From positions 1,240,001-1,304,000 of the forward strand of contig NZ_KZ686269.1 in NCBI RefSeq assembly GCF_003029735.1: a DNA stretch of 64,000 nucleotides, given 5' to 3'. Of this stretch, positions 1 through 64,000 are shown in pieces; the first letter of the stretch is position 1, and each line of letters starts with the position of its first letter. The position numbers and the translations under genes were made by a program. The DNA comes from Pedobacter yulinensis. GTDB lineage: Bacteria; Bacteroidota; Bacteroidia; Sphingobacteriales; Sphingobacteriaceae. Under the pieces are notes generated by a model, which made no database searches, was not told where the DNA came from, and saw only the letters and a program-made list of their open reading frames with translations.

Positions 1-1140
1 CTCGTCTGCGGTTTTAATAACCACACGGCCTATATCGTTCAGTTTGAACTCGTCTGAACTGTGTTTTTCAAGGGTATTGATATCAACTTTATAGATAATC
101 TCGCTGATCTTGCAGCGTGTCAGTTTACTGTTGTGCTGCAGGAAATAGGTTAAAGAAGTATCGAGTGCACGTGCGTCCATCCAGCACAGATCGGCTTCGA
201 TCATTTTTGACTGGAGTGGCTGGTTTGCTGCATTGACGATCAGGTCACCGCGGCTGATGTCGATGTCATCTTCCAGGTGAATGGTGACTGACTGACCGGC
301 ATGGGCCTCCTGTGGCTGCTGGTCAAACATTTCAATTTTCGAAATGACTGAGCTGCTCCCGCCGGGAAGTACCGTGACGCGGTCGTTCACCCTGAAAGTG
401 CCGGCGGCAATACGACCGGCATATCCCCGGTAGTCGTGAAGTTCGTCGGTTTGCGGCCTGATCACCCACTGAACCGGGAATCGCGACAATCGGGCATCGT
501 CATTCGCCTCAATTTCGACGGTTTCCAGGAAATGCAGCAGGCTTTGGCCCTCATACCAGACCATGCGCTCAGATTTCTGGACCACGTTATCACCTTTCAG
601 CGCACTTACCGGTATAAAGTTCACATCATTCAGGTTCAGCTGTGCTGCCAGCGCACGGTATTTCTCCGTGATCGCAGTGAATACAGTTTCACTGTAATCT
701 ACCATATCCATCTTATTGATGCAGACTACGATATGTTTAATGCCGAGCAGCGACACCAGGTACGAATGTCGAATGGTTTGCTCAACGACGCCGTTCCTGG
801 CATCAATCAGGATAATGGCAAGCCTCGCGGTCGACGCGCCCGTCACCATGTTCCTGGTATACTGAATATGGCCTGGCGTATCGGCAATGATAAACTTACG
901 TTTGTCTGTCTGGAAGTACTTATAGGCTACGTCGATTGTAATACCCTGTTCGCGTTCGGCGCGGAGACCGTCGGTTAAAATAGCCAGGTCGATGGTGCCG
1001 TCGTCGTTCTTGCGGTTAGAGCTTTGCAGCGCTTCCAGCTGGTCAGCCAGGATTGAACCCGTATCGTACAGCATGCGGCCAATCAGGGTGCTTTTTCCGT
1101 CATCTACACTACCTGCCGTAAAAAATTTTAAAATGTTCAT
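1..1140 (-). CDS. cysN: Sulfate adenylyltransferase subunit 1 (CysN), 3' part cut by window edge
   Basis: GTPase subunit of ATP sulfurylase; with CysD it makes adenosine 5'-phosphosulfate (APS) from sulfate and ATP in the cytoplasm, GTP hydrolysis driving the reaction. The 380 codons present start at an ATG and stay open to the window edge. EF-Tu-like GTPase motifs are visible: a P-loop GSVDDGKST at about residues 9-17, DTPGH at about 90, and NKMD at about 145, followed by the translation-factor beta-barrel domain. It is the last gene of the sulfate operon seen here, 33 bp after cysD. Some Bacteroidota CysN proteins carry a C-terminal APS kinase domain; whether this one does lies outside the window. 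Confidence 0.95.
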   Translation of the reverse strand, partial: MNILKFFTAGSVDDGKSTLIGRMLYDTGSILADQLEALQSSNRKNDDGTIDLAILTDGLRAEREQGITIDVAYKYFQTDKRKFIIADTPGHIQYTRNMVTGASTARLAIILIDARNGVVEQTIRHSYLVSLLGIKHIVVCINKMDMVDYSETVFTAITEKYRALAAQLNLNDVNFIPVSALKGDNVVQKSERMVWYEGQSLLHFLETVEIEANDDARLSRFPVQWVIRPQTDELHDYRGYAGRIAAGTFRVNDRVTVLPGGSSSVISKIEMFDQQPQEAHAGQSVTIHLEDDIDISRGDLIVNAANQPLQSKMIEADLCWMDARALDTSLTYFLQHNSKLTRCKISEIIYKVDINTLEKHSSDEFKLNDIGRVVIKTADE

Positions 1141-1173
1141 ATGTAATGGTTCGGGCAAGCCGAGGTTTGAAAA

Positions 1174-2079
1174 TTAAAAATACCCGCCTTTTTTGCGGTC
1201 TTCCATGGCCGCTTCAGAGACCTTGTCGTCCAATCTTGCACCGCGCTCACTGATCTTCGATGCACTGATCTCTGCAATGATGTCATCGATCTGGTCGGCG
1301 TCAGACTCAACAGCTGCTGTGCAGGACATATCGCCCACCGTGCGGAAACGCACTTTCTTGTGGTAAACAACATCTTCCTCATCCATATTCAGGAAAGGAG
1401 AAGCGGCCATCCACTGACCGTTCCTGACAATACAGTCACGCTCATGCGCAAAATAGATGCTCGGCAGCTCGATGCCCTCCCGGCGAATGTAATTCCAGAC
1501 ATCCAGTTCGGTCCAGTTGCTGATCGGGAAGACCCTTACATTTTCGCCCTTGTGTATGCGGCCATTATAAATGTTCCAGAGTTCAGGACGCTGCCTTTTC
1601 GGATCCCATTGTCCAAACTCATCGCGCACCGAAAAAATGCGCTCCTTTGCCCTGGCCTTTTCTTCGTCGCGCCGTGCGCCACCGATACAGGCATCAAAGC
1701 CGTGAGCGGAAATGGTGTCCAGCAGTGTGACCGTTTGCAGCGCGTTCCGGCTGGCGTTCTTACCCGTCTGTTCAATGACCTTTCCCTGGTCAATCGAATC
1801 CTGTACGTGCCCCACGATCAGTCTTTCGCCGATCCGTTCAATCATCCGGTCCCGGTAATCGATGGTTTCTTCGAAATTATGACCGGTATCAATGTGTACC
1901 AGCGGGAAAGGAAATTTACCCGGACGGAAGGCTTTCTCTGCCAGTCGCACCAGGGTAATTGAGTCTTTTCCGCCCGAAAAAAGCAGCGCGGGTTTTTCGA
2001 ACTGTCCCGCTACCTCGCGCAGGATGTGAATGGCCTCAGCTTCTAACTCATCTAAATAATCTAAATTGTATCTGCTCAT
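1174..2079 (-). CDS. cysD: Sulfate adenylyltransferase subunit 2 (CysD)
   Basis: Catalytic adenylyl-transferring subunit of the heteromeric ATP sulfurylase, partner of CysN. The 301-residue length is usual for the family. An N-type ATP pyrophosphatase motif SGGKDS lies at about residues 35-40 (LLFSGGKDSITLV), and the conserved CIGGARRDEEKARAKER block typical of CysD is present near residue 136. It sits between cysH (15 bp upstream) and cysN (33 bp downstream) on the same strand, so co-transcription is expected. Nothing odd in length or frame. Confidence 0.96.
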   Translation of the reverse strand: MSRYNLDYLDELEAEAIHILREVAGQFEKPALLFSGGKDSITLVRLAEKAFRPGKFPFPLVHIDTGHNFEETIDYRDRMIERIGERLIVGHVQDSIDQGKVIEQTGKNASRNALQTVTLLDTISAHGFDACIGGARRDEEKARAKERIFSVRDEFGQWDPKRQRPELWNIYNGRIHKGENVRVFPISNWTELDVWNYIRREGIELPSIYFAHERDCIVRNGQWMAASPFLNMDEEDVVYHKKVRFRTVGDMSCTAAVESDADQIDDIIAEISASKISERGARLDDKVSEAAMEDRKKGGYF

Positions 2080-2094
2080 GTTCTTTTTTGCGTG

Positions 2095-2796
2095 TTAATG
2101 CGTGGCATGCAAACCACATTCTTTTTTGCTTTGGTCTTCCCACCACCACCGGCCTGCGCGAAAATCTTCACCGGGTGCTACCGCACGTGTACAGGGGGCA
2201 CAGCCAATGCTTGGAAAACCGCGGTCGTGCAGTGTATTGTAAACGATGTTGTTCGTTTTAATATAAGCTTTGACCTCGTCGAGGCTCCAGTGAAAAAGCG
2301 GGTGATACTTGAATAACTGGTTCCCTTCATCCCACTCCACCTCGTGCATTTCTTCCCGGTTGGCACTCTGGTCGGCGCGAATCCCCGTAATCCAGCACTC
2401 GTTACCCGTCAGCGCACGTTTTAAAGGCTCAATCTTGCGAATATAACAGCATTCTTTTCTGTTTTCAACAGACTCATAAAAACTGCTGGGCCCCTTTGTG
2501 CCAACCATTTCCTGGAGCAGGTCGGGCCTGGGAAAATACGGCTCAATCTTTTTGCCGTAAATCTCCAGCGTGCGGTTCCATACATAATAGGTTTCGGGAA
2601 ACAGCCTGCCCGTTTCCAGTGTAAAAACCTTAATGGGAAGATTGTTGCTAAAGATCAGGTGCGTAATGACCTGGTCTTCCCAGCCGAAACTGGTCGAGAA
2701 TACGATCCTGTCTCTGTATTTCTCTGAAAGCAGGGACAGCGCCGATACAGGATCTTTTCCCCTTACTTCTTCCAACAATGGCCCTATATCTCTCAT
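2095..2796 (-). CDS. cysH: Adenylylsulfate (APS) reductase, CysH family
   Basis: Reduces activated sulfate to sulfite using thioredoxin or glutaredoxin. The 233-residue protein carries a cysteine pair C116-C117 and a C199-x2-C202 pair; this CC...CxxC pattern is the [4Fe-4S] ligand set that separates APS reductases (and some Fe-S PAPS reductases) from E. coli-type PAPS reductase. The catalytic C227 is in the conserved C-terminal KKECGLH motif. APS as substrate fits the lack of a visible separate APS kinase gene, although a kinase domain fused to CysN cannot be excluded. It is 4 bp from the upstream fusion gene and 15 bp from cysD. Confidence 0.94.
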   Translation of the reverse strand: MRDIGPLLEEVRGKDPVSALSLLSEKYRDRIVFSTSFGWEDQVITHLIFSNNLPIKVFTLETGRLFPETYYVWNRTLEIYGKKIEPYFPRPDLLQEMVGTKGPSSFYESVENRKECCYIRKIEPLKRALTGNECWITGIRADQSANREEMHEVEWDEGNQLFKYHPLFHWSLDEVKAYIKTNNIVYNTLHDRGFPSIGCAPCTRAVAPGEDFRAGRWWWEDQSKKECGLHATH

Positions 2797-2800
2797 GCTG

Positions 2801-4312
2801 CTAAACTAGTTTTAAAATAAGTAAAATCAGGCTTCGAAGGCTTACCGCCATGACGATAAAGCCAACAGCCACCATGATCGTTTTTGCCGAAATTTTATTT
2901 GACACTTTTGCTGCAATGGGTGCAGCGATCGCGCTTCCGATGATGAGACCCGTTACCGCTTCCCAGTACGCGCCGCCCAGCATTGTAAAAAAGGTCAGTG
3001 AGCTAAGAATGGCGATAAAAAAACGCGTAATTTTCACTGTTCCCAAAGAAAACAGCGGGTGGCGCCCGCCGGCAATCAGGCTTGAAAGTACGATCGACCC
3101 CCAGCCGCCGCCAAAGGCCGCATCGATAAAACCGCCGAAAAACCCTGTGACCCCGATCTGTTTGATCTTCTCGTTCTTTCGCCTCCGGCGGATGCTGAAC
3201 GCTTTCTTCAGGATAATGCCGCCGAGGATGAGCGTGTATAAAGCCACAACAGGCTTGGTGTAATGGCTCAGATGCTCAAGCGATGAAAGCAGGAAGGCCC
3301 CCAATACCGCTCCCGTAACACCGGGGATGATTAAGATCTTAAAGAGTTTCCAGTTGACGTTGCCCATGCGGTAGTGCATCCAACCCGCAATGCCGTTGCT
3401 GAGCACTTCAGACAAATGGATCGCCATGCTTGCCGAGGCAGGTGGTATGCCCATAGCCAATGAAAACGAAGCGGATGTAACGCCGTACGACATGCCGATG
3501 GCTCCGTCGATCAGTGCAAAAACAAACCCGCCCAGAAGGAACCAGTAAAAAATGGGATCTATGGTGATCAGAAACTGCTGAAATGCTGGTTCTTTATACC
3601 AGAGTGTTGCGCCGACTGCTGCAATAAAACCAACCATAACGACCCAGACCAGCCACTTGAAATTGTATTTGATCTTGCGCTCCAGATCAGGCTTAACAAG
3701 TACCTCGGTCACAGCGTTGAGTTTGCGCACCTTTTGCGAGAAATCGCCTTTCAACGTTTCGCGAAGCGCATGCATTTGCTGGAGCGTGATATCGATATCG
3801 CCCGGTAAATTCTCATCAAGAAGTTCCCGCAACCGTTTGGCAATGGTCGGCGACTTGCCGTTTGTTGAAATGGCGATCTTGAGGTCGCCTTTTCTGACCA
3901 CCGAGCCCAGGTAAAAATCGCAGAGCTCCGGTTTATCGGCTACGTTGAGCAGCAGCTTACGTGCATGCGCCGCTTCCTGGATCAGTTTGTTCAGACTGTT
4001 GTCGGCAGTTGCAGCTACAACGAGGTCGGCGGCATCCAGGTCTGCTGATTCGAAGGCCTTTTGTATGATCGATACCCGCGGGTAAGCTGCAGCCAGCTGC
4101 GTTACCTGGGGCATTACGGCTTCGGCAACAACGGTTACCCTTGCTGCGGCACTGTTGCGCAGAATAGCGGTCAGTTTCTCAAGGCCAACATTTCCCGCGC
4201 CAACAAGCACCGTATGCAATTGGTTGAGTTTGATAAAGACCGGAAAAAGCTCGTTTCCCCCATCCGTATCAATGCCCGCCGGTGCCTCCCTATTTTTCAG
4301 CAACTCCTGCAT
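2801..4312 (-). CDS. Fusion of precorrin-2 dehydrogenase (siroheme synthase N-domain) and TSUP/TauE-SafE membrane exporter
   Basis: Two-part protein. The N-terminal ~200 residues are a CysG-B/Met8-like precorrin-2 dehydrogenase: Rossmann motif VLVGAGNVGLEK, then ADLVVAATADN and NVADKPELCDF, typical of the enzyme that oxidises precorrin-2 to sirohydrochlorin for siroheme. The C-terminal ~270 residues are a TauE/SafE (TSUP) permease with about eight hydrophobic segments and the repeated glycine-rich motif GGFIDAAFGGGWG, expected to export sulfite or a related sulfur anion. The ATG at 4312 is chosen because an earlier ATG (4363) would extend the overlap with cobA to over 70 bp; with 4312 the overlap is 23 bp. 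The fusion links cofactor synthesis to membrane handling of the pathway intermediate. Confidence 0.88.
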   Translation of the reverse strand: MQELLKNREAPAGIDTDGGNELFPVFIKLNQLHTVLVGAGNVGLEKLTAILRNSAAARVTVVAEAVMPQVTQLAAAYPRVSIIQKAFESADLDAADLVVAATADNSLNKLIQEAAHARKLLLNVADKPELCDFYLGSVVRKGDLKIAISTNGKSPTIAKRLRELLDENLPGDIDITLQQMHALRETLKGDFSQKVRKLNAVTEVLVKPDLERKIKYNFKWLVWVVMVGFIAAVGATLWYKEPAFQQFLITIDPIFYWFLLGGFVFALIDGAIGMSYGVTSASFSLAMGIPPASASMAIHLSEVLSNGIAGWMHYRMGNVNWKLFKILIIPGVTGAVLGAFLLSSLEHLSHYTKPVVALYTLILGGIILKKAFSIRRRRKNEKIKQIGVTGFFGGFIDAAFGGGWGSIVLSSLIAGGRHPLFSLGTVKITRFFIAILSSLTFFTMLGGAYWEAVTGLIIGSAIAAPIAAKVSNKISAKTIMVAVGFIVMAVSLRSLILLILKLV

Positions 4313-5060
4313 ATAGCTGTTGAAGCGGTTTGAAAGACGCATGTAGGGAAACGACTTCGCCAAAGATCAGCACAGCCGGCGCTTTCACCTGCTCGCTGCG
4401 GGCAGCAGCACAGATTCTGCTAACCGGGGCCGTTACAATGCGTTCGTTTTTCGTTGAGCCGTCCTGGATGATGGCAACCGGAAGATCGTGTTTGCCTTCC
4501 GCAGTAAACACAGCAGCAATTTCTTCCAGCTTTTTTAGTCCCATGAGCACCACTACAGTGGCGTTTGACCTGGCTGCATCATAGATATCGGCAGAGAGTG
4601 CGCCTGCCGCGGTCGTGCCCGTCACTACCCAGAAACTTTCGCTCATACCCCGGTGTGTAACCGGAATTTGCTGCAGTCCGGCTACCGCGATGGAGCTGGA
4701 AATGCCAGGTACAACAGCTGCTGGGATCTGGTGTGCGGCAGCAAACTCAAGCTCTTCGAAGCCACGGCCAAAAACAAAAGGGTCGCCGCCTTTCAGCCGC
4801 ACCACATGCCCGTAATTGAGTGCATAATCGACCATCAGTTTATTGATGGTTTCCTGTGCATATGCGTGTTCGCCTGATCTTTTGCCCACATAGATTTTCA
4901 CCGCACCGGCAGGTACGTGATCCAGCATGGCATCTCCTACCAGCGCATCGTACAATACCACATCGGCTGTTTGCAGGGCTTTCAGCCCTTTGAGTGTAAT
5001 CAGGTCGGGATCTCCCGGGCCTGCGCCCACGAGCGTTATTCTTGGTTCTTTCTGTCTCAT
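4290..5060 (-). CDS. cobA: Uroporphyrinogen-III C-methyltransferase (CobA/SumT)
   Basis: Uses two S-adenosylmethionines to make precorrin-2 from uroporphyrinogen III, the first step from the tetrapyrrole branch point to siroheme. The 256-residue protein has the SUMT signatures VGAGPGDPDLITLKG at about residues 11-25 and LKGGDPFVFGRG at about 89-100, plus the VPGISS loop near residue 118. Its ATG overlaps the stop codon of the sulfite reductase gene by 4 bp (ATGA), indicating translational coupling, and the following precorrin-2 dehydrogenase starts inside its 3' end. The product supplies siroheme to the reductase encoded just upstream. Confidence 0.95.
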   Translation of the reverse strand: MRQKEPRITLVGAGPGDPDLITLKGLKALQTADVVLYDALVGDAMLDHVPAGAVKIYVGKRSGEHAYAQETINKLMVDYALNYGHVVRLKGGDPFVFGRGFEELEFAAAHQIPAAVVPGISSSIAVAGLQQIPVTHRGMSESFWVVTGTTAAGALSADIYDAARSNATVVVLMGLKKLEEIAAVFTAEGKHDLPVAIIQDGSTKNERIVTAPVSRICAAARSEQVKAPAVLIFGEVVSLHASFKPLQQLYAGVAEK

Positions 5061-7150
5061 GATTGTACAACCGCCTCTCTTTTGGTCCTGACCTGATTTA
5101 AGAAATCCACGGCCAGGGTAAAATATTGTTTCGCAAAGACTTCTGACGGCTCATTCTTGTTAATCTGAAGAACAAGCTCACTGAAACTCCCTGTTAGTTC
5201 GATCTCACCCGTCTGCACGTAACGTTCGTCAAATTCCCGGATCACGCCAGCCTGGGTGCTGCTGTTCACCGCCTTATCCAGCAGGAGTGCCTTTGCTGAA
5301 CCTACAAACACGGCATAGGCATGATAAATGGCATCTGCCCAGGCGCCCTGCTGCAAGGAAGCTTCAGACCAGCCAAGTTTTTCTTCAGACTCGAGCAGCA
5401 GGGTAGCGACCAGGTCAATCATGACACCAGCACACTCGCCAACGCCAATCGCCGTTTCGAATGTTTCTTCATGACCCCAGTCTACAAACTCCTCCGGCTG
5501 CAGTGTGCTAAGGTCGGCAAGCGGTTTCAGCAGGCGGTAAAAATAATCCTTGCCCTGCCGGTCGTAATATGTATGAAAATTTTCGGTACCGGTGCGTTCC
5601 GCACGGTAGTCGTTCAAAACCACCCGCAGTACATCTGTAGCCCGTTTCGAGGGAACTTTGATTACCCGTTCAGCGACCCGGCCTATCCCGTCGCCAACCG
5701 TGCCGCCGCCCAGCATCACCTGCACAGCGGGTACCACCTTGCCGGCTGCCTTCAGCGAGCTGCCGTGAAAACCGATCTCGGCCAGGCCGTGCTGTCCGCA
5801 GGAATTCATGCACCCGCTGATCTTGACCTTCAGTTGCTTGTCGTAAATAAATTCCGGATATTCCTGATAAACAAGATCTTCCAGTACGGCCGCCAGCGTC
5901 ATGCTGTTCGATATACCCAGGTTGCAGGTATCGGTGCCCGGACAAGTGGTAATATCAGCCAGGCTGTCAAAACCAAGCGCAGTATAACCCAACCGGTGCA
6001 GTGCAACGTACAGATGCGAAAGGTATTCTGCCCTGACATATTTAAGCAGCAGGCCCTGGTTCTGGGTAATGCGCATCTCGTCTGCAGCGTACGGCCGTAT
6101 GGCTTCGACCAGTTCGCGGGCCTGCGCCGTCGGAATATCGCCTTTTAATATTTTTAAGTAAACGCCATAGAAACCAGGCTGTTTCTGTTCGAAAACGTTG
6201 GTCTTCAGCCAGGCCTGGTAGTGGGCCTCATCGGCAATAGGCGCGGGATTGTCTGCCTGTGTTGCAGGCAGCGCGGGATCGGCCACAACCTCGCGGTCAA
6301 TTTTATAAGTTTTTACTTTATTGGCTGTACGCTCCTCATCAATCAGGCGCAGCACTTCATCAAGGCCGAGTTTCTGGACAAGGAATTTAAAACGCGCCTT
6401 GTTTCTGTTGTTGCGCTCGCCATACCGGTCAAAAACCCTGAGCGTAGACTCAATGTAAGGAATGACCTGGTCTTCGTGCAGAAAATCATGCACCAGGTGG
6501 GCAAGCACCGGCTGGGCACCAAGTCCACCTGCAAACAGCACACGGAAGCCGCGCTCACCTGCGGCATTTATTTTCGGGATAAAACCGAGATCATGGATAT
6601 AGCTAAAGGCCGTATCGTCTTCGGAAGACGAAAAGGCGATCTTAAACTTTCTGCCCATTTCCTGGCAAATGGGGTTGCGAAGAAAATAAGCGAAGGTAGC
6701 CTGTGCGTAGGGTGATACATCAAACGGTTCTTTCGGGTCAATCCCAGCCGCCGGCGAAGAGGTCACATTGCGAACGGTATTGCCGCAAGCCTCGCGAAGC
6801 GTAATATCATCCTCAGACAGTTTTGCCCAGAGTTCGGGCGTACGGTCAAGGCTTACATAGTGGATTTGGATGTCCTGACGGGTGGTCAGATGCAGGTTGC
6901 TGCTTGCATATTCGTCTGAAATGTCGGCTATCCGCAGAAATTGCCTGAAGGTAACCCGGCCAAAAGGCAGTTTGATCCGCACCATTTGTACCCCCGGCTG
7001 GCGCTGTCCGTAAACGCCCCTGGCTAAACGCAGGCTTCTGAATTTTTCTTCGTGTATAACGCCCTCGCGAAACAGCCTGATTTTTTTATCGAGGTCAATG
7101 ATATCCTGTTCAACGAGCGGATTTTCCAGCTCGGTCCTGAAACTTTGCAT
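5057..7150 (-). CDS. Siroheme-dependent sulfite (or nitrite) reductase with C-terminal HEPN-type domain
   Basis: Six-electron reductase converting sulfite to sulfide. The first ~550 residues have the two-fold nitrite/sulfite reductase plan: ferredoxin-like half domains and the [4Fe-4S]-siroheme ligand motifs TCPGTDTCNLG (about residues 395-405) and SGCMNSCGQHG (about 437-447). The last ~130 residues are helical and resemble the HEPN-like tail of many Bacteroidota sulfite reductases; this tail is absent from plant and cyanobacterial ferredoxin enzymes. Nitrite as substrate cannot be excluded from sequence, but the cys gene neighbours favour sulfite. It is the first gene of the operon, and its stop overlaps the cobA start. 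Confidence 0.9.
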   Translation of the reverse strand: MQSFRTELENPLVEQDIIDLDKKIRLFREGVIHEEKFRSLRLARGVYGQRQPGVQMVRIKLPFGRVTFRQFLRIADISDEYASSNLHLTTRQDIQIHYVSLDRTPELWAKLSEDDITLREACGNTVRNVTSSPAAGIDPKEPFDVSPYAQATFAYFLRNPICQEMGRKFKIAFSSSEDDTAFSYIHDLGFIPKINAAGERGFRVLFAGGLGAQPVLAHLVHDFLHEDQVIPYIESTLRVFDRYGERNNRNKARFKFLVQKLGLDEVLRLIDEERTANKVKTYKIDREVVADPALPATQADNPAPIADEAHYQAWLKTNVFEQKQPGFYGVYLKILKGDIPTAQARELVEAIRPYAADEMRITQNQGLLLKYVRAEYLSHLYVALHRLGYTALGFDSLADITTCPGTDTCNLGISNSMTLAAVLEDLVYQEYPEFIYDKQLKVKISGCMNSCGQHGLAEIGFHGSSLKAAGKVVPAVQVMLGGGTVGDGIGRVAERVIKVPSKRATDVLRVVLNDYRAERTGTENFHTYYDRQGKDYFYRLLKPLADLSTLQPEEFVDWGHEETFETAIGVGECAGVMIDLVATLLLESEEKLGWSEASLQQGAWADAIYHAYAVFVGSAKALLLDKAVNSSTQAGVIREFDERYVQTGEIELTGSFSELVLQINKNEPSEVFAKQYFTLAVDFLNQVRTKREAVVQS

Positions 7151-7262
7151 ATTCGTCTTTATTTAGCGGCTTTCCGGACAGGCGTCCGGACAAGCACGGC
7201 ATCCGGCCGGTTTCAGCATGCCAGGGCATGAAGCAACACACCGGACCCCTCCTGTTTTGTAA
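7151..7262 (-). promoter_or_regulatory. Structured 5' leader of the sulfate assimilation operon
   Basis: The roughly 110 nt between the putative promoter and the reductase ATG hold two perfect hairpins on the minus strand: a 7-bp stem with a 4-nt loop at 7173-7190 (TCCGGAC/GTCCGGA) and a 6-bp stem at 7217-7230 (CATGCC/GGCATG). There is no T-tract, so neither looks like a simple terminator. I do not recognise a known SAM or other riboswitch core. The leader could control mRNA stability or translation; this is inference. Confidence 0.4.
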
Positions 7263-7268
7263 ATTAAG

Positions 7269-7276
7269 CAAATATA
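7269..7276 (-). promoter_or_regulatory. Putative -7 promoter box of the sulfate operon
   Basis: The minus strand reads TATATTTG, matching the Bacteroidota -7 consensus TAnnTTTG. No clear TTTG lies at the -33 distance. The AT-rich upstream stretch 7277-7293 contains repeated TATAT-type sequence where the neighbouring Rrf2 regulator could bind. The start-site position is inferred only. Confidence 0.45.
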
Positions 7277-7322
7277 TAAAGTATATGGATATAGTCGTGT
7301 TTTTAATCAAAAAAAATCGGGA

Positions 7323-7760
7323 TCAGATGCCGATTTTTAGTCCGCCTTCGCGCGATATAATATCGGCGATACTGGTTTCGCTCAGGATTTTCAACGTTGC
7401 ATCTCTCACGTCAATAAAGACATTGCGAATGCCGCAGGTCACTTCGTCGTGACATTCATCACACTTGTGGTAAAACTTTAAGCTGGCACAGGGCACCATG
7501 GCAATTGGTCCGTCTGTGATGCGCATCACATCGACCAGGTAAATATCGCTGGCCGGTTTGTTCAGGCTGTAGCCTCCACCCGCCCCTTTTTTGCTATACA
7601 GAAATCCGCTGTTGCGCAGGTCGAGCAGGATCTGCTCGAGGAATTTTTTAGGGATGTGCTCTTCTTCCGCAATTCTTGAGATCTGGACAGGCGGCTGACC
7701 GGCATTTTTACCTAGTGCCACCAGGGCTTTGATTGCGTATTTGGTCTTTTTAGAAAGCAT
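7323..7760 (-). CDS. Rrf2-family transcriptional regulator
   Basis: A 145-residue winged-helix regulator of the Rrf2/IscR/CymR family. The helix-turn-helix (about residues 25-55) and the wing motif GAGGGYSL (about 59-66) are clear. Four cysteines at positions 91, 100, 103 and 109 lie in the region that binds [2Fe-2S] in IscR/NsrR (three Cys plus another ligand), so an Fe-S or thiol-based sensor is possible. It lies directly upstream of, and on the same strand as, the sulfate operon, so control of sulfur assimilation (as with CymR) is the natural inference. It appears to have its own promoter at 7768-7775. Confidence 0.9.
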   Translation of the reverse strand: MLSKKTKYAIKALVALGKNAGQPPVQISRIAEEEHIPKKFLEQILLDLRNSGFLYSKKGAGGGYSLNKPASDIYLVDVMRITDGPIAMVPCASLKFYHKCDECHDEVTCGIRNVFIDVRDATLKILSETSIADIISREGGLKIGI

Positions 7761-7767
7761 GCAGGCA

Positions 7768-7775
7768 CAAAACTA
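7768..7775 (-). promoter_or_regulatory. Putative -7 box of the rrf2 gene, nearly leaderless
   Basis: The minus strand reads TAGTTTTG, an exact TAnnTTTG match, only 7 bp before the ATG at 7760. Transcription would start at or within a few bases of the start codon, so the mRNA would have little or no leader and no ribosome binding site. Confidence 0.45.
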
Positions 7776-7791
7776 ACAAATCTTTATGAAA

Positions 7792-7832
7792 AAACCCGCG
7801 CAGCCGGGGCAAAGCCGCAGCTGCGCGGGTTT
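7792..7832 (-). terminator. Intrinsic terminator after the DUF2911 gene
   Basis: A perfect 13-bp GC-rich stem (AAACCCGCGCAGC at 7792-7804 with its complement at 7820-7832) and a 15-nt loop are followed on the minus strand by a run of T. It separates the DUF2911 gene from rrf2. Confidence 0.85.
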
Positions 7833-7842
7833 CGTAAGGTGT

Positions 7843-8367
7843 TTATTTCAGGGTAACCGGAACAGCTACTTTTTCCCACTTCAGTACGAAACCGCTTTTG
7901 GTAATTTCGTATTCCAAGCGTTCCTGAACTGCCGCAACCCGCTGGATTTTCACATCGGCACGAAGCTGATCTTTTGCCTGGTCATATTTATACGCGCCCC
8001 ATTGTTTAGGCTCCTTGTTGAAGATAACAGTCCAGGTATCGCCCTGCTTCGGAATCACGAAAAAGGCATACTTGCCTGCCGGTAATGGCTTTCCATTTAC
8101 GCTCAGGTCTTTGTCAGTTTCAACCGTGGTAGCTTCGTTCGCACCTGCGCGCCATACGGCATCGTATTTCTCCATGGCACCCCAGATCTCACGGCCTTTA
8201 ACCGCGGGGCTGCTGTAGCTGATGGTAATGTTTGCACCTTTAACTTTGCCAGTGACCGTCTCGGCCGGGCTCGGCTTTGGCTTGGCATCCTGTGCATAAG
8301 TCATGGCAGAGACCAGCACGGTGCCGGCAAATGCCAGGCCTGTAATTGAATGTTTGAAGAGATTCAT
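7843..8367 (-). CDS. DUF2911 family exported protein
   Basis: A 174-residue protein with an N-terminal signal peptide (hydrophobic segment, then an Ala-Gln cleavage site near residue 26). The rest matches DUF2911: a GREIWG segment, a [10 protein letters not shown] segment, and a beta-rich body with GKYAFFVIP. The biochemical role of this Bacteroidota family is unknown. The ATG at 8367 is chosen over a longer in-frame extension because it gives a clean signal peptide. It lies 55 bp downstream of tssK on the same strand, but its domain is not T6SS-related. Confidence 0.85.
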
Positions 8368-8422
8368 GTCTTTGTTTTCTAGTTTATAAATATAAGTCGC
8401 CGTACTTAAATAAAAAATTATT

Positions 8423-9577
8423 TTAGTCGAGCAGTGTCCAGGTTTTGCGGGTTTGTACCTGCTGAACCATTTGCTGTTCGGCAACCACGATATTTTCGCG
8501 GCGCTGACCAATGTACTCGAGTGTACTGAGTTTATTCCACAGCGCAACAAGTACCCGCATAAACTCTTCCACCATACTGAATGCCGAATTGATGTCTTTG
8601 TGATCGTAAACCAGCTCTATGGTGCGGGCCAGCAGTTCTTCGAAATTGCCGGGAGTCACATCTTTCCACTCGTAAAAGTATTTAAGCATTTCTTCGCGCT
8701 CCCTGGTCTCGATCTGTTTAACACCGGTAAAAAAAACGTGCGCCAGTGTAGAGAAATAACCGGGTACGGTCATGGGTGTCTGCTGGTAGGCCACATTGCG
8801 GTAAGCATAAAAGATCTGCGCCAGGTAATCGAGCATCTTTTCAGAAAGCAACCTGATGTTTCGGCCCAGAGGCGTAATGGAGTCTTTCCCGGTCGTTTTA
8901 TCAATGATCCGGAAGGCAGCTTGTTGCAGTTCGTTGATGAGCGAATTGAGGAGTTCGTAGTAACGGATCAGCAGCGGATGACTGATGATTGTTGCACTGG
9001 GCGGAATATAGGACCGGTCTACCGATATACGGCCCGATTCCAGGTAAAGTTTCCCAATGGTGAGGTGGAACCCATCGGCGGTATCGCGCGAGATTTCGGC
9101 AGCCGGCAGCACGGTAATGCTATATCTTTTGCGAATTTCCGGGTAGCGGGGCGGGTTTTCTGCTGTATCAGGAACGCCGGCTGGTTGCCGGTCAAAAGGG
9201 TTTACAACGAGCAGCACATGAAATGAAGTATGCAATGCACCCTCCATTTGCTCGGGCGTAAAATAATGGTTGTATACAATATGTTCATTCAGGTCATTGC
9301 CTGCCAGATCAATCCGGCAGCCTTCTGCTGTTATGGCGTTGCAGTGTCTGACACGAACCTCGACATGGTTGGTCGCCTTTTCAATGATGTCAATGTCGTG
9401 CGAGCTGTTTTTGCCTGCAAAGGGCGGCAGCAGACCATAATTGCTGTTGTTAAGGTAAATGGATGAAGCGTCCCTGACAAAGTCCTGGATAAAATGGTCG
9501 GTACTTGTAAAGTGGGCACCTGACAACTTCATGCCATCGACCCAGTTAACAGGTTTATATTTCAGCGGAGATATCAT
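8423..9577 (-). CDS. tssK: T6SS baseplate subunit TssK (Bacteroidota type)
   Basis: Baseplate component that links the TssE/F/G wedge to the membrane complex, related to phage receptor-binding proteins. The 384-residue protein begins with the typical TssK opening [15 protein letters not shown] (about residues 8-22; the family consensus is a Trp-x-x-Gly-Met...His-Phe). It has a beta-rich shoulder region followed by a helical middle and head. It follows tssN by 22 bp on the same strand, so the two form an operon read away from the rest of the cluster. Confidence 0.85.
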
Positions 9578-9599
9578 TACGTTAAATTATTGATTTGGA

Positions 9600-10493
9600 T
9601 TAAATAAAAACGGCCTGCTCCTCGCCTGGCTGTATCATGGCTACATTTTCTGAAACGCGCTTGGCATAAATGGTCATCTTTTCATTGATACCGTTCCGCG
9701 TAATGTCGAGATCCGGATCCAGGAAAAGATTCTTTTTGAAGAATGAAGTTTTTACAAAGAACATCCACTTATAAGTCTGGTTTTCCTCATTTCTGAATTC
9801 GATCGGGTTTTTAGGGAACTTCAGGTTGTAATCGTCTATAAATTTATGAAACCAAATCCCAAAATTCATGTTCTCAGGCGCCTTTACTTTCACCTTCAGG
9901 GGTTCAGCGTCATTGGTATTTTTATAAAGCTCGAGCTCGAGTACCAGGAGCCGGTCAAAATCCAGGTGCTCCATATCAATGCGCAGCGGTGTTGGCGGGT
10001 ATTGCCAGATCTTGTATATCTCTGTCGGAATGCTGATAAAGGCCACATACGTCCACCAGAAAACCAAGGGCAGAAAAAACACGCTGGCAGCGGTAGCAGC
10101 CCACAGGCCCATGCGCAGATCGCTGAGCCAATTGAAGGCAAGCTGATACAGGTATACACCGAGCAGTGCCGAGATCAGCAAGGCAAAAAAAATGAAAAAT
10201 TTTCTGTCATTCAACTCTGCCGGGTAATACTTTGTAAGCAGGTACACGAGCAGACTGCCCATGCCCAGGTAATAAATCTGACAGATGATATAACCCCAGG
10301 GCATAAAGTCGAAGCCAAGCATACCCATAAAACCCGGCAGGGCAAGCGCGATCGCCGTAACCAGGACACAGACGATTAACCGCTTGTTGTTGAGGAACTT
10401 GTTTTTTTTATTGATGACCGCCATAACCGCGGCCGAGATGATGAAAATGAGTGGAAATAAAAGGTAGCGGATGAAGAATGATTTTACGTCCAT
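9600..10493 (-). CDS. tssN: T6SS inner-membrane protein TssN (T6SSiii-specific)
   Basis: Polytopic component found only in Bacteroidota T6SSiii, where it is thought to help replace the TssJ/L/M envelope complex. The 297-residue protein has about five hydrophobic segments in its first ~170 residues and a soluble C-terminal half of about 125 residues, expected to be cytoplasmic. The start at 10493 is chosen because the in-frame extension upstream is low-quality and overlaps the promoter. It is divergent from tssG and sits just before tssK. The family call rests on topology, size and context as well as sequence character. Confidence 0.75.
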   Translation of the reverse strand: MDVKSFFIRYLLFPLIFIISAAVMAVINKKNKFLNNKRLIVCVLVTAIALALPGFMGMLGFDFMPWGYIICQIYYLGMGSLLVYLLTKYYPAELNDRKFFIFFALLISALLGVYLYQLAFNWLSDLRMGLWAATAASVFFLPLVFWWTYVAFISIPTEIYKIWQYPPTPLRIDMEHLDFDRLLVLELELYKNTNDAEPLKVKVKAPENMNFGIWFHKFIDDYNLKFPKNPIEFRNEENQTYKWMFFVKTSFFKKNLFLDPDLDITRNGINEKMTIYAKRVSENVAMIQPGEEQAVFI

Positions 10494-10523
10494 TAGTAGT
10501 TTTAAAGAGGTAATTTCTTTAAG

Positions 10524-10531
10524 CAAATATA
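10524..10531 (-). promoter_or_regulatory. Putative -7 box for tssN-tssK
   Basis: The minus strand reads TATATTTG (TAnnTTTG), 31 bp upstream of the tssN ATG, in the divergent tssN/tssG gap. No TTTG at the -33 spacing. Confidence 0.45.
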
Positions 10532-10609
10532 GTACCTTAAAATTCGCGGGGCTGATGAATTTCTGGCACAATTATTCCGGGTCGCTATTTCTTAACGCCA
10601 TCTACTTAC

Positions 10610-11548
10610 ATGAATCCAGGCCTCAAAGAAACGAACGACTTATCTACAGATTACAAAGCGGTTGCCAGGGCAGCGGAAATCATTGAAAATGGACAGCTTT
10701 CTGCCGAGCAGGTGGTGGTTTTGCCGCGGTCTGCAGACCGTCGCTCTTTCAGCAAGGAAATTGCAGCGGTGCAAACTTACTTTTCTGAAGTAAGACTGCT
10801 CGAGTGCCTGCGTATAGAGGCTAACCGCGAAGGTTTCTACGACATGCTTCCTGAAGGCATGTTTCACGAGCCCTTTGCCCGCAAAGGCGCCTTGTCTGAA
10901 GAAGAGATGATCCGCGATGTGCAGCAGCGTCGTGAAGAAGAAAAACAAGCGCGAAAATTTTTCATGCCTTTCGAGGCCGAACTGAACAACCTGCGGATTG
11001 TGCTGGAGCGTTATGAAAGCCGGCTGGATAAAAAAACCAGTTTTGATAACCTGACGGGTATTTTCAGAAACAAATGGCCTGAGTTTGACCTTTTTAACCG
11101 TGACCAGAGCATTGTTTGGATGCACTTTCTACCCGTTATTCATGAAAAGCGGAACGACCTGGCGTTCATGGGCCAGTTGCTGCAGGTCTTATTTTCGGTA
11201 CCCGTGACTCTGGAGCGCGACCGCTCGCCGGGCCGCAAAAGCGCCATAGATGAAGGCATGCAGTTCCGGCTTGGCCACGGTACGCTCGGCGTTGATTGTG
11301 TAGCTGGCGATACATTTGAAAGTGATGAAGACCGGGTGCTCATCAACATTGGGCCCTGCCACACTGAAAACCTGCTAGACTTCCTGCCCGAGGGCATCAA
11401 TACAAAAATCACCGAACTGGTAGCCTCCTACCTCCTGCCTTTCGATACCGCTTATGAAGTGATTTTGGAAGCCTCAGCTGAAGACAGGAATGGTTCGATC
11501 GGCGACGACCAGCAAAACGCCTACCTCGGATATACCGTCTATTTATAA
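10610..11548 (+). CDS. tssG: T6SS baseplate subunit TssG
   Basis: Baseplate wedge protein that pairs with TssF around the spike. It has 312 residues. The C-terminus ends in NAYLGYTVYL, matching the conserved terminal LG-x-N-x-x-LG element of TssG, and the middle has MGQLLQVLFSVPV, typical of the TssG core. It is the only plus-strand gene between two minus-strand groups; its 3' end overlaps that of tssF by 6 bp in tail-to-tail orientation. Confidence 0.8.
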   Translation: MNPGLKETNDLSTDYKAVARAAEIIENGQLSAEQVVVLPRSADRRSFSKEIAAVQTYFSEVRLLECLRIEANREGFYDMLPEGMFHEPFARKGALSEEEMIRDVQQRREEEKQARKFFMPFEAELNNLRIVLERYESRLDKKTSFDNLTGIFRNKWPEFDLFNRDQSIVWMHFLPVIHEKRNDLAFMGQLLQVLFSVPVTLERDRSPGRKSAIDEGMQFRLGHGTLGVDCVAGDTFESDEDRVLINIGPCHTENLLDFLPEGINTKITELVASYLLPFDTAYEVILEASAEDRNGSIGDDQQNAYLGYTVYL

Positions 11549-13417
11549 ACCGGATCTCCCCGGCTCCAGCATCAACCGAAAGTGTGCATCCATGCTGCTT
11601 CGCGCCAGCAACCGGGAACGCGTTAACTCAAGAAGCGACTCCCATTCCTCGGCCTGCAGCCTGGCAGATTCCGCAGGCCGCAGAAAGATGTCGGTTGTGC
11701 GGATAAATCCTTCTTTCGGGTTCTTTGATGCAAAAAGTCCTTTACGTATATCAACTGACTGGATTCGGTCGCCCAGTTCCAAAAGACAGAAATTGACGAT
11801 ATCTGACTTGGTCACGATCCGGTCTGCCGTTGTCAGGCCATACTTGTAAGCCTGTATACGGTCACTAGAATTCAGCCGCGAACGGCCGCCAAGCGTGGTG
11901 CTCAGCAGGCTCACACCATCCGGCCGTACGCCCGTAGTCTTGAGGGGCAGCAGTTTGCTGCCGGCCTTGATCTTGTTGCCAAGTTCGGCATCGGTTAGCC
12001 AGTAATCCAGGAACATAATATCGGTTTCATGAACTGGTTTAACGACAACGTAGTTGAGAAGCTCCCTGAAATTGGCGCTTTGGTTCAGCGTCTTCTGTTC
12101 GATCAGCGACAGCGTCTGCTCCAGGCTTTTAAGCGTATTGTTCAGAAAGTCAGAACCATAAGAATAAAAGGCAGCCTTCTCATCACGCAGCAATTCGAAC
12201 AGGTATTCGACAAGCTCGCGCGCATTGCGGCTGTCAAAACGTTCAGTTCCACCGTAGCGAATGGTGAACGAGCCGTCGGCACGCTCATCCTCGTCGGCAA
12301 AAGGGACCTCTTTATAGCTGTTTCCCTGCTTGTCTTTCAGGCTGTCTACGGCGAGAAGCTGCTCATGACCCTCAGTTTTAACCGGGATGATCGTTGTCAT
12401 GGTGCGCAGCCGGTGTTTGATCTCGCGCAGTTTTTTATTGACAACCGGAAAGGCATTCACGGAAACCTGCAGTTCTTCGATCATTTGTGCGGTAATCGCT
12501 GCAGGCAGCTCGATCCTGATCCAGAACAGGGGTTTGTTCAAAATGCCGAGCGCAGCTGGCTGGAAGACGCCATTGAAAGCTTCGGGATACGGAACAAGCA
12601 TGCCGGCCAGGCCTGAGGCGCCTTCCTGACTGATGGTTAAAAACCGGTTCCGGTAGTGACTTTGCACGTCTTCGGTAAGCCGGTACATGAGGTTCTGGTT
12701 TCTGAAAGGCGCAAGCGCCTCTGCACGCTGGTCGCGGATAAAAAAAGCGTCGCGCAGCATTTCCATTTCAGCGTTGCCGGCAAACCACCTGCTCAGCGCA
12801 AGCAGCTCATATGCATCATCCTGAACGCGGTAATTGCGCCAATCAAAATAAAAGCTCATACCTTCGGGTGATGCCAGCCGGGTGTCGCACTCCAGCGCCA
12901 GGTAAAGGCTGTTCTGGCCCACCGTATATCCCGGTAACGTATTGGCTGCAACCGTCTTGAACCCGTTATCCTCAAGTTTAAACAAGTGAGACCCGGCAGC
13001 AGAAAAACGAATTTTTGCATTGAATATGCGCGTTCGCGCCAGCGGACTGAAAGAAATATCGACCGTTTTGTCTTCCCCCTTTCCATCGGGCTGTTTCAAC
13101 TTTTTCTGGTAGATAAAACTCTGGTGCGGGCCCAGTATTTCCGATGCCTCGACCGGAAGCGCCTGCAGGATGCCATGGGCCGGCAACGGGCTGGTCAGAA
13201 TATCTGATGACAGAATTCTCGAAATTTTGTCTAGGATCCTGTTTTCAAGGTTTTTGACATCGTTCGAAACAGCAAAGAGTTCGGAGCTCAGTGCCTCGAG
13301 CAGCAATTTGACCAGCGGATCAAAATCGGTTGCATTGCGTACGCCCCAGAAATCGCGGGCATTCTTCAGGATCCGGTTGCGGATCTCATCTTTAGAGGAA
13401 TAAAATATCTTGTCCAT
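11543..13417 (-). CDS. tssF: T6SS baseplate subunit TssF
   Basis: Large baseplate wedge protein (gp6-like), partner of TssG. At 624 residues it is the usual length. The N-terminus (RDFWGVRNATDFDPLVKLLLEAL) resembles the TssF opening in which an early helix precedes a conserved hydrophobic segment, and the LPAHGI/PHQSFIY region near residue 80-105 fits the family. It ends against tssG and lies 79 bp downstream of tssE on the same strand. Confidence 0.88.
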   Translation of the reverse strand: MDKIFYSSKDEIRNRILKNARDFWGVRNATDFDPLVKLLLEALSSELFAVSNDVKNLENRILDKISRILSSDILTSPLPAHGILQALPVEASEILGPHQSFIYQKKLKQPDGKGEDKTVDISFSPLARTRIFNAKIRFSAAGSHLFKLEDNGFKTVAANTLPGYTVGQNSLYLALECDTRLASPEGMSFYFDWRNYRVQDDAYELLALSRWFAGNAEMEMLRDAFFIRDQRAEALAPFRNQNLMYRLTEDVQSHYRNRFLTISQEGASGLAGMLVPYPEAFNGVFQPAALGILNKPLFWIRIELPAAITAQMIEELQVSVNAFPVVNKKLREIKHRLRTMTTIIPVKTEGHEQLLAVDSLKDKQGNSYKEVPFADEDERADGSFTIRYGGTERFDSRNARELVEYLFELLRDEKAAFYSYGSDFLNNTLKSLEQTLSLIEQKTLNQSANFRELLNYVVVKPVHETDIMFLDYWLTDAELGNKIKAGSKLLPLKTTGVRPDGVSLLSTTLGGRSRLNSSDRIQAYKYGLTTADRIVTKSDIVNFCLLELGDRIQSVDIRKGLFASKNPKEGFIRTTDIFLRPAESARLQAEEWESLLELTRSRLLARSSMDAHFRLMLEPGRSGL

Positions 13418-13496
13418 TGATTAGTTCAGTGATTCAGCGGCACGCCGCGATGTTGTCCAGAAAAATGAGCAGTGTTTTCTGCAATTGAGAACACTT

Positions 13497-13931
13497 TTAG
13501 CTCGTCAGCGGACTTAAAAAAAGCGCTGTGCTGAAAAAATATTTTTCTCCTGTCGAATTTATTTTTCCCTTCACTACAATATCCACCTTCTTTTTGATTT
13601 CCGTTACATTTCGTTGCGGGTAAAATTTTTCAACTTCACTCATTTTAACCTCAACAGTAACATCGTACAGGCGTTTTTCATACTCGGTAATAGAACGGAA
13701 CAGGGACTTTCTGAATTTCTCTTCCCAAATTGTTTCGCTCACAATCAGCTCAAAATCAAGATCCCAGATCTCACAGCCAAAATCAGGATTAAAACGATGT
13801 TCCCCGTAGCGGGTAAAAATGATCAGCTGGATATTGTTCGATATGGATTTACCCAGATCAGCTTCCTGAAATTCCCGCTGCTCAAAGATATTTTTAAAGT
13901 TGAAAGGCTTGCTGTAAAAACTTGCGGCCAT
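13497..13931 (-). CDS. tssE: T6SS baseplate subunit TssE (gp25-like)
   Basis: Small baseplate protein of the GPW/gp25 family that primes sheath assembly. It has 144 residues. The gp25 core is recognisable: SISNNIQLIIFTRYGEHRF, then the conserved PDFGCEIWDLDFE (family: DFG...DL) around residues 53-65 and an I/L-rich helix before the C-terminal strands. It is the first gene of the minus-strand tssE-tssF pair and is divergent from the tssO-like genes across a 182-bp gap. Confidence 0.88.
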   Translation of the reverse strand: MAASFYSKPFNFKNIFEQREFQEADLGKSISNNIQLIIFTRYGEHRFNPDFGCEIWDLDFELIVSETIWEEKFRKSLFRSITEYEKRLYDVTVEVKMSEVEKFYPQRNVTEIKKKVDIVVKGKINSTGEKYFFSTALFLSPLTS

Positions 13932-14113
13932 TGGCGCTTATTTAAATGGAACAAAAATTGTTGACTGGTTCAGGGTCTTGATCTCGCCTACCTGCCAGAT
14001 ATGGCGTAAGCGGATACCTGATTTGCTCAGTTGACGTCTCTCAAACAGAACTGAAAGCACTAAAACAAAAGGCAGTCCAAAAAAACTGCCTGCGCCTAAA
14101 TTGAACCTCGTTT

Positions 14114-14626
14114 ATGAAGCCTATTAACGCCTACGAACTGAAAAAGTCTTACCGGGTGTTTGTCTTAAATTTTATATTCCTACTGCTGTTCGCTGTTCTC
14201 TGTGTGTTCTTCTATTTCAGAGCCTCTGCACATGAATATGAGCTGCTCAGCGCCAAAGTAAAGGAAACCGACAAACTCATCAGCCTCAGAAAGGAAATCA
14301 ACAGGAACTTCGACATTGCACTGCTTCGTTTCCGGGAACTTTCTACATTCACCGTTACGAACGCCGAAGAGATGAACAGGCAAGCAGTTATGCTTACCGA
14401 TATCAAAGATGCGAACGTACGTATCAAAACATTGATCAAGGACAACGAAAGCCCCGCGCCGAGTTTTAAGCTGTACGATAAGCTTAGCGACAATGTGGCC
14501 ACAATGGCCGGCGTTCAGGATTCCCTGTCCATGACAGGATACCAGATTGAGACTTTAAAAGACCAGCTGAAGGCTTGCCTGCGAAATAACAAAGCGGCAG
14601 AAGTAAAAATAAACCGGGGCCGATAA
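14114..14626 (+). CDS. T6SSiii single-pass membrane protein, TssO-like (first copy)
   Basis: A 170-residue protein with a short cytoplasmic N-terminus (MKPINAYELKKSYRVF), one transmembrane segment (about residues 18-38), then a helical, coiled-coil-like periplasmic domain. This plan matches TssO of the Bacteroidota T6SSiii envelope complex. The next gene, 10 bp downstream, has the same plan, so this is one of two tandem TssO-like proteins. Which one corresponds to canonical TssO cannot be settled by eye. Confidence 0.6.
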   Translation: MKPINAYELKKSYRVFVLNFIFLLLFAVLCVFFYFRASAHEYELLSAKVKETDKLISLRKEINRNFDIALLRFRELSTFTVTNAEEMNRQAVMLTDIKDANVRIKTLIKDNESPAPSFKLYDKLSDNVATMAGVQDSLSMTGYQIETLKDQLKACLRNNKAAEVKINRGR

Positions 14627-14636
14627 CCAGACAGAT

Positions 14637-15122
14637 ATGATAAAACTCAGTACTAAAGAGCGCCGGGAGCAGTTTTTATTTTTGGTAGCGGTGTTCCTGC
14701 TTACCACAGCTGTGCTGTGCTTCGGCATCTTTTATGACTTCGGCCCCTCACGCCAGATATCCAAACAGGAATTAGCCAGCCGCCTGAAGCAAAATACCGA
14801 ATACGAGGAACTCGTTAAGGAGGTCATGCCGGCAATCGACACCACTTATAAGCAGATCGTGCATTTCGACCCGAAAGTGCAGGCGGTTTTTCTTCAGGCA
14901 GATATTACCACATCTATCGATGCGATCCGGTCACATTACGACCGCCGTGCGAGCGACCAGCGGTACAAAACATTCCTCCATGCCGCCCAGTTTTACAACC
15001 GCCTGTTTTTTGATAAGGTGGAACTGAAACAAAACTACAACGACATAGATACTTACAACCGGAACCTCGAAGATTGCATCATGACACGCAGGCAACTGCA
15101 GCAATCGCTCATTTCCAGGTAA
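14637..15122 (+). CDS. tssO: T6SSiii single-pass membrane protein, TssO-like (second copy)
   Basis: A 161-residue protein with an N-terminal LSTKERREQFLF motif, one transmembrane segment (about residues 13-35) and a helical periplasmic part. The opening K/R-rich LxxKERxxxF pattern is what I associate with TssO. It follows the first TssO-like gene by 10 bp and precedes tssP by 42 bp. TssO is thought to act with TssN and TssP in anchoring the machine in the envelope. Confidence 0.65.
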   Translation: MIKLSTKERREQFLFLVAVFLLTTAVLCFGIFYDFGPSRQISKQELASRLKQNTEYEELVKEVMPAIDTTYKQIVHFDPKVQAVFLQADITTSIDAIRSHYDRRASDQRYKTFLHAAQFYNRLFFDKVELKQNYNDIDTYNRNLEDCIMTRRQLQQSLISR

Positions 15123-15164
15123 TCTACCATGCATTCAAATTAACTCTAACCCCCACCTCAACCT

Positions 15165-16133
15165 ATGACAGACACCAATACCAGCGGCAGAGCGGTTAAC
15201 AGCAATTCTACCGGCTACATTATCCTGTACATCCTGGTCGCTATTCTCCTGCTAGCAGGCGGCATCTTCCTGTTCAAAAGCTCGATATTCGATAACAAAG
15301 CTATTGATGCCCAGATCCTCAAAGATGAGATTGACCTGAACGAAGACCTCGTTTACACAGACAACACCAAAGGCGCAAAAAAATGGCTTTGGGAATTTGG
15401 CAACGGCGACAAGTCAACTACCCAGAATGGCAGTTACCGCTACCGAAAAGCGGGCGCATACATTGTTCGCCTGACCGTAGACGGCGAGTTGAAACAGCAG
15501 TACCCGGTCAACGTTCGCGATACGGTACGCAGCACCATCGATACGCTGGTTACGATCAGCGGACCAACATCGGGGGTGATCAATGAACAGGTCCGCCTCG
15601 AAGCTGAGGGAAATGCCAAGATTTTCCAGTGGTCATTCGGCGAAACCGGCCGCGTTGACATTACGGGACGCACTGCCCTTTACACTTACCGGGCCCCCGG
15701 CCGGTACTGGGTTAAACTGATGAATGACCAGACCCGCAGACCGCTTTACCATGTTATTGAGATCACAGATCCGAATGCCGACCTGAACGGCGAAATCGTA
15801 GCTCCCGGCGAAGGTGAGCGCAAAGTGGTCGATGATATCCGGGCCAGGCTGCAGGCTATTGCCAATGGTGCCGACTTCAATACACATTATTACTACCTGG
15901 TCAGGAAATACATGTGCAACAAGGAAAAAGTAACTGTTGCGATAGACCAGAACGGTGAGAAAAAACAAAAGGACTTTTATTCCTATTGCATGGGCCTCAC
16001 GTTTGGCGGCGAGATTGTGATCGACGAGGCGCAGGTGACTGTAGCACCAAATTCGGCCTGCGCAACCTTGCTAAATATCAAACAGCACACGGCCAATACT
16101 GCTGCCGCCGAAGCAACAAAATCATCTAAATAG
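15165..16133 (+). CDS. tssP: T6SSiii envelope protein TssP with PKD-like domains
   Basis: A 322-residue protein with one N-terminal transmembrane segment (about residues 19-40) and two PKD-like beta-sandwich units in the periplasm. Their signatures are WLWEFGNGD...YRYRKAGAYIVRLTV (about 72-105) and FQWSFGE...YTYRAPGRYWVKL (about 153-187). A C-terminal domain of about 120 residues follows. A PKD-bearing single-pass protein next to tssO and tssR is the TssP arrangement in this subtype. Confidence 0.72.
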   Translation: MTDTNTSGRAVNSNSTGYIILYILVAILLLAGGIFLFKSSIFDNKAIDAQILKDEIDLNEDLVYTDNTKGAKKWLWEFGNGDKSTTQNGSYRYRKAGAYIVRLTVDGELKQQYPVNVRDTVRSTIDTLVTISGPTSGVINEQVRLEAEGNAKIFQWSFGETGRVDITGRTALYTYRAPGRYWVKLMNDQTRRPLYHVIEITDPNADLNGEIVAPGEGERKVVDDIRARLQAIANGADFNTHYYYLVRKYMCNKEKVTVAIDQNGEKKQKDFYSYCMGLTFGGEIVIDEAQVTVAPNSACATLLNIKQHTANTAAAEATKSSK

Positions 16134-16169
16134 ACCATCTGCTCATTAACCATCATGCCCCCTGAACTT

Positions 16170-18539
16170 ATGAAAAAAACATACGCACTCTCCATCCTCC
16201 TGCTTTGCGCACTGGGCCTGCAGGCGCAGAGCCCGGCCGCCTTCGGCAAAAAGGTGAAATATATGCCCAGGAACTTCGAAAAACCAGCCGCCGGCACAGA
16301 CATCAATGAAACTGAAGGCAACAGCAGCCTGCCGTGGATCGTCTTTTCTGACCGCGATGAGAATTATACCACCACCGCGCCGGGTGGAAGCCTCATCATG
16401 AAAAAACTGAATTTCATGGAATCGTTCTATGTTTCGAAAGAAATGAACGGTTACCTGAAACTGGTCAAATACAAGGCCGGCATGGTACGCGGGCGCAAGA
16501 TTACAGATAAAAAAACAGCCATCAGTTATGGCTGGCTGCCCAAGTCTAAATTGCTGCTTTGGCAGCGCGCATACTCTAACCCCCGGTCGGGCTATGCCAG
16601 CAAAGCGATCAGTATCGTGAACGGGAAAAACCCGCTTACTGAACCGCGTTTCTATTTCGACAATACAGATTCCGTATTCGTCTACACCACGCCAGACCTG
16701 AAAGACCGGGCCACGAAGATCCGCCTGCATGAAATTGCCTACATCTACAAAAAGTCTGAAGACGGCAAAAAATACCTGATCGGCGGCGACGACCAGCTAA
16801 TTGCAGACAGTGCACGGAAAAGCATGTATGGTTGGGTGTCGGCAGATGTGATTCACAGCTGGGGAGACCGGCTCTTTATCAGTCCGCGCGATCTGCAGAC
16901 TACCAATGGCTACGACTCTGTTGCAACTTCGATAAATGCCGGGCTTCGTGGCGGGCAGGGTTACCAGGCTGATCCGCTCCTGCAGCCGAATAACGTTGTG
17001 TTGAGAAGCATCCCGGTGGTGTCTGATGCAGAGGGAAATGAATACACAGTTGGTACGGCCTACGACGTTTACGAGAAATCGCAGAACAAGGTGATCAGCA
17101 TTAAGGGTACCGCACTCCCCTACCTGGAATACCTGAAGCTTCGCCGGAACATTCACAATATCAATGTGGTATTTGTGATCGATGGCGGCAGCCCGATGAC
17201 AAATTACTTTTCCAGTCTGACCAATACGATCCAGTCTTTCGAGAATGTTTTCAACGAGTTTGGTAAAAAACACAACATCCGTTATGGCGGGGTTGTGTAC
17301 CGCGGAGGTGGCAACTGCCCCGCCGCCGGTGTAACCAACCAGGGCATCAGCACCGACTACCGGGAACTGATGCGGTTTTTCTCCAACGAATCGAAAAATA
17401 CCGAGCGCTGCAACGGCCGGGTAACAGAACAGCCTGTTTTTGAAGGTGTTCGCAGCGCACTTGGCCTGTTTAACGGCAAGGACAAAGAAACCAACCTCAT
17501 CGTTCTGATCGGCAGCACGGGCAGCGAAAGCCAAAGCAGCTACCAGCTCAGCAAACTCAGTGAAGAGGTAGCCGGTGCCAATGCCCGCATCCTGGCCATC
17601 CAGCTGTACAGCGCCTTTGATCCTTCTTTTAATAATTTCGTTATTCAGTCGCGTAAGCTTGTCTCAGAAGCCGCTTTTAAGTCGGCCGACATGAAGAAAA
17701 ACTATATGGTAAAGGGTGAAGGCCTGACCACCATGCAGCCGTACAACACGACGCGGCAGGACTCCATTTCTTATTACCTTGACTATCCTGCAAACAGCCT
17801 GATCCAGGGTGCCGTGGTTTTCCCGACCAAAGGTATGGTCAAGTCGAATGACGCCATGAACGTGGCCCTGCGCCGGTTTATGAAAGAGACCGACATGGAC
17901 ATTACCACGCAGATCAGCAGCCTGGACAGCGCTTTCAGGCTCACAGGCATTGAGAGAAAAAACTTGACCCCAGCTGTAGAAAGCGTACTGCAAAGCCCCG
18001 TCGATGCAACCGTAGCCGACCGCATGCCGCATAATGCCTTCAAATACTATATCCCCACGGCTGCCCGCGCCAGTACGGTCTCCGAGCACCGTGACGCACT
18101 GCAATACACCATTTTGCTAAACAGCATGGAGTACAAGCAGTTAAACGACATCTTTTCGCTCATGATCGGAGAAAACCTCCAGGCCGACCAGGGATCTTTC
18201 CGCAGTAAACTCGTATCCAACTATATCAGTATTCCTAAAAATCAGCTGGACCTGAAGCTTTCGCGCGGAGACATTAAACGCATGAGCCTGCAAAATTACT
18301 TTAAGACGGTAACCGGTTTGCCTCTTCAGAACGAACAGCTCGGTAAATTCCGTGTCGTCGACCTGAAACGGCCTGGAACAATGTCTCAGCAAGAGTTTGA
18401 GCAGTACATCAAATTCCTCATCGACTCGTCACAGCGCATTAAACGGAATACCCAGATCGAGCAGCAGTTTATCTCGAATGGTAAAACCTACTATTACATT
18501 ACAGAAAGCAATTTCAGCCCAGCAGAAGCCGCTAAATAA
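16170..18539 (+). CDS. tssR: T6SSiii periplasmic protein TssR
   Basis: A 789-residue exported protein: signal peptide at residues 1-20 ending LGLQAQ, an SH3-like/beta region, then a von Willebrand A-like region from about residue 330 (INVVFVIDGGSPMTNYF) to about 530 (LIVLIGSTGS near 445), and a helical C-terminal third. The vWA metal site is changed (DGGSP where DxSxS is usual), so metal binding is doubtful. Size, export and context match TssR, a large periplasmic part of the T6SSiii trans-envelope complex. The ATG at 16170 is used because it starts the signal peptide; another ATG lies 15 bp upstream. Confidence 0.8.
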   Translation: MKKTYALSILLLCALGLQAQSPAAFGKKVKYMPRNFEKPAAGTDINETEGNSSLPWIVFSDRDENYTTTAPGGSLIMKKLNFMESFYVSKEMNGYLKLVKYKAGMVRGRKITDKKTAISYGWLPKSKLLLWQRAYSNPRSGYASKAISIVNGKNPLTEPRFYFDNTDSVFVYTTPDLKDRATKIRLHEIAYIYKKSEDGKKYLIGGDDQLIADSARKSMYGWVSADVIHSWGDRLFISPRDLQTTNGYDSVATSINAGLRGGQGYQADPLLQPNNVVLRSIPVVSDAEGNEYTVGTAYDVYEKSQNKVISIKGTALPYLEYLKLRRNIHNINVVFVIDGGSPMTNYFSSLTNTIQSFENVFNEFGKKHNIRYGGVVYRGGGNCPAAGVTNQGISTDYRELMRFFSNESKNTERCNGRVTEQPVFEGVRSALGLFNGKDKETNLIVLIGSTGSESQSSYQLSKLSEEVAGANARILAIQLYSAFDPSFNNFVIQSRKLVSEAAFKSADMKKNYMVKGEGLTTMQPYNTTRQDSISYYLDYPANSLIQGAVVFPTKGMVKSNDAMNVALRRFMKETDMDITTQISSLDSAFRLTGIERKNLTPAVESVLQSPVDATVADRMPHNAFKYYIPTAARASTVSEHRDALQYTILLNSMEYKQLNDIFSLMIGENLQADQGSFRSKLVSNYISIPKNQLDLKLSRGDIKRMSLQNYFKTVTGLPLQNEQLGKFRVVDLKRPGTMSQQEFEQYIKFLIDSSQRIKRNTQIEQQFISNGKTYYYITESNFSPAEAAK

Positions 18540-18557
18540 ACCCCCAACCCGACAATC

Positions 18558-21083
18558 ATGAACCCCAGCAATTTAAGCGAATCGGTTAAAACCGCGGTCC
18601 GGGTGGCGCAAGCGCTGGCCCGTGAATACAAGAATGCGGTATTCGGCCCGGCGCATCTTCTTAAAGGACTGATGCACACAGAAGTAGGTATTCGGGCCTT
18701 TCTTGAATCGATCGGAAAGGATGCTGCTTATTTATCTGAATGGGCAGAAGTGCGGATCGATGAACTTGAGAAGGCCAGCGCCGGCGAAGAGCCCCGGGGC
18801 AGCGCCGAAATTCCTGTTATTTTCGAAGAGGCCGACAACGTACGCATCAAACTCGGCCTCGACCTCATCACACCGGTCTGCGTGCTCACCGCGCTCGCCA
18901 AACCCAATGTGGGCTTCAGCGTCGAGCAGCTGAAATCATTTCCGATCAAAGAGCGGGAAATGCTCGACCTGTACATTAAAGACGAAGAGGTTCAGCAAAG
19001 CATCCAGCCGGCTCAGAACGCTGCTTCAGGCAGCGCCTCTAAAACCATGGGCGCCTTGCTGAAGTACTGCAGTGACAGGATCAGCCTGGCGCGCGAGGGA
19101 AAGACCGATCCCATCATTGGCCGGGATAAAGAAACGCGGCAAATGATGGAGATCCTGTGCCGGCGCAGCAAGCCTAATGTAATCATTACCGGCGATGCAG
19201 GGGTTGGAAAAACCGCGCTCGTAGACGGTTTTGCGCTCGACATTGTAAAAGGAAATGTTCCCGCTGCACTGACAGACATCCAGTTATTCGAACTGGACCT
19301 GGGCGCACTGATCGCGGGCGCTTCATACAAAGGCGAAATTGAAGACCGCCTGAAAAACATCATCCGTGAGATCAAGCAATTCGACAAGGCAGTGCTCTTT
19401 ATCGATGAGATCCATACACTCCTTGACCAGAAAGGCCCTATGGGCGGTGGTGCAGGAAACCTGTTGAAACCCGAGCTTGCCCGTGGAGAGCTTACCGTAA
19501 TCGGAGCGACCACGATGGATGAGTACCGGAAAATCATCGAACCTGAGCAGGCTTTCAGCCGCCGGTTTGAAATTTTACAGGTCAGCGAGCCCGGCGATGC
19601 CGCAGCCGTAAAAATGCTCGACACACTAAAAGACCGTTATGAAACCCACCACGGCCTTACCGTTGCCGAAAAAACCGTTGCAGAATGTGTACGGCTGGCT
19701 AAAAGGTATATGAAAGACCGCCGGCTGCCCGATTCGGCTTTCGACCTGCTTGACCGCACCATGGCTGCCCTGAAAATGATGAACGATACGTCGGCCCGCG
19801 TGCTCGACGAACTTGACGGGTCGCTCGCGCAGCTTCGCGACCAGGAAAACACACCTTCCGATGAACAGCTTGCCGAATACCGCTGGCTTTACAGCCAGAT
19901 GCAGCACAAACTCAGCCCTGTTCTGCTCGGTTTGCTGACAGACGAAACGCAGACAGATACCTTTGAAGAAGCTGCAGAATTCGACGAATTTATTTCGCGC
20001 AGCCTCGGGGAACTGCGGGGTTTTGCTGAAACGGTGCGGCTCGAGGTTACGCCGCAAGACATTGCCTCGGTCGTTTCTTACAAGACAGGTATCCCGATGG
20101 GCAAACTTCAGGCCGGCGAAAAGGAAAAACTGATGAACATGGAAGGCTACCTGAAAAAACGCGTCGTTGGCCAGGACCAGGCTCTTAAGGCTGTTGCAGA
20201 CGCCATCCTGGAATCGCGCAGCGGCCTGAACAAAAAAGGCCAGCCCATCGGCTCGTTTTTCCTTCTCGGTCCAACCGGCACGGGAAAAACCGAACTGGCC
20301 AAGTCAATTGCGGAATTTCTCTTTAATGATGAAAAAGCAATGATCCGTTTCGACATGTCTGAGTTCAAGGAAGAACATTCGGCTGCCTTGCTCTATGGCG
20401 CGCCTCCGGGTTACGTGGGGTACGAAGAGGGCGGCCTGCTGGTCAATAAAATCAGGCAGCAGCCCTACTCGGTACTGCTCTTCGATGAGATCGAAAAAGC
20501 ACATCCTTCGGTGTTCGATACCTTTCTTCAGATCCTGGACGAGGGGCACATGCATGACCGGCTCGGCAAAGAAGGTGATTTCTCAAATGCGCTGATCCTG
20601 TTTACCTCAAACATTGGCAGCGAATGGATTGCCGCACAAATTGCTGAAGGCAAAATTCCTGCACACAGCCAGTTGATGGAGATCATGGCCGGACATTTCA
20701 GGCCGGAATTTCTTGCCCGTTTGTCTGAGATCGTACCCTTCGCGCCGATCAGCGAAAAACATGTCGTTGATATCTTTAACATCCAGCTGCGCAGCCTGAT
20801 CGACGCGCTGGAAAAACAAGGCATCAATTTTGAGATGGATGACGAAGCGCGTAAAATGATCGCACTCAGTGGCTTTACCCCCAAATACGGGGCCAGGCAG
20901 TTGTCTGGAGTGATCAGAAATCAGCTCAGAAGACCTATTTCCAAATACATCATTTCAGGAGAACTGAAGAAGGGACAAACCGTAAAAATCACCAAAAATG
21001 AGCATGAAGATGCGCTCGAGTGGGAAATCCTTCCTTCTTCAGACATGATGGAACAACAAAATGACCTGTTGACTGTTATATAA
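18558..21083 (+). CDS. tssH: T6SS sheath-disassembly ATPase ClpV (TssH)
   Basis: AAA+ unfoldase that extracts TssC from contracted sheaths for re-use. The 841-residue protein has a Clp-N domain (about 1-140), a first AAA+ module with Walker A GDAGVGKT (about 212-219) and Walker B LFIDEIHT (about 279-286), and a coiled middle region. A second AAA+ module has Walker A GPTGTGKT (about 573-580), and a C-terminal D2-small domain follows. It lies 18 bp after tssR and 52 bp before tssB, in the usual order for this locus. Confidence 0.95.
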   Translation: MNPSNLSESVKTAVRVAQALAREYKNAVFGPAHLLKGLMHTEVGIRAFLESIGKDAAYLSEWAEVRIDELEKASAGEEPRGSAEIPVIFEEADNVRIKLGLDLITPVCVLTALAKPNVGFSVEQLKSFPIKEREMLDLYIKDEEVQQSIQPAQNAASGSASKTMGALLKYCSDRISLAREGKTDPIIGRDKETRQMMEILCRRSKPNVIITGDAGVGKTALVDGFALDIVKGNVPAALTDIQLFELDLGALIAGASYKGEIEDRLKNIIREIKQFDKAVLFIDEIHTLLDQKGPMGGGAGNLLKPELARGELTVIGATTMDEYRKIIEPEQAFSRRFEILQVSEPGDAAAVKMLDTLKDRYETHHGLTVAEKTVAECVRLAKRYMKDRRLPDSAFDLLDRTMAALKMMNDTSARVLDELDGSLAQLRDQENTPSDEQLAEYRWLYSQMQHKLSPVLLGLLTDETQTDTFEEAAEFDEFISRSLGELRGFAETVRLEVTPQDIASVVSYKTGIPMGKLQAGEKEKLMNMEGYLKKRVVGQDQALKAVADAILESRSGLNKKGQPIGSFFLLGPTGTGKTELAKSIAEFLFNDEKAMIRFDMSEFKEEHSAALLYGAPPGYVGYEEGGLLVNKIRQQPYSVLLFDEIEKAHPSVFDTFLQILDEGHMHDRLGKEGDFSNALILFTSNIGSEWIAAQIAEGKIPAHSQLMEIMAGHFRPEFLARLSEIVPFAPISEKHVVDIFNIQLRSLIDALEKQGINFEMDDEARKMIALSGFTPKYGARQLSGVIRNQLRRPISKYIISGELKKGQTVKITKNEHEDALEWEILPSSDMMEQQNDLLTVI

Positions 21084-21135
21084 CGAATGCAGTCATCATA
21101 AATAACGAATCGAATTAAAACTAAAAAACAAGACT

Positions 21136-21582
21136 ATGTTCAATTATGAAATTGGCGGGAACGAGAAAAAAATCGATACCTCTGAAGCATTTGCTGACAT
21201 TGCGCACAATAAAACGCTCTTCATTCAAAAACTAACCGATAACGAACCCATTAAGCCGGAAAAAGTTGAAGGACTAAGAACGGTTGAAGATGTTTTCGAC
21301 TATTATAAACCAAAAGTCGATGTTTCTTTCGAGCGCCAGGACGGTTCTGTAAAATCAGAGACCCTGAGTTTCAGCAACCTCGGCGATTTTTCTGTTAAAA
21401 ACATCGTGAACCAGAGCGAGCACCTCAGCAATGTGAACCTTGAAAAGGAAATGTCTTTGAACGTGATCAAACAGCTTAAATCTAATAAGACCCTGAAATC
21501 GACGCTCGACAATGAAGAAACCAAAGAAGCTTTCATCAGCGCACTTAAGAATTTTGTTGCAGAGCTGGAGCAGAACAAATAA
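21136..21582 (+). CDS. tssB: T6SS sheath small subunit TssB (VipA)
   Basis: A 148-residue partner of TssC that forms the contractile sheath. It opens with a beta strand as in Bacteroidota TssB, and has the conserved VEGLRTVEDVFDYYKPKVDVSF region and a helical C-terminus. It is followed by tssC after 33 bp. Small size and strict pairing with tssC make the call firm. Confidence 0.93.
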   Translation: MFNYEIGGNEKKIDTSEAFADIAHNKTLFIQKLTDNEPIKPEKVEGLRTVEDVFDYYKPKVDVSFERQDGSVKSETLSFSNLGDFSVKNIVNQSEHLSNVNLEKEMSLNVIKQLKSNKTLKSTLDNEETKEAFISALKNFVAELEQNK

Positions 21583-21615
21583 TCACCTGAACTGACGATC
21601 TAACACGACCACATT

Positions 21616-23001
21616 ATGGCAACTCCACAAGAACAAAACATAACCCCAGGCGCCGCTGAGTCGCAATTCAAAACAGCAGACCGCCCGGCGAAAACCATAG
21701 GCCTGCAGGAAAGCCTGGACAAACTCGCGCGAGTCGGCGGATTCGACCTCCTGGAAGCAACCGTCGACGGGCTTCAAAACCTGAACCCGGAACGCAAAGC
21801 AAGGAAACAGATTTTCCTGACGGGCGATGAAAAGAAAAAGGAACGCGAGGAGCTGAAGAAAAAAATACAGCTTTGGATCGAGGTGCTTGAAGGTTCGAAC
21901 TCCGTCGCAGACATGGTCGAAAAGAGCACCGAAAAACTGCAGAACGCAGAGGAAAACCTGAATAAGAATATTGCAGAAGCGCTCAAAAGCACCCGTGAAC
22001 TGGAACAGGCTTACCGCAGCGTACACCTGTTTTATAAAAATACAGAAGAAGACAAGCTGAAAAACGTCGTGATCATGAACGCTGCAATGGACCAGCTGAC
22101 CGATCTGGACAATCCGCGTTTCATCGATTATGTAGCCGAAGAGCTTAAACAAAAGTATGACCGGCTGGACCTGCGCGAAAATTATTCGCTGGTGGTTATT
22201 CCCGGTTATATGGGCTCGAATAAGGTGCTGGAACGCTGGGGCAAAATTGCCTACAACAACAAAGCGATGCTTGTTACCGATTTCGCCGACCTGGATCAGC
22301 CCGATGATGTGATCGACCTTTTTTCAGCTGCCAATTATACCGGTGGCGACGCATTCCGCTCTAACGTGATCATGACCTGCAACTGGCTTGTGGGCCGCGG
22401 CAAAGTAGACGAGGTAGGCGAAGAAGATGACCTGACCGTGCCTGGGTCTGCCGCCCTTGCCGGAAAAATGTACTACACGCTCATGTCGCAGGTTACGGCC
22501 GGTAAAAAACACGGTGCCATTAACGAGGTCGACGGCGTCAAATTCGATTTGAAAAAAAGCGAGATCTCACACCTGGAGCGGATCGGACTGGTACCGATGG
22601 TGAACGAATATGGAAAGGTTATGGCTTTTTCAGCCAAAACACTTTTCAATGGCGACAACATTGGCCTGCAGACCTATTCTGTGGTTCGGGTGTTTGACTA
22701 CATTACGAAAGTGCTTTTCGATTTCCTGAACAGGCGCGCCTTCGAAAACTGGACTTCAAAAACCGAACAGGACCTGCGCAGCCAGATTGTAAAATTCCTG
22801 GACGGCATTCAGGGTCCCGAGCGCCTGATCGAGCGATTCAAAATCATGCGTTTTGAACGGGATGAGACGCAAAAAGACCGCATCCACTTAGACATTCACA
22901 TTACGCCCTACTTCCCTGCCAAAAGTTTCGTTGTAAAACTGGACGGCCATAAAGGAGAAGATGAAAGCACAACCTGGGCCAGTGAATACAAACAACAGTA
23001 G
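21616..23001 (+). CDS. tssC: T6SS sheath large subunit TssC (VipB)
   Basis: A 461-residue large sheath subunit. The conserved sheath core is seen in PRFIDYVAEELKQKYDRL...VVIPGYMGS and KVLERWGKIAYNNKAML (about residues 175-220). The C-terminal region (FAKSFVVKLDGH-like ending) supplies the strands that lock adjacent TssB/C pairs. Helical N-terminal residues (about 60-150) carry the ClpV-contact region. It closes the structural operon: a terminator follows at 23022-23046. Confidence 0.94.
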   Translation: MATPQEQNITPGAAESQFKTADRPAKTIGLQESLDKLARVGGFDLLEATVDGLQNLNPERKARKQIFLTGDEKKKEREELKKKIQLWIEVLEGSNSVADMVEKSTEKLQNAEENLNKNIAEALKSTRELEQAYRSVHLFYKNTEEDKLKNVVIMNAAMDQLTDLDNPRFIDYVAEELKQKYDRLDLRENYSLVVIPGYMGSNKVLERWGKIAYNNKAMLVTDFADLDQPDDVIDLFSAANYTGGDAFRSNVIMTCNWLVGRGKVDEVGEEDDLTVPGSAALAGKMYYTLMSQVTAGKKHGAINEVDGVKFDLKKSEISHLERIGLVPMVNEYGKVMAFSAKTLFNGDNIGLQTYSVVRVFDYITKVLFDFLNRRAFENWTSKTEQDLRSQIVKFLDGIQGPERLIERFKIMRFERDETQKDRIHLDIHITPYFPAKSFVVKLDGHKGEDESTTWASEYKQQ

Positions 23002-23021
23002 CCCCTACGCTATCCATATTC

Positions 23022-23046
23022 AAACCGGCAACTGCCGGTTTTTTTG
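23022..23046 (+). terminator. Intrinsic terminator after tssC
   Basis: A 9-bp stem AAACCGGCA/TGCCGGTTT with a tight loop is followed by a run of seven T. It ends the tssO-tssC transcript. Confidence 0.9.
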
Positions 23047-23085
23047 TTTGGTGCCGCCCTGGTTTCGGGTAAAGCGCTGCAAACC

Positions 23086-23115
23086 TTTGGACTTAATGAT
23101 TTCTTTATAATTTTG
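23086..23115 (+). promoter_or_regulatory. Strong Bacteroidota promoter of the flavodoxin-fold gene
   Basis: TTTG at 23086-23089 and TAATTTTG at 23108-23115 are 18 bp apart, a near-exact match to the TTTG/TAnnTTTG -33/-7 consensus. The -7 box is 31 bp before the ATG at 23147. Confidence 0.7.
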
Positions 23116-23118
23116 TAA

Positions 23119-23138
23119 CCCGGTCCAAATGGACCGGG
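23119..23138. promoter_or_regulatory. Perfect 8-bp inverted repeat at the transcript start
   Basis: CCCGGTCC and GGACCGGG are separated by AAAT, three bases after the -7 box and eight before the ATG. It is either an operator covering the start site or a 5' hairpin that can hide the ribosome landing zone. There is no T-tract. Confidence 0.6.
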
Positions 23139-23146
23139 GAACACAC

Positions 23147-23719
23147 ATGAAACAATTGCTGATCCTGAACGCCGACCTTGAAAAATCTGAATCCACTCGT
23201 TTTCTCATCGATGCGTACGTGAACGGAGCAGTAAAAAGTGGCGCCATTGTTAAGGAGATCGCCATTGTCGACCTCATCTTCAATTCGAACAAGCAGTTCA
23301 TTAACCGACAGGCTGCGGATCTCGAGCCTGACTTACAAAAGTCATTTGATGCGATCAAACGCGCTAACCACATCGTGCTCTTCTGTCCTGTCTACGTAGA
23401 TGTTATACCGGCCAAAGTAAAGGGATTCTTTGATCGCCTGTTTTTGCCAGACAGTGTCTTTACCTTCCAGCGGCAAAGCTTCAACAACAATTTCAGCGGC
23501 AAGTCGGCAAGAATCGTATCGATCCTCGACCAGGCAACTTTCGAAGACTGGAAACAGAACAGAAAAACCACGTATCTTTCTATCAAGCGCACCACCTTTG
23601 AGAACTGCCGCATCAGCCCGGTACATACCAGTACCATCGGTCACCTCCTTTCGCTTGAGAATGATTACAGCAAAAAATGGCTGAGAAAGATGGAAAAGTT
23701 TGGCACTGACTTAATATAG
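23147..23719 (+). CDS. NAD(P)H-dependent oxidoreductase, flavodoxin-like fold
   Basis: A 190-residue protein of the NADPH-dependent FMN reductase/quinone reductase superfamily. The opening strand LLILNAD followed by a Ser/Thr-rich loop (SESTR) would hold the FMN phosphate, and HIVLFCPVYVDVIPAKVKGFFDRLF (about residues 78-102) matches the characteristic PVY...P..LK.F.DR motif. It has its own promoter and lies between terminated tssC and the effector genes. The domain gives no direct T6SS link; it could be a passenger gene. The substrate is unknown. Confidence 0.78.
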   Translation: MKQLLILNADLEKSESTRFLIDAYVNGAVKSGAIVKEIAIVDLIFNSNKQFINRQAADLEPDLQKSFDAIKRANHIVLFCPVYVDVIPAKVKGFFDRLFLPDSVFTFQRQSFNNNFSGKSARIVSILDQATFEDWKQNRKTTYLSIKRTTFENCRISPVHTSTIGHLLSLENDYSKKWLRKMEKFGTDLI

Positions 23720-24122
23720 CCCTTCTGCCTAACGCAATATAAATACCCCTGCGCATTGAAATCCGGGACCTGCTTCCATCATTTTAGCAATAAGTATTTT
23801 TCAACATCCTGAACTTTACATAATAACGGCAAAGTTTTTGACGTTTTCCAAATAACCTGACACAACTTCATCCCCTGCTTTGGCAATGTGATCAGGCCTG
23901 CACTACCATTTGAATACTTACTTACTCTCTATGAAAACGAGCCTAAACACCGATTTCAGGATTTGTCTTTCCCGGCATTCTCCTCACGCAGCATTAATTT
24001 TTTGTTATCAATCCTCGTAGAGAAAAAGTCCGAACGCATACCAGCCGTTGTAAGCTGGGTGTTTAAACACCTGGCGTTTCTTGCAATGCAGGTGGTATGT
24101 CTGGAAAAAGCAACAATCATCT
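23720..24122. other. Intergenic stretch without a convincing gene
   Basis: About 400 bp, AT-richer than its surroundings, between the oxidoreductase and the lysozyme-family gene. A 106-codon open frame (23888-24208) has no recognisable domain and overlaps the start of the next gene in another frame, so I do not call it. No terminator or clear promoter seen. Confidence 0.5.
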
Positions 24123-24803
24123 ATGCTCAGCGATTTAGAATACATCCGGCTTTTCGATTCATGCGTGATCGCACCTGCACGCGTGCCGGAGCTGAATATG
24201 CTCATTGACAATAAAATATTAGCCGGAAAAACACTTTACACGCAATTGCGTGACCAGCTTTTCACGCCGCCACAGACTGTACCGGCATCAGCGTATGCGC
24301 CGGCTGCAAGCGGCTTTTCGGCATTCAGTTATGCGCCATCCACGCCTGTGGCAGCCGCTGCAAGAACTGACTTTGCAGGCTCGCAGGTTTCCATGCCCTG
24401 GTATGTGGTGGCTTGCCTCCATTACCACGAACAGGTTGACCTGAACCAAAGGCTGCGTTCAGGGCGAACCGGCGGTCTGCGAAACCCACTGAGTTCGCCA
24501 GGTCAGCGTATGATACCCATTTCGGGCGCATTGCGAGACCCCGTGGCAGCGATTCGCCGTACCCTAAAGGGAGACGCCGTTAAATGCTGGACACTTCCAA
24601 ACATCCTGCGGGTTTTCGAACGGCACAACAGCGACCGGAGCAATGCGAACAGTTCAGACCTTTGGAGTGGCTCGAACCACCCATCGGTCCTCGCTTTCAG
24701 AACGGGCTTCCCTCCTCCGGCTTCAGCGACCGGACCACTCGGCGCAGCCGTGGTACTAAAGGGTCTCGAAAACCGCGGCATTATTCAGATACCAAGATAT
24801 TGA
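24123..24803 (+). CDS. Divergent lysozyme-family protein (COG5526-like), candidate T6SS effector
   Basis: A 226-residue protein. Three blocks resemble the 'lysozyme family protein' group: an opening YIRLFDSCVIAPARVPELN (about residues 7-25), MPWYVVACLHYHEQ (91-104), which holds the expected catalytic Glu as E103, and a C-terminal WTLPNILRVFERHN...SSDLWSGSNH...LGAAVVLKGLENRGII. The stretch that in family members reads like HLHNGDPLTxRT after the Glu is strongly changed here (residues 107-130), and an Ala/Pro-rich linker (50-88) is inserted. There is no signal peptide, as expected for T6SS cargo. It lies upstream of vgrG. Peptidoglycan cleavage in target cells is inferred; it could also be inactive. 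The start at 24123 is preferred to one 42 bp earlier because the family similarity begins there. Confidence 0.6.
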   Translation: MLSDLEYIRLFDSCVIAPARVPELNMLIDNKILAGKTLYTQLRDQLFTPPQTVPASAYAPAASGFSAFSYAPSTPVAAAARTDFAGSQVSMPWYVVACLHYHEQVDLNQRLRSGRTGGLRNPLSSPGQRMIPISGALRDPVAAIRRTLKGDAVKCWTLPNILRVFERHNSDRSNANSSDLWSGSNHPSVLAFRTGFPPPASATGPLGAAVVLKGLENRGIIQIPRY

Positions 24804-24807
24804 AAGC

Positions 24808-25032
24808 ATGAGGGGGTCGTCATTTGTTTCAATCGCACCGCCAGAGGTTAGCAGCAAAAACTGCGTGGCCTGCCGGCTTGTTGCGGTAGCTATGGCAAAC
24901 AGGCCGTTCTGTCCCGCATGCCAGACATCTTCCGGCAGCGGCCTCTACCAGGTATCGAGCCACCTCACGCCCGGTCCCATATATTCCGTTCCTCTAACAA
25001 CAGATACCAGCGCATTCAGGCAACATTATTGA
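24808..25032 (+). CDS. Small hypothetical protein with two CxxC pairs
   Basis: A 74-residue open frame starting 4 bp after the lysozyme-family stop and ending 16 bp before vgrG. It has C19-x2-C22 and C35-x2-C38, a spacing seen in zinc-binding knuckles, but no family is recognised. There is no signal peptide. Its position would suit an immunity or adaptor protein for the upstream gene, yet it may be non-coding; composition (Ser/Pro-rich) is not decisive. Confidence 0.35.
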   Translation: MRGSSFVSIAPPEVSSKNCVACRLVAVAMANRPFCPACQTSSGSGLYQVSSHLTPGPIYSVPLTTDTSAFRQHY

Positions 25033-25048
25033 AAAAACCCAGCTATCC

Positions 25049-26911
25049 ATGGAAAAGAAATTAATTGCTGAGATCAACATCGAAGACGCCCCGATCTTGC
25101 ATTTCGCATCATTCAGACTCAAGCAGAAGTTCAACGCCCATCACGAGTTCGAACTGCGATTCAATCACGATAAGATGGGCGCGCCGGGACTCATCAGTCT
25201 TGATTCCTGCAGAAATTTCATGGGCAAGTCGCTCACCGCTTCGTTTGGTTATACACAGGGGCAGATGCAGCTCTTTTCTGGTATCGTGACCAAGGTCGAG
25301 TTGGCTCAAAGTCATGGTTACCATGGCATTATCATCGTTAGTGGTTACAGCCCCACCATTCTTATTGACCGGGGGCGCGACCTGGGCTCCTACCTGGACA
25401 AAGACCTCAATACGATTGCCCAGATAGCTATAGAAGATACGGCAACCAACGATTTGAAACTTGTAACCAATTCCAGCCGAAAAGCTGCGATCGATTACGT
25501 TATTCAGTACAAGGAAAGCGATTTCAGTTTTTTGAACCGACTTTCGGCAACGTATCATGAATGGTTTTTCTATGACGGGCAGCAATTGCATTTCGGTAAA
25601 CCCGACGATTTGAAGGAAGTTGCGTTGTTTTACGGACGGGATGTGCAGAACCTGCAGTATGGCATGGAAGTCGCGCCGATAAAAAGCAAACGCTTTTCGT
25701 ACGATTCCAGGCAGGACACGATCCTGGAAAGCGAGAGTGCAGGAAAAGCCGAAGGCCAGCCTGATCTGGTTCACGCGGTCCGTGCATCGAACAGCACCTT
25801 TAGCAAGGTGTATAATCAGCCGGCACAGATCCGCGTAGACAGCAGTTCAGACATCCGTGAGTATGTCGAGAACGAAGAAAAAGCGCGGGTAAGCAACCTG
25901 TTAAACATCAAGGGCGGTGGCGATAATCCGATGGTCGGAATAGGAACGGTGGTAGATATCTCCATGAGCCTGCGCCAGGAGTTGGCGTTCAACACCCAAA
26001 GCCTTGGCAAATACCTGGTAACCGGCGTTGTTCACCATATTGAAGGCACAGGAATTTACCACAACACGTTCGAGGGTATCGTGGCGAACTCAGAAAAGAT
26101 CGTGGTACACGACTGGCAGGAACCGCTGCCTGAAATGCAGCTAGCTAAAGTGGTAGACAACAATGATCCCCAAGGCCTGGGCCGCATCAAGATCAGCTTC
26201 CAGTGGAAATGCAAAACGAACGATGTAAGCGAATGGCTGCGTGTGGTCAGCCCGAACGCCGGCACCGGCGACCGGGGATCGAACCGCGGCTTCTTCGCCA
26301 TCCCTGAAATTGACGACCAGGTCATGATCGCTTTTGAAGAAGGCAATGTGGCACGCCCGGTGGTGATCGGAAGCGTTTACCACAAAAGCAATGTGGACAG
26401 CAGTCCGCTGATTCAGAACCACCTCAAAAGCATCATGACGCGCAGTGGTCACCTGATCGAGTTCGATGACAACGAGTCGACCCAGGGTATCAAGATTACC
26501 GACATTCACAATAATATTATCCACATCGACACAAAAGGGAACAACATCACCGTAACGGCGCTCGAGAACATGAGCCTGAATTGCAAGAACATGCAGATCA
26601 ATGTCGAGGAGAACATGAACATTTCTGTGGGGAAAGACCAGAGTACCAGCGTAGGCAACAGCCAGAGCACATCTGTTCAAAAAGACATCTCGGTAACTGC
26701 GGGCAACAATTATGCATTAAGCGCCAGCGGCGACATTCAGGAAAGTTCAGATACGAGGAAAGAGTCGGTCACTAAAGATTTCATGCGCCAGTCAGACGTG
26801 TCAAACGAACTGGCCAGCGAGATCGTTCTCTTCAGTCAGCAGGAAAATATGACCCTGCAGAGCGGTAAAACCGTGGAAGTAAACAGTGCTGAGAAATCTA
26901 AAATGTTCTAA
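25049..26911 (+). CDS. vgrG: T6SS spike protein VgrG (TssI)
   Basis: Trimeric spike at the tip of the Hcp tube. The 620-residue protein has a gp27-like base (about 1-360), a gp5-like OB-fold around residues 365-450 (QLAKVVDNNDPQGLGRIKIS, then NRGFFAIPEIDDQVMIAFEEGN), and a repetitive C-terminal beta-helix (about 470-605) rich in N-x-S-V and T/S repeats. There is no fused effector domain after the helix. The genes that follow it closely encode candidate adaptors and cargo. Confidence 0.95.
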   Translation: MEKKLIAEINIEDAPILHFASFRLKQKFNAHHEFELRFNHDKMGAPGLISLDSCRNFMGKSLTASFGYTQGQMQLFSGIVTKVELAQSHGYHGIIIVSGYSPTILIDRGRDLGSYLDKDLNTIAQIAIEDTATNDLKLVTNSSRKAAIDYVIQYKESDFSFLNRLSATYHEWFFYDGQQLHFGKPDDLKEVALFYGRDVQNLQYGMEVAPIKSKRFSYDSRQDTILESESAGKAEGQPDLVHAVRASNSTFSKVYNQPAQIRVDSSSDIREYVENEEKARVSNLLNIKGGGDNPMVGIGTVVDISMSLRQELAFNTQSLGKYLVTGVVHHIEGTGIYHNTFEGIVANSEKIVVHDWQEPLPEMQLAKVVDNNDPQGLGRIKISFQWKCKTNDVSEWLRVVSPNAGTGDRGSNRGFFAIPEIDDQVMIAFEEGNVARPVVIGSVYHKSNVDSSPLIQNHLKSIMTRSGHLIEFDDNESTQGIKITDIHNNIIHIDTKGNNITVTALENMSLNCKNMQINVEENMNISVGKDQSTSVGNSQSTSVQKDISVTAGNNYALSASGDIQESSDTRKESVTKDFMRQSDVSNELASEIVLFSQQENMTLQSGKTVEVNSAEKSKMF

Positions 26912-26912
26912 G

Positions 26913-27089
26913 ATGGCGATCTCCAAAACATGCAACAATATGACAATCCGGGTTAAGTCCGGGTATGAACTGACAGTAGGCAAGACGCTGCAAAAGATTG
27001 CAGGCAGAATAAATGTGGAAGCCCGGAAAAAAAACTTGGTGCTGGCCAGCAACAAGCGGGTTGTTGGACAGGGCGGAAAGGAAAGTTAA
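26913..27089 (+). CDS. 58-residue protein resembling a VgrG tail/adaptor
   Basis: A small gene starting 1 bp after the vgrG stop and ending 2 bp before the next gene, which argues for real translation. The sequence (SKTCNNMTIRVKSGYELTV...GRINVEARKKNLVLASNKRV) is made of alternating beta-type segments ending in a glycine-rich VVGQGGKE. This looks like the last turns of a VgrG beta-helix or a tip-binding adaptor. No named family is recognised. Confidence 0.55.
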   Translation: MAISKTCNNMTIRVKSGYELTVGKTLQKIAGRINVEARKKNLVLASNKRVVGQGGKES

Positions 27090-27091
27090 CT

Positions 27092-28300
27092 ATGGCAAAC
27101 GTTCAGTTCGGAACTTACAGTCCTACAGAGGACCCCAAAGACTCAACACGATATGTCTACTATACCCGGCGGGGAGAATACCTTGGCGGCACAACGGGCA
27201 GTGCCAAAATTTTTACGACCGACAGGGAGAAATATGAGGCAGCGGCAGCAGCTTCGAAATGGGAAGATATAAACGATGAAACTTTCCTTGTGAAGTACGA
27301 CGAGAAAGCGCTGAGTCATTCTGATTTCCGTTACATATCATACATCGTCCACCACGAATCGGGCGAAACTGACATCCGGGAGTTACGTTGTATCGCCTTT
27401 ACCAGTTACAACCGCTCGGAGACCACAAAAAGAACATGGCGTGCGCTTCTCGCTTCGGGCTATTCTTCGGTACCGAGCAAACAGGAACTGGCAGATGAAA
27501 ACGATGAAAAATCTAAGCTGGCCAGATATGCGGTGCTCGATGTGCTGCATGGCCTGGAAGACCTGACCAACGGGGCTGAATTCTGGGATGGCACGGACTT
27601 CCTGGCCTGGGGAAACTCAGAACAGAATCCTTACAACAAACTGGGGCAGAACAAGTTCGACGAGTATAAATTTATCGAGATTCCAAAAGCGATTTATGAT
27701 GATTTCCTGGCCGCCCAGGGTGTGACCTCAACAACTTATGGGGATTCAGGAAATCATAACACCCAAAACGATCCCGGAACACACGAACACGTTACGGTAA
27801 AAGACCGCCGCGGGCGCGAGAAAGCGAAAATCCGTTACCAGATTCCCGCTGCTGACTTCGAGGACCAGCAATACTGGACCAGCGGCAGCTTTTATTATGA
27901 AACGGGCGTGCGAACGCCCAACGGCATCTCGGCTACGATCACTGCCGGTAAAAGTATTTTCTGGAAGATCACCCCCACCCGGCTTACGTCTGCAACCCCG
28001 CAACAGGGCGGTCAGCCGCAGCCGGGGCAACCGCAGCCTGCCCAGCAGCCCGGCCAACCACAGCAACCGGGGCAACAACGGCCCGGACAACCACAACAGC
28101 CCGGACAACAACGGCCTGGGCAACCGCAGCATCCCGGGCAACAACGGCCCGGCCAACCACAACAGCCTGGACAACAACGACCAGGGCAACCGCAGCAGCC
28201 GGGGCAAAGACCGGGGCCACCGCAGCCGGGACAACCGCAAGGGCCCGGGCAGGGCCAGGAACCCGGCAGACCACAACCGCCACCCAGACGAGCTCCATAA
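27092..28300 (+). CDS. Candidate T6SS effector: SleB-like cell-wall hydrolase domain with Pro/Gln-rich tail
   Basis: A 402-residue protein without signal peptide. Residues about 78-210 resemble SleB/lysozyme-like hydrolases: YISYIVHHESGE with a Glu at position 89 in the catalytic place, a CIAFTSYNRSE helix where SleB-type enzymes have ...A.VILNR, then AVLDVLHGLEDLTNGAEFWDGTDFL. Residues about 308-402 are low-complexity Pro-Gln-Gly with four tandem 11-residue units (PGQQRPGQPQQ type). The gene is wedged between the vgrG group and a lipoprotein-like gene whose start overlaps its stop by 1 bp, the usual effector-protector layout. Peptidoglycan as substrate is inferred. Confidence 0.6.
   Translation: MANVQFGTYSPTEDPKDSTRYVYYTRRGEYLGGTTGSAKIFTTDREKYEAAAAASKWEDINDETFLVKYDEKALSHSDFRYISYIVHHESGETDIRELRCIAFTSYNRSETTKRTWRALLASGYSSVPSKQELADENDEKSKLARYAVLDVLHGLEDLTNGAEFWDGTDFLAWGNSEQNPYNKLGQNKFDEYKFIEIPKAIYDDFLAAQGVTSTTYGDSGNHNTQNDPGTHEHVTVKDRRGREKAKIRYQIPAADFEDQQYWTSGSFYYETGVRTPNGISATITAGKSIFWKITPTRLTSATPQQGGQPQPGQPQPAQQPGQPQQPGQQRPGQPQQPGQQRPGQPQHPGQQRPGQPQQPGQQRPGQPQQPGQRPGPPQPGQPQGPGQGQEPGRPQPPPRRAP
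28067..28198 (+). repeat. Four tandem 33-bp coding repeats
   Basis: Copies at 28067-28099, 28100-28132, 28133-28165 and 28166-28198 each encode an 11-residue PGQQRPGQPQQ-type unit, flanked by decayed copies from about 28013 to 28290. The DNA differs at many third positions, so the repeats are old or maintained at protein level. Confidence 0.9.
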
Positions 28301-29250
28301 TGATGAACCTGTCTTACATACCTATTTTGGTCTTGCTGACGGCATTCTGCCGCAGTGACATACCTGTTGACGGTCCGGGCGGGCCGCACCGGGCCACTTT
28401 GATCAGTAAAGTTACCACCGTGCAGCAGGACGGTGTCAGCACCCGCGACACGAGCCAGTTTATTTACGTGCGCAACCAGCGGGGCGACAGCCTGAATGTT
28501 TACCTCGTGGCAAAAGGCGCTTTATCTGAAGCCACCGGCTACACCCTGCAAACAGGCGGGAATACGGCCGTATTGCGCGCACGGGCGCTTAATACAAACA
28601 GCGAATTGGCAGACAGCTTAACAATGGATTTCAACGACAAGGATTACAGCATCCGGATCAACCGTCGCGACTTGTACCTGCTTTACCCGGAATATTATAA
28701 ACAAGTCAGGCAGCAAATCTATACAGATCAATCCGTAATGGGCGTTTTCGGCCTGCTCGAGGATAATATTGGCGATTATCCGGTCGACCTGGTGCACCCG
28801 CTTCTCCTCACAACACGGGCACGGCTCGATAAGCGCCTGCGAAGCGCCAGCATCGTAACGCCGCGCAGCCAGTCTGACGACATCAAAGACACCTGGAACT
28901 GTGTGTATGACTATGGAAAAGATGGAAAATTATTGTCGGTTAAAGCAGCATCGGGCGATGATGTGCGGTTTCGCAAGCAACTCAGTTATCCTGCCGGCGG
29001 CGCCATCGCGATGAAGGTATACCGGAACATCGAGGACCGGCAGATCACCGAAAGAAAAATGACCCTGCAGCCTGCCAGCGCAGAAAGGGTCAAGTGGCAG
29101 GACCATATTGTAGAGACCGGCAAGAACCGGGAAACGGAGCTCTCGGCAATACTTTATAAAAACCCGGCACAGCCGGTTGCGTCCATGAACCTGGCGCAGG
29201 CAGAACTATTGAAATTAACCGTACGCACCAAGAATGGAAGCAGAGAATAA
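28300..29250 (+). CDS. Exported protein of unknown function, candidate immunity protein
   Basis: A 316-residue protein with an N-terminal hydrophobic segment (NLSYIPILVLLTAFC). The cysteine at 17 sits where a lipoprotein cysteine would be, but the preceding Phe is not a standard lipobox residue, so lipidation is uncertain. The rest is mixed alpha/beta and resembles no family I can name. Its start overlaps the stop of the SleB-like gene by 1 bp (TAATG). Translational coupling plus export is the typical layout of a periplasmic immunity protein against a cell-wall effector; this is inference. Confidence 0.65.
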   Translation: MMNLSYIPILVLLTAFCRSDIPVDGPGGPHRATLISKVTTVQQDGVSTRDTSQFIYVRNQRGDSLNVYLVAKGALSEATGYTLQTGGNTAVLRARALNTNSELADSLTMDFNDKDYSIRINRRDLYLLYPEYYKQVRQQIYTDQSVMGVFGLLEDNIGDYPVDLVHPLLLTTRARLDKRLRSASIVTPRSQSDDIKDTWNCVYDYGKDGKLLSVKAASGDDVRFRKQLSYPAGGAIAMKVYRNIEDRQITERKMTLQPASAERVKWQDHIVETGKNRETELSAILYKNPAQPVASMNLAQAELLKLTVRTKNGSRE

Positions 29251-30181
29251 GCCTGTATTGCTCGATGGCGGCAATGTGCTGAGGCTGAAATGGCCACCAG
29301 GACAGTCGCTGCGTTACGGTGTACGCCTGACCTTCGAAGAGGAAACTGCAACCAATGAAGTGAAATACGAGGTGCAGGTAACCCGGCTTGAACCAGGAGA
29401 AGACCATCTGGCACGTTTCGAAGTGCGACGGATTGGTGAAGTGTTTGTAAATGAAACCTTGCCCGACCTGGTGGCTGATCAGCTGGCTTATGAAGCGGGT
29501 AAAGTTTTTTATCCGCTCACGATCGCCGTTAGCCGCAACGGCGCGTTCGAGGCGGTCTGCAACCACCAGGAGATTGTGTCGCGCTGGCCGGCAATTCGTG
29601 AGCGCATTCAGGAAGCTTACGAAGGCGAACTGACGGGTAGTTACCTGGAACGAATGGAGAAACTTCTGGCCGATCAGGCGAGCGTCCAGACTGCTTTGCT
29701 GCGCAATGATTGGTTCCTGCAAAGCTTCTTCAGTCCGATCTATAAAAAATATGACATGAACAATACGGGGGAACAATTATTTAGCTTTCCGCTGACGCGC
29801 GGTTTTGATGTGCTCGGTTACCAGACCGCTGAGCAGTTGGAAAAGCTGCCCAACAGCTTTGGCGCCATCGAACTCTTGCACGAAGGTCAGCTGCTGGCGC
29901 TCGAACCGGACTTGCTGCATGTGCAGCCTCCTGAAGGCAGCTACCAGGCACGGTATGTACTCCACCCCCGCCACCGCCACATTATTTCGCTGGCGGCAGA
30001 CCACAGTTACCTGCAGGGCAGAATCACCATCGCCAAAGTTCGCATCAACCTGCTTCCGGAGCCGGGCAGTGCCTTTGATGAAGATTTCGGATCAGACCTG
30101 GCGGCAGATTCGACAGGTTCGAACCTGCTGGTAATTGACGGCCCGCGCAGAAAAAGTTTTTGGGAGCGGCTTTTCAACTAA
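29234..30181 (+). CDS. Conserved-looking protein of unknown function in the T6SS effector region
   Basis: A 315-residue, apparently cytoplasmic protein (no signal peptide or membrane segment). The opening VLRLKWPPGQSLRYGVRL and a central ISRNGAF-like segment followed by a long helical stretch (about residues 110-170) suggest a beta-barrel/helix two-part fold. No function is recognised. It overlaps the previous gene by 17 bp and ends 5 bp before the DUF4280 spike gene, so it may be a chaperone or adaptor that loads the PAAR-like tip or the 893-residue protein; this is inference from position only. Confidence 0.65.
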   Translation: MEAENKPVLLDGGNVLRLKWPPGQSLRYGVRLTFEEETATNEVKYEVQVTRLEPGEDHLARFEVRRIGEVFVNETLPDLVADQLAYEAGKVFYPLTIAVSRNGAFEAVCNHQEIVSRWPAIRERIQEAYEGELTGSYLERMEKLLADQASVQTALLRNDWFLQSFFSPIYKKYDMNNTGEQLFSFPLTRGFDVLGYQTAEQLEKLPNSFGAIELLHEGQLLALEPDLLHVQPPEGSYQARYVLHPRHRHIISLAADHSYLQGRITIAKVRINLLPEPGSAFDEDFGSDLAADSTGSNLLVIDGPRRKSFWERLFN

Positions 30182-30186
30182 AAGAC

Positions 30187-30666
30187 ATGGCAGAAAAACA
30201 CATTGTAGTTCAGGGCGCGCAGTGCATGTGCAAGTTCGGCTCGGCGCCAGACAAGTTAAAAGTGCTTACGCACGCAAAGGAATATGCAAATGATCAGGAA
30301 GGCAGCACAAAACCTATTGCCACAACCAAAGATATTGGCGCCACCTTCGAAAAAAACATGTTCGGATCCTGTTCAAAAATGAACAACCGGCCCTGCAATG
30401 CTGTGGTGACCGAATGGTCGGCATATTATGAAGACACAATCTTGTCAAATGGTGGCAAGGTCTTGCTCGAAGACAGCAAGGCAACCTGCCCTGTTGGCGG
30501 CAAAGACTGCATCGAGATTATTCAGCATGGGCAAAAAGCTGAACCCTCTGCACAAAACTTTGCAAATGCAGACAAAAACGTTCAGGCGCAGCTCAACCCG
30601 CTGTCAGAAACAATTGAAGATACGCCCGAATGCTTCGGGGAAACCGAGGTTCAAGTGAAAGCTTAA
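30187..30666 (+). CDS. DUF4280 PAAR-like spike-tip protein
   Basis: A 159-residue protein of the DUF4280 (PAAR-like) family, which caps the VgrG trimer and carries effectors. The opening HIVVQGAQCMCKFG is the family hallmark, followed by Cys-containing segments (GSCSKMNNRPCNAVV, ATCPVGGKDC) that replace the His/Cys metal site of classical PAAR. The start at 30187 is chosen because it begins the conserved block; an in-frame ATG 27 bp earlier lies inside the upstream gene. The gene for the large OmpA-domain protein follows after 3 bp. Confidence 0.85.
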   Translation: MAEKHIVVQGAQCMCKFGSAPDKLKVLTHAKEYANDQEGSTKPIATTKDIGATFEKNMFGSCSKMNNRPCNAVVTEWSAYYEDTILSNGGKVLLEDSKATCPVGGKDCIEIIQHGQKAEPSAQNFANADKNVQAQLNPLSETIEDTPECFGETEVQVKA

Positions 30667-30669
30667 GAT

Positions 30670-33351
30670 ATGGCAAAAGGAATAAAAAAGATTGCGTGGA
30701 CCGGCGAAGGAAAAGTTTACAATGCTGCCAAAGGACCGGTTCCGAACCAGTTGCTGGTTGTTGCGCCCGATCAGTTCGTGTGGTTCAAGATCTCTGAGTG
30801 GCATGAAGGAACCAGTCAGCCGGAAAAGGCAAAAAATGTTAAATGGGCAATATTCAATGGCAAAGGGTATATTGAGCACCAGCGCACCATTCCGGGAACC
30901 TTCAAATACGCTTACAAGGTACCAAGACGCCTTTGCGGTCCTTATACCTGGTATATCGAGGCATCCTGGAGCGGAAATTTCGATGGCAAATCGGGTTTAA
31001 GGTTTCGGGGACATGCCCCGGCGCGACTGGTCGACAGCCGGTGGACCCGCGTAGAAGGCGGACCCGATGTACGCAAAGACTATCATTTCTCATATGGGGA
31101 GCTTCTTTGGCTGCGCCTTTTTACAGAGGGACTGAATGGTTACAAAAATGTCGAAGTACGGGTTTACAGAAGACTGCGTGCTGCCATGGGTCTTTTGCCT
31201 AAAGACGACGAGGTGACCAGGAAAATTTATTATGTCAACGTCATTAATGGCGAGATCAACCTCCGCATTCCGAATACCTATTCCTGGTATCAGTCTATTG
31301 GCGACCCGGCGGCTGTGGAGGAGTTCTACGTCAGGGTGATTCACCCGGCTACCGGGAAGTATATTGAAGACGACAGGGGCGACAGCGCGCACGCCCGGTT
31401 TCTGCGGATTAAAAAGAAGGTCATGTCGCAAGTGGTGGAGCGCCCGCAAAACCGTACGCCGGTAACCATCTATCAGCCCGACAAAAGCGCCGTCAGGTAC
31501 GAGTTGTGCAAGTTCGAACAGATCAAGGTGATCGAAGACGGCAAGCCGATCCTCATCTTTGATAATGGCCGGGGTGCGAAAAAACTACAGCCGCGGCGCG
31601 AGAAGACGCTCGAATCTATCGTTTTTAACTACGACAGCACCGAACTGTCTGCTGCCAGCCTCAAGAAACTCAACAATATACTGCAGTTTCTGCTGGAACA
31701 CCGCCACAGTTCGATCCAGCTGGAGGGGTTTGCCTGCGTGATCGGCAAGCAGAACCACAACAACGTCCTGTCTATGAACCGTGCAAAGACGGTAAAGGAA
31801 TTTTTCATCCGTGGCAAACTCGACCCGGCACGGATCTCGACCATTGGCCGGGGGGAAGCGAACCCCACCGATGATAAAATGGGAAGAGATAATATCAAGT
31901 ACAAAAATGAACTTAGCTATGTCAACAACAGGCGGGTAGACATCAGTTTCGAATACTACGCGCACAATGCAGAAACGATTATCTACCAGACAATCGTTGG
32001 CTCCACACCCAAGACTATTACCGTGCAGCCGGTAAATTTTGATACAAAGGCCTGTTACGAGCGGACCAAACATACCCGGATGCTGACCTTATATAACCTG
32101 AACGAGAAAAAAGCACAGAACGAGGGCAGCATTGGCGTTCCGGCAGTGTCAGGCATCAGCAAGGCAAACCCAATGCCCATACAGTACATTTGGCCGAGCA
32201 ACAAGATCACCGCCAGCGGCATTTACAGTTCTGCCAATGAGTACCTGGTGCATATCCATTCGTGCCGGTACTTTGCAGTCGAAAATAATCCGACTGTCTC
32301 GATCCAGGCCTACCCCGACATTGAATGGACGCTGGAATTCTCGTTCAATTTTACAAATCCTGCGGCCTACACCCATGGCAACTTGCCTGAGTATAGCCGG
32401 AACGACCCTAAACCAGACGCTGTCCAGGATCTTATCCGTGACCGCAGAAAGGCGCAGTCGAAAGCGGTTTCTGCGGGGATGGAATCGAAAAGGGTTAAAA
32501 ACAGCCCCGAGATGATGACAAAATTCGGCCTCAAACTGCAGGCTGAATGGGACGCAAAAGGCTCAAAAGCGGAAGTAGGCGTTGAATTTGCGAAAAAGCT
32601 GAGGCGGGTGCTAAACGTATTTGTCAAGTACAAGGAGATTGCCGACAAGGTCAAAAATTCGGTTGGCGGCGCGGTTAAAAAAAGCCCGCTCAGCCCTCCC
32701 TTTATGTTCGAGGTGCAGGCGCCCTCTCTCAACGCGGCCATCACCTGGAACCTGGCCAAAGGCGAAGGAAAACATGTTGGTAAAATCGCAACGGTCGGAA
32801 AGCTGAATTTCAAGGGTGATCCCCTCATTGGTGCCCAGTTTGTAATCGACCTGCTTGCAGTCGGCAGCAGGCTTCATCCGCTGGTCGCAGCCATGATTAC
32901 CGGTGCAGAACTGGCGCTCAGCGCCCTGCATGGCGGAATCACTTTCGAAGCTAAATTTTACGGCAAACTCGACTTCGACTTCAAAGCACTGGAGATCAAC
33001 AGCCTGACAGGCGTAAAAGCCGGCTCGCTGGACCTGGGCGCACAAATGGGCGTCGAAATTACCCTGCGCATCAGCTTCGAGGTAAAATACAAGTCCTGGT
33101 TTATGGAGGTTGAGGTTCAGCTGCGTGCACAGGGTGCCGCCAAAGCCTACTTCGCCGCCAAAATGACGCTAGACTCTGATGAGAAAGGCGTATTTTACAA
33201 ACCAGAACTCGGTTTCTCAGGCCTCATTTTTACCTTCGAGGCAGAAATTGTGGTGGGCGGGTTTAAGCGCATGCTGAAATTCAGCAATGACAAGGAGCCG
33301 TTTTTGAAAGCCGATGTGCCAAACCTGACGAAACAGTACATTCTGCCATGA
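30670..33351 (+). CDS. 893-residue OmpA-domain protein, candidate large T6SS effector
   Basis: No signal peptide. Residues 1-310 form beta-rich modules of the kind that follow PAAR-like tips in Bacteroidota T6SS loci (WFKISEWHEG, YTWYIEASW). Residues about 314-435 are an OmpA-like peptidoglycan-binding domain (VFNYDSTELSAASLKKLNNIL, then MNRAKTVKEFFI, then VNNRRVDISFEY). Residues 600-893 hold a hydrophobic stretch (about 735-765, IDLLAVGSRLHPLVAAMITG) followed by amphipathic beta segments, which could be a pore-forming or membrane-active domain. It starts 3 bp after the DUF4280 gene and its stop overlaps the next lipoprotein start by 4 bp. The toxin role is inferred from order and the lack of export signal. 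Confidence 0.65.
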   Translation: MAKGIKKIAWTGEGKVYNAAKGPVPNQLLVVAPDQFVWFKISEWHEGTSQPEKAKNVKWAIFNGKGYIEHQRTIPGTFKYAYKVPRRLCGPYTWYIEASWSGNFDGKSGLRFRGHAPARLVDSRWTRVEGGPDVRKDYHFSYGELLWLRLFTEGLNGYKNVEVRVYRRLRAAMGLLPKDDEVTRKIYYVNVINGEINLRIPNTYSWYQSIGDPAAVEEFYVRVIHPATGKYIEDDRGDSAHARFLRIKKKVMSQVVERPQNRTPVTIYQPDKSAVRYELCKFEQIKVIEDGKPILIFDNGRGAKKLQPRREKTLESIVFNYDSTELSAASLKKLNNILQFLLEHRHSSIQLEGFACVIGKQNHNNVLSMNRAKTVKEFFIRGKLDPARISTIGRGEANPTDDKMGRDNIKYKNELSYVNNRRVDISFEYYAHNAETIIYQTIVGSTPKTITVQPVNFDTKACYERTKHTRMLTLYNLNEKKAQNEGSIGVPAVSGISKANPMPIQYIWPSNKITASGIYSSANEYLVHIHSCRYFAVENNPTVSIQAYPDIEWTLEFSFNFTNPAAYTHGNLPEYSRNDPKPDAVQDLIRDRRKAQSKAVSAGMESKRVKNSPEMMTKFGLKLQAEWDAKGSKAEVGVEFAKKLRRVLNVFVKYKEIADKVKNSVGGAVKKSPLSPPFMFEVQAPSLNAAITWNLAKGEGKHVGKIATVGKLNFKGDPLIGAQFVIDLLAVGSRLHPLVAAMITGAELALSALHGGITFEAKFYGKLDFDFKALEINSLTGVKAGSLDLGAQMGVEITLRISFEVKYKSWFMEVEVQLRAQGAAKAYFAAKMTLDSDEKGVFYKPELGFSGLIFTFEAEIVVGGFKRMLKFSNDKEPFLKADVPNLTKQYILP

Positions 33352-34436
33352 GCGGCATAAAGATCGCTGTCCTGATTGCCCTGACTCTGCTAGCCGCAGC
33401 CTGCCGGCAAAGCTCAGCCAGCCCGGAAAACGGGGGCAGCGATCAAACTTTATTTTGGAAACAAGGCGCGCTGTCTGTGCGCAAACTAAATGAAACGATG
33501 GAATACCCGGTAAAAAAAGAGCCCCATATTGCTGAGAAGCGCATTCACAGGATTTATATAGACAACATGGCCTGCCAGTTCGAGGTTTTTGTAGACGATG
33601 TCCTGCTGCTGCGTACCATGGGAGAAATTACCAGGAACGGCGGCGGCATGAATGGGGACCATGACATCAACCAGCTTTTGCTCAGTCCCGGCAAACATGA
33701 GGTCAAAGTCAGGATGTACCCTAAGTTCGGACAACCGGTCTTCGGCGACGAAGGTTACGTTAACCTTAAATTCTCACATTTTACGCGGGAAACCTTCAGA
33801 AAGCCGGTTTACGATCCGGCGATGAACAGCCACAATGGCATCCAGATTAACCAGGCAGATAAGCAATGGATCGAGAAATGGGACCATGAAAACCAGGTGG
33901 GCTATGAAGGCGATTACGTGGCCAAGCAACCAGACCGGTTCAAAGGCCTCCAGGCCTACGAGTGGCGCCGCACCTTCGACGCAGAGCTGCCCTTTGCCCA
34001 TACCGGCTGGCGCGAATCGGTTAACCTGCAAAAGGAGCAGGATGATGAAGACAAAAATATTCGCAGGGAAGTGCTTGAAATATCTCGGGAAATTCATGCC
34101 CACCTCTCCGCACGGGATGCCGCTGCTTACCTTAAGCTGGTCACAGAACGGGAAGAGCTGATTACTCAAACGCTGTTCTACAGGGACAATGAAAAAAAAC
34201 TCCGGGAACAGGAATTTGTGAAGCTGATCCGCGATGAGGCTTACGAACTGCAACCGTTGCTGCCCGAGACCTGTCGCCTGGACTACCAGGGTTATGGCAA
34301 ACTCGTCGCGCTTGTCAACAATACGGACGGAGAAGGCGCGATCCGGTTTAAAAACAGGAATGACCCAAATGACGTTATTTACATGGATTTCCGGTTCCAG
34401 CGTAAGCACAAAGGATCGAAATTATCGGTGATCTGA
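33348..34436 (+). CDS. Lipoprotein, candidate immunity protein for the OmpA-domain protein
   Basis: A 362-residue predicted lipoprotein: hydrophobic signal then the lipobox LAAAC with the lipidated Cys at 19. The mature part has a beta-rich first half (about 60-165) and a charged helical second half with KEQDDEDKN and EREELITQ stretches. No named family recognised. The ATGA overlap with the upstream gene implies coupled synthesis. Location in the periplasm or outer membrane and coupling to a candidate envelope toxin suggest self-protection. Confidence 0.68.
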   Translation: MSGIKIAVLIALTLLAAACRQSSASPENGGSDQTLFWKQGALSVRKLNETMEYPVKKEPHIAEKRIHRIYIDNMACQFEVFVDDVLLLRTMGEITRNGGGMNGDHDINQLLLSPGKHEVKVRMYPKFGQPVFGDEGYVNLKFSHFTRETFRKPVYDPAMNSHNGIQINQADKQWIEKWDHENQVGYEGDYVAKQPDRFKGLQAYEWRRTFDAELPFAHTGWRESVNLQKEQDDEDKNIRREVLEISREIHAHLSARDAAAYLKLVTEREELITQTLFYRDNEKKLREQEFVKLIRDEAYELQPLLPETCRLDYQGYGKLVALVNNTDGEGAIRFKNRNDPNDVIYMDFRFQRKHKGSKLSVI

Positions 34437-34493
34437 AATACCTTTTAACCCAATTAGTTTTCAAATTGAATTTAGAGCATACATCTCACTCCT

Positions 34494-35123
34494 ATGATCA
34501 GCATTAAAAAAATTATCCCGCATAAAACGCTCTTGCTTGCAGGCATTCTTTTGTTTACGCTGGCTTGCCAGGTAAAAAAAAGTGACCTGCTGACGCTCCG
34601 GTTTGACAGCCCGCTCGACGCTTTACCTGGTGTGGATGTTAAGGCAAAACACGTACGCGACCTTGGTTTCGGACTTTTGGGCTACGCGATTGAAAAGCCG
34701 GCTCAATACACGCTTGCAGGCATTGCACTGCCCGCAGGGGGCTCAGAATCAAGCGCTCAGGGCAGTCAGCCTGCGCTGATGGCCTATGCCGGCGGCCAAG
34801 ACCAGGCGGCTTACCTGGGCTTTAAATACATCTCATCAGACAAACAGAAAAGCCAGGAGATCATTACCCAGCTAAAAAAAGCGTATCCACGCTTTCGTGA
34901 ACACGAATCGGGCGGGCCACAGGCTGCTTATTCATGGGACTTGCCGACAGGCGCATGGCTCTTCGTTTTCCCCGGACAGATCTTTGATCCCAACGGCAAG
35001 GCCGACCAGCCCGTTAGTTTTGTGGTCGTGAAAAAGAATACCCGCATGGCGAACCGCAACGACCCGGGCATGAGTACGATCAGGCAATATTTTGAGACGA
35101 AGTTTCCGGAAAAACAGCGCTAG
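34494..35123 (+). CDS. Lipoprotein of unknown function
   Basis: A 209-residue protein with a signal sequence ending in TLAC (lipidated Cys about 25). The mature protein is alpha/beta with no family I recognise; a central GYAIEKPAQYTLAGIAL segment and a WDLPTGAWLFVFPG segment stand out. It is the last gene of the T6SS block, 57 bp after the previous lipoprotein and before a terminator. It could be a second protector or an envelope accessory (TssQ is a lipoprotein in this T6SS subtype, but I see no specific match). Confidence 0.7.
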   Translation: MISIKKIIPHKTLLLAGILLFTLACQVKKSDLLTLRFDSPLDALPGVDVKAKHVRDLGFGLLGYAIEKPAQYTLAGIALPAGGSESSAQGSQPALMAYAGGQDQAAYLGFKYISSDKQKSQEIITQLKKAYPRFREHESGGPQAAYSWDLPTGAWLFVFPGQIFDPNGKADQPVSFVVVKKNTRMANRNDPGMSTIRQYFETKFPEKQR

Positions 35124-35133
35124 GTACGAAAAA

Positions 35134-35172
35134 AAAATAAAGGCCGATACACATCATGTGCATCGGCCTTTT
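35134..35172. terminator. Bidirectional terminator between the T6SS locus and copA
   Basis: A GGCCGAT/ATCGGCC stem (35142-35148 and 35162-35168) with an inner CACA/TGTG stem has an A-run before it and T-run after it, so it can stop both converging transcripts. Confidence 0.85.
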
Positions 35173-35213
35173 ATCTTAAAGCTGCAACCGGGCATAACCC
35201 GGCGACGGGCGGA

Positions 35214-37946
35214 TTAGTGAACCGGTTCGATTTTAAAACCAGCCGATTTCACTGCCGATTCAATTTCTGCTGCACTCGCGTCAGAACCTTCTACCTGAAG
35301 TATCTTTTCAGGATTGTCTGTATCTACACGCCACTTGCCTTCTCCGGCAACCTTGTTCAGCGCAGGCGTTACGCCGGCCACACAGCCGCCGCAATTGATA
35401 TTTGTTTTGAAGGTCAGTGACCCCTTGTTTGTTGTTGTTTCCATATGATCTGTATTTTGTTCAATTAACAATTTTACTTTTTCATGGCCGGCTACTTCCT
35501 CTACATTGGCCGGATTGGCCTGCCCATGAGCGCTCTTCATTTTTAACCTCAGGCTGTTGGCAACCACGCTTACGCTGCTCAAGGCCATGGCTGCGCCTGC
35601 AACCATCGGGCTCAGGAGGAAACCGTTCAGCGGGTAAAGAATCCCCGCGGCAAGCGGGATACCGATCAGGTTGTAAATAAAAGCCCAGAACAGGTTCTGC
35701 CTGATGGTCTTGATGGTTTCCCTGGACAGCTGTATGGCTTCAGGCACCTTGCCCAGGTCTGAAGAAATGATGGTCATTTTGGCTATATCGATAGCTACAT
35801 CACTCCCTTTACCCATAGCAATGCTAACATCTGCCTGCGCCAGTGCCGGGCTGTCATTAATACCATCGCCGACCATAGCTACTTTCTTGCCCGCTTGCTG
35901 AAGCCGGGAAATGAAGTCTGCCTTTTCATTCGGCAGCACACCGGCAACAACCTCAGCATTGGCCAGACCGACCTGCGCTGCAATGGCCCGGGCTGTTGGC
36001 TCCTGGTCGCCGGTAAGCATATAGACCTGCATGCCCAATTCTTTCATCGTGGCAATGGCAGCCGCCGACCCGGCTTTAACCTGGTCTGAGATTGCAAAAA
36101 TGGCCAGTACATGCGCTGCGTCTGCAAACCAGACCACCGTTTTTTCCTGCGCCTGCCATTTTTTGGCCTGCTGCAGCAAGTCTGGACGCAAGTTGATTTG
36201 CCGGCGCGATAGCATGTCCTTACTGCCGGCAAAGTAGGTTTTGTCTGTTACCAGACCCGAAACACCTTCGCCGGTATGGCTTTGAAAACCGGATACCGGT
36301 ACTGATGTGATTCCCTGCAGGTGGCTGACCACCGCCCCCGCCAACGGATGTTCTGATGCCTGTTCAAGCCCCTTCAACACGCCTTTTATGTCTGCTGAAG
36401 GATCAAGCCACCATTCGTTTGTAACCCGGGGTTTCCCTTCGGTGATGGTACCCGTTTTGTCCAGAACAATGGTATCAATCTGCCTGGCAAGTTCAAGGCT
36501 TTCTGCGTTCCGGATTAAAATTCCCTGCTCCGCACCCTTGCCCACCCCTACCATGACAGCAGTAGGTGTTGCCAGGCCAAGTGCACACGGACAGGCAATA
36601 ACCAGGACCGTAACAAAAGCCAGCAATCCGCGGGTGAGGCCATCTTCACCTCCCCATACGTACCATGTGAGAAATGAAATGACCGCTGTTTCCAGGACAA
36701 CCGGCACAAAAACGGCCGCAATGCGGTCTACCAGTTTTTGAACAGGTGCTTTGCTGCCCTGGGCATCCTGGACCGTCCGGATAATCTGGGCGAGCAGACT
36801 TTCTCCCGCAGCCTTGCTTGCCCGCAGGCGAAAACTGCCTTTTTGATTCAGGGTACCAGCGTATGCGGTATCGCCGGTCTGTTTCAATACCGGCACAGGC
36901 TCGCCAGATAGCATACTTTCGTCTACGTATGAAGCGCCTGATTCCAGCACCCCGTCAACGGCGATCTTTTCCCCTGGCCGAACCAGAACGGTATCGCCGG
37001 GTTTCACGTTTGCAATTTCAACCTGTGTTTCTTCGCCAGAGGGAGCGATCAGGTTAACAAACTTCGGTTGCATACCGATAAGCTTTTTTATGGCCGACGA
37101 GGTGTTGCCTTTTGCCCGTTCTTCGAGCAGCTTGCCAAGCAATATAAAGGCTATGACAACGCCGGCAGCCTCGAAATATACATGCCCGTGCAGTCCGTGT
37201 GCATGCCATACCTCCGGAAACAGGGTGTTAAAGACACTGAATCCGTATGCCACGCCTGTACTTAGGGCCACAAGCGTATCCATGTTCGCAGAGCCATGCC
37301 GGGCCTGCTTCCAGGCATTGACGAAAAAATCTTTTCCCACCCAAAGTACAATGGGGCTTGCAAGCGCCCACATGATGTAGTTGGCATAAGGCATGTCCAT
37401 AAAAAACATACCAATAGCTGCCAGGGGCACAGAAAGCGCAATGGCCAGCCAGGCTTTGCGCCTGAGCAACACCAGGCTTTGGTGCCTGACAGCTTCGAGT
37501 GACGATGTGCCATCCGCTTCGTCAGCAAACAGGTCGTACCCTATAGCCTGCAGTGTTTGCCTGAAGGCGGCCGGGCCGGTCTCATCAGCCAGGTATTCAA
37601 TCTGCACGGTGGCTGCCGCATAATTCACAGTTGCATTGACCACACCGGGCTGCCTGGACAATAATGTCTGAACACTAACGGCGCACGAAGCGCAGGTCAT
37701 ACCCAGGACCGGAAAACTGCTTTTCAGAGCAGTCACGCCATAACCCAGGTCGCGCACCGTACGGACTACATCCTTCAGTGCCAGGCTAGTGTCCATCTGT
37801 ACAATCGCGCGCTGGTTATTCAGCTCGACCCGGCTGTCCTGAACACCCGTTAGGCCAGCCAGCCCTTTTTCTACAATATTTGCGCAATGCCCGCTTTCCA
37901 CTCCCTCCAGGGGCAGGATAACGGTCTGTTTAGGTTGCGTTTTCAT
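35214..37946 (-). CDS. copA: Copper-exporting P1B-type ATPase with N- and C-terminal HMA domains
   Basis: A 910-residue inner-membrane pump for Cu(I). A first HMA-like domain (about 8-70) has lost one metal-binding Cys (SGHCAN). A second (about 78-145) has an intact CxxC in MTCASC. The core shows the CPC transport motif (about 452-454), the phosphorylation site DKTGT (about 498) and GDGIND (about 695). A third HMA domain (about 845-910) with NCGGC is fused at the C-terminus, which is unusual. An in-frame ATG at 35444 could also give this 76-residue domain alone as a CopZ-like chaperone. The gene lies 77 bp after an HMA-AraC regulator on the same strand. Confidence 0.92.
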
Positions 37947-37951
37947 ATCTT

Positions 37952-37969
37952 ATTTGTTATACAACAAAT
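37952..37969. promoter_or_regulatory. Perfect inverted repeat before copA, candidate operator
   Basis: ATTTGTT-ATAC-AACAAAT, a 7-bp perfect dyad 5 bp upstream of the copA ATG, in the 77-bp gap after the regulator gene. A good candidate binding site for the HMA-AraC protein encoded next door; alternatively a short hairpin at the ribosome landing site. Confidence 0.5.
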
Positions 37970-38023
37970 TTCGGTAAAGCCGGAGCCGCGCTTGTTATGG
38001 TTTTGTGCAGAAATTTTGTGATT

Positions 38024-38584
38024 TTATACATCGTTCAGCGATTTACGCTTTTGGCCTTTGATCTTCTTAAAATGGCTTGGCGTAAGACCGGTCACTTTCT
38101 TAAACTGGCTGCTGAGGTAAGCGACACTTGAATAATTCAGCCGGTAGGCAATCTCGCTGAGTGAGAGTTCATCATAAACGAGCAGTTCTTTTACCTTCTC
38201 GATCTTGTGGGCAATGTAAAACTTTTCGATCGTGATGCCCTCAACGGTCGAGAAAAGCGAACTGAGCACATGGTAATCTTTGCCAACGCGGGAAGACAGG
38301 TAGTCGGAAAGATTTTGCTGCAGTTCCCCATGCTGCTTTTGAACAAGATCAATGATCAGCGTTTTAACCTGCTCAATGAGGCGGCTTGTTTTGTCGCCGA
38401 TTAGTTCAAATCCGAGTGCGGTAAGTCGCCGTTCCAGTTCTTCCTTTTCGGTGGCTGTCAGGTCGGTCGCAGTCTCTGCCTCGCCGAGCTGCATGTGCAG
38501 CACAGGATGGCCCAGCTCACTGAATACAGCCTGAACCGCGAGCTTACACCGGTCGCAAACCATATTTTTGATGTAAAGCTTCAT
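38024..38584 (-). CDS. AraC-family regulator with an HMA-like metal-sensing N-terminus
   Basis: A 186-residue protein. The first ~65 residues have the length and pattern of an HMA (ferredoxin-like) domain, with MVCDRC supplying a CxxC metal site at residues 10-13. The C-terminal ~85 residues are an AraC/XylS DNA-binding domain: LSLSEIAYRLNYSSVAYLSSQFKKVTGLTP is the second HTH. A coiled linker joins them. Position just upstream of copA suggests a Cu(I)-responsive activator or repressor of the pump. A -7 box TAACTTTG lies at 38613-38620. Confidence 0.85.
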   Translation of the reverse strand: MKLYIKNMVCDRCKLAVQAVFSELGHPVLHMQLGEAETATDLTATEKEELERRLTALGFELIGDKTSRLIEQVKTLIIDLVQKQHGELQQNLSDYLSSRVGKDYHVLSSLFSTVEGITIEKFYIAHKIEKVKELLVYDELSLSEIAYRLNYSSVAYLSSQFKKVTGLTPSHFKKIKGQKRKSLNDV

Positions 38585-38612
38585 ATTGAATCAGCTACGG
38601 TTATGTGCAGAC

Positions 38613-38620
38613 CAAAGTTA
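38613..38620 (-). promoter_or_regulatory. Putative -7 box of the HMA-AraC gene
   Basis: The minus strand reads TAACTTTG (TAnnTTTG), 28 bp upstream of the ATG. No TTTG at -33 is evident, which would fit activator dependence. Confidence 0.45.
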
Positions 38621-38739
38621 AGCCGGGCCCGCCGCGCTGCCTTACAGAATTTGAAGTTTTATTTGTACAATTTTATCCTGATTGTGTCCGAACAATTTGA
38701 CCGCAAGTTCGTTTTTGCTTAACTTATTATCCCCATCCC

Positions 38740-40998
38740 ATGAACTCAATCGTTGTAAAGAATGCGAATGGCAATAATTTAAAGAATGTCTCAGTCGCCA
38801 TTCCGAAAAACAAAATTACCGTTTTTACCGGGGTCTCCGGTTCCGGCAAATCATCGCTGGTTTTTGAAACGATCGGTGCAGAAGCGCAGCGCGAACTGAA
38901 TGACACGTATGACAGTTACATTCGCAACCGGCTGCCGCAGATGCCCCGGCCTGAAGTGGAAAGCATCAGCAACCTGAATGTGGCCATCATCATCAACCAG
39001 AAAAAGATCGGCGGAAACGCCCGGTCAACGCTCGGCACGGCTACAGATATTTACGCCTTGCTGCGCCTGCTGTTTTCGCGGTTCGGAAAACCTTTTATCG
39101 GTTACTCATCCCGGTTCTCGTTCAATAACCCCCAGGGCATGTGCCCCCGTTGCGAAGGCCTGGGAAAAATATCAGATATAGATACAGCAAAACTGTTTGA
39201 CCGGGAAAAATCGCTTAACGAAGGGGCGATCCTCTTTCCCACGTTCACCCCCGGGTCCTATCGCTGGTTGCGTTATGTGCGTTCAGGATATTTTGATAAC
39301 GATAAAAAACTGGAGGAATACAGCGATTCTGAGTGGGACATGCTGCTGCATGCAGCGCCGCACAAACCGCAGCATCCGGCAAACGACTGGGGCAAAACCG
39401 TGCTTTACGAGGGTGTACTGCCGCGTATCCGCCGTGGTTTTCTGAAAAAGGAGTCAAAAGAACTTGCCCGGTATTCTTCTGACATTAACCGGGTTGTCGT
39501 GCGACAAGTCTGCCCGGCCTGTAATGGGGCCCGGCTAAATGAAGATGTGCTGACCTGCCGCATTAAAGGGAAAAACATTGCAGACTGTTCTGCCATGCAG
39601 ATCGATCAGCTTCGTGACTTTATTGCCGGCATCAGTGACCGCAACATGCAGGGGGTTGTACGCTTGCTGATTTCCAAACTCGGCCACCTGCAGGACGTCG
39701 GTCTCTCCTACCTCAGTCTTGACCGGGAAACATCAACCCTTTCCGGTGGCGAATCGCAGCGCATCAAGATGGTCAAACACCTGGGCAGCAGCCTGACCAA
39801 CCTGGTTTACATATTTGATGAGCCAAGTACCGGCCTGCACCCGGCCGATGTGGACAGGCTGAACAGACAAATGAAACAGCTGCGCGATAAGGGCAACACC
39901 ATCCTGATTGTAGAACATGATCCCGATGTGATTGCCATCGCAGACCACATTATAGATATGGGGCCGGGCGCGGGCAGGCTTGGCGGCAAAATCGTCTTTG
40001 ATGGTTCCCTAAACGGCCTCAGACGGTCTAAAGGGCAGACCGGACAATATTTCAGGCAGGAAAGAAAGCTTAATACCCAGCCTGTCGCGGCAACCGGGTA
40101 TGTGGAGATCAGCCACGCAAACGACCACAACCTGAAAAACGTCAGTGTCCGCATTGCTACAGGCATTTTAACGGTAGTAACAGGCGTTGCTGGGTCTGGT
40201 AAAAGCAGCCTGATCAATCATGCCCTGTCCAGGCAGCTTCCAGCACTGCGCGTCATTGACCAGCAGCCGCTTCGCGGATCGCGAAGGTCGCACCTCGCCT
40301 CCTATTCGGGGATTTTCGACGAGATCAGGACACTGTTCGCTGCGGCCAACCAGGTATCCCCGGCCCTTTTCAGCAGAAATTCTGAAGGTGCCTGTCCCGA
40401 ATGCAAGGGACTGGGTAAGCAGGTCCTCGACCTGGCCTTCATGGATGATGTGGTCGAAACCTGCGAAGTTTGCCAGGGAAGCGGCTACAAAGATGCGGTG
40501 CTGGGATATCAGTACAAGGGCAGGAACATTGCCGAAGTAATGGAAATGGACGTAAGCGAGGCACTTGCTTTTTTTAAAGAACAGCCAATGGCTGCTGTTT
40601 TGCGCAAACTGGAACATACCGGTTTAGGTTATATGAGCCTTGGACAGTCGCTCGACACTTTTTCAGGCGGCGAACGCCAGCGCCTCAAGCTGGCCATCGA
40701 AATGGACCAAGATTCCGGATTTTTCGTTTTTGACGAGCCCACCACCGGCCTCCACCCCGCTGATATTGATAAGCTGATGATCATATTCAGGGAACTTATT
40801 GACCGGGGCAATTCTGTGCTGCTGATTGAACACAATTTAGATGTGATACGCCAGGCTGACTGGATCATTGACATGGGTCCCGGCGCCGGCACCCTGGGCG
40901 GAGAGATTGTGTTCGAGGGCACACCGGAGGAACTCTGCAAGCACGAAGGATCGCTCACGGGCAGGCACTTGCGGCGATTTGTACAGGCGGCTTATTAG
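38740..40998 (+). CDS. UvrA-like ABC ATPase, short form
   Basis: A 752-residue twin-ATPase of the UvrA family, compared with about 940 residues for housekeeping UvrA. Walker A motifs are GVSGSGKSS (about 31-39) and GVAGSGKSS (about 482), and ABC signatures are LSGGESQR (about 334) and FSGGERQR (about 641). Zinc-finger CxxC pairs occur as CPRCEG, CPACNG, CPECKG and CEVCQG. The missing length is consistent with loss of the UvrB-binding/insertion domain, as in UvrA2/DrrC-like proteins linked to DNA-binding drug resistance rather than core repair. It stands alone, with its own transcript. Confidence 0.88.
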   Translation: MNSIVVKNANGNNLKNVSVAIPKNKITVFTGVSGSGKSSLVFETIGAEAQRELNDTYDSYIRNRLPQMPRPEVESISNLNVAIIINQKKIGGNARSTLGTATDIYALLRLLFSRFGKPFIGYSSRFSFNNPQGMCPRCEGLGKISDIDTAKLFDREKSLNEGAILFPTFTPGSYRWLRYVRSGYFDNDKKLEEYSDSEWDMLLHAAPHKPQHPANDWGKTVLYEGVLPRIRRGFLKKESKELARYSSDINRVVVRQVCPACNGARLNEDVLTCRIKGKNIADCSAMQIDQLRDFIAGISDRNMQGVVRLLISKLGHLQDVGLSYLSLDRETSTLSGGESQRIKMVKHLGSSLTNLVYIFDEPSTGLHPADVDRLNRQMKQLRDKGNTILIVEHDPDVIAIADHIIDMGPGAGRLGGKIVFDGSLNGLRRSKGQTGQYFRQERKLNTQPVAATGYVEISHANDHNLKNVSVRIATGILTVVTGVAGSGKSSLINHALSRQLPALRVIDQQPLRGSRRSHLASYSGIFDEIRTLFAAANQVSPALFSRNSEGACPECKGLGKQVLDLAFMDDVVETCEVCQGSGYKDAVLGYQYKGRNIAEVMEMDVSEALAFFKEQPMAAVLRKLEHTGLGYMSLGQSLDTFSGGERQRLKLAIEMDQDSGFFVFDEPTTGLHPADIDKLMIIFRELIDRGNSVLLIEHNLDVIRQADWIIDMGPGAGTLGGEIVFEGTPEELCKHEGSLTGRHLRRFVQAAY

Positions 40999-41397
40999 CA
41001 AAGGATCTGCTATGGAAACGGTTGTAGTCGATTTGCTTCAGCTTCTTGTCAGACTGGCAGTTTACTTTAGCCGGCATTTGTAAAGTCAGGAACATGCCAG
41101 GACCGGTGTCAGCAAATTGAAAACATTTCATTCCGGTGACTGTGCTTTCCAACACATTGTATATGTGTGCTAAAGGCATTTTCATTTCTATCAAAACAGT
41201 CTTTGAGCCCTCGTGTTATAACAAGGAACGATGCAGGAATAAAGCGGCAGGAGCGGTTTATGGAATAATTTTTGATGTAAGCTAAAATTACAAATATAAG
41301 ATGCAAACCCCTACGTTTTCAACAAATTATCTTTCAGAATACCACGAGAAACCGTAACTTTGCACGTTCATAATTTTAAGGAGCACGCACGTAATAA
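40999..41397. other. Intergenic region before rpoD
   Basis: About 400 bp with no convincing coding frame or RNA gene. It holds the rpoD promoter near its 3' end. No terminator hairpin with T-tract was seen after the UvrA-like gene. Confidence 0.5.
41332..41362 (+). promoter_or_regulatory. Promoter of rpoD
   Basis: TAACTTTG at 41355-41362 matches the Bacteroidota -7 box exactly, with TTTC at 41332-41335, 19 bp upstream, as a near-match to the TTTG -33 box. The start codon is 35 bp downstream. Confidence 0.65.
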
Positions 41398-42258
41398 ATG
41401 AGACAACTCAAGATAACGCAATCTATCACCAACCGTGAAAGTCAGTCTTTGGATAAATACCTTCACGAAATCGGCAAGGTAGATTTGATTACAGCCGAAG
41501 AAGAAGTTATTCTGGCAAGAAAGATCAGGGAGGGTGACCAGGCTGCTTTAGAACGTTTAACAAAGACCAACCTCCGGTTCGTCGTATCGGTGGCAAAACA
41601 ATATCAGAATCAAGGGCTTACACTTGGAGACCTGATCAACGAAGGAAATCTCGGTCTGATCAAGGCTGCCAAACGTTTTGACGAAACAAAAGGTTTCAAG
41701 TTCATTTCTTATGCTGTTTGGTGGATTCGCCAGTCTATTCTTCAGGCTATTGCAGAACAAAGCCGTATTGTAAGGCTTCCATTGAACCAGGTCGGATCTT
41801 TAAGCAAGATCAGCAAAGCCTTTTCAAAGCTCGAACAGGAGTATGAGCGGGAGCCTTCACCTGAAGAACTGGCAGATATCCTGGAAACTACTGTCGACAA
41901 AATTTCCGATACGCTCAGCAACTCCGGCCGCCATGTGTCTATGGATGCCCCTTTTGTACAGGGCGAGGAAAACACACTGCTCGACGTTCTTGAAAACCAC
42001 GAGCCGAACACCGATAGTTCGCTGATCAATGAGTCGCTCTCTGAAGAGATCAAACGTTCTCTTTCTACGCTTACAGAGCGCGAACGCGAAATTATCGTTT
42101 TGTTCTTTGGCCTGGGTTCGAACCACCCACTGTCCCTGGAGGAGATTGGCGAGAAATTTAACCTGACACGCGAGCGTGTGCGTCAGATCAAAGACAAAGC
42201 ACTTCAGCGGCTGCGTCATACCTCACGAAGCAAGATCCTAAAATCATACCTTGGTTAA
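41398..42258 (+). CDS. rpoD: Primary RNA polymerase sigma factor (RpoD/SigA, Bacteroidota type)
   Basis: A 286-residue sigma-70 with short region 1, as in all Bacteroidota. Region 1.2 ([14 protein letters not shown], about 19-32) is followed by region 2 with [20 protein letters not shown] and [14 protein letters not shown] (about 77-115), region 3, and region 4 with [15 protein letters not shown] (about 260-275). It recognises the unusual TTTG/TAnnTTTG promoters seen throughout this window. A terminator follows at 42291. Confidence 0.97.
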
Positions 42259-42290
42259 ATTTTTAGCCACTCGGGAAAAATCATACAGAA

Positions 42291-42317
42291 AGATCGGCCA
42301 CTAAGCCGATCTTTTTT
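42291..42317 (+). terminator. Terminator of rpoD
   Basis: A perfect 8-bp stem AGATCGGC/GCCGATCT with a 6-nt loop is followed by six T. The T-tract runs directly into the next promoter box. Confidence 0.9.
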
Positions 42318-42324
42318 ATTTTTG
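42317..42324 (+). promoter_or_regulatory. Putative -7 box of gapdh overlapping the rpoD terminator
   Basis: TATTTTTG (TAnnTTTG) starts in the terminator T-tract; the hairpin occupies the -33 position. The ATG is 35 bp downstream. Confidence 0.45.
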
Positions 42325-42358
42325 GGCACTTATTATTTCAACCAAATAAAAAAACTGT

Positions 42359-43804
42359 ATGAGCAACAATTACCAGGCTGAATTTCAGCATTGGATTGAT
42401 AGGGAGCGGTGCGCCGTTTCCCTGATCAACCTGGTTGGCACGCTGTGGTTTGAACGTTCTGTCGAACTCGTGCTTTTCCGCAAACCGCTATTTGATATCG
42501 GCAGCAGCGAAATCCTTGCACACCACCAGTATGCAAGCGAAGTGAGCGGCAGGTCAATCTCCGTGTATGATACCCTTGAAATTGCCGAAACACTGACCTC
42601 CTGCAACCTTGCGCCTTCCCGCATTGACCTGGGCCGCCTCTGCGCCGAATGGCAGGATGAACACAGCCGCTTTCCTGCTGTAAGGGACTTTCTCGGTGTC
42701 AGGTTAAAAGACCACATAGGCAGGGAAAAACGCAACCTTCAGCCGAAAGACGTGGTGCTATATGGTTTCGGGCGCATTGGCCGGCTGGCGGCCAGGGAGC
42801 TGATCAGGCAAACCGGTAAGGGCGAACAGTTGCGACTGCGCGCTATTGTGACCCGCTCCTGCAGTGAAAAGGAACTGATCAAACGTGCCGAACTCTTTCG
42901 TACCGATTCGGTCCATGGCCCCTTTCAGGGGACAGTTAAAATTGATGTACCCCGGCAGGCGCTCATCATTAACGGACAAGCCATCTTCTTCATTGCTGCT
43001 CCAGCCCCGGAAGATGTCGATTATACGCAGTACGGCATTAGCGATGCATTGCTGATCGACAATACAGGCGTTTTTCGCGACCGCACCGGACTGAGCCGTC
43101 ACCTGGCGGCGAAGGGGATTGCTCAGGTGCTGCTGACCGCGCCGGCTAAAGGTGATGTACCGAATATTGTATGTGGAATCAATGATGCCGGCTATCCTGG
43201 TCCTGAATCGGTGTTTTCAGCTGCCTCCTGCACCACCAATGCCATTGTGCCCGTATTGCAGGTTATTCACAATCATGTCAGTATCAGAAAAGGCCATATC
43301 GAAACCGTACATGCCTACACGAATGACCAGAACCTGCTTGATAACTACCATCCAAAATACAGGCGTGGCCGGTCTGCAGCACTCAACCTGGTGATCACTG
43401 AAACCGGCGCAGATAAGGCAGTAGCACAGGTACTGCCAGAGCTTGCCGGGAAACTGACCGGTAACGCCGTTCGGGTGCCAACGCCCAACGGCTCGCTCGC
43501 TATCCTGAACCTGACGCTTGCAAAAGCCGTAAGCCTGGAAGAGGTAGGCACGCTGTTGCGCAGCGCTTCCCTGTTCGGCCCCCTGTCTGAGCAGATCGAG
43601 TATTCGGTATCCAATGAAGTGGTCAGCAGTGATAGTATCGGGAACAGCCATCCGGCGGTTGTTGATGGCCCGGCTACCATCATTTCGCAGGATGGCAAGT
43701 CGCTTATCCTGTATGTCTGGTACGACAATGAATACGGATATACCCGCCAGGTCATCAGACTGGCCAAAAAGCTGGCCGGCGTGGTTCGCCTTACGTATTA
43801 TTAA
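42359..43804 (+). CDS. gap: Glyceraldehyde-3-phosphate dehydrogenase, long form
   Basis: A 481-residue NAD(P)-dependent enzyme of glycolysis/gluconeogenesis; about 150 residues longer than the usual 330-340. The first ~125 residues are an extra helical domain found in a Bacteroidota GAPDH subgroup. The NAD-binding motif YGFGRIGR is at about 134-141, the catalytic Cys at about 291 in SAASCTTNA, and the C-terminal WYDNEYGYTRQV is conserved. The role in central carbon metabolism is sure; direction (glycolytic versus gluconeogenic) is not evident. Confidence 0.92.
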   Translation: MSNNYQAEFQHWIDRERCAVSLINLVGTLWFERSVELVLFRKPLFDIGSSEILAHHQYASEVSGRSISVYDTLEIAETLTSCNLAPSRIDLGRLCAEWQDEHSRFPAVRDFLGVRLKDHIGREKRNLQPKDVVLYGFGRIGRLAARELIRQTGKGEQLRLRAIVTRSCSEKELIKRAELFRTDSVHGPFQGTVKIDVPRQALIINGQAIFFIAAPAPEDVDYTQYGISDALLIDNTGVFRDRTGLSRHLAAKGIAQVLLTAPAKGDVPNIVCGINDAGYPGPESVFSAASCTTNAIVPVLQVIHNHVSIRKGHIETVHAYTNDQNLLDNYHPKYRRGRSAALNLVITETGADKAVAQVLPELAGKLTGNAVRVPTPNGSLAILNLTLAKAVSLEEVGTLLRSASLFGPLSEQIEYSVSNEVVSSDSIGNSHPAVVDGPATIISQDGKSLILYVWYDNEYGYTRQVIRLAKKLAGVVRLTYY

Positions 43805-43822
43805 TGTAGCTATTTTACCAGG

Positions 43823-43846
43823 GTCCGGCCGCAGTGCCGGACTTTT
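43823..43846 (+). terminator. Terminator of the GAPDH gene
   Basis: A perfect 7-bp stem GTCCGGC/GCCGGAC with a 6-nt loop is followed by TTTT. Confidence 0.75.
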
Positions 43847-43865
43847 CTTGTTATATTCGTTTGCA

Positions 43866-44177
43866 ATGCAGCGGTATTTCCAGGTCAGTCTATTTTTGTA
43901 TGCGCGGTTATGGCCGCTCAATGCCGTGTTCAGCCTGGCCGGTCTGTTTTTCATCGTTGCCTCCAAAAACCTGGCGGCTGCATACATTTTGCTTCCCTTT
44001 GTAAAGGCAGGCGGTTATGCCGGCAGTTTGGCATTGCATTACGTCAGGGCTTCCCGAACACACCTGTTTTACAGGAACATGGGTTTCAGCATGCGCAGCC
44101 TTTTCGCAGGCAGCCTGGGGATCGATCTCTGCATTTTTTTGGTACTCGCAATCCTGGCCATTTTATGCAGACGCTGA
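43866..44177 (+). CDS. Small membrane protein next to an ABC ATPase
   Basis: A 103-residue protein with about three hydrophobic segments (residues 6-30, 36-55, 78-100). The start at 43866 is used because it is the first ATG after the GAPDH terminator. Its 3' end overlaps the ATPase gene by 13 bp, so it may be the membrane partner of that protein, but it is far smaller than a normal permease. No family recognised. Confidence 0.6.
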   Translation: MQRYFQVSLFLYARLWPLNAVFSLAGLFFIVASKNLAAAYILLPFVKAGGYAGSLALHYVRASRTHLFYRNMGFSMRSLFAGSLGIDLCIFLVLAILAILCRR

Positions 44178-44857
44178 CTGCCGACAGCATTACCAAAAGT
44201 TTCGGTTCCCGGCAAGTGCTGAATGGTGTTTACCTGAGCTGCCAGACCGGCAGGGTAACCGGATTGCTGGGGCGCAACGGCTCTGGAAAATCGACTTTGC
44301 TGAAGATCGTGTATGGTATAGAGCCGGCATCGTTTCAGCATGTGAGAATAAATGGCCGACACTATAACCGCCCGTACCGGAGCGGCCTTTTACACCTGTT
44401 AAGCCAAAACTATGAAATACCCGCACAGCTGCATACCGGCAGCTTTATCGGCATTAGCTGTTTCAAATACCGCGAAGTGCTGAGCGCCCTGCCGTTCGTT
44501 AAAGACAGGCTGAATATGGGAATACATACCTTATCGGGCGGCGAGCGGCGCTTTTTATTTGTGCTGGCTGCGATCTATTCAGATGCCCCTTTTGTACTGC
44601 TCGATGAGCCCTTCGCCAACCTGTCGCCCCTGCTCGCCGAAGAAGCTATGCAGCATATCAAGGCCATGAAAGCACACAAGGCCTTTGTCCTGACCGACCA
44701 CCGGTATGCGCAGCTGATCAGCTGCAGCGATGACCTCATTCTGCTGCACAACAACAGCAACTACACGATCCGTGCACCCGAAGAACTGGTTCGCTACGGC
44801 TACCTGCCCCAGGGAGCATTCATTCCCGAAAGCGAGAGCTTCCCATCACCTCTCTGA
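44165..44857 (+). CDS. ABC transporter ATP-binding protein
   Basis: A 230-residue ATPase with complete motifs: Walker A LLGRNGSGKST (about 34-44), signature LSGGERR (about 126), Walker B FVLLDEP (about 142-148), and an H-loop His in VLTDHRY. No substrate-binding protein or standard permease is nearby; only the 103-residue membrane protein overlaps it. Substrate unknown. The ATG at 44165 is chosen because the ATPase homology starts there. Confidence 0.85.
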   Translation: MQTLTADSITKSFGSRQVLNGVYLSCQTGRVTGLLGRNGSGKSTLLKIVYGIEPASFQHVRINGRHYNRPYRSGLLHLLSQNYEIPAQLHTGSFIGISCFKYREVLSALPFVKDRLNMGIHTLSGGERRFLFVLAAIYSDAPFVLLDEPFANLSPLLAEEAMQHIKAMKAHKAFVLTDHRYAQLISCSDDLILLHNNSNYTIRAPEELVRYGYLPQGAFIPESESFPSPL

Positions 44858-44982
44858 AAGTCAGGACTAGATTGTAAAACAAGTAGTTACAACACGTTAA
44901 AGGCCGGCCGGCATACGCAAACCATTCTGAGCGTAAATTTCTCTCTTTTTTCGTATTATTGACCCTCGTTTTTCCAGGCAAA

Positions 44983-47900
44983 ATGCAATTAACGCGGTTA
45001 GAGATTAAGGGGTTTAAGAGCTTCGGCGACAAGGTCAATATCAACTTCAACGAAGGGGTTACGGCTATTGTTGGCCCCAATGGCTGCGGAAAATCAAATG
45101 TGGTCGATGCCATACGCTGGGTGCTCGGCGAGCAGAGCACCAGGATGCTGCGTTCTGAAAAAATGGAGAACATCATTTTCAATGGCACACGCAACCGGAA
45201 GCCTGCACAGCTTGCCGAAGTTTCGCTTAGCTTTGACAACACCAGGAACGTGCTGCCCACCTCTTTTTCGCAGATCACGATTACCAGGAAACTGTACCGC
45301 AATGGCGACAGCGAGTACCGCATCAACGATGTACAGTGCCGGTTAAAAGATATTACTGACCTTTTTCTTGATACCGGTGTCGGCTCTGACAGTTACTCGA
45401 TCATTGAACTGAAAATGGTCGATGAGATCATTGCCAACAAAGAACACTCGCGCCGCAACCTTTTCGAAGAGGCATCGGGTATTTCCAAATATAAACTCCG
45501 CAAAAAGCAAACCTTCAGCAAACTTAAGGATACCGAATCTGACCTGGAACGGGTGGAAGACCTGCTTGTTGAGATCGATAAAAATTTGAAAACACTCGAA
45601 AACCAGGCAAAAAAAGCAGAGCGGTATTATAAACTGAAAGACCAATACAAAGAACTGAGCGTGCAACTGGCCAGCCTGCGCATTGGTGGCTTCAGGCAGG
45701 AACTGGAAACACTTGAAAACAAGGAAGCACGTCAGGTGGCACTTCGCGCCGAGCAAAGCGGGGAGATCGATAAGCTCGAAGCGACCCTGCAGCTGCTTAA
45801 GTTGAACATCATACAAAAAGAAAAAAACCTCTCGGTTCAACAGAAGGCTACGAATGAGTTTGTTGCCAGGATCCGGGCCTACGAGAGCGAGAAGAAGATA
45901 AAGAACGAACAAATGAAATACCTTCGGGAAAAGGAGCAAAAACTTGCCGAAGAAATCGAACGCGATACCAACCAGGAAAATCACGTCAAGTATAACCTGA
46001 AGCGGCTGAATGAGGAGCTTTTGACCGAGACCGAAACGCTGAAGAAAATTGAAGCCGAGCTACAGGGATTGAAACAAGGACTGGAGGCCCTGCGTGAACG
46101 GCAGCAGCTTGAAAAAAACCGGGTCGATGACCAGTCAAAAAATGGGAACGAACTTCAGAACCAGATTTACCAGGCCCAAAAGGAGATCGACATTCTAAAC
46201 ATTCAGAAAGAAACCCTTACGCAGGAAGGCAACCGCAATGTCGACGATACGACCGCAAAAAGCGCCGAACTGAAGGCGTTCAACCATGCACTGGCCGAGC
46301 TGGAGCTGACCATGACCCAGAAACAGGCACTGCTCGACGGGATGGCGGCAGAAGAAGCGCGGATCAATGAGCTGGTAACAGGCGCCGAGGCCGCTATGTC
46401 GCTTCACAAAGAACAGCTTGCGGTGCAAAGCCGCGCCAAAGATGCCAGGCAAAATGAATACAACCTGACAAAATCACTCGTAGACAGTCTGGAAGGATTT
46501 CCGGAGTCGATCCGTTTCCTGAAAAAAAACACCAGCTGGGCAAAAAATGCGCCGCTGCTTTCAGATATTTTGTTTTGCAGCGAAGCTTACCGCATTGCGA
46601 TTGAAAACTACCTGGAGCCCGTAATGAACCATTATGTAGTTGAGCGTTATGCCGACGCGCTTCAGGCAATTGACCTGCTCACTGCTTCGAGTCGCGGCAG
46701 GGCCAATTTCTTTATTCTCGAAGACATTCCTGAACGCCAGCCAAACCTGCAGGAAATTGACGGTTTCGTTCCCGCGCTTGCTGTTGTAGAATGCGATGCG
46801 CGTTACCGGAAACTGTGCGAATTGCTGTTGCAGCAGGTGTACTTATCTGTCGGCGACGATGAGGCCGTTTTCCAATCGTCCCGGCAGCCAACAGTTACCC
46901 TGCTGGCAAGAAACGGCAAATTTGCGAAAAGCAGGTTTACCTTATCGGGTGGGTCTGTGGGCCTGTTTGAAGGCAAACGCATAGGGAGGGCAAAAAACCT
47001 GGAAAACCTTGCCCGGCAGATCAAGGAGAGCGAAAAAGAAATTGCCACCCTCAATGCAGGGATCTCGGCTGCGCAAGAACTGATCCGCTCTTCGAAAGCG
47101 GCATCAAAAAGTACGGAGATCGAACGCCTTAAGCAGGAACTCAACCGTCTGGGTAACGAAAAGGTATCTGTCAGCACACGCCGCGACCAATATCATGAAT
47201 TTATAACGAGCAGCGAAAACCGCAAATCCGATATTCTGAACAAGATCGCCGTGATAGAGGCACAATTGCACGAAAAACTCCCGCGCTTGGTCGGCTTGCA
47301 GCAGCAGCACCATCAGGCCTACCTTGCATTGCAGGAACTTCAGCTGGCTTACAATGAAACTGCCGATGAGGTCAATGAAGCCGCGAGCAGATATAATGCA
47401 TTGAATATCCGGTTTCACCAGCAGCAAAATAAGTTATCGGGGCTGGAAAAAGACCTCGACTACCGGCATGTGCAGCAGGAGAGCCTGGCTAAAAAGTTAG
47501 GCCAGAACAGGGAGGAATTACGGGTCGTAAAGAATGAGATCGGTGCAACGGTACAGCATACCGACCTGAACGATGACCAGCTGCTCGAGATGTACAAGCA
47601 GCGTGAAGAGATGGAAGCGGCGGTAACGGAAGCCGAAGAAGCGTATTACACAGATAAAGGCACAATCAATGAGCACGAAAACAGTGCGGCCGCGCTGCGA
47701 AAAAACCGCGAAGAGACCGATTACCTGATCAATGCCTTGAAAGACCAGAAAAACAACCTGCGCATTGAACTGAATGCACTGAAGGAAAGGCTTGCTGTAG
47801 AATTTAACATCGACATCGCGGCACTGCTTGAACAGGAAGTTGAAAGCACCGACAACGAATTACAGTTGCGAGAAAAAGTAGACCGGATGAAACGCCAGCT

Positions 47901-48513
47901 GGACGACTTTGGGTCAATCAACAGCATGGCCATGGAGGCCTTCCAGGAAATGAGTGAACGTTTTGAGTTCATTCAGACCCAAAAGAAAGACCTTTTGTCA
48001 GCAAAGAACGATTTACTCCAAACGATCAAAGAAATTGACGATACCGCCAGGGAAAAATTTATGCAGGCCTTTACACAGGCACGGGAACATTTCATCAATG
48101 TTTTCCGCTCGCTTTTTAACGAAGAAGACAACTGCGACCTGATCCTTTCTGACGAGAAAAACCCGCTCGACGCTGATATTGATATCGTAGCCCGTCCGAA
48201 AGGTAAGCGCCCGCTGTCTATCAACCAGCTTTCGGGTGGGGAAAAAACCCTTACTGCCACTGCCCTGCTGTTCTCCCTCTACCTCCTCAAACCGGCGCCC
48301 TTCTGTATCTTTGATGAGGTTGACGCGCCGCTTGACGACACGAACATTGACAAATTCAACAAGATCATCCGCAAATTTTCTGATCGGTCCCAATTTATTA
48401 TTGTGTCGCACAACAAGCGCACGATCGCATCGACCGATATCATCTATGGTGTAACAATGGTCGAGCAGGGCGTATCGAGGGTGGTCGCCGTCGACCTTCG
48501 GGAAGTTGCATGA
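44983..48513 (+). CDS. smc: Chromosome segregation ATPase SMC
   Basis: A 1176-residue SMC that, as a dimer with ScpA/ScpB, compacts and segregates the chromosome. Walker A is GPNGCGKSN (about 32-40). Long coiled coils run from about 165 to 490 and 670 to 1010, with a hinge (about 505-650; LEGFPESIRFL, then PVMNHYVVERYADAL). The C-terminal head has LSGGEKTLTATALL and FCIFDEVDAPLDD. The ATG at 44983 begins the conserved MQLTRLEIKGFKSF. Neither scpA nor scpB is nearby. Confidence 0.96.
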   Translation: MQLTRLEIKGFKSFGDKVNINFNEGVTAIVGPNGCGKSNVVDAIRWVLGEQSTRMLRSEKMENIIFNGTRNRKPAQLAEVSLSFDNTRNVLPTSFSQITITRKLYRNGDSEYRINDVQCRLKDITDLFLDTGVGSDSYSIIELKMVDEIIANKEHSRRNLFEEASGISKYKLRKKQTFSKLKDTESDLERVEDLLVEIDKNLKTLENQAKKAERYYKLKDQYKELSVQLASLRIGGFRQELETLENKEARQVALRAEQSGEIDKLEATLQLLKLNIIQKEKNLSVQQKATNEFVARIRAYESEKKIKNEQMKYLREKEQKLAEEIERDTNQENHVKYNLKRLNEELLTETETLKKIEAELQGLKQGLEALRERQQLEKNRVDDQSKNGNELQNQIYQAQKEIDILNIQKETLTQEGNRNVDDTTAKSAELKAFNHALAELELTMTQKQALLDGMAAEEARINELVTGAEAAMSLHKEQLAVQSRAKDARQNEYNLTKSLVDSLEGFPESIRFLKKNTSWAKNAPLLSDILFCSEAYRIAIENYLEPVMNHYVVERYADALQAIDLLTASSRGRANFFILEDIPERQPNLQEIDGFVPALAVVECDARYRKLCELLLQQVYLSVGDDEAVFQSSRQPTVTLLARNGKFAKSRFTLSGGSVGLFEGKRIGRAKNLENLARQIKESEKEIATLNAGISAAQELIRSSKAASKSTEIERLKQELNRLGNEKVSVSTRRDQYHEFITSSENRKSDILNKIAVIEAQLHEKLPRLVGLQQQHHQAYLALQELQLAYNETADEVNEAASRYNALNIRFHQQQNKLSGLEKDLDYRHVQQESLAKKLGQNREELRVVKNEIGATVQHTDLNDDQLLEMYKQREEMEAAVTEAEEAYYTDKGTINEHENSAAALRKNREETDYLINALKDQKNNLRIELNALKERLAVEFNIDIAALLEQEVESTDNELQLREKVDRMKRQLDDFGSINSMAMEAFQEMSERFEFIQTQKKDLLSAKNDLLQTIKEIDDTAREKFMQAFTQAREHFINVFRSLFNEEDNCDLILSDEKNPLDADIDIVARPKGKRPLSINQLSGGEKTLTATALLFSLYLLKPAPFCIFDEVDAPLDDTNIDKFNKIIRKFSDRSQFIIVSHNKRTIASTDIIYGVTMVEQGVSRVVAVDLREVA

Positions 48514-48737
48514 CAGCTTAGCTTGCCAAGTCCTGTTTTCCCGGTAATTGTTCGAATAAAATAACTTACTCATAATCAAGGGCTTTAATTATACGTTCTT
48601 TTCAGAGCACCTGCCCTTCCCCCTTGCAGCCCGTGTTTAACGATTTCGGGGCCAATCTTTTACATCGCTCTCAGAACTTTTTTGGTCAGAATGTGTTATT
48701 AAGGTGGCTAAAACGCCTAAAACGACCAATAATATCC

Positions 48738-51005
48738 ATGAAAATAGCTTATATATCGACTTACCCTCCACGTGCGTGCGGGATTGCGACTTTCAATCAG
48801 AATCTGTTTGCAGCCATGAACGGCGGCCAGCAAAATCAGCAATCTTCCTATGTGATTGCGATGAATGATGGTGAGACTACAGATATGTATGAGTACCCTG
48901 AAGAAGTTAAATATGTTGTTCGCCAGGAAAACCAAAACGATTACATTAAGGCGGCAGACTATATCAATACCAGTCTTGCAGATGCGGTACTGCTTGAACA
49001 CGAATTCGGGATTTTTGGAGGCGACAATGGTGTTTACGTATTGCCGCTTATAGCCAGGCTGAAAAAACCGCTGATCGTCGTGTTGCATACGGTGTTGCGG
49101 GAGCCAAGTTATACCCAAAAAACGATTATCCGGGAAATTGCCAAGTATGCGAGCCGCATTCTGGTTATGAGCCACCGCGCTATTGGTTTCCTTACAGATA
49201 TTTACAGCATCCCGGCACACAAGATCCAGTTTGTGGAGCACGGCGTGCCTGATATCAATACGCCGGTCGTGAATCCGGTAGAGCAGTCACTTCCTTTCAA
49301 AGGACGTAAGGTGTTGCTGACATTTGGCCTGATTAGCCGGAATAAGGGGCTGGAAACTGTAATCCGGGCATTACCTGACATCGTTGCTAAACACCCTGAA
49401 GTGAACTACGTGATCCTGGGCAATACCCATCCGGGCGTTGTCAAAAGCAATGGTGAAGAATACCGGGACAGCCTGAAGCGCCTGGCCAGGCAGCTGAATG
49501 TTGAAAACCACCTGATGTTCATCAATAAATTCGTGGAGGAAGATGAATTACACAATTACCTTTCTGCAGCAACAATCTATATAACACCCTACCTCAATGA
49601 GGCCCAGATTACCAGCGGCACGTTATCGTATGCAGTTGGCGCGGGTGCGGCCGTTCTGTCCACACCATACTGGCATGCGCAGGAGCTGCTGGCCGACAAC
49701 CGCGGCGAACTGTTCGCTTTTAAAGACAACACCGGGCTGGCCGATATGGTGACTGGTCTGCTTGATGCGCCAGAAAAGCTGCAGCGGCTGAAAGAGAACG
49801 CCTACACATACGGGCTTAAACTTCGCTGGCCGCAAATCGGTAAAATTTACATCAATGCTTTTCGTGAAGCCATTCGCGAAGCAGAGGCACACACCCGGGT
49901 CCGCAAGCCGGTGATTGATGCCGACATGATGCCTACCTTTAGCCTGAGCCACGTTCTGCGCCTTACAGATGATACCGGCATTGTGCAGCATGCCAAGTAC
50001 GGAATTCCAAACCTGAAAGAGGGTTACTGCCTGGACGATAACGCACGTGCCCTGATCATGGCCCTGCTTTCTTACCAGCAGAACAAGAGTAAAGTGGCAC
50101 TTGACCTGCTGCCCATTTACCTGAGTTATATTCAATACATGCAGCGGGAAGATGGTAACTTTCGCAATTTCCTGAGTTTTAACCGGAACTACCTTGACGA
50201 GGTAGGGTCTGAAGATTCATTTGGCCGCACCATCTGGGCCCTGGGTTTCCTGATCAGCAATGCGCCGAATAACTCTTACAAGGAATTTGCTGAAGACCTC
50301 TTCGTTAAATCGATCCCACATTTTTCGACACTACAATACTTACGCGGCATTGCCAATACAATGATTGGCATTGCATATTACCTCAAAGTCAATCCATACA
50401 ACCTGGGCGTGGCAGCAGAACTCGACGCGCGTGCGGCACAACTTAAAAAAGCTTACCGGGAAGCCAGCGATGAGAACTGGCACTGGTTCGAGAGCGGCCT
50501 GACATATGACAATGCAATCCTGCCACTGGCTTTGCTGCATCACTACCAGGTATCTGACAACCGCGAATCTCTTGAAATCGCGCTCGAGGCTATGGATTTC
50601 CTGTATGAAAAGACGCTGAGTAAAGGATACCTCAACCCTATTGGCAATGATGGCTGGTTCTATAAAAACAGCGATATGGCGGTTTACGACCAACAGGCCA
50701 TCGAGTCTATGGCCATGGTCCTGCTGTACTATCAGGCATATGAGGTGACGCATGATTATGATTACATCAAACAAATGAACCTCTGTTACCAGTGGTTCCT
50801 CGGTGAGAACAGCCTGCGCCTTCCCTTATATGATTATGAGACAAAAGGTTGCGGCGATGGCCTGCAGCCGCACGGCGTAAACCGGAACCAGGGTGCCGAA
50901 AGTACACTGGCCTACCTCATCTCGCACCTCATGATCCTGAAAGCGCTTGCGCTTGAGCATCAGTATACTGAAGAAAGACAGGAGAACTCGAGTTTCGTAG
51001 CCTAG
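48738..51005 (+). CDS. GT4 glycosyltransferase with C-terminal helical toroid-like domain
   Basis: A 755-residue cytoplasmic enzyme. Residues 1-390 are a GT-B, family 4 glycosyltransferase: opening KIAYISTYPPRACGIATFN, a KVLLTFGLISRNKGLE segment for the nucleotide-sugar side, and an E-x7-E-type region. Residues 400-755 are mostly helical (repeated helix pairs) and resemble glycoside-processing six-hairpin-like folds. The next GT4 gene starts directly at its stop codon. With GH130 this makes a set seen in Bacteroidota and linked to mannose-containing oligosaccharides; the actual acceptor is unknown. Confidence 0.85.
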   Translation: MKIAYISTYPPRACGIATFNQNLFAAMNGGQQNQQSSYVIAMNDGETTDMYEYPEEVKYVVRQENQNDYIKAADYINTSLADAVLLEHEFGIFGGDNGVYVLPLIARLKKPLIVVLHTVLREPSYTQKTIIREIAKYASRILVMSHRAIGFLTDIYSIPAHKIQFVEHGVPDINTPVVNPVEQSLPFKGRKVLLTFGLISRNKGLETVIRALPDIVAKHPEVNYVILGNTHPGVVKSNGEEYRDSLKRLARQLNVENHLMFINKFVEEDELHNYLSAATIYITPYLNEAQITSGTLSYAVGAGAAVLSTPYWHAQELLADNRGELFAFKDNTGLADMVTGLLDAPEKLQRLKENAYTYGLKLRWPQIGKIYINAFREAIREAEAHTRVRKPVIDADMMPTFSLSHVLRLTDDTGIVQHAKYGIPNLKEGYCLDDNARALIMALLSYQQNKSKVALDLLPIYLSYIQYMQREDGNFRNFLSFNRNYLDEVGSEDSFGRTIWALGFLISNAPNNSYKEFAEDLFVKSIPHFSTLQYLRGIANTMIGIAYYLKVNPYNLGVAAELDARAAQLKKAYREASDENWHWFESGLTYDNAILPLALLHHYQVSDNRESLEIALEAMDFLYEKTLSKGYLNPIGNDGWFYKNSDMAVYDQQAIESMAMVLLYYQAYEVTHDYDYIKQMNLCYQWFLGENSLRLPLYDYETKGCGDGLQPHGVNRNQGAESTLAYLISHLMILKALALEHQYTEERQENSSFVA

Positions 51006-52019
51006 ATGTCTGCACGTTTAAAGATTGCGGTACTGTCGCCGGTAGCCTGGCGTACACCGCCCAGGCATTATGGCCCCTGGGAACAAATGGCTTCGAACCT
51101 CTGCGAAGGACTTGTGGCTGCCGGCCATGATGTGACACTGTTCGCCACCGGCGACTCAATGACAACTGGCCGGTTGGATGCTGTTGTCGCTGTTGGGTAT
51201 GAAGATCAGCCTGGCCAGGATGCCAAGGTGCTCGAGTGCCTTCATATCAGCAATGTCATGGAAAGGGCCTCAGAATTTGACCTGGTTCACAACCATTTCG
51301 ATTTTCTACCCCTCACCTACTCCAGGCTCATAACCACCCCTATGGTTACGACGATCCATGGCTTTTCATCTGATCAGATCTTACCTGTTTACCAGAAATA
51401 TGATGGTCATGTAAACTACGTGTCGATCAGCATGGCTAACCGCCATGCCAGCCTGTCTTATGCAGCAAACATTTATAATGGCATCTCAGTGGGCGATTTC
51501 GAATTTACAGAGACACCTGAAGATTACCTGCTATTTTTTGGACGCATCCATCCGGATAAGGGGGCGGCAGAAGCCATTGATATTGCGCTGCAAAGCGGGC
51601 GTGAACTCATTATGGCAGGGATTGTGCAGGACAGGCGCTATTTCGAAGAAAAGGTTGAGCCCAGGCTTAGCGACCAGATCCGTTATGTGGGATCGGCGGG
51701 CCCTGAGAAACGAAATACTTTGCTTGGCAGCGCTGCATGCCTGCTGCACCCTATTTCATTCGACGAGCCTTTTGGACTGAGCGTAGCTGAGTCCATGTGC
51801 TGTGGCACGCCCGTTATTGCTTTTAACCGCGGGTCCATGCCTGAACTGATCGAAGACGGAAAGACCGGGTTCCTGGTCCATGATGTAGACGGGGCTGCCG
51901 AGGCGGTCAAGGCGCTTTCAAACCTTGACCGGATGGCTTGCAGGACCCGTGCAATTGCGTGTTTCTCGACCGAGAAAATGGTTGCAGATTACATGGAGCT
52001 CTATAACCGCATTTTATAA
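51006..52019 (+). CDS. GT4 glycosyltransferase
   Basis: A 337-residue GT-B enzyme, family 4. The opening KIAVLSPVAWRTPPRHYGPWE resembles GT4 proteins with an N-terminal glycine-loop acceptor site. LLFFGRIHPDKGAAEAI is the donor-side strand, and PFGLSVAESMCCGTPVIAFNRGSMPELI is the typical E-x7-E catalytic/donor motif. It begins on the base after the stop of the upstream GT gene (no gap), so the pair is co-translated. The gene ends 6 bp inside the convergent GH130 gene. Confidence 0.9.
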   Translation: MSARLKIAVLSPVAWRTPPRHYGPWEQMASNLCEGLVAAGHDVTLFATGDSMTTGRLDAVVAVGYEDQPGQDAKVLECLHISNVMERASEFDLVHNHFDFLPLTYSRLITTPMVTTIHGFSSDQILPVYQKYDGHVNYVSISMANRHASLSYAANIYNGISVGDFEFTETPEDYLLFFGRIHPDKGAAEAIDIALQSGRELIMAGIVQDRRYFEEKVEPRLSDQIRYVGSAGPEKRNTLLGSAACLLHPISFDEPFGLSVAESMCCGTPVIAFNRGSMPELIEDGKTGFLVHDVDGAAEAVKALSNLDRMACRTRAIACFSTEKMVADYMELYNRIL

Positions 52020-53486
52020 ACTGCAATCTTGGCTTTTGAGTTTATCCAGCAGCTCGTTCAATTTAACAGTTGCAAATGAAGAACAATAGTCTGACAATCC
52101 GTAAGGAATGATCAGCTCATTGTTATGAATGATCGCTCCGCAAGAATACAGCACATTGGGCACATACCCTTCGCGCTCGTCATCATTTGGAATGAGGAGC
52201 GGTTCACGCAGGCGGCCTATTTCTTTTGAGGGATCTTCAAGATCCAAAAGGCTCACACCCAGCACATATCGCCGCATCGGCCCAACCCCATGTGTAATAA
52301 CCAGCCAACCGTCCTCCGTTTCAATCGGTGAGCCACAATTACCGATCTGTATATACTCCCAGGTAAACTTCGGTTGCTGCAGAATAACAGGATTGTCCCA
52401 GATGGTAATCTTATCTGAATACATCAGGTAGTTGTTTACCCCGTCTATCCGCGACATCATGACATATTTGCCTTTAATCTTACGCGGAAACAGGGCGAGG
52501 TTCTTGTTGCGTGCGCCTGCCCCATGTAACGGGCTAACCTTGAAGTCATAAAAATCTGTGGTCTGCAGCAGCTTGGGCATGATCATAGCGCCATCATAGG
52601 CCGTATAGGTTGCATAATAAATGATTGAGCCGTCGTCTTTCGTAAAGCGGACAAACCGCGCATCTTCGATGCCTTTGCGCTCAAATTCAGATATCGGAAA
52701 AATGATCCGGTCAGAAATGTCTGTATCGCGCGAAAAACTGATCTCGTGATAGGTATCTGACAGCCAAAGCACTTTATCGTATTCCAGCTTTTTAAGGTCA
52801 TCGTCTGCCATGTTCTGGGAATCGACCACCAGCCGCCTCAATACCGAATAGTCAAATTTTTCCTGCAGTTTTCCGTCTATTTCATCAAGTACCAACGCAT
52901 TGATATTTGCATCGGCTGCTTTTTTCAGGAACAGCTTTTTGTTATATACCGCATTTTTGATCACCTCTGCTTCATCTATATAGTTTCCGGCTTCAATGAC
53001 CTTAATGTTGTTGTGCTTGTCTATCAGCGCCCGCCTGAACACTACGGATGAAATGTGGCCTTCTCCTACTGCCCGGAAACTGATGATGACCCGTTTCTCG
53101 CCGGCCACCAGGTCAGTCTGGTCAGGGTCCTCAACGATTGAGGGGTTAAAAAACGCTGCTGATTCAATAGAATACTCGTGCGTAAAGTAAGATCCGATCA
53201 GGAGCTTCTGGTATTTGTCCAGCGTATCGTAATCGATCCCGCAGTCTTCAATACTTGCACGAATTTTTTTACAGTGCTTGTTCAGTATTTTTGTAATGTT
53301 ACGGTGTCGTTTGGAGTATTCCTGAAGCAGCGGCGAGATAATTGAAAAAACTTCTCTTTCTGACAAGGCGATCACATGCCTGATCACATCTTTGGCCCGG
53401 TCATCTCCATTGTAAAAAAAACGTGCAATAACGCGTTTAGGGTCCGGGTAAACCTTAACAGGTTTGCGCTCTATAGATAGTCTCAT
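52014..53486 (-). CDS. GH130-family glycoside phosphorylase/hydrolase
   Basis: A 490-residue enzyme of glycoside hydrolase family 130, whose members phosphorolyse or hydrolyse beta-mannosides. Family features: FNPSIVEDPDQTD with the phosphate/substrate-side region (about 115-127), GIEDARFVRF with the general-acid Asp (about 272-281), and NKNLALFPRKIKGKYVMMSRIDG (about 328-350), then GVGPMRRYVLGVSLLDLEDP. An N-terminal helical extension of about 100 residues is extra. The ATG at 53486 is used; a TTG 6 bp upstream is also possible. Tail-to-tail with the GT4 pair. Confidence 0.88.
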   Translation of the reverse strand: MRLSIERKPVKVYPDPKRVIARFFYNGDDRAKDVIRHVIALSEREVFSIISPLLQEYSKRHRNITKILNKHCKKIRASIEDCGIDYDTLDKYQKLLIGSYFTHEYSIESAAFFNPSIVEDPDQTDLVAGEKRVIISFRAVGEGHISSVVFRRALIDKHNNIKVIEAGNYIDEAEVIKNAVYNKKLFLKKAADANINALVLDEIDGKLQEKFDYSVLRRLVVDSQNMADDDLKKLEYDKVLWLSDTYHEISFSRDTDISDRIIFPISEFERKGIEDARFVRFTKDDGSIIYYATYTAYDGAMIMPKLLQTTDFYDFKVSPLHGAGARNKNLALFPRKIKGKYVMMSRIDGVNNYLMYSDKITIWDNPVILQQPKFTWEYIQIGNCGSPIETEDGWLVITHGVGPMRRYVLGVSLLDLEDPSKEIGRLREPLLIPNDDEREGYVPNVLYSCGAIIHNNELIIPYGLSDYCSSFATVKLNELLDKLKSQDCSL

Positions 53487-53884
53487 AACCAATAAAACGT
53501 TTGTGTTACCCGCAATTGTTTTTATAAAGGCATTTTTTTTAAACAGCAGTGCCCTGCCGGTTCATCTGAATGCTGCCTTGTCAGAGAAAGCCTGCCACAC
53601 GCTGCCATAATGGTCGTAAAAAAACTGACAGTTTTACAAAATTAGTCAGTCCGTATTGTTTGTGGCAGCGCAGGAAATGTCATAAAAAAGTCCCAGTGTC
53701 AGTACAGTATAATTTTGGTCAGTTTTTAAAATTTTAGAAAGCTTGTAGTCAAACGTTTAGGAAAAAGCTGTGTAGCATAGGCTAAAACAAAGTTTCTGTC
53801 TGGCACAGCGATTGACTATATGCCACAAATGGTCAAGAAATATAAACAACTCAAAGACCATTGAAAATTTAAAAACATATCAAA
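53487..53884. other. Divergent promoter region with repeated GTCAGT motifs
   Basis: About 400 bp between the GH130 gene and the outer-membrane protein gene, without a coding frame. GTCAGT occurs at 53645-53650, 53698-53703 and 53718-53723, and inverted (ACTGAC) at 53624-53629. The last copy directly follows a -7-like box TAATTTTG at 53710-53717. A 7-bp dyad GCTGCCA/TGGCAGC spans 53601-53669. Confidence 0.45.
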
Positions 53885-54484
53885 ATGAAAAAATTATTAT
53901 TATCGTTGGTAGCAGTAGCAGGTTTAACTTATGGCGCCAGCGCTCAGACTGAACAAGGCAAGGTGATCCTGGGTGGTAATGTAAGCTTCAACTCGACCAA
54001 AGCGGAAGGTGCACCTAAATCAGACGTTAGCTTCCAGGTTGTTCCAAGCATCGGTTACTTTGTAGACAACAACATTGCGATCGGTACCGGTGTTGGTTAT
54101 TCGTACAGCAAACAAATCGGCGACACTGAAGATCAGGCATTTGTAGTTGCTCCTTTTGCACGTTACTATACTGACCTGTCAGGACAATTCAAATTCTTCG
54201 GACAGTTGTCAGTTCCGATGGCGTTCGGAAGTGCTAAAGATGTAGACGCAGCTGGCGAGGTTGGTCCTAAACTGGGAACAACAACCAATATCGGCGTTGC
54301 ACTGTCTCCAGGTTTCGCTTTCTTCCCAACCAAAAGCGTAGGTATTGAATTTTCAGTTCAAGGCCTTAGCTGGGAAAATGAGCAGTTAAAAGCTGAGGGT
54401 TCAGGTGCAAAATCGACCACCAACTCTTTCAGCGTTAATGGAAACTTCTTCGCACCTAAACTGGGCGTTCAGTTCCACTTCTAG
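53885..54484 (+). CDS. Outer-membrane beta-barrel protein
   Basis: A 199-residue protein with a signal peptide (about 1-20, ending GASAQ) and an OmpW/porin-like small barrel: alternating strands such as GKVILGGNVSFNS, NIAIGTGVGYSYSK and a C-terminal strand FAPKLGVQFHF ending in Phe, the normal BamA recognition residue. It is likely an eight-stranded barrel. Function is not specific; such proteins are abundant envelope proteins in Bacteroidota. Strong terminator after it. Confidence 0.88.
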   Translation: MKKLLLSLVAVAGLTYGASAQTEQGKVILGGNVSFNSTKAEGAPKSDVSFQVVPSIGYFVDNNIAIGTGVGYSYSKQIGDTEDQAFVVAPFARYYTDLSGQFKFFGQLSVPMAFGSAKDVDAAGEVGPKLGTTTNIGVALSPGFAFFPTKSVGIEFSVQGLSWENEQLKAEGSGAKSTTNSFSVNGNFFAPKLGVQFHF

Positions 54485-54503
54485 TAATACAGCACTGAAA
54501 TAA

Positions 54504-54533
54504 AAAAGCCCCGGGGATGACCCGGGGCTTTTT
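54504..54533 (+). terminator. Terminator of the outer-membrane protein gene
   Basis: A perfect 8-bp stem GCCCCGGG/CCCGGGGC with a 5-nt loop, flanked by six A and five T. Confidence 0.92.
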
Positions 54534-54595
54534 GCGTCATGTTCTGAGCTGAAAGTTATCTGAACTTAAACCGACTCTCAGAACGATTTATGAAG

Positions 54596-57100
54596 TTATC
54601 TCTTCTTTTCTATATCGCGGTCCATCTCGACCATATCGGTCTGGGCGCTGCCGCTAAAGTCGCCGATCAGGTATTTATTGAAGTGGTCTGAAAGTTTCCA
54701 GAACGTGTACTCAGTCAGTTCGCCGAATCCGTGACGCTGCCCCGGTACAATCACAAACTCGAAACGTTTACCCGCCTTCATCAGGGCATTTGCAACCCTG
54801 ATTGTATTTGCCGGATGCACGTTGTTGTCAATGTCGCCGGTCATCAGCATGAGATGCCCTTTCAGGTTTTTAGCAAGGTCAGGGTTTTTATCAATCGCAT
54901 ATTTAAAAGTTGTATCGCCTTTCGCAGAAACGATCTCCTTCACGCCATGATGTTTTTCGCTCCACCAACGGTTGTAGATGCTATTGTCATGGTTGCCTGC
55001 GTTAGATACGGCGACCTTAAAGAACTCAGGGTACACGAGCATGGCTGCGGTAGACATGAACCCGCCGCCTGAATGCCCGGTAATGCCCACCTTCTGGTCA
55101 TCAATGAAAGGATAGCGTGCCGCCAGCTGCTCGACTGCTGCTTTTTTATCAGCCAGGCCATAATCGCGCAGGTTGCCGTAACCGAAAGTATGGTACCACT
55201 TGGACCGCGCCGGGTTTCCGCCGCGGTTGCCTACTGTTATGACCACGTAACCAAACTGCGCAAGGCGGTCGGTGCGGTCCATTGCTCGACTGAAAGCCTT
55301 GTCTACCGCCTCTGTCTGCGGACCAGGATAAACGTATTCGATGATCGGGTATTTTTTGTTGGGATCAAAATCGAAGGGTTTATACATGACCCCGTAAATA
55401 TCGGTAATCCCGTCGTCTGCTTTCACTTTAAACGGCTCGGGGAACTTGTATCCTGAAGCCATCAGCAATGACAGATCTGCTGTTTCCAGTTCCATGACTT
55501 TTTTCCCGGTGTTGTCATACAGTGTCGACTTGGGCACCGTATTTACGCGTGAATAGTTGTCTACAAAAAAATTACTGTCGTCGCTCATGCTGCTGCGGTG
55601 CTCAAAATCGCCGGCATTCAGCAATTTAAGCCCGGAACCGTCAAAGTTGACCTTGTACAGGTGTACAAAATACGGATCCTCCTTGTCTTCCCGTCCGTTA
55701 GCAGTGAAATACAGCACCCGGTTTCTTTCATCTATGTTGACAATGTTCTCGCAGTGAAAAGCGCCTTTGGTGATCTGGTTTTTAAGTTTGCCTTCGCCAT
55801 CAAACAGGTAGAAATGTGCCCAGCCATCACGCTCAGACCAATGAATGATCTCTTTGCCGTTGCCGACCAGCCCGGGGCGGTTAATTTCGACATAGGTATT
55901 GAAACGTTCCTCGATCAGTGGCTTGATCGCACCCGTGCGAATGTCTGCTACGCACACATCGATGCGTTTGAGGTCGCGGCTGGTGCGCGAAAGATAAAAG
56001 CGGTTGTTATCGCCCAGCCAGATTGATGGCCTGAATTCGTTGTCCCGGTCCTTGTTTAAAAACGGCTGGCTCCAGACACCGATGCTCTGGTCTTTGAAAG
56101 CGGTCGTGTTCAGCTTTTTATAACTTTTGGCCGCAAAATCAAAGAGCAGGATCTCGTCAATTGGTGCTTCCTTTTCTCCGGGCATCTGGTATTTATAACT
56201 TTCCAGTGTAGGCCTCCCGTTTGTGATGCTGTTAATGACCCAAAGGTCCTTGACTTTGCGGGAGTCGCTGCGGCTTAAAATGAAGTATTTGGCATCGGGC
56301 GACCAAAGCACGTAAGCAGGTCGCCGTTTTTTGTTGTTTTTCTCGTTCTCTTCGTTGTTTTCTCCGTCACCGTTTGAACCGTAAGCATAAAATTTCTCGC
56401 CGTCTTTCGTTAGCTGGTGTTCAACGATCGTGCTGTCTTCTTCGTTCTGTATGGCTTTCCTGTAATTGACTTTATCCATCCAATACAGGTTGTAATTTTT
56501 TGAATAAATAATGGCAGAAGAGTCGGGAGCTACCGAACCCCAGCGTGGCCTTGGTTTCGGTTTGCTGTAATTTGGGATCTCTGTAAGCTTAGCGGATTCA
56601 AGATCATATTTGAATGAATAGATTTTACGCTGCATGGAGTCTGCGGCTTTTTTGTCTTTCCGGTCTTTCTTCACCTCCTCGGTGGTACCGGTCAGTTCAA
56701 ATGTGACGCTGCGCTCGTCTGGTGAGAACTTCAGGTTCTCCAGAGGCAGGTGCTGCGCATCAAAAGGGTCACGCATGATCAGCGTCACCTCGGCAGCGAT
56801 CTTTGCCGGGTCGAACATCTTTTTCTTTTCCCGCTTGGCCGGATCTACAAGGTACCAGTATTTACCCGACGGCGTTTCGTACTCATACCAAAAACGGTTG
56901 CTCTGTTTCAACCAATGCGCATCTACTTGGGTTGAGTAGATCATCTTCTTTAACTTTTGCGGCGAAAATCTGGCCGCCGCCTGGTAATTAGCCTTTGTAA
57001 CAGGCTGGCGTTCGGCCACTGCTGCCGGGCCGCGGTCTTGTGCCTGCAATGCTACGCCCCACATGCTGAGCAAAGCAGCAAAGCATACTTGTTTCTTCAT
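54596..57100 (-). CDS. S9-family serine peptidase (dipeptidyl-peptidase IV/prolyl oligopeptidase type)
   Basis: An 834-residue exported peptidase. Signal peptide at about 1-20, then a beta-propeller of WD-like blades, then an alpha/beta-hydrolase domain from about 590 with the catalytic triad: Ser in GHSGGG (about 677), Asp in TGDIDNN (about 755) and His in GQRHGF (about 788). S9B-type enzymes cut dipeptides after Pro or Ala from the N-terminus in the periplasm. The start at 57100 is used because it begins the signal peptide; a longer frame exists but would bury it. Confidence 0.92.
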   Translation of the reverse strand: MKKQVCFAALLSMWGVALQAQDRGPAAVAERQPVTKANYQAAARFSPQKLKKMIYSTQVDAHWLKQSNRFWYEYETPSGKYWYLVDPAKREKKKMFDPAKIAAEVTLIMRDPFDAQHLPLENLKFSPDERSVTFELTGTTEEVKKDRKDKKAADSMQRKIYSFKYDLESAKLTEIPNYSKPKPRPRWGSVAPDSSAIIYSKNYNLYWMDKVNYRKAIQNEEDSTIVEHQLTKDGEKFYAYGSNGDGENNEENEKNNKKRRPAYVLWSPDAKYFILSRSDSRKVKDLWVINSITNGRPTLESYKYQMPGEKEAPIDEILLFDFAAKSYKKLNTTAFKDQSIGVWSQPFLNKDRDNEFRPSIWLGDNNRFYLSRTSRDLKRIDVCVADIRTGAIKPLIEERFNTYVEINRPGLVGNGKEIIHWSERDGWAHFYLFDGEGKLKNQITKGAFHCENIVNIDERNRVLYFTANGREDKEDPYFVHLYKVNFDGSGLKLLNAGDFEHRSSMSDDSNFFVDNYSRVNTVPKSTLYDNTGKKVMELETADLSLLMASGYKFPEPFKVKADDGITDIYGVMYKPFDFDPNKKYPIIEYVYPGPQTEAVDKAFSRAMDRTDRLAQFGYVVITVGNRGGNPARSKWYHTFGYGNLRDYGLADKKAAVEQLAARYPFIDDQKVGITGHSGGGFMSTAAMLVYPEFFKVAVSNAGNHDNSIYNRWWSEKHHGVKEIVSAKGDTTFKYAIDKNPDLAKNLKGHLMLMTGDIDNNVHPANTIRVANALMKAGKRFEFVIVPGQRHGFGELTEYTFWKLSDHFNKYLIGDFSGSAQTDMVEMDRDIEKKR

Positions 57101-57356
57101 TTGTTTGGAATAAGCCGTAAAAATAATGTTCAGCTGCAGGATTGGGAAAAATGTAACATAATAATCGCGTTGGTTGCTGAATCTGGCTACTATCGCCACA
57201 AACTGTAGAAAAAGTCCACAACGCAAAATCCTGACACACACAGATAACAACCTGTAAAATAACGACTTAGATAAAATAATGGCTGTTGGCATCATTATGT
57301 AACCTTATCTGGCATGGCACAGCGATGTGCAACTAAAAATTTTAAATACAAAATCT

Positions 57357-57668
57357 ATGAAAAAGTTCATTTTATCAGCCGCGTTTTTGGCTTTCGCAGG
57401 AGTAGCAACAGTAAGTGCAAAAGATGTTAACGTTTCAACCGCAATCGTTGCACAGCAGGACAGTTCTAAAAAAGAACCTGTAAAACTGGAAGAACTTCCT
57501 GATTCGGTGAAAGCTACGTTACAGAAAGATCCGTACAAAGCATGGACTCCATCAGCAGCCTTCCTGGTAACTGAAGCGAACAACGTTTCTTACTACTGGA
57601 TCGATGTTAAAAAAGAGCAGGAAACTGCCTCACTTAAAATCGACAAAGACGGAAAAGTGATCCAATAA
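57357..57668 (+). CDS. Small exported PepSY-like protein
   Basis: A 103-residue protein with a signal peptide (about 1-22, ending TVSA). The mature part, with PVKLEELPDSVKATLQKDPYKAW and a strand-rich end, resembles the PepSY-like (BLIP-like) family of small periplasmic proteins. Function unknown. It is followed by a terminator that overlaps the next promoter. Confidence 0.7.
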   Translation: MKKFILSAAFLAFAGVATVSAKDVNVSTAIVAQQDSSKKEPVKLEELPDSVKATLQKDPYKAWTPSAAFLVTEANNVSYYWIDVKKEQETASLKIDKDGKVIQ

Positions 57669-57702
57669 GCACCCTATACACCTATGATTAACAAATACAA
57701 AG

Positions 57703-57731
57703 GCCGGATTTACTCCGGCTTTTGTATTTTT
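57703..57731 (+). terminator. Terminator of the PepSY-like gene
   Basis: A 6-bp stem GCCGGA/TCCGGC with a 5-nt loop is followed by a T-rich tract. Confidence 0.8.
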
Positions 57732-57732
57732 G
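57725..57732 (+). promoter_or_regulatory. Putative -7 box of the NtrC-type gene overlapping the terminator
   Basis: TATTTTTG (TAnnTTTG) lies in the terminator T-tract, 24 bp before the ATG at 57757. Same arrangement as at 42317. Confidence 0.45.
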
Positions 57733-57756
57733 CGGTATTCTATAGCGAAACTACCC

Positions 57757-59094
57757 ATGGCCAGAATACTGATAATCGAAGATGATACGACTTTCTCTCA
57801 GATACTAGAAGCATTCCTGGGCAAACATGGCCATGAGGTTCAGGTACTTTACGACACCAGGTCATTTACCAGGCAGGCTGTGCCTGAACAGTTCGACCTG
57901 ATCCTGACCGACTACCGCCTGCCCGACGGTACCGGGCTGGATGTGATGAGTCACATACGGGACTACCAACTCAACATTCCCGCCATTATGATGACCGGCT
58001 TCAATGATGTTCGGATTGCGGTGAAATCCATTCAGATGGGAGCGCTTGACTATATTACCAAGCCGGTAAATCCTGACGAGCTGCTGATGGTGTTGCAGCA
58101 GGCACTGAATAAAAAAATGGCGCCTGGCCCGTTGCCAGCTGGGACGGCGCTGCCGGAAGATGACCTGATCAGAGGGAAAAGTGCTGTTGCCGCCAGGCTT
58201 TACGAGCACATCAATCTCGTAGCGCCAACCGACATGTCTGTGATCATTCAGGGCGAAAGCGGCACCGGGAAAGAACATGCTGCCCGAACCCTTCATCAGC
58301 AAAGCAAAAGAAAAAACAAGCCGTTTATTGCCATTGACTGCGGGGCGCTATCAAAAGACCTGGCGGCAAGTGAGCTGTTCGGACACGTCAAGGGAGCCTT
58401 TACCGGCGCTTTAAACGACAAAAAGGGCCGCTTTGAAGCGGCAGAAGGCGGAACGCTCTTCCTGGACGAAATTGGCAACCTGAGTTACGAGGTACAGGTC
58501 AAATTGCTCAGGGCGCTGCAGGAACGCATTATCCAGCCGCTGGGCAGTACAAAAAATATTCCCGTAGACGTGCGGATCGTATCTGCCACGAATGATGACC
58601 TCGTCAACAGCATTGCGAATGGAGAGTTTCGTGAGGACTTGTACCACCGGTTAAATGAGTTTAAGATCCAGTTGCCACCCTTGCGAGAACGGGGCGGCGA
58701 TCTGAAACTGTTTATTCAGCACTTTATCAACCTGGCTAACCGGGAACTGGAACGGCGGGTGGAGCAGGTTGCTCCTGATGCCATGGAAATCCTGTTGCAA
58801 TATGACTGGCCAGGAAACCTGCGGGAACTGAAAAACGTGATCAAACGAATGGTTCTGCTTACCCCGGGCCATGTGGCCGAAAAATCGTCCCTGCCCGAAG
58901 AAATGATCTATGCCATTCGGCAGCCACAGCGCAGCAACCATTCAGATCTGAAAGCCCAGAACGAACAAAACGAAAAAGTGCTGATCCAGGAAACGCTGAT
59001 CAAAGTAAAGCACAATAAATCGCAGGCAGCCAAACTGCTGAATATTGACAGGAAAACGCTTTACAATAAAATGGAGCGATACGGGATCGAGTAG
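57757..59094 (+). CDS. NtrC-family sigma-54-dependent response regulator
   Basis: A 445-residue activator of sigma-54 RNA polymerase. Receiver domain (about 3-115) with phospho-acceptor D52 in LTDYRLP and Lys in TKPVNP. Central AAA+ domain (about 140-370) with Walker A GESGTGKE (about 167) and the sigma-54 loop GAFTGA (about 213). Fis-type HTH at about 405-445 ([19 protein letters not shown]). No histidine kinase is adjacent, so its signal partner is encoded elsewhere. Confidence 0.94.
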
Positions 59095-59103
59095 GCCCTA
59101 AGA

Positions 59104-59135
59104 AAATGGTTTAAGCTGCGGGGCCTAAACCATTT
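59104..59135. terminator. Possible terminator between convergent genes
   Basis: A perfect 10-bp stem AAATGGTTTA/TAAACCATTT with a 12-nt loop lies between the converging NtrC-type and lipoprotein genes. T-tracts are poor, so efficiency is doubtful. Confidence 0.4.
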
Positions 59136-59151
59136 ATGCTGCTGGCGAAAT

Positions 59152-59694
59152 CTATAACGGTTTTACACCAGTAACTGCAAACGTATAAGAACCAAGGTCA
59201 AAAACCTGCGATTTTTCCTCCTTGGTATAGCTTACATCTTTTTTGCGACCTTGTTTGTACATGGAAGCCGAAATGGTGTAACGCTGTCCTTCCTTAAGCT
59301 GGGCAACCTGGCTTGGTGGCACGATTCCCCGAATGGTCAGGCGCATGTCGTTCAGTAAAGATTCCTTTACCCTCGTAGGATCATTGAAGGTTTCGAAATA
59401 AGCAATTTTAACATCCTGGTTCTGTACCTTTTCATTTTCCAGTTTTTTAAGTTCGAGCGGCAGGTTTTCAAAAAACCGGTCGTCATTGCTCCAGATAATT
59501 ACGCTGTCCCGGAAATCGCTGGTTACTTCGGCATCTTTGTCTTCTGTCGATTTCCAGTCCGGATGTTTGGCAAGATAATTTCCAACTTTGTTTTCGAGGA
59601 ATACGTCTGTTTTATGCGTAAATCCCTCCTCTTTCTTAGGTCCGCATGCAGCCATCAATGCAGCGGCAGCGATGATAAGTATTGATTTTTTCAT
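59152..59694 (-). CDS. Lipoprotein of unknown function
   Basis: A 180-residue lipoprotein: signal with lipobox MAAC (Cys about 16), then KTDVFLENKVGNYLAKHPDWKS. The rest is beta-rich with YTISASMYKQGRKKDVSY and ends in a strand. No named family. It is divergent from the Rossmann-fold gene. Confidence 0.7.
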   Translation of the reverse strand: MKKSILIIAAAALMAACGPKKEEGFTHKTDVFLENKVGNYLAKHPDWKSTEDKDAEVTSDFRDSVIIWSNDDRFFENLPLELKKLENEKVQNQDVKIAYFETFNDPTRVKESLLNDMRLTIRGIVPPSQVAQLKEGQRYTISASMYKQGRKKDVSYTKEEKSQVFDLGSYTFAVTGVKPL

Positions 59695-59746
59695 GCTATG
59701 AAATTAGAAAATTATTGCTTGCTGAAGTTCCCGCGGCCAAAAACAC

Positions 59747-59754
59747 TAAGTTTG
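59747..59754 (+). promoter_or_regulatory. Putative -7 box, nearly leaderless
   Basis: TAAGTTTG (TAnnTTTG) is only 8 bp before the ATG at 59763, so the transcript would begin at or very near the start codon. Confidence 0.4.
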
Positions 59755-59762
59755 TTACAAAT

Positions 59763-60599
59763 ATGAACCATACGATCAGCACAATAAGTATAATAGGATG
59801 CGGCTGGCTGGGCCTGCCGCTGGCAAAGTTGCTCATGGATTCGGGTTACCGGGTACGGGGCTCTACCACGACCGCCGAAAAAGTGCCGCTTTTGCGTGAT
59901 GCAGGCATCGACGCCTACCTGGTTGAGGCCGGAACTGACCAGTTGTTGCTGCATAACGGCCTGCTGAATGCTGATCTGCTTCTGATCAACATTCCGCCCG
60001 GGAACAAGTCGGGACTGGGAAGTTTGTACGCGGCCAGGGTACAAAGCCTGCTCGATCAGGCAGCGCAGGCAGGCATAGGCCAGGTTATCATGACCAGTTC
60101 AACCGGCGTGTATCCGGACGCCTGCCGGCATTTCGATGAGCAGGAGAGCAGTGAGCCGGATACGCCCGGAGGCATCAATATTCGTCAGGCAGAGCTGGCT
60201 GCGCAGAACTTTCCAGGTACGGCGACCATAGTGCGTTGCGGCGGACTGTTCGGACCCGGTCGCGACCCGGCCCGGTTTTTTGCCGGAAAAACCGGCCTGC
60301 CTGATGGCCAGGCACCGGTCAACATGCTTTCATTGCAGGATGCCGTGAATTTCATCTGCCAGCTAATCCGTAAGCAAACTTTTGGTGGGGTTTACAATGC
60401 CTGCAGCCCCTCCCACCCTGCCAAACAGGACTATTATCGTTACGCGGCATTGCGGGCGGGACTTGCCCTGCCTGAGTTCCGTGAAGAAGCAAAAAAATGG
60501 AAAGTGGTGCATGCAAACCGTGCCGCGAATGAACTCAACTTTCATTTTTCGCCGCTGGAAGGATTCGCACCTGACAGGCTTTCAGAAAAAAATACGTAA
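59763..60599 (+). CDS. NAD(P)-binding Rossmann-fold protein (SDR/epimerase-like)
   Basis: A 278-residue protein with an N-terminal dinucleotide-binding motif GCGWLGLP (about 12-19) and the MTSSTGVYPD segment (about 112-121) where extended SDR enzymes carry their active-site Ser, with NIRQAELAAQ following. It resembles the YeeZ/NAD-dependent epimerase group; substrate unknown. The start at 59763 is chosen because the Rossmann strand begins right after it. Followed 20 bp later by tatA. Confidence 0.8.
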   Translation: MNHTISTISIIGCGWLGLPLAKLLMDSGYRVRGSTTTAEKVPLLRDAGIDAYLVEAGTDQLLLHNGLLNADLLLINIPPGNKSGLGSLYAARVQSLLDQAAQAGIGQVIMTSSTGVYPDACRHFDEQESSEPDTPGGINIRQAELAAQNFPGTATIVRCGGLFGPGRDPARFFAGKTGLPDGQAPVNMLSLQDAVNFICQLIRKQTFGGVYNACSPSHPAKQDYYRYAALRAGLALPEFREEAKKWKVVHANRAANELNFHFSPLEGFAPDRLSEKNT

Positions 60600-60618
60600 A
60601 TTGCTCAAAAACCAGTCC

Positions 60619-60756
60619 ATGAGCGCCACCGAAATTCTTTTAATCGCCGTCATCCTTGTCCTGATCTTCGGAGGCAGAAAACTGCCCGAATTAATGAACG
60701 GCATCGGTAAATCTGTACGCGAATTTAAAGCAGGTAAGGAAGGAAAAGACCAGTAA
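60619..60756 (+). CDS. tatA: Very short TatA-family twin-arginine translocase subunit
   Basis: Only 45 residues: a TatA-type opening MSATEILLIAVILVLIFGGRKLPELM (one transmembrane helix, the FGxxKLPEL hinge) and a short amphipathic helix ending GKEGKDQ. Usual TatA/E proteins have 60-90 residues, so the charged tail is missing. Its ATG is 20 bp after the upstream stop. It is either a functional minimal TatA or a paralogue; no tatB/C is nearby. Confidence 0.8.
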   Translation: MSATEILLIAVILVLIFGGRKLPELMNGIGKSVREFKAGKEGKDQ

Positions 60757-60759
60757 GCG

Positions 60760-61830
60760 TCAGACTTTTTCCTTTTGGAACAGCGCCGGAATCGTTCCAA
60801 GGAGAATTTTCAGGTCGAAAAGAATGGAATAATTCCTGGCATAGAAGTTATCCAGCTTTTTGCGTTCCGTTTCTGACATGTCTGCTTTTCCCCGTTTGCT
60901 GATTTGCCATAGACCGGTCAGCCCTGACGGCCCCAAAAACCGCATGGACCATTCGTTTGAAGTCAGCATTTCAGCTTCGTAAAGCGGCAATGGCCGGTTG
61001 CCGACCAGCGACATATCTCCTTTTAATACATTAAAGAGCTGAGGCAGCTCATCTATGCTGGTCTTGCGGATAAAATTCCCAAGCTTGGTTACCCGCGGGT
61101 CGTCTTTCAGTTTAAAGAAAGCACCACCTTCAGCCTTGTCAGCATATTGGTTAAGCGCTGCCAGTTCTTTCAGCTGCGCGTCAGCACCTACCTTCATAGA
61201 TCGGAACTTATAAAAATCAAATATCCTATACCCCGTACCCACTCGTTTACTCTTATAGATCAGCGGTCCTTTCGAGTCGAGTTTGATCAGAATAGCAATG
61301 ATGAGCATGAGTGGAGAAAGCATGAGCAGGATACCAACCGAGGCCACGATATCGAAAACCCGTTTGAGCGTGGGTATCCGGTATGGGACGACCTTCGCAT
61401 TATTCAGGTTGGCCAGGTTAGGTCGAATCAGCCTGAAACGAACAAGAAAGTCAAGCCGCTCTTCGAGGTCTGCCGGGTTAAAAGGCGAAAAATACAGGTC
61501 ATGCACTTTCGCTTCAATGGCTTTTTTTCGCAGGGCGGGGTCTTTTTTTTCTGAAAGCAGGATGATGATGATACCGGCGGTGAGCAGGTTATCTTTAATG
61601 TAATGAACCATGCTGAGTACCGGATTTTCGGCTTCCACCTCCATCATGATCACATCAGGAGCGGTAAATATGGTCAGCGTATCGAGATAAGAACGAAGGT
61701 TTTCAAGATCACCGACAAGGTGCATTTCAAAATCATCGATCTTGCTGCCCAGAAAGTGTTCAGCCCGGCTGCCTGAATAAACAACCCGGCTCCGATCGTG
61801 GCTCCTGCTCATGGGACTAGTGCTGGACAT
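60760..61830 (-). CDS. Initiating sugar transferase with degenerate receiver-like N-domain
   Basis: A 356-residue protein. Residues 1-135 have the length and alpha/beta pattern of a response-regulator receiver, but the phospho-acceptor place reads PDVIMMEVEAEN (Glu instead of Asp) and the Lys-Pro end motif is changed to SPFNP. Residues 150-356 are a bacterial sugar (polyprenyl-phosphate glycosyl-1-phosphate) transferase: TM segment VFDIVASVGILLMLSPLMLI, then YKFRSMKVGADAQ, then KTSIDELPQLFNVLKGDMSLVGNRP and GLWQISKRG. It starts an exopolysaccharide chain on undecaprenyl phosphate. It overlaps the upstream response regulator by 14 bp. Confidence 0.88.
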   Translation of the reverse strand: MSSTSPMSRSHDRSRVVYSGSRAEHFLGSKIDDFEMHLVGDLENLRSYLDTLTIFTAPDVIMMEVEAENPVLSMVHYIKDNLLTAGIIIILLSEKKDPALRKKAIEAKVHDLYFSPFNPADLEERLDFLVRFRLIRPNLANLNNAKVVPYRIPTLKRVFDIVASVGILLMLSPLMLIIAILIKLDSKGPLIYKSKRVGTGYRIFDFYKFRSMKVGADAQLKELAALNQYADKAEGGAFFKLKDDPRVTKLGNFIRKTSIDELPQLFNVLKGDMSLVGNRPLPLYEAEMLTSNEWSMRFLGPSGLTGLWQISKRGKADMSETERKKLDNFYARNYSILFDLKILLGTIPALFQKEKV

Positions 61831-62230
61831 AATCTTCGCTCAAAATTTCAGAAATCTTATTTTTCAATACCTCGGGATTGAATGGTTTTGGCAGGAAGGC
61901 CTCAACCGTAAATGGCATCTCTTTTACAATCATCTGCAGGTCTTCTGCTGCAGAAAGAATGACCAGGGGAATGTCCCTGTAAAACCCGCTGATCTTGATG
62001 CTCTTCATGAAAGACTGGCCGTCAAAATGCGGCATGTTCATATCGGAAATGATCAAGTCTGGCATGTTCCCTTCTTCGAGCCAAAGGTGTGCATTGTAGC
62101 CGCTCGTTACCGTAAAAACCTGGTAAATCGGCGACAGGATGAAGTTCAGCAATTTCAGGATGCTGGGTTCATCATCTACAATGAGAATTCTTTTCTTATC
62201 TGACGGGGAAGGGTTTGCAAAAACGGGCAT
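61817..62230 (-). CDS. Single-domain response regulator
   Basis: A 137-residue CheY-like receiver without an output domain. The acidic pair in ILIVDDEPS, phospho-acceptor Asp in LIISDMNMP (about 59) and Lys in LPKPFNP are all present, so it can be phosphorylated. Its stop lies inside the start of the sugar transferase gene, which carries a related but degenerate receiver; a regulatory contact between the two is plausible but inferred. Confidence 0.9.
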   Translation of the reverse strand: MPVFANPSPSDKKRILIVDDEPSILKLLNFILSPIYQVFTVTSGYNAHLWLEEGNMPDLIISDMNMPHFDGQSFMKSIKISGFYRDIPLVILSAAEDLQMIVKEMPFTVEAFLPKPFNPEVLKNKISEILSEDYVQH

Positions 62231-62326
62231 AGAATTTCAACAATTCAACAGCTATAGGTATTCAAATATACCAAAAATCTACGGTGCACAGCTTTTTTAC
62301 ATAAATTTAATTGAAATCAGCAACTT

Positions 62327-63346
62327 TTAGGGATTAAAGCCGAGCACGTAGATACTGCCCTCGGTACCGGCCAGCCAAACAGATTTGCCCGTGCCCGCAC
62401 GCTGTACAGCATTAAAACTTCTGGACGAAATATTGAGCCAGCTGTTGCCTCCGTCCAGCGAAACATCTGTACCTGAAGTCCCGGTGGCAAATGCATATTT
62501 TTCAGAATAAAAGACGACTCCCGAACGGTAACCCTTTACGGGACGGGACGGCTTTCGCCAGGTTTTCCCGCCATCGGTCGTTAGCAACACGTTGTTCGTG
62601 TTTTCCTTGTCTTTTTTATAGTCGCCACCAACAGCCAGTCCGCGGTTGCGGTCCAGAAAATCGATGGAAAAAGGACCAGTACTGTCGGTTCCCTGCAGAA
62701 TCGGCAGGGCGTAGCGCTCCCAGGTGGTCCCATAGTCGGGGGAAAAGTAAATATTTGAAGTCGCGCCGCCCGTGGCGATCCAGGTACGTCCGCCCGGCAG
62801 CGCTTTGATCGTTGTGCCGCTTGCTGCGAACGACGCCTCACCTCTGGCCAGATCGAACTTCATATTTTCTGAAACTTCCTGCCAGGTTTTGCCGCCATCT
62901 GTTGTTTTGAGTATAGGCATTTTGTTACCGATGGGATCGCCAAACACGATCCCGTTCATGCGCCCCCAAAACGCCATGCCGTCCAGAAAAATAGCCGAAT
63001 CAGTATTTTCATATACCTTTTCCCAATTCTGCCCGCCATCAGTCGTCAGAAGGATATAAGCTGGAGAACCTGCATTTACGGCGATTGCATTTTGGTCGTC
63101 AAAGGCCTCGATGTCCCGGAAATCAAGTTTTTCAAAACCCCGGGGTTGTACCCATTGCCATTCCACACCTGCGGTTACAGTACGCCCGATCCAGCCGTTG
63201 CTGCCACTGACCCAAACAGTACTGTCATTTACCGCAGAAAGGCCACGAAGGCTGGTGCCTTTTCCTGAAGCCACCTGGGTAAGCGTGAATTCCTGCGCGC
63301 TGCTCAGCAGCGGTAAACAAAGCAAGCAAAGAACTAAAAACCTCAC
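62327..63346 (-). CDS. Exported YCF48/BNR-repeat protein
   Basis: A 339-residue protein with signal peptide (about 1-17) and repeated BNR/Asp-box-like blades (TTDGGQNWEKV, TTDGGKTWQEV, SPDYGTTWERY, TTDGGKTWRKP), giving a beta-propeller of the YCF48/photosystem-assembly-like group. Function unknown. The start is a GTG overlapping the stop codon of the upstream DUF2147 gene by 1 bp. Confidence 0.8.
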   Translation of the reverse strand: MRFLVLCLLCLPLLSSAQEFTLTQVASGKGTSLRGLSAVNDSTVWVSGSNGWIGRTVTAGVEWQWVQPRGFEKLDFRDIEAFDDQNAIAVNAGSPAYILLTTDGGQNWEKVYENTDSAIFLDGMAFWGRMNGIVFGDPIGNKMPILKTTDGGKTWQEVSENMKFDLARGEASFAASGTTIKALPGGRTWIATGGATSNIYFSPDYGTTWERYALPILQGTDSTGPFSIDFLDRNRGLAVGGDYKKDKENTNNVLLTTDGGKTWRKPSRPVKGYRSGVVFYSEKYAFATGTSGTDVSLDGGNSWLNISSRSFNAVQRAGTGKSVWLAGTEGSIYVLGFNP

Positions 63347-63777
63347 TATTTTACGCGGGTGAAAGTTTCGGACCTGCCTATGAGCGAAATCCCGATGTAA
63401 CCCCTAACGCTCATTTTATCCTGGCCTTTCAGGCTGATGTTGCAACTATAGGTTTTGCCCGACTTGGGGTCATATATTTTCCCGTTTGTCCATTCCCCGT
63501 CTTCAAATTCAAAGTCGCGCAAAATTTCAAGATTAAGCAGCTGGCGGCTGCGCAGTTTAGCATCCGGATTTTTTGCATCTAACTTTGGTTTGCCATTCTC
63601 GTTCGGTTCTTTCATCCAGGCGAGTTTACCGAAGTATTTCGTTCCTCTCTTGTATATCTCGATCTGTCCTTCACCGGAAGGGTTAAGCCAACGCCCAATA
63701 ATGGCATCTTTGTTTTGGGCAAATGCGCCTAGAGACACAGATGTGATGAGCAGCAGGCATGCAAAAAATTTGTTCAT
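63346..63777 (-). CDS. DUF2147 family exported protein
   Basis: A 143-residue protein with a signal peptide (about 1-20) and the DUF2147 pattern: GRWLNPSGEGQIEIYKRGTKYFGKL, then GKIYDPKSGKTYSCNISL and MSVRGYIGISLIGRSETFTR. Likely a small periplasmic or surface beta-barrel-like protein; role unknown. Its stop codon is shared with the GTG start of the next gene. Confidence 0.9.
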   Translation of the reverse strand: MNKFFACLLLITSVSLGAFAQNKDAIIGRWLNPSGEGQIEIYKRGTKYFGKLAWMKEPNENGKPKLDAKNPDAKLRSRQLLNLEILRDFEFEDGEWTNGKIYDPKSGKTYSCNISLKGQDKMSVRGYIGISLIGRSETFTRVK

Positions 63778-64000
63778 GTTCTTTTATGGTTAGGGATTCT
63801 AATTTATGAAACTGGGTACAGAATACGCAATGAATAAGAAAAAAAAGCTGATTTTGTTTGCCTGGAAGTATACCCCGACAGTGATTGGGTGTAGAGAACT
63901 ACATGCGAGAGCAGGCGTTGCACTGGCCCGACTGCCGATGCACAAAATTAAAAATGAAAGCTGAATGTATCAAGCAGATTAAGGCTTACCTGCTTGATTT

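Follow-up and report, generated by a model that had tools for sequence, protein, structure and literature searches.

A CheY-like regulator beside a phosphoglycosyl transferase with a degenerate receiver: a candidate post-translational switch of exopolysaccharide priming in Pedobacter yulinensis and its relatives

The closest described system is that of the myxobacterium M. xanthus. According to PMC12802240, EpsZ, the initiating transferase, is controlled post-translationally by EpsW, a single-domain response regulator, in its phosphorylated form. Direct binding of EpsW to EpsZ and stabilisation of the dimer are supported in that text by proximity labelling, by activity in a heterologous host and by modelling. 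O'Toole et al. are cited there for small transferases that contain receiver domains and that may not work through dimers. Undecaprenyl phosphate is common to this first step and to peptidoglycan synthesis, which makes the priming enzyme a sensible point for the decision on slime production. A literature search, covering few subscription journals, gave no paper on the pair described here in Bacteroidota among the matches listed.

In this study, we analyse two adjacent genes of Pedobacter yulinensis (assembly GCF_003029735.1, genome of 4.31 Mb), located in a stretch of 64,000 nucleotides of contig NZ_KZ686269.1 (positions 1,240,001 to 1,304,000), hereafter called the window. One gene encodes a single-domain response regulator, the other a transferase with an N-terminal degenerate receiver. 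We propose that they may form a post-translational switch, in which the regulator, once phosphorylated, binds to the degenerate receiver and turns the enzyme on. The probability of this reading is put at about 0.62.

The gene pair and its domains

Both genes lie on the minus strand, the regulator first and the transferase second. The features are as follows (positions in the window).

61817..62230, minus strand: single-domain (CheY-like) response regulator with intact phosphorylation residues, 137 aa (PF00072)
60760..61830, minus strand: fusion of degenerate receiver and phosphoglycosyl transferase, 356 aa (open reading frame, PF02397, receiver fold)
61817..61830, minus strand: 14-bp overlap of the regulator and transferase reading frames (open reading frame coordinates)
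62042..62044, minus strand: codon of regulator Asp63, predicted phosphorylation site (Asp in 79/79 aligned orthologues)
61432..61788, minus strand: degenerate receiver domain, transferase residues 15-133 (AlphaFold2 secondary structure, VIA-align, profile)
61639..61641, minus strand: codon of transferase Glu64, phospho-acceptor position at the end of beta-3 (relatives' alignment)
60778..61365, minus strand: monotopic phosphoglycosyl transferase catalytic domain, residues 156-351 (PF02397, invariant motifs)

Because an alternative in-frame ATG at transferase codon 7 (61810-61812) would give a 4-bp gap instead of the overlap, the adjacency of the two genes is certain and the exact overlap is not. 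The two frames overlap in 68 of 78 relatives when the longest open reading frame is taken. By transferase protein, the closest relative is found at Pedobacter locus L005 (90% identical).

The regulator matches PF00072 alone (74.5 bits) and carries the intact phosphorylation residues D19, D20, D63, S93 and K115, the signature of a single-domain response regulator. D63, S93 and K115 occur in all 79 aligned orthologues; D19 and D20 occur in 78, the remaining row being gapped there. Against the EpsW model NF041866 the protein reaches 38.9 bits at a cut-off of 200, and it is not classed as an EpsW orthologue. In 60 regulator/transferase pairs of the class sample described below, the phospho-Asp of the regulator is kept in 57, the other three having Glu (two) or Ser (one). 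The partner regulators at L186 and L195 have Glu at the phospho-acceptor position and are natural Asp-to-Glu forms of a live partner. In a genome of the same genus (G080, L131 9361-9765), the regulator has Asn in the acidic pair and Ser at the phospho-Asp, yet it heads an exopolysaccharide (EPS) operon; judged by these residues, it is a natural dead partner.

The catalytic part of the transferase matches PF02397 at residues 156-351 with 203.9 bits (E 1.9e-60, cut-off 27). The DX12P motif of the re-entrant helix (D160-x12-P173) and the Asp-Glu catalytic dyad (D260-E261), both as defined in PMC12802240, are invariant among 51 aligned sequences. By these two signatures, the predicted protein is a monotopic phosphoglycosyl transferase. 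It does not have the build of the large monotopic transferases of WbaP/EpsZ type, since the stretch of 155 residues that precedes the catalytic domain is modelled as a receiver. A Pfam search at E 0.1 gave no match to PF13727 in this protein; the positive control, the genome's own large transferase (L129 16189-17574), does match it. TIGR03025, the NCBIfam model of large transferases, aligns from residue 67 below its cut-off, so that kinship with the accessory domain of large transferases may exist. In the AlphaFold2 model of the catalytic part, pLDDT falls below 50 at residues 188-221, 226-246 and 299-317. Eight distant transferases (L091, L092, L094, L098, L099, L102, L104, L105) have spaced Cys residues in an insertion of the catalytic domain that is absent from the window protein; this insertion might bind metal.

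The N-terminal part has no Pfam match above cut-off when the full-length protein is searched. Searched alone, it hits PF00072 at E 0.028; among aligned relatives, 13 of 22 N-domains do so at E up to 0.1 (best 0.00036). The AlphaFold2 model, built on 51 sequences, has the five alternating strand-helix units of the receiver fold in receiver order at residues 15-133, with block pLDDT of 77-94 for residues 11-130. Nearly all Foldseek matches listed are titled response regulators or receivers, and VIA-align superposes them over about 115 residues with Z about 16-17 and rmsd about 2 A. With a profile of the N-domain, receivers of hybrid kinases elsewhere are detected at E about 1e-10. We considered whether the domain arose from the regulator by local duplication; the profile matches hybrid-kinase receivers about as well as the partner regulators, and we therefore claim no origin. 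The original prediction had described an intact CheY-like neighbour overlapping by 14 bp and had set the fold of residues 1-135 beforehand as its refuting check. The neighbour is as described, save that the overlap depends on the start chosen, and structure prediction gives a receiver at residues 15-133.

The phospho-acceptor position of the transferase receiver

Among 81 close relatives, 80 carry Glu at position 64 and one carries Asp. In the AlphaFold2 model this position falls at the end of beta-3, the normal site of the phosphorylated Asp. The remaining residues of a phosphorylatable receiver are largely missing. At the place of the acidic pair, residues 18-21 read Tyr-Ser-Gly-Ser, with no acid in any register, and none of the 81 close relatives has an acid at columns 19-21. 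The receiver Lys position is Ser115 in the window transferase and Tyr in 51 of the 81; Ser93 is present. With Y-S-G-S at 18-21, E64, S93 and S115, the domain is not a phosphorylatable receiver.

Across the class, 20 of 60 N-domains have Glu at the phospho-position, 14 have Asp and 26 have neither; the most divergent alignment rows are unreliable, and the pattern used cut some domain ends short (L153, L167). Five of the 60 retain the Lys. Acids stand at both columns 20 and 21 in 2/60 (L145, L171), at least two acids stand in columns 19-22 in 7/60, and the acidic pair, Asp and Lys come together in 0/60. The N-domains of L202 and L203, two loci outside the class, are still receivers recognised by Pfam and keep the Lys, the Ser/Thr and the first acid together with Glu.

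A phosphate-mimicking Glu is expected to work via Ser/Thr and Lys in a site that is otherwise intact. The original prediction rightly placed a Glu at the phospho-acceptor position. It added that such a Glu often mimics the phosphorylated state. On this reading, the transferase receiver would be locked on and would set enzyme activity, with the regulator as a modulator. The near-invariance of Glu64 in close relatives (rank 11 of 119 N-domain columns) fits such a role, as do the Glu-bearing domains of L202 and L203 and PDB entry 2jb9, titled constitutively active PhoB D10A/D53E. However, the acidic pair and the Lys are lost in the window transferase and the residue drifts across the class; moreover, changing Asp58 of EpsW to Glu abolished EPS in M. 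xanthus, as stated in PMC4671073. We consider phosphate mimicry by Glu64 improbable. Since the rest of the phosphorylation site is gone, the conserved Glu64 is more likely a structural or interface residue of this clade, and the N-domain is more aptly described as a degenerate receiver that has a live counterpart. Because L202 and L203 still combine Glu with the first acid, Lys and Ser/Thr, the domain could conceivably have started out as a phosphate mimic.

Recurrence and gene context of the pair

In 78 of 80 relatives of Sphingobacteriaceae type, the regulator adjoins the transferase. The two exceptions are L041 (Hufsiella) and L045; in the latter, 95 bases separate the start of the transferase from the end of the stretch. 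When 395 genomes of the class were searched with the regulator profile, a set of single-domain proteins ranked above the receivers of hybrid kinases. Rows of at least 110 bits in frames below 200 aa were taken, giving 66 rows in 65 regions, the window's pair included; two rows of G253 share L190. Five further rows that reach this score lie in long hybrid frames and were set aside, and L196-L198, which repeat L161, L156 and L154, were not counted. A transferase lies within 240 bp downstream of the regulator in 60 of the 65 regions, 54 of them within 40 bp, a rate that is biased because the profile was built from known pairs. The regions with no adjacent transferase are L172 (a contig of 3,086 bases), L184, L189, L192 and L193. 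Pairs occur in at least 57 of the 395 genomes, spread over 18 families; this is a lower bound because few candidates were scored per genome, among the matches listed. The pair is widespread in the class and not a local oddity.

Of 296 genomes searched across the phylum, 32 gave a match to the regulator; 11 of the 32 fall outside the class, and the loci of seven of these 11 were examined. L202 and L203 have receiver-bearing transferases. At L204, L206 and L209, the regulator adjoins a transferase that has no N-domain, and the N-domain is therefore not needed for pairing. The short stretches of L211 and L212 contain no adjacent transferase. Directly upstream at L204 lies a protein with HATPase, receiver and Hpt domains, by its domain content possibly pointing to the kinase there; L206 and L209 are alike by eye. 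No natural fusion of regulator and transferase was found at four places with mid-size open frames (L125-L128), and no regulator of this kind stands beside the other three PF02397 proteins of the P. yulinensis genome.

The neighbours of the pair belong for the most part to EPS synthesis. With families assigned by Pfam on cluster representatives, the fetched stretches of the 80 relatives contain an outer-membrane efflux protein in 66, a Wzz/Wzc-like protein in 62, a hexapeptide transferase in 56, a Wzx-like flippase in 45 and Wzy-like proteins in 49 and 11 (two clusters). None of these genes is present in the stretch of L005, the nearest relative. Ten distant loci were read over longer stretches. 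Downstream of the pair, six of them (L115-L119, L123) have a gene of ~250 aa with no assignment, followed by a Wzc-like gene; in the other four (L120, L121, L122, L124), the fetched stretch contains no EPS operon.

In the window, too, the pair stands apart from the EPS operon. About 153 kb away, at C2:1139358-1147780 (L217 3359-11781), the genome has an operon of efflux, Wzc-like, glycosyltransferase, Wzy-like and Wzx-like genes; the Wzz and GNVR matches of its Wzc-like protein are below their cut-offs. None of the four PF02397 proteins of the genome is encoded within this operon, which is left without a priming transferase. In Hufsiella, the regulator heads such an EPS operon and the transferase is encoded elsewhere, both being retained. 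The window further contains, about 1.7 kb from the pair, an NtrC-type sigma-54 response regulator (57730-59094, plus strand; receiver, AAA+ and Fis HTH domains). A relative of it lies directly upstream of the CheY-like regulator in L120 and L123; as relatives occur in 6 of the 128 loci scanned, we do not count it among the components of the system. A block of open reading frames at about 10600-35100 with ClpV-like, sheath-like and VgrG-like members is, by eye, presumably a type VI secretion cluster.

The distances between regulators and N-domains were compared in mirror-tree analyses. Given the catalytic domain, their partial correlation is 0.72 (104 pairs). In an operon control on 43 loci, the regulator correlates with the Wzc-like protein at 0.75 and with the N-domain at 0.71. 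Given all other genes, the partial correlation of regulator and N-domain is 0.38, against 0.16-0.26 for the regulator and other genes, which is only modestly above the operon controls.

The degenerate receiver might serve only for dimerisation or positioning, like the PF13727 domain, while the regulator controls something else, for example as a member of a phosphorelay. In keeping with this, conservation within the N-domain is highest in alpha-5 and beta-5 (entropy 0.86 and 0.89, against 2.35 for alpha-1, 2.63 for beta-2 and 2.02 for alpha-3), and EpsW itself had earlier been proposed as a phosphorelay intermediate, according to PMC4671073. Yet even with the other operon genes at a different site, as in the P. 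yulinensis genome and at L005, the regulator remains next to the transferase. We regard such a purely architectural role as unlikely, if less so than phosphate mimicry by Glu64.

A possible switch on the priming enzyme

In the proposed switch, the two genes would control the first step of a Wzx/Wzy-type exopolysaccharide after translation. A histidine kinase not encoded beside the regulator would phosphorylate it on Asp63. The phosphorylated regulator would then bind the degenerate receiver of the transferase, which would act as a docking and relay module rather than as a phosphorylation site. Binding would promote the active state of the enzyme, and the active transferase would move a sugar-1-phosphate onto undecaprenyl phosphate. 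Docking and activation are proposed by analogy with the behaviour of EpsW and EpsZ; we infer the binding, its phosphate dependence, the sign of activation, the sugar and the kinase.

Several observations suggest a switch: the pairing in 78 of 80 relatives and throughout the class, the EPS context, the matching operon without a transferase, the retention of both genes in Hufsiella, the combination of live regulators with degenerate N-domains, and the precedent of EpsW/EpsZ. Others weigh against it, namely the transferases without N-domain at L204, L206 and L209, the four distant loci without an EPS operon, the Ser-bearing regulator of G080, the small margin of the distance correlation over the operon controls, and the different N-domain of EpsZ, itself a large transferase. 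Given the recurrence of the pair in many relatives, direct switching of the enzyme by the signal is probable. Control of the first polysaccharide step at enzyme level, the last point of the original prediction, is in our view plausible, given the 18 families, the EPS context and the EpsW/EpsZ precedent.

The switch could also be of negative sign, the unphosphorylated regulator holding the transferase inactive until phosphorylation releases it. The sign is not fixed by sequence data, and the Ser-bearing regulator of G080 could be a fixed form of either sign; the parallel that has been tested, EpsW/EpsZ, is positive, however, and a negative switch appears to us very improbable. We offer a wider reading with some reserve, holding it slightly more doubtful than probable: in Bacteroidia and at least partly beyond, EPS priming may be gated by pairs of a live CheY-like protein and a degenerate receiver, the N-domain having evolved from a Glu-substituted, near-intact receiver (compare L202 and L203) into a pure docking domain.

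If the proposal is true, a direct two-component switch on the priming enzyme, in print found only for a myxobacterium, would be common in Bacteroidota. With the live and the degenerate receiver as two small soluble pieces, the mechanism would also be readily dissected.

The pair resembles EpsW/EpsZ in that a single-domain regulator acts, or here would act, on the phosphoglycosyl transferase that initiates a Wzx/Wzy EPS pathway. EpsZ belongs to the large transferases and has both a transmembrane bundle and an accessory domain in the cytoplasm, whereas the enzyme of the window has a degenerate receiver and no bundle. Like WbaP-type large transferases, it combines the catalytic domain with an N-terminal alpha/beta accessory domain; in WbaP this is PF13727 with a dimerising beta-hairpin (PMC10942596), in contrast to the window protein. 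It shares with the small monotopic transferases of O'Toole et al. 2021 the fusion of a receiver to a small transferase, and may belong to their receiver-containing set. We infer a control of EpsW/EpsZ kind that would act on a small transferase with a built-in degenerate receiver and would be widespread in the class.
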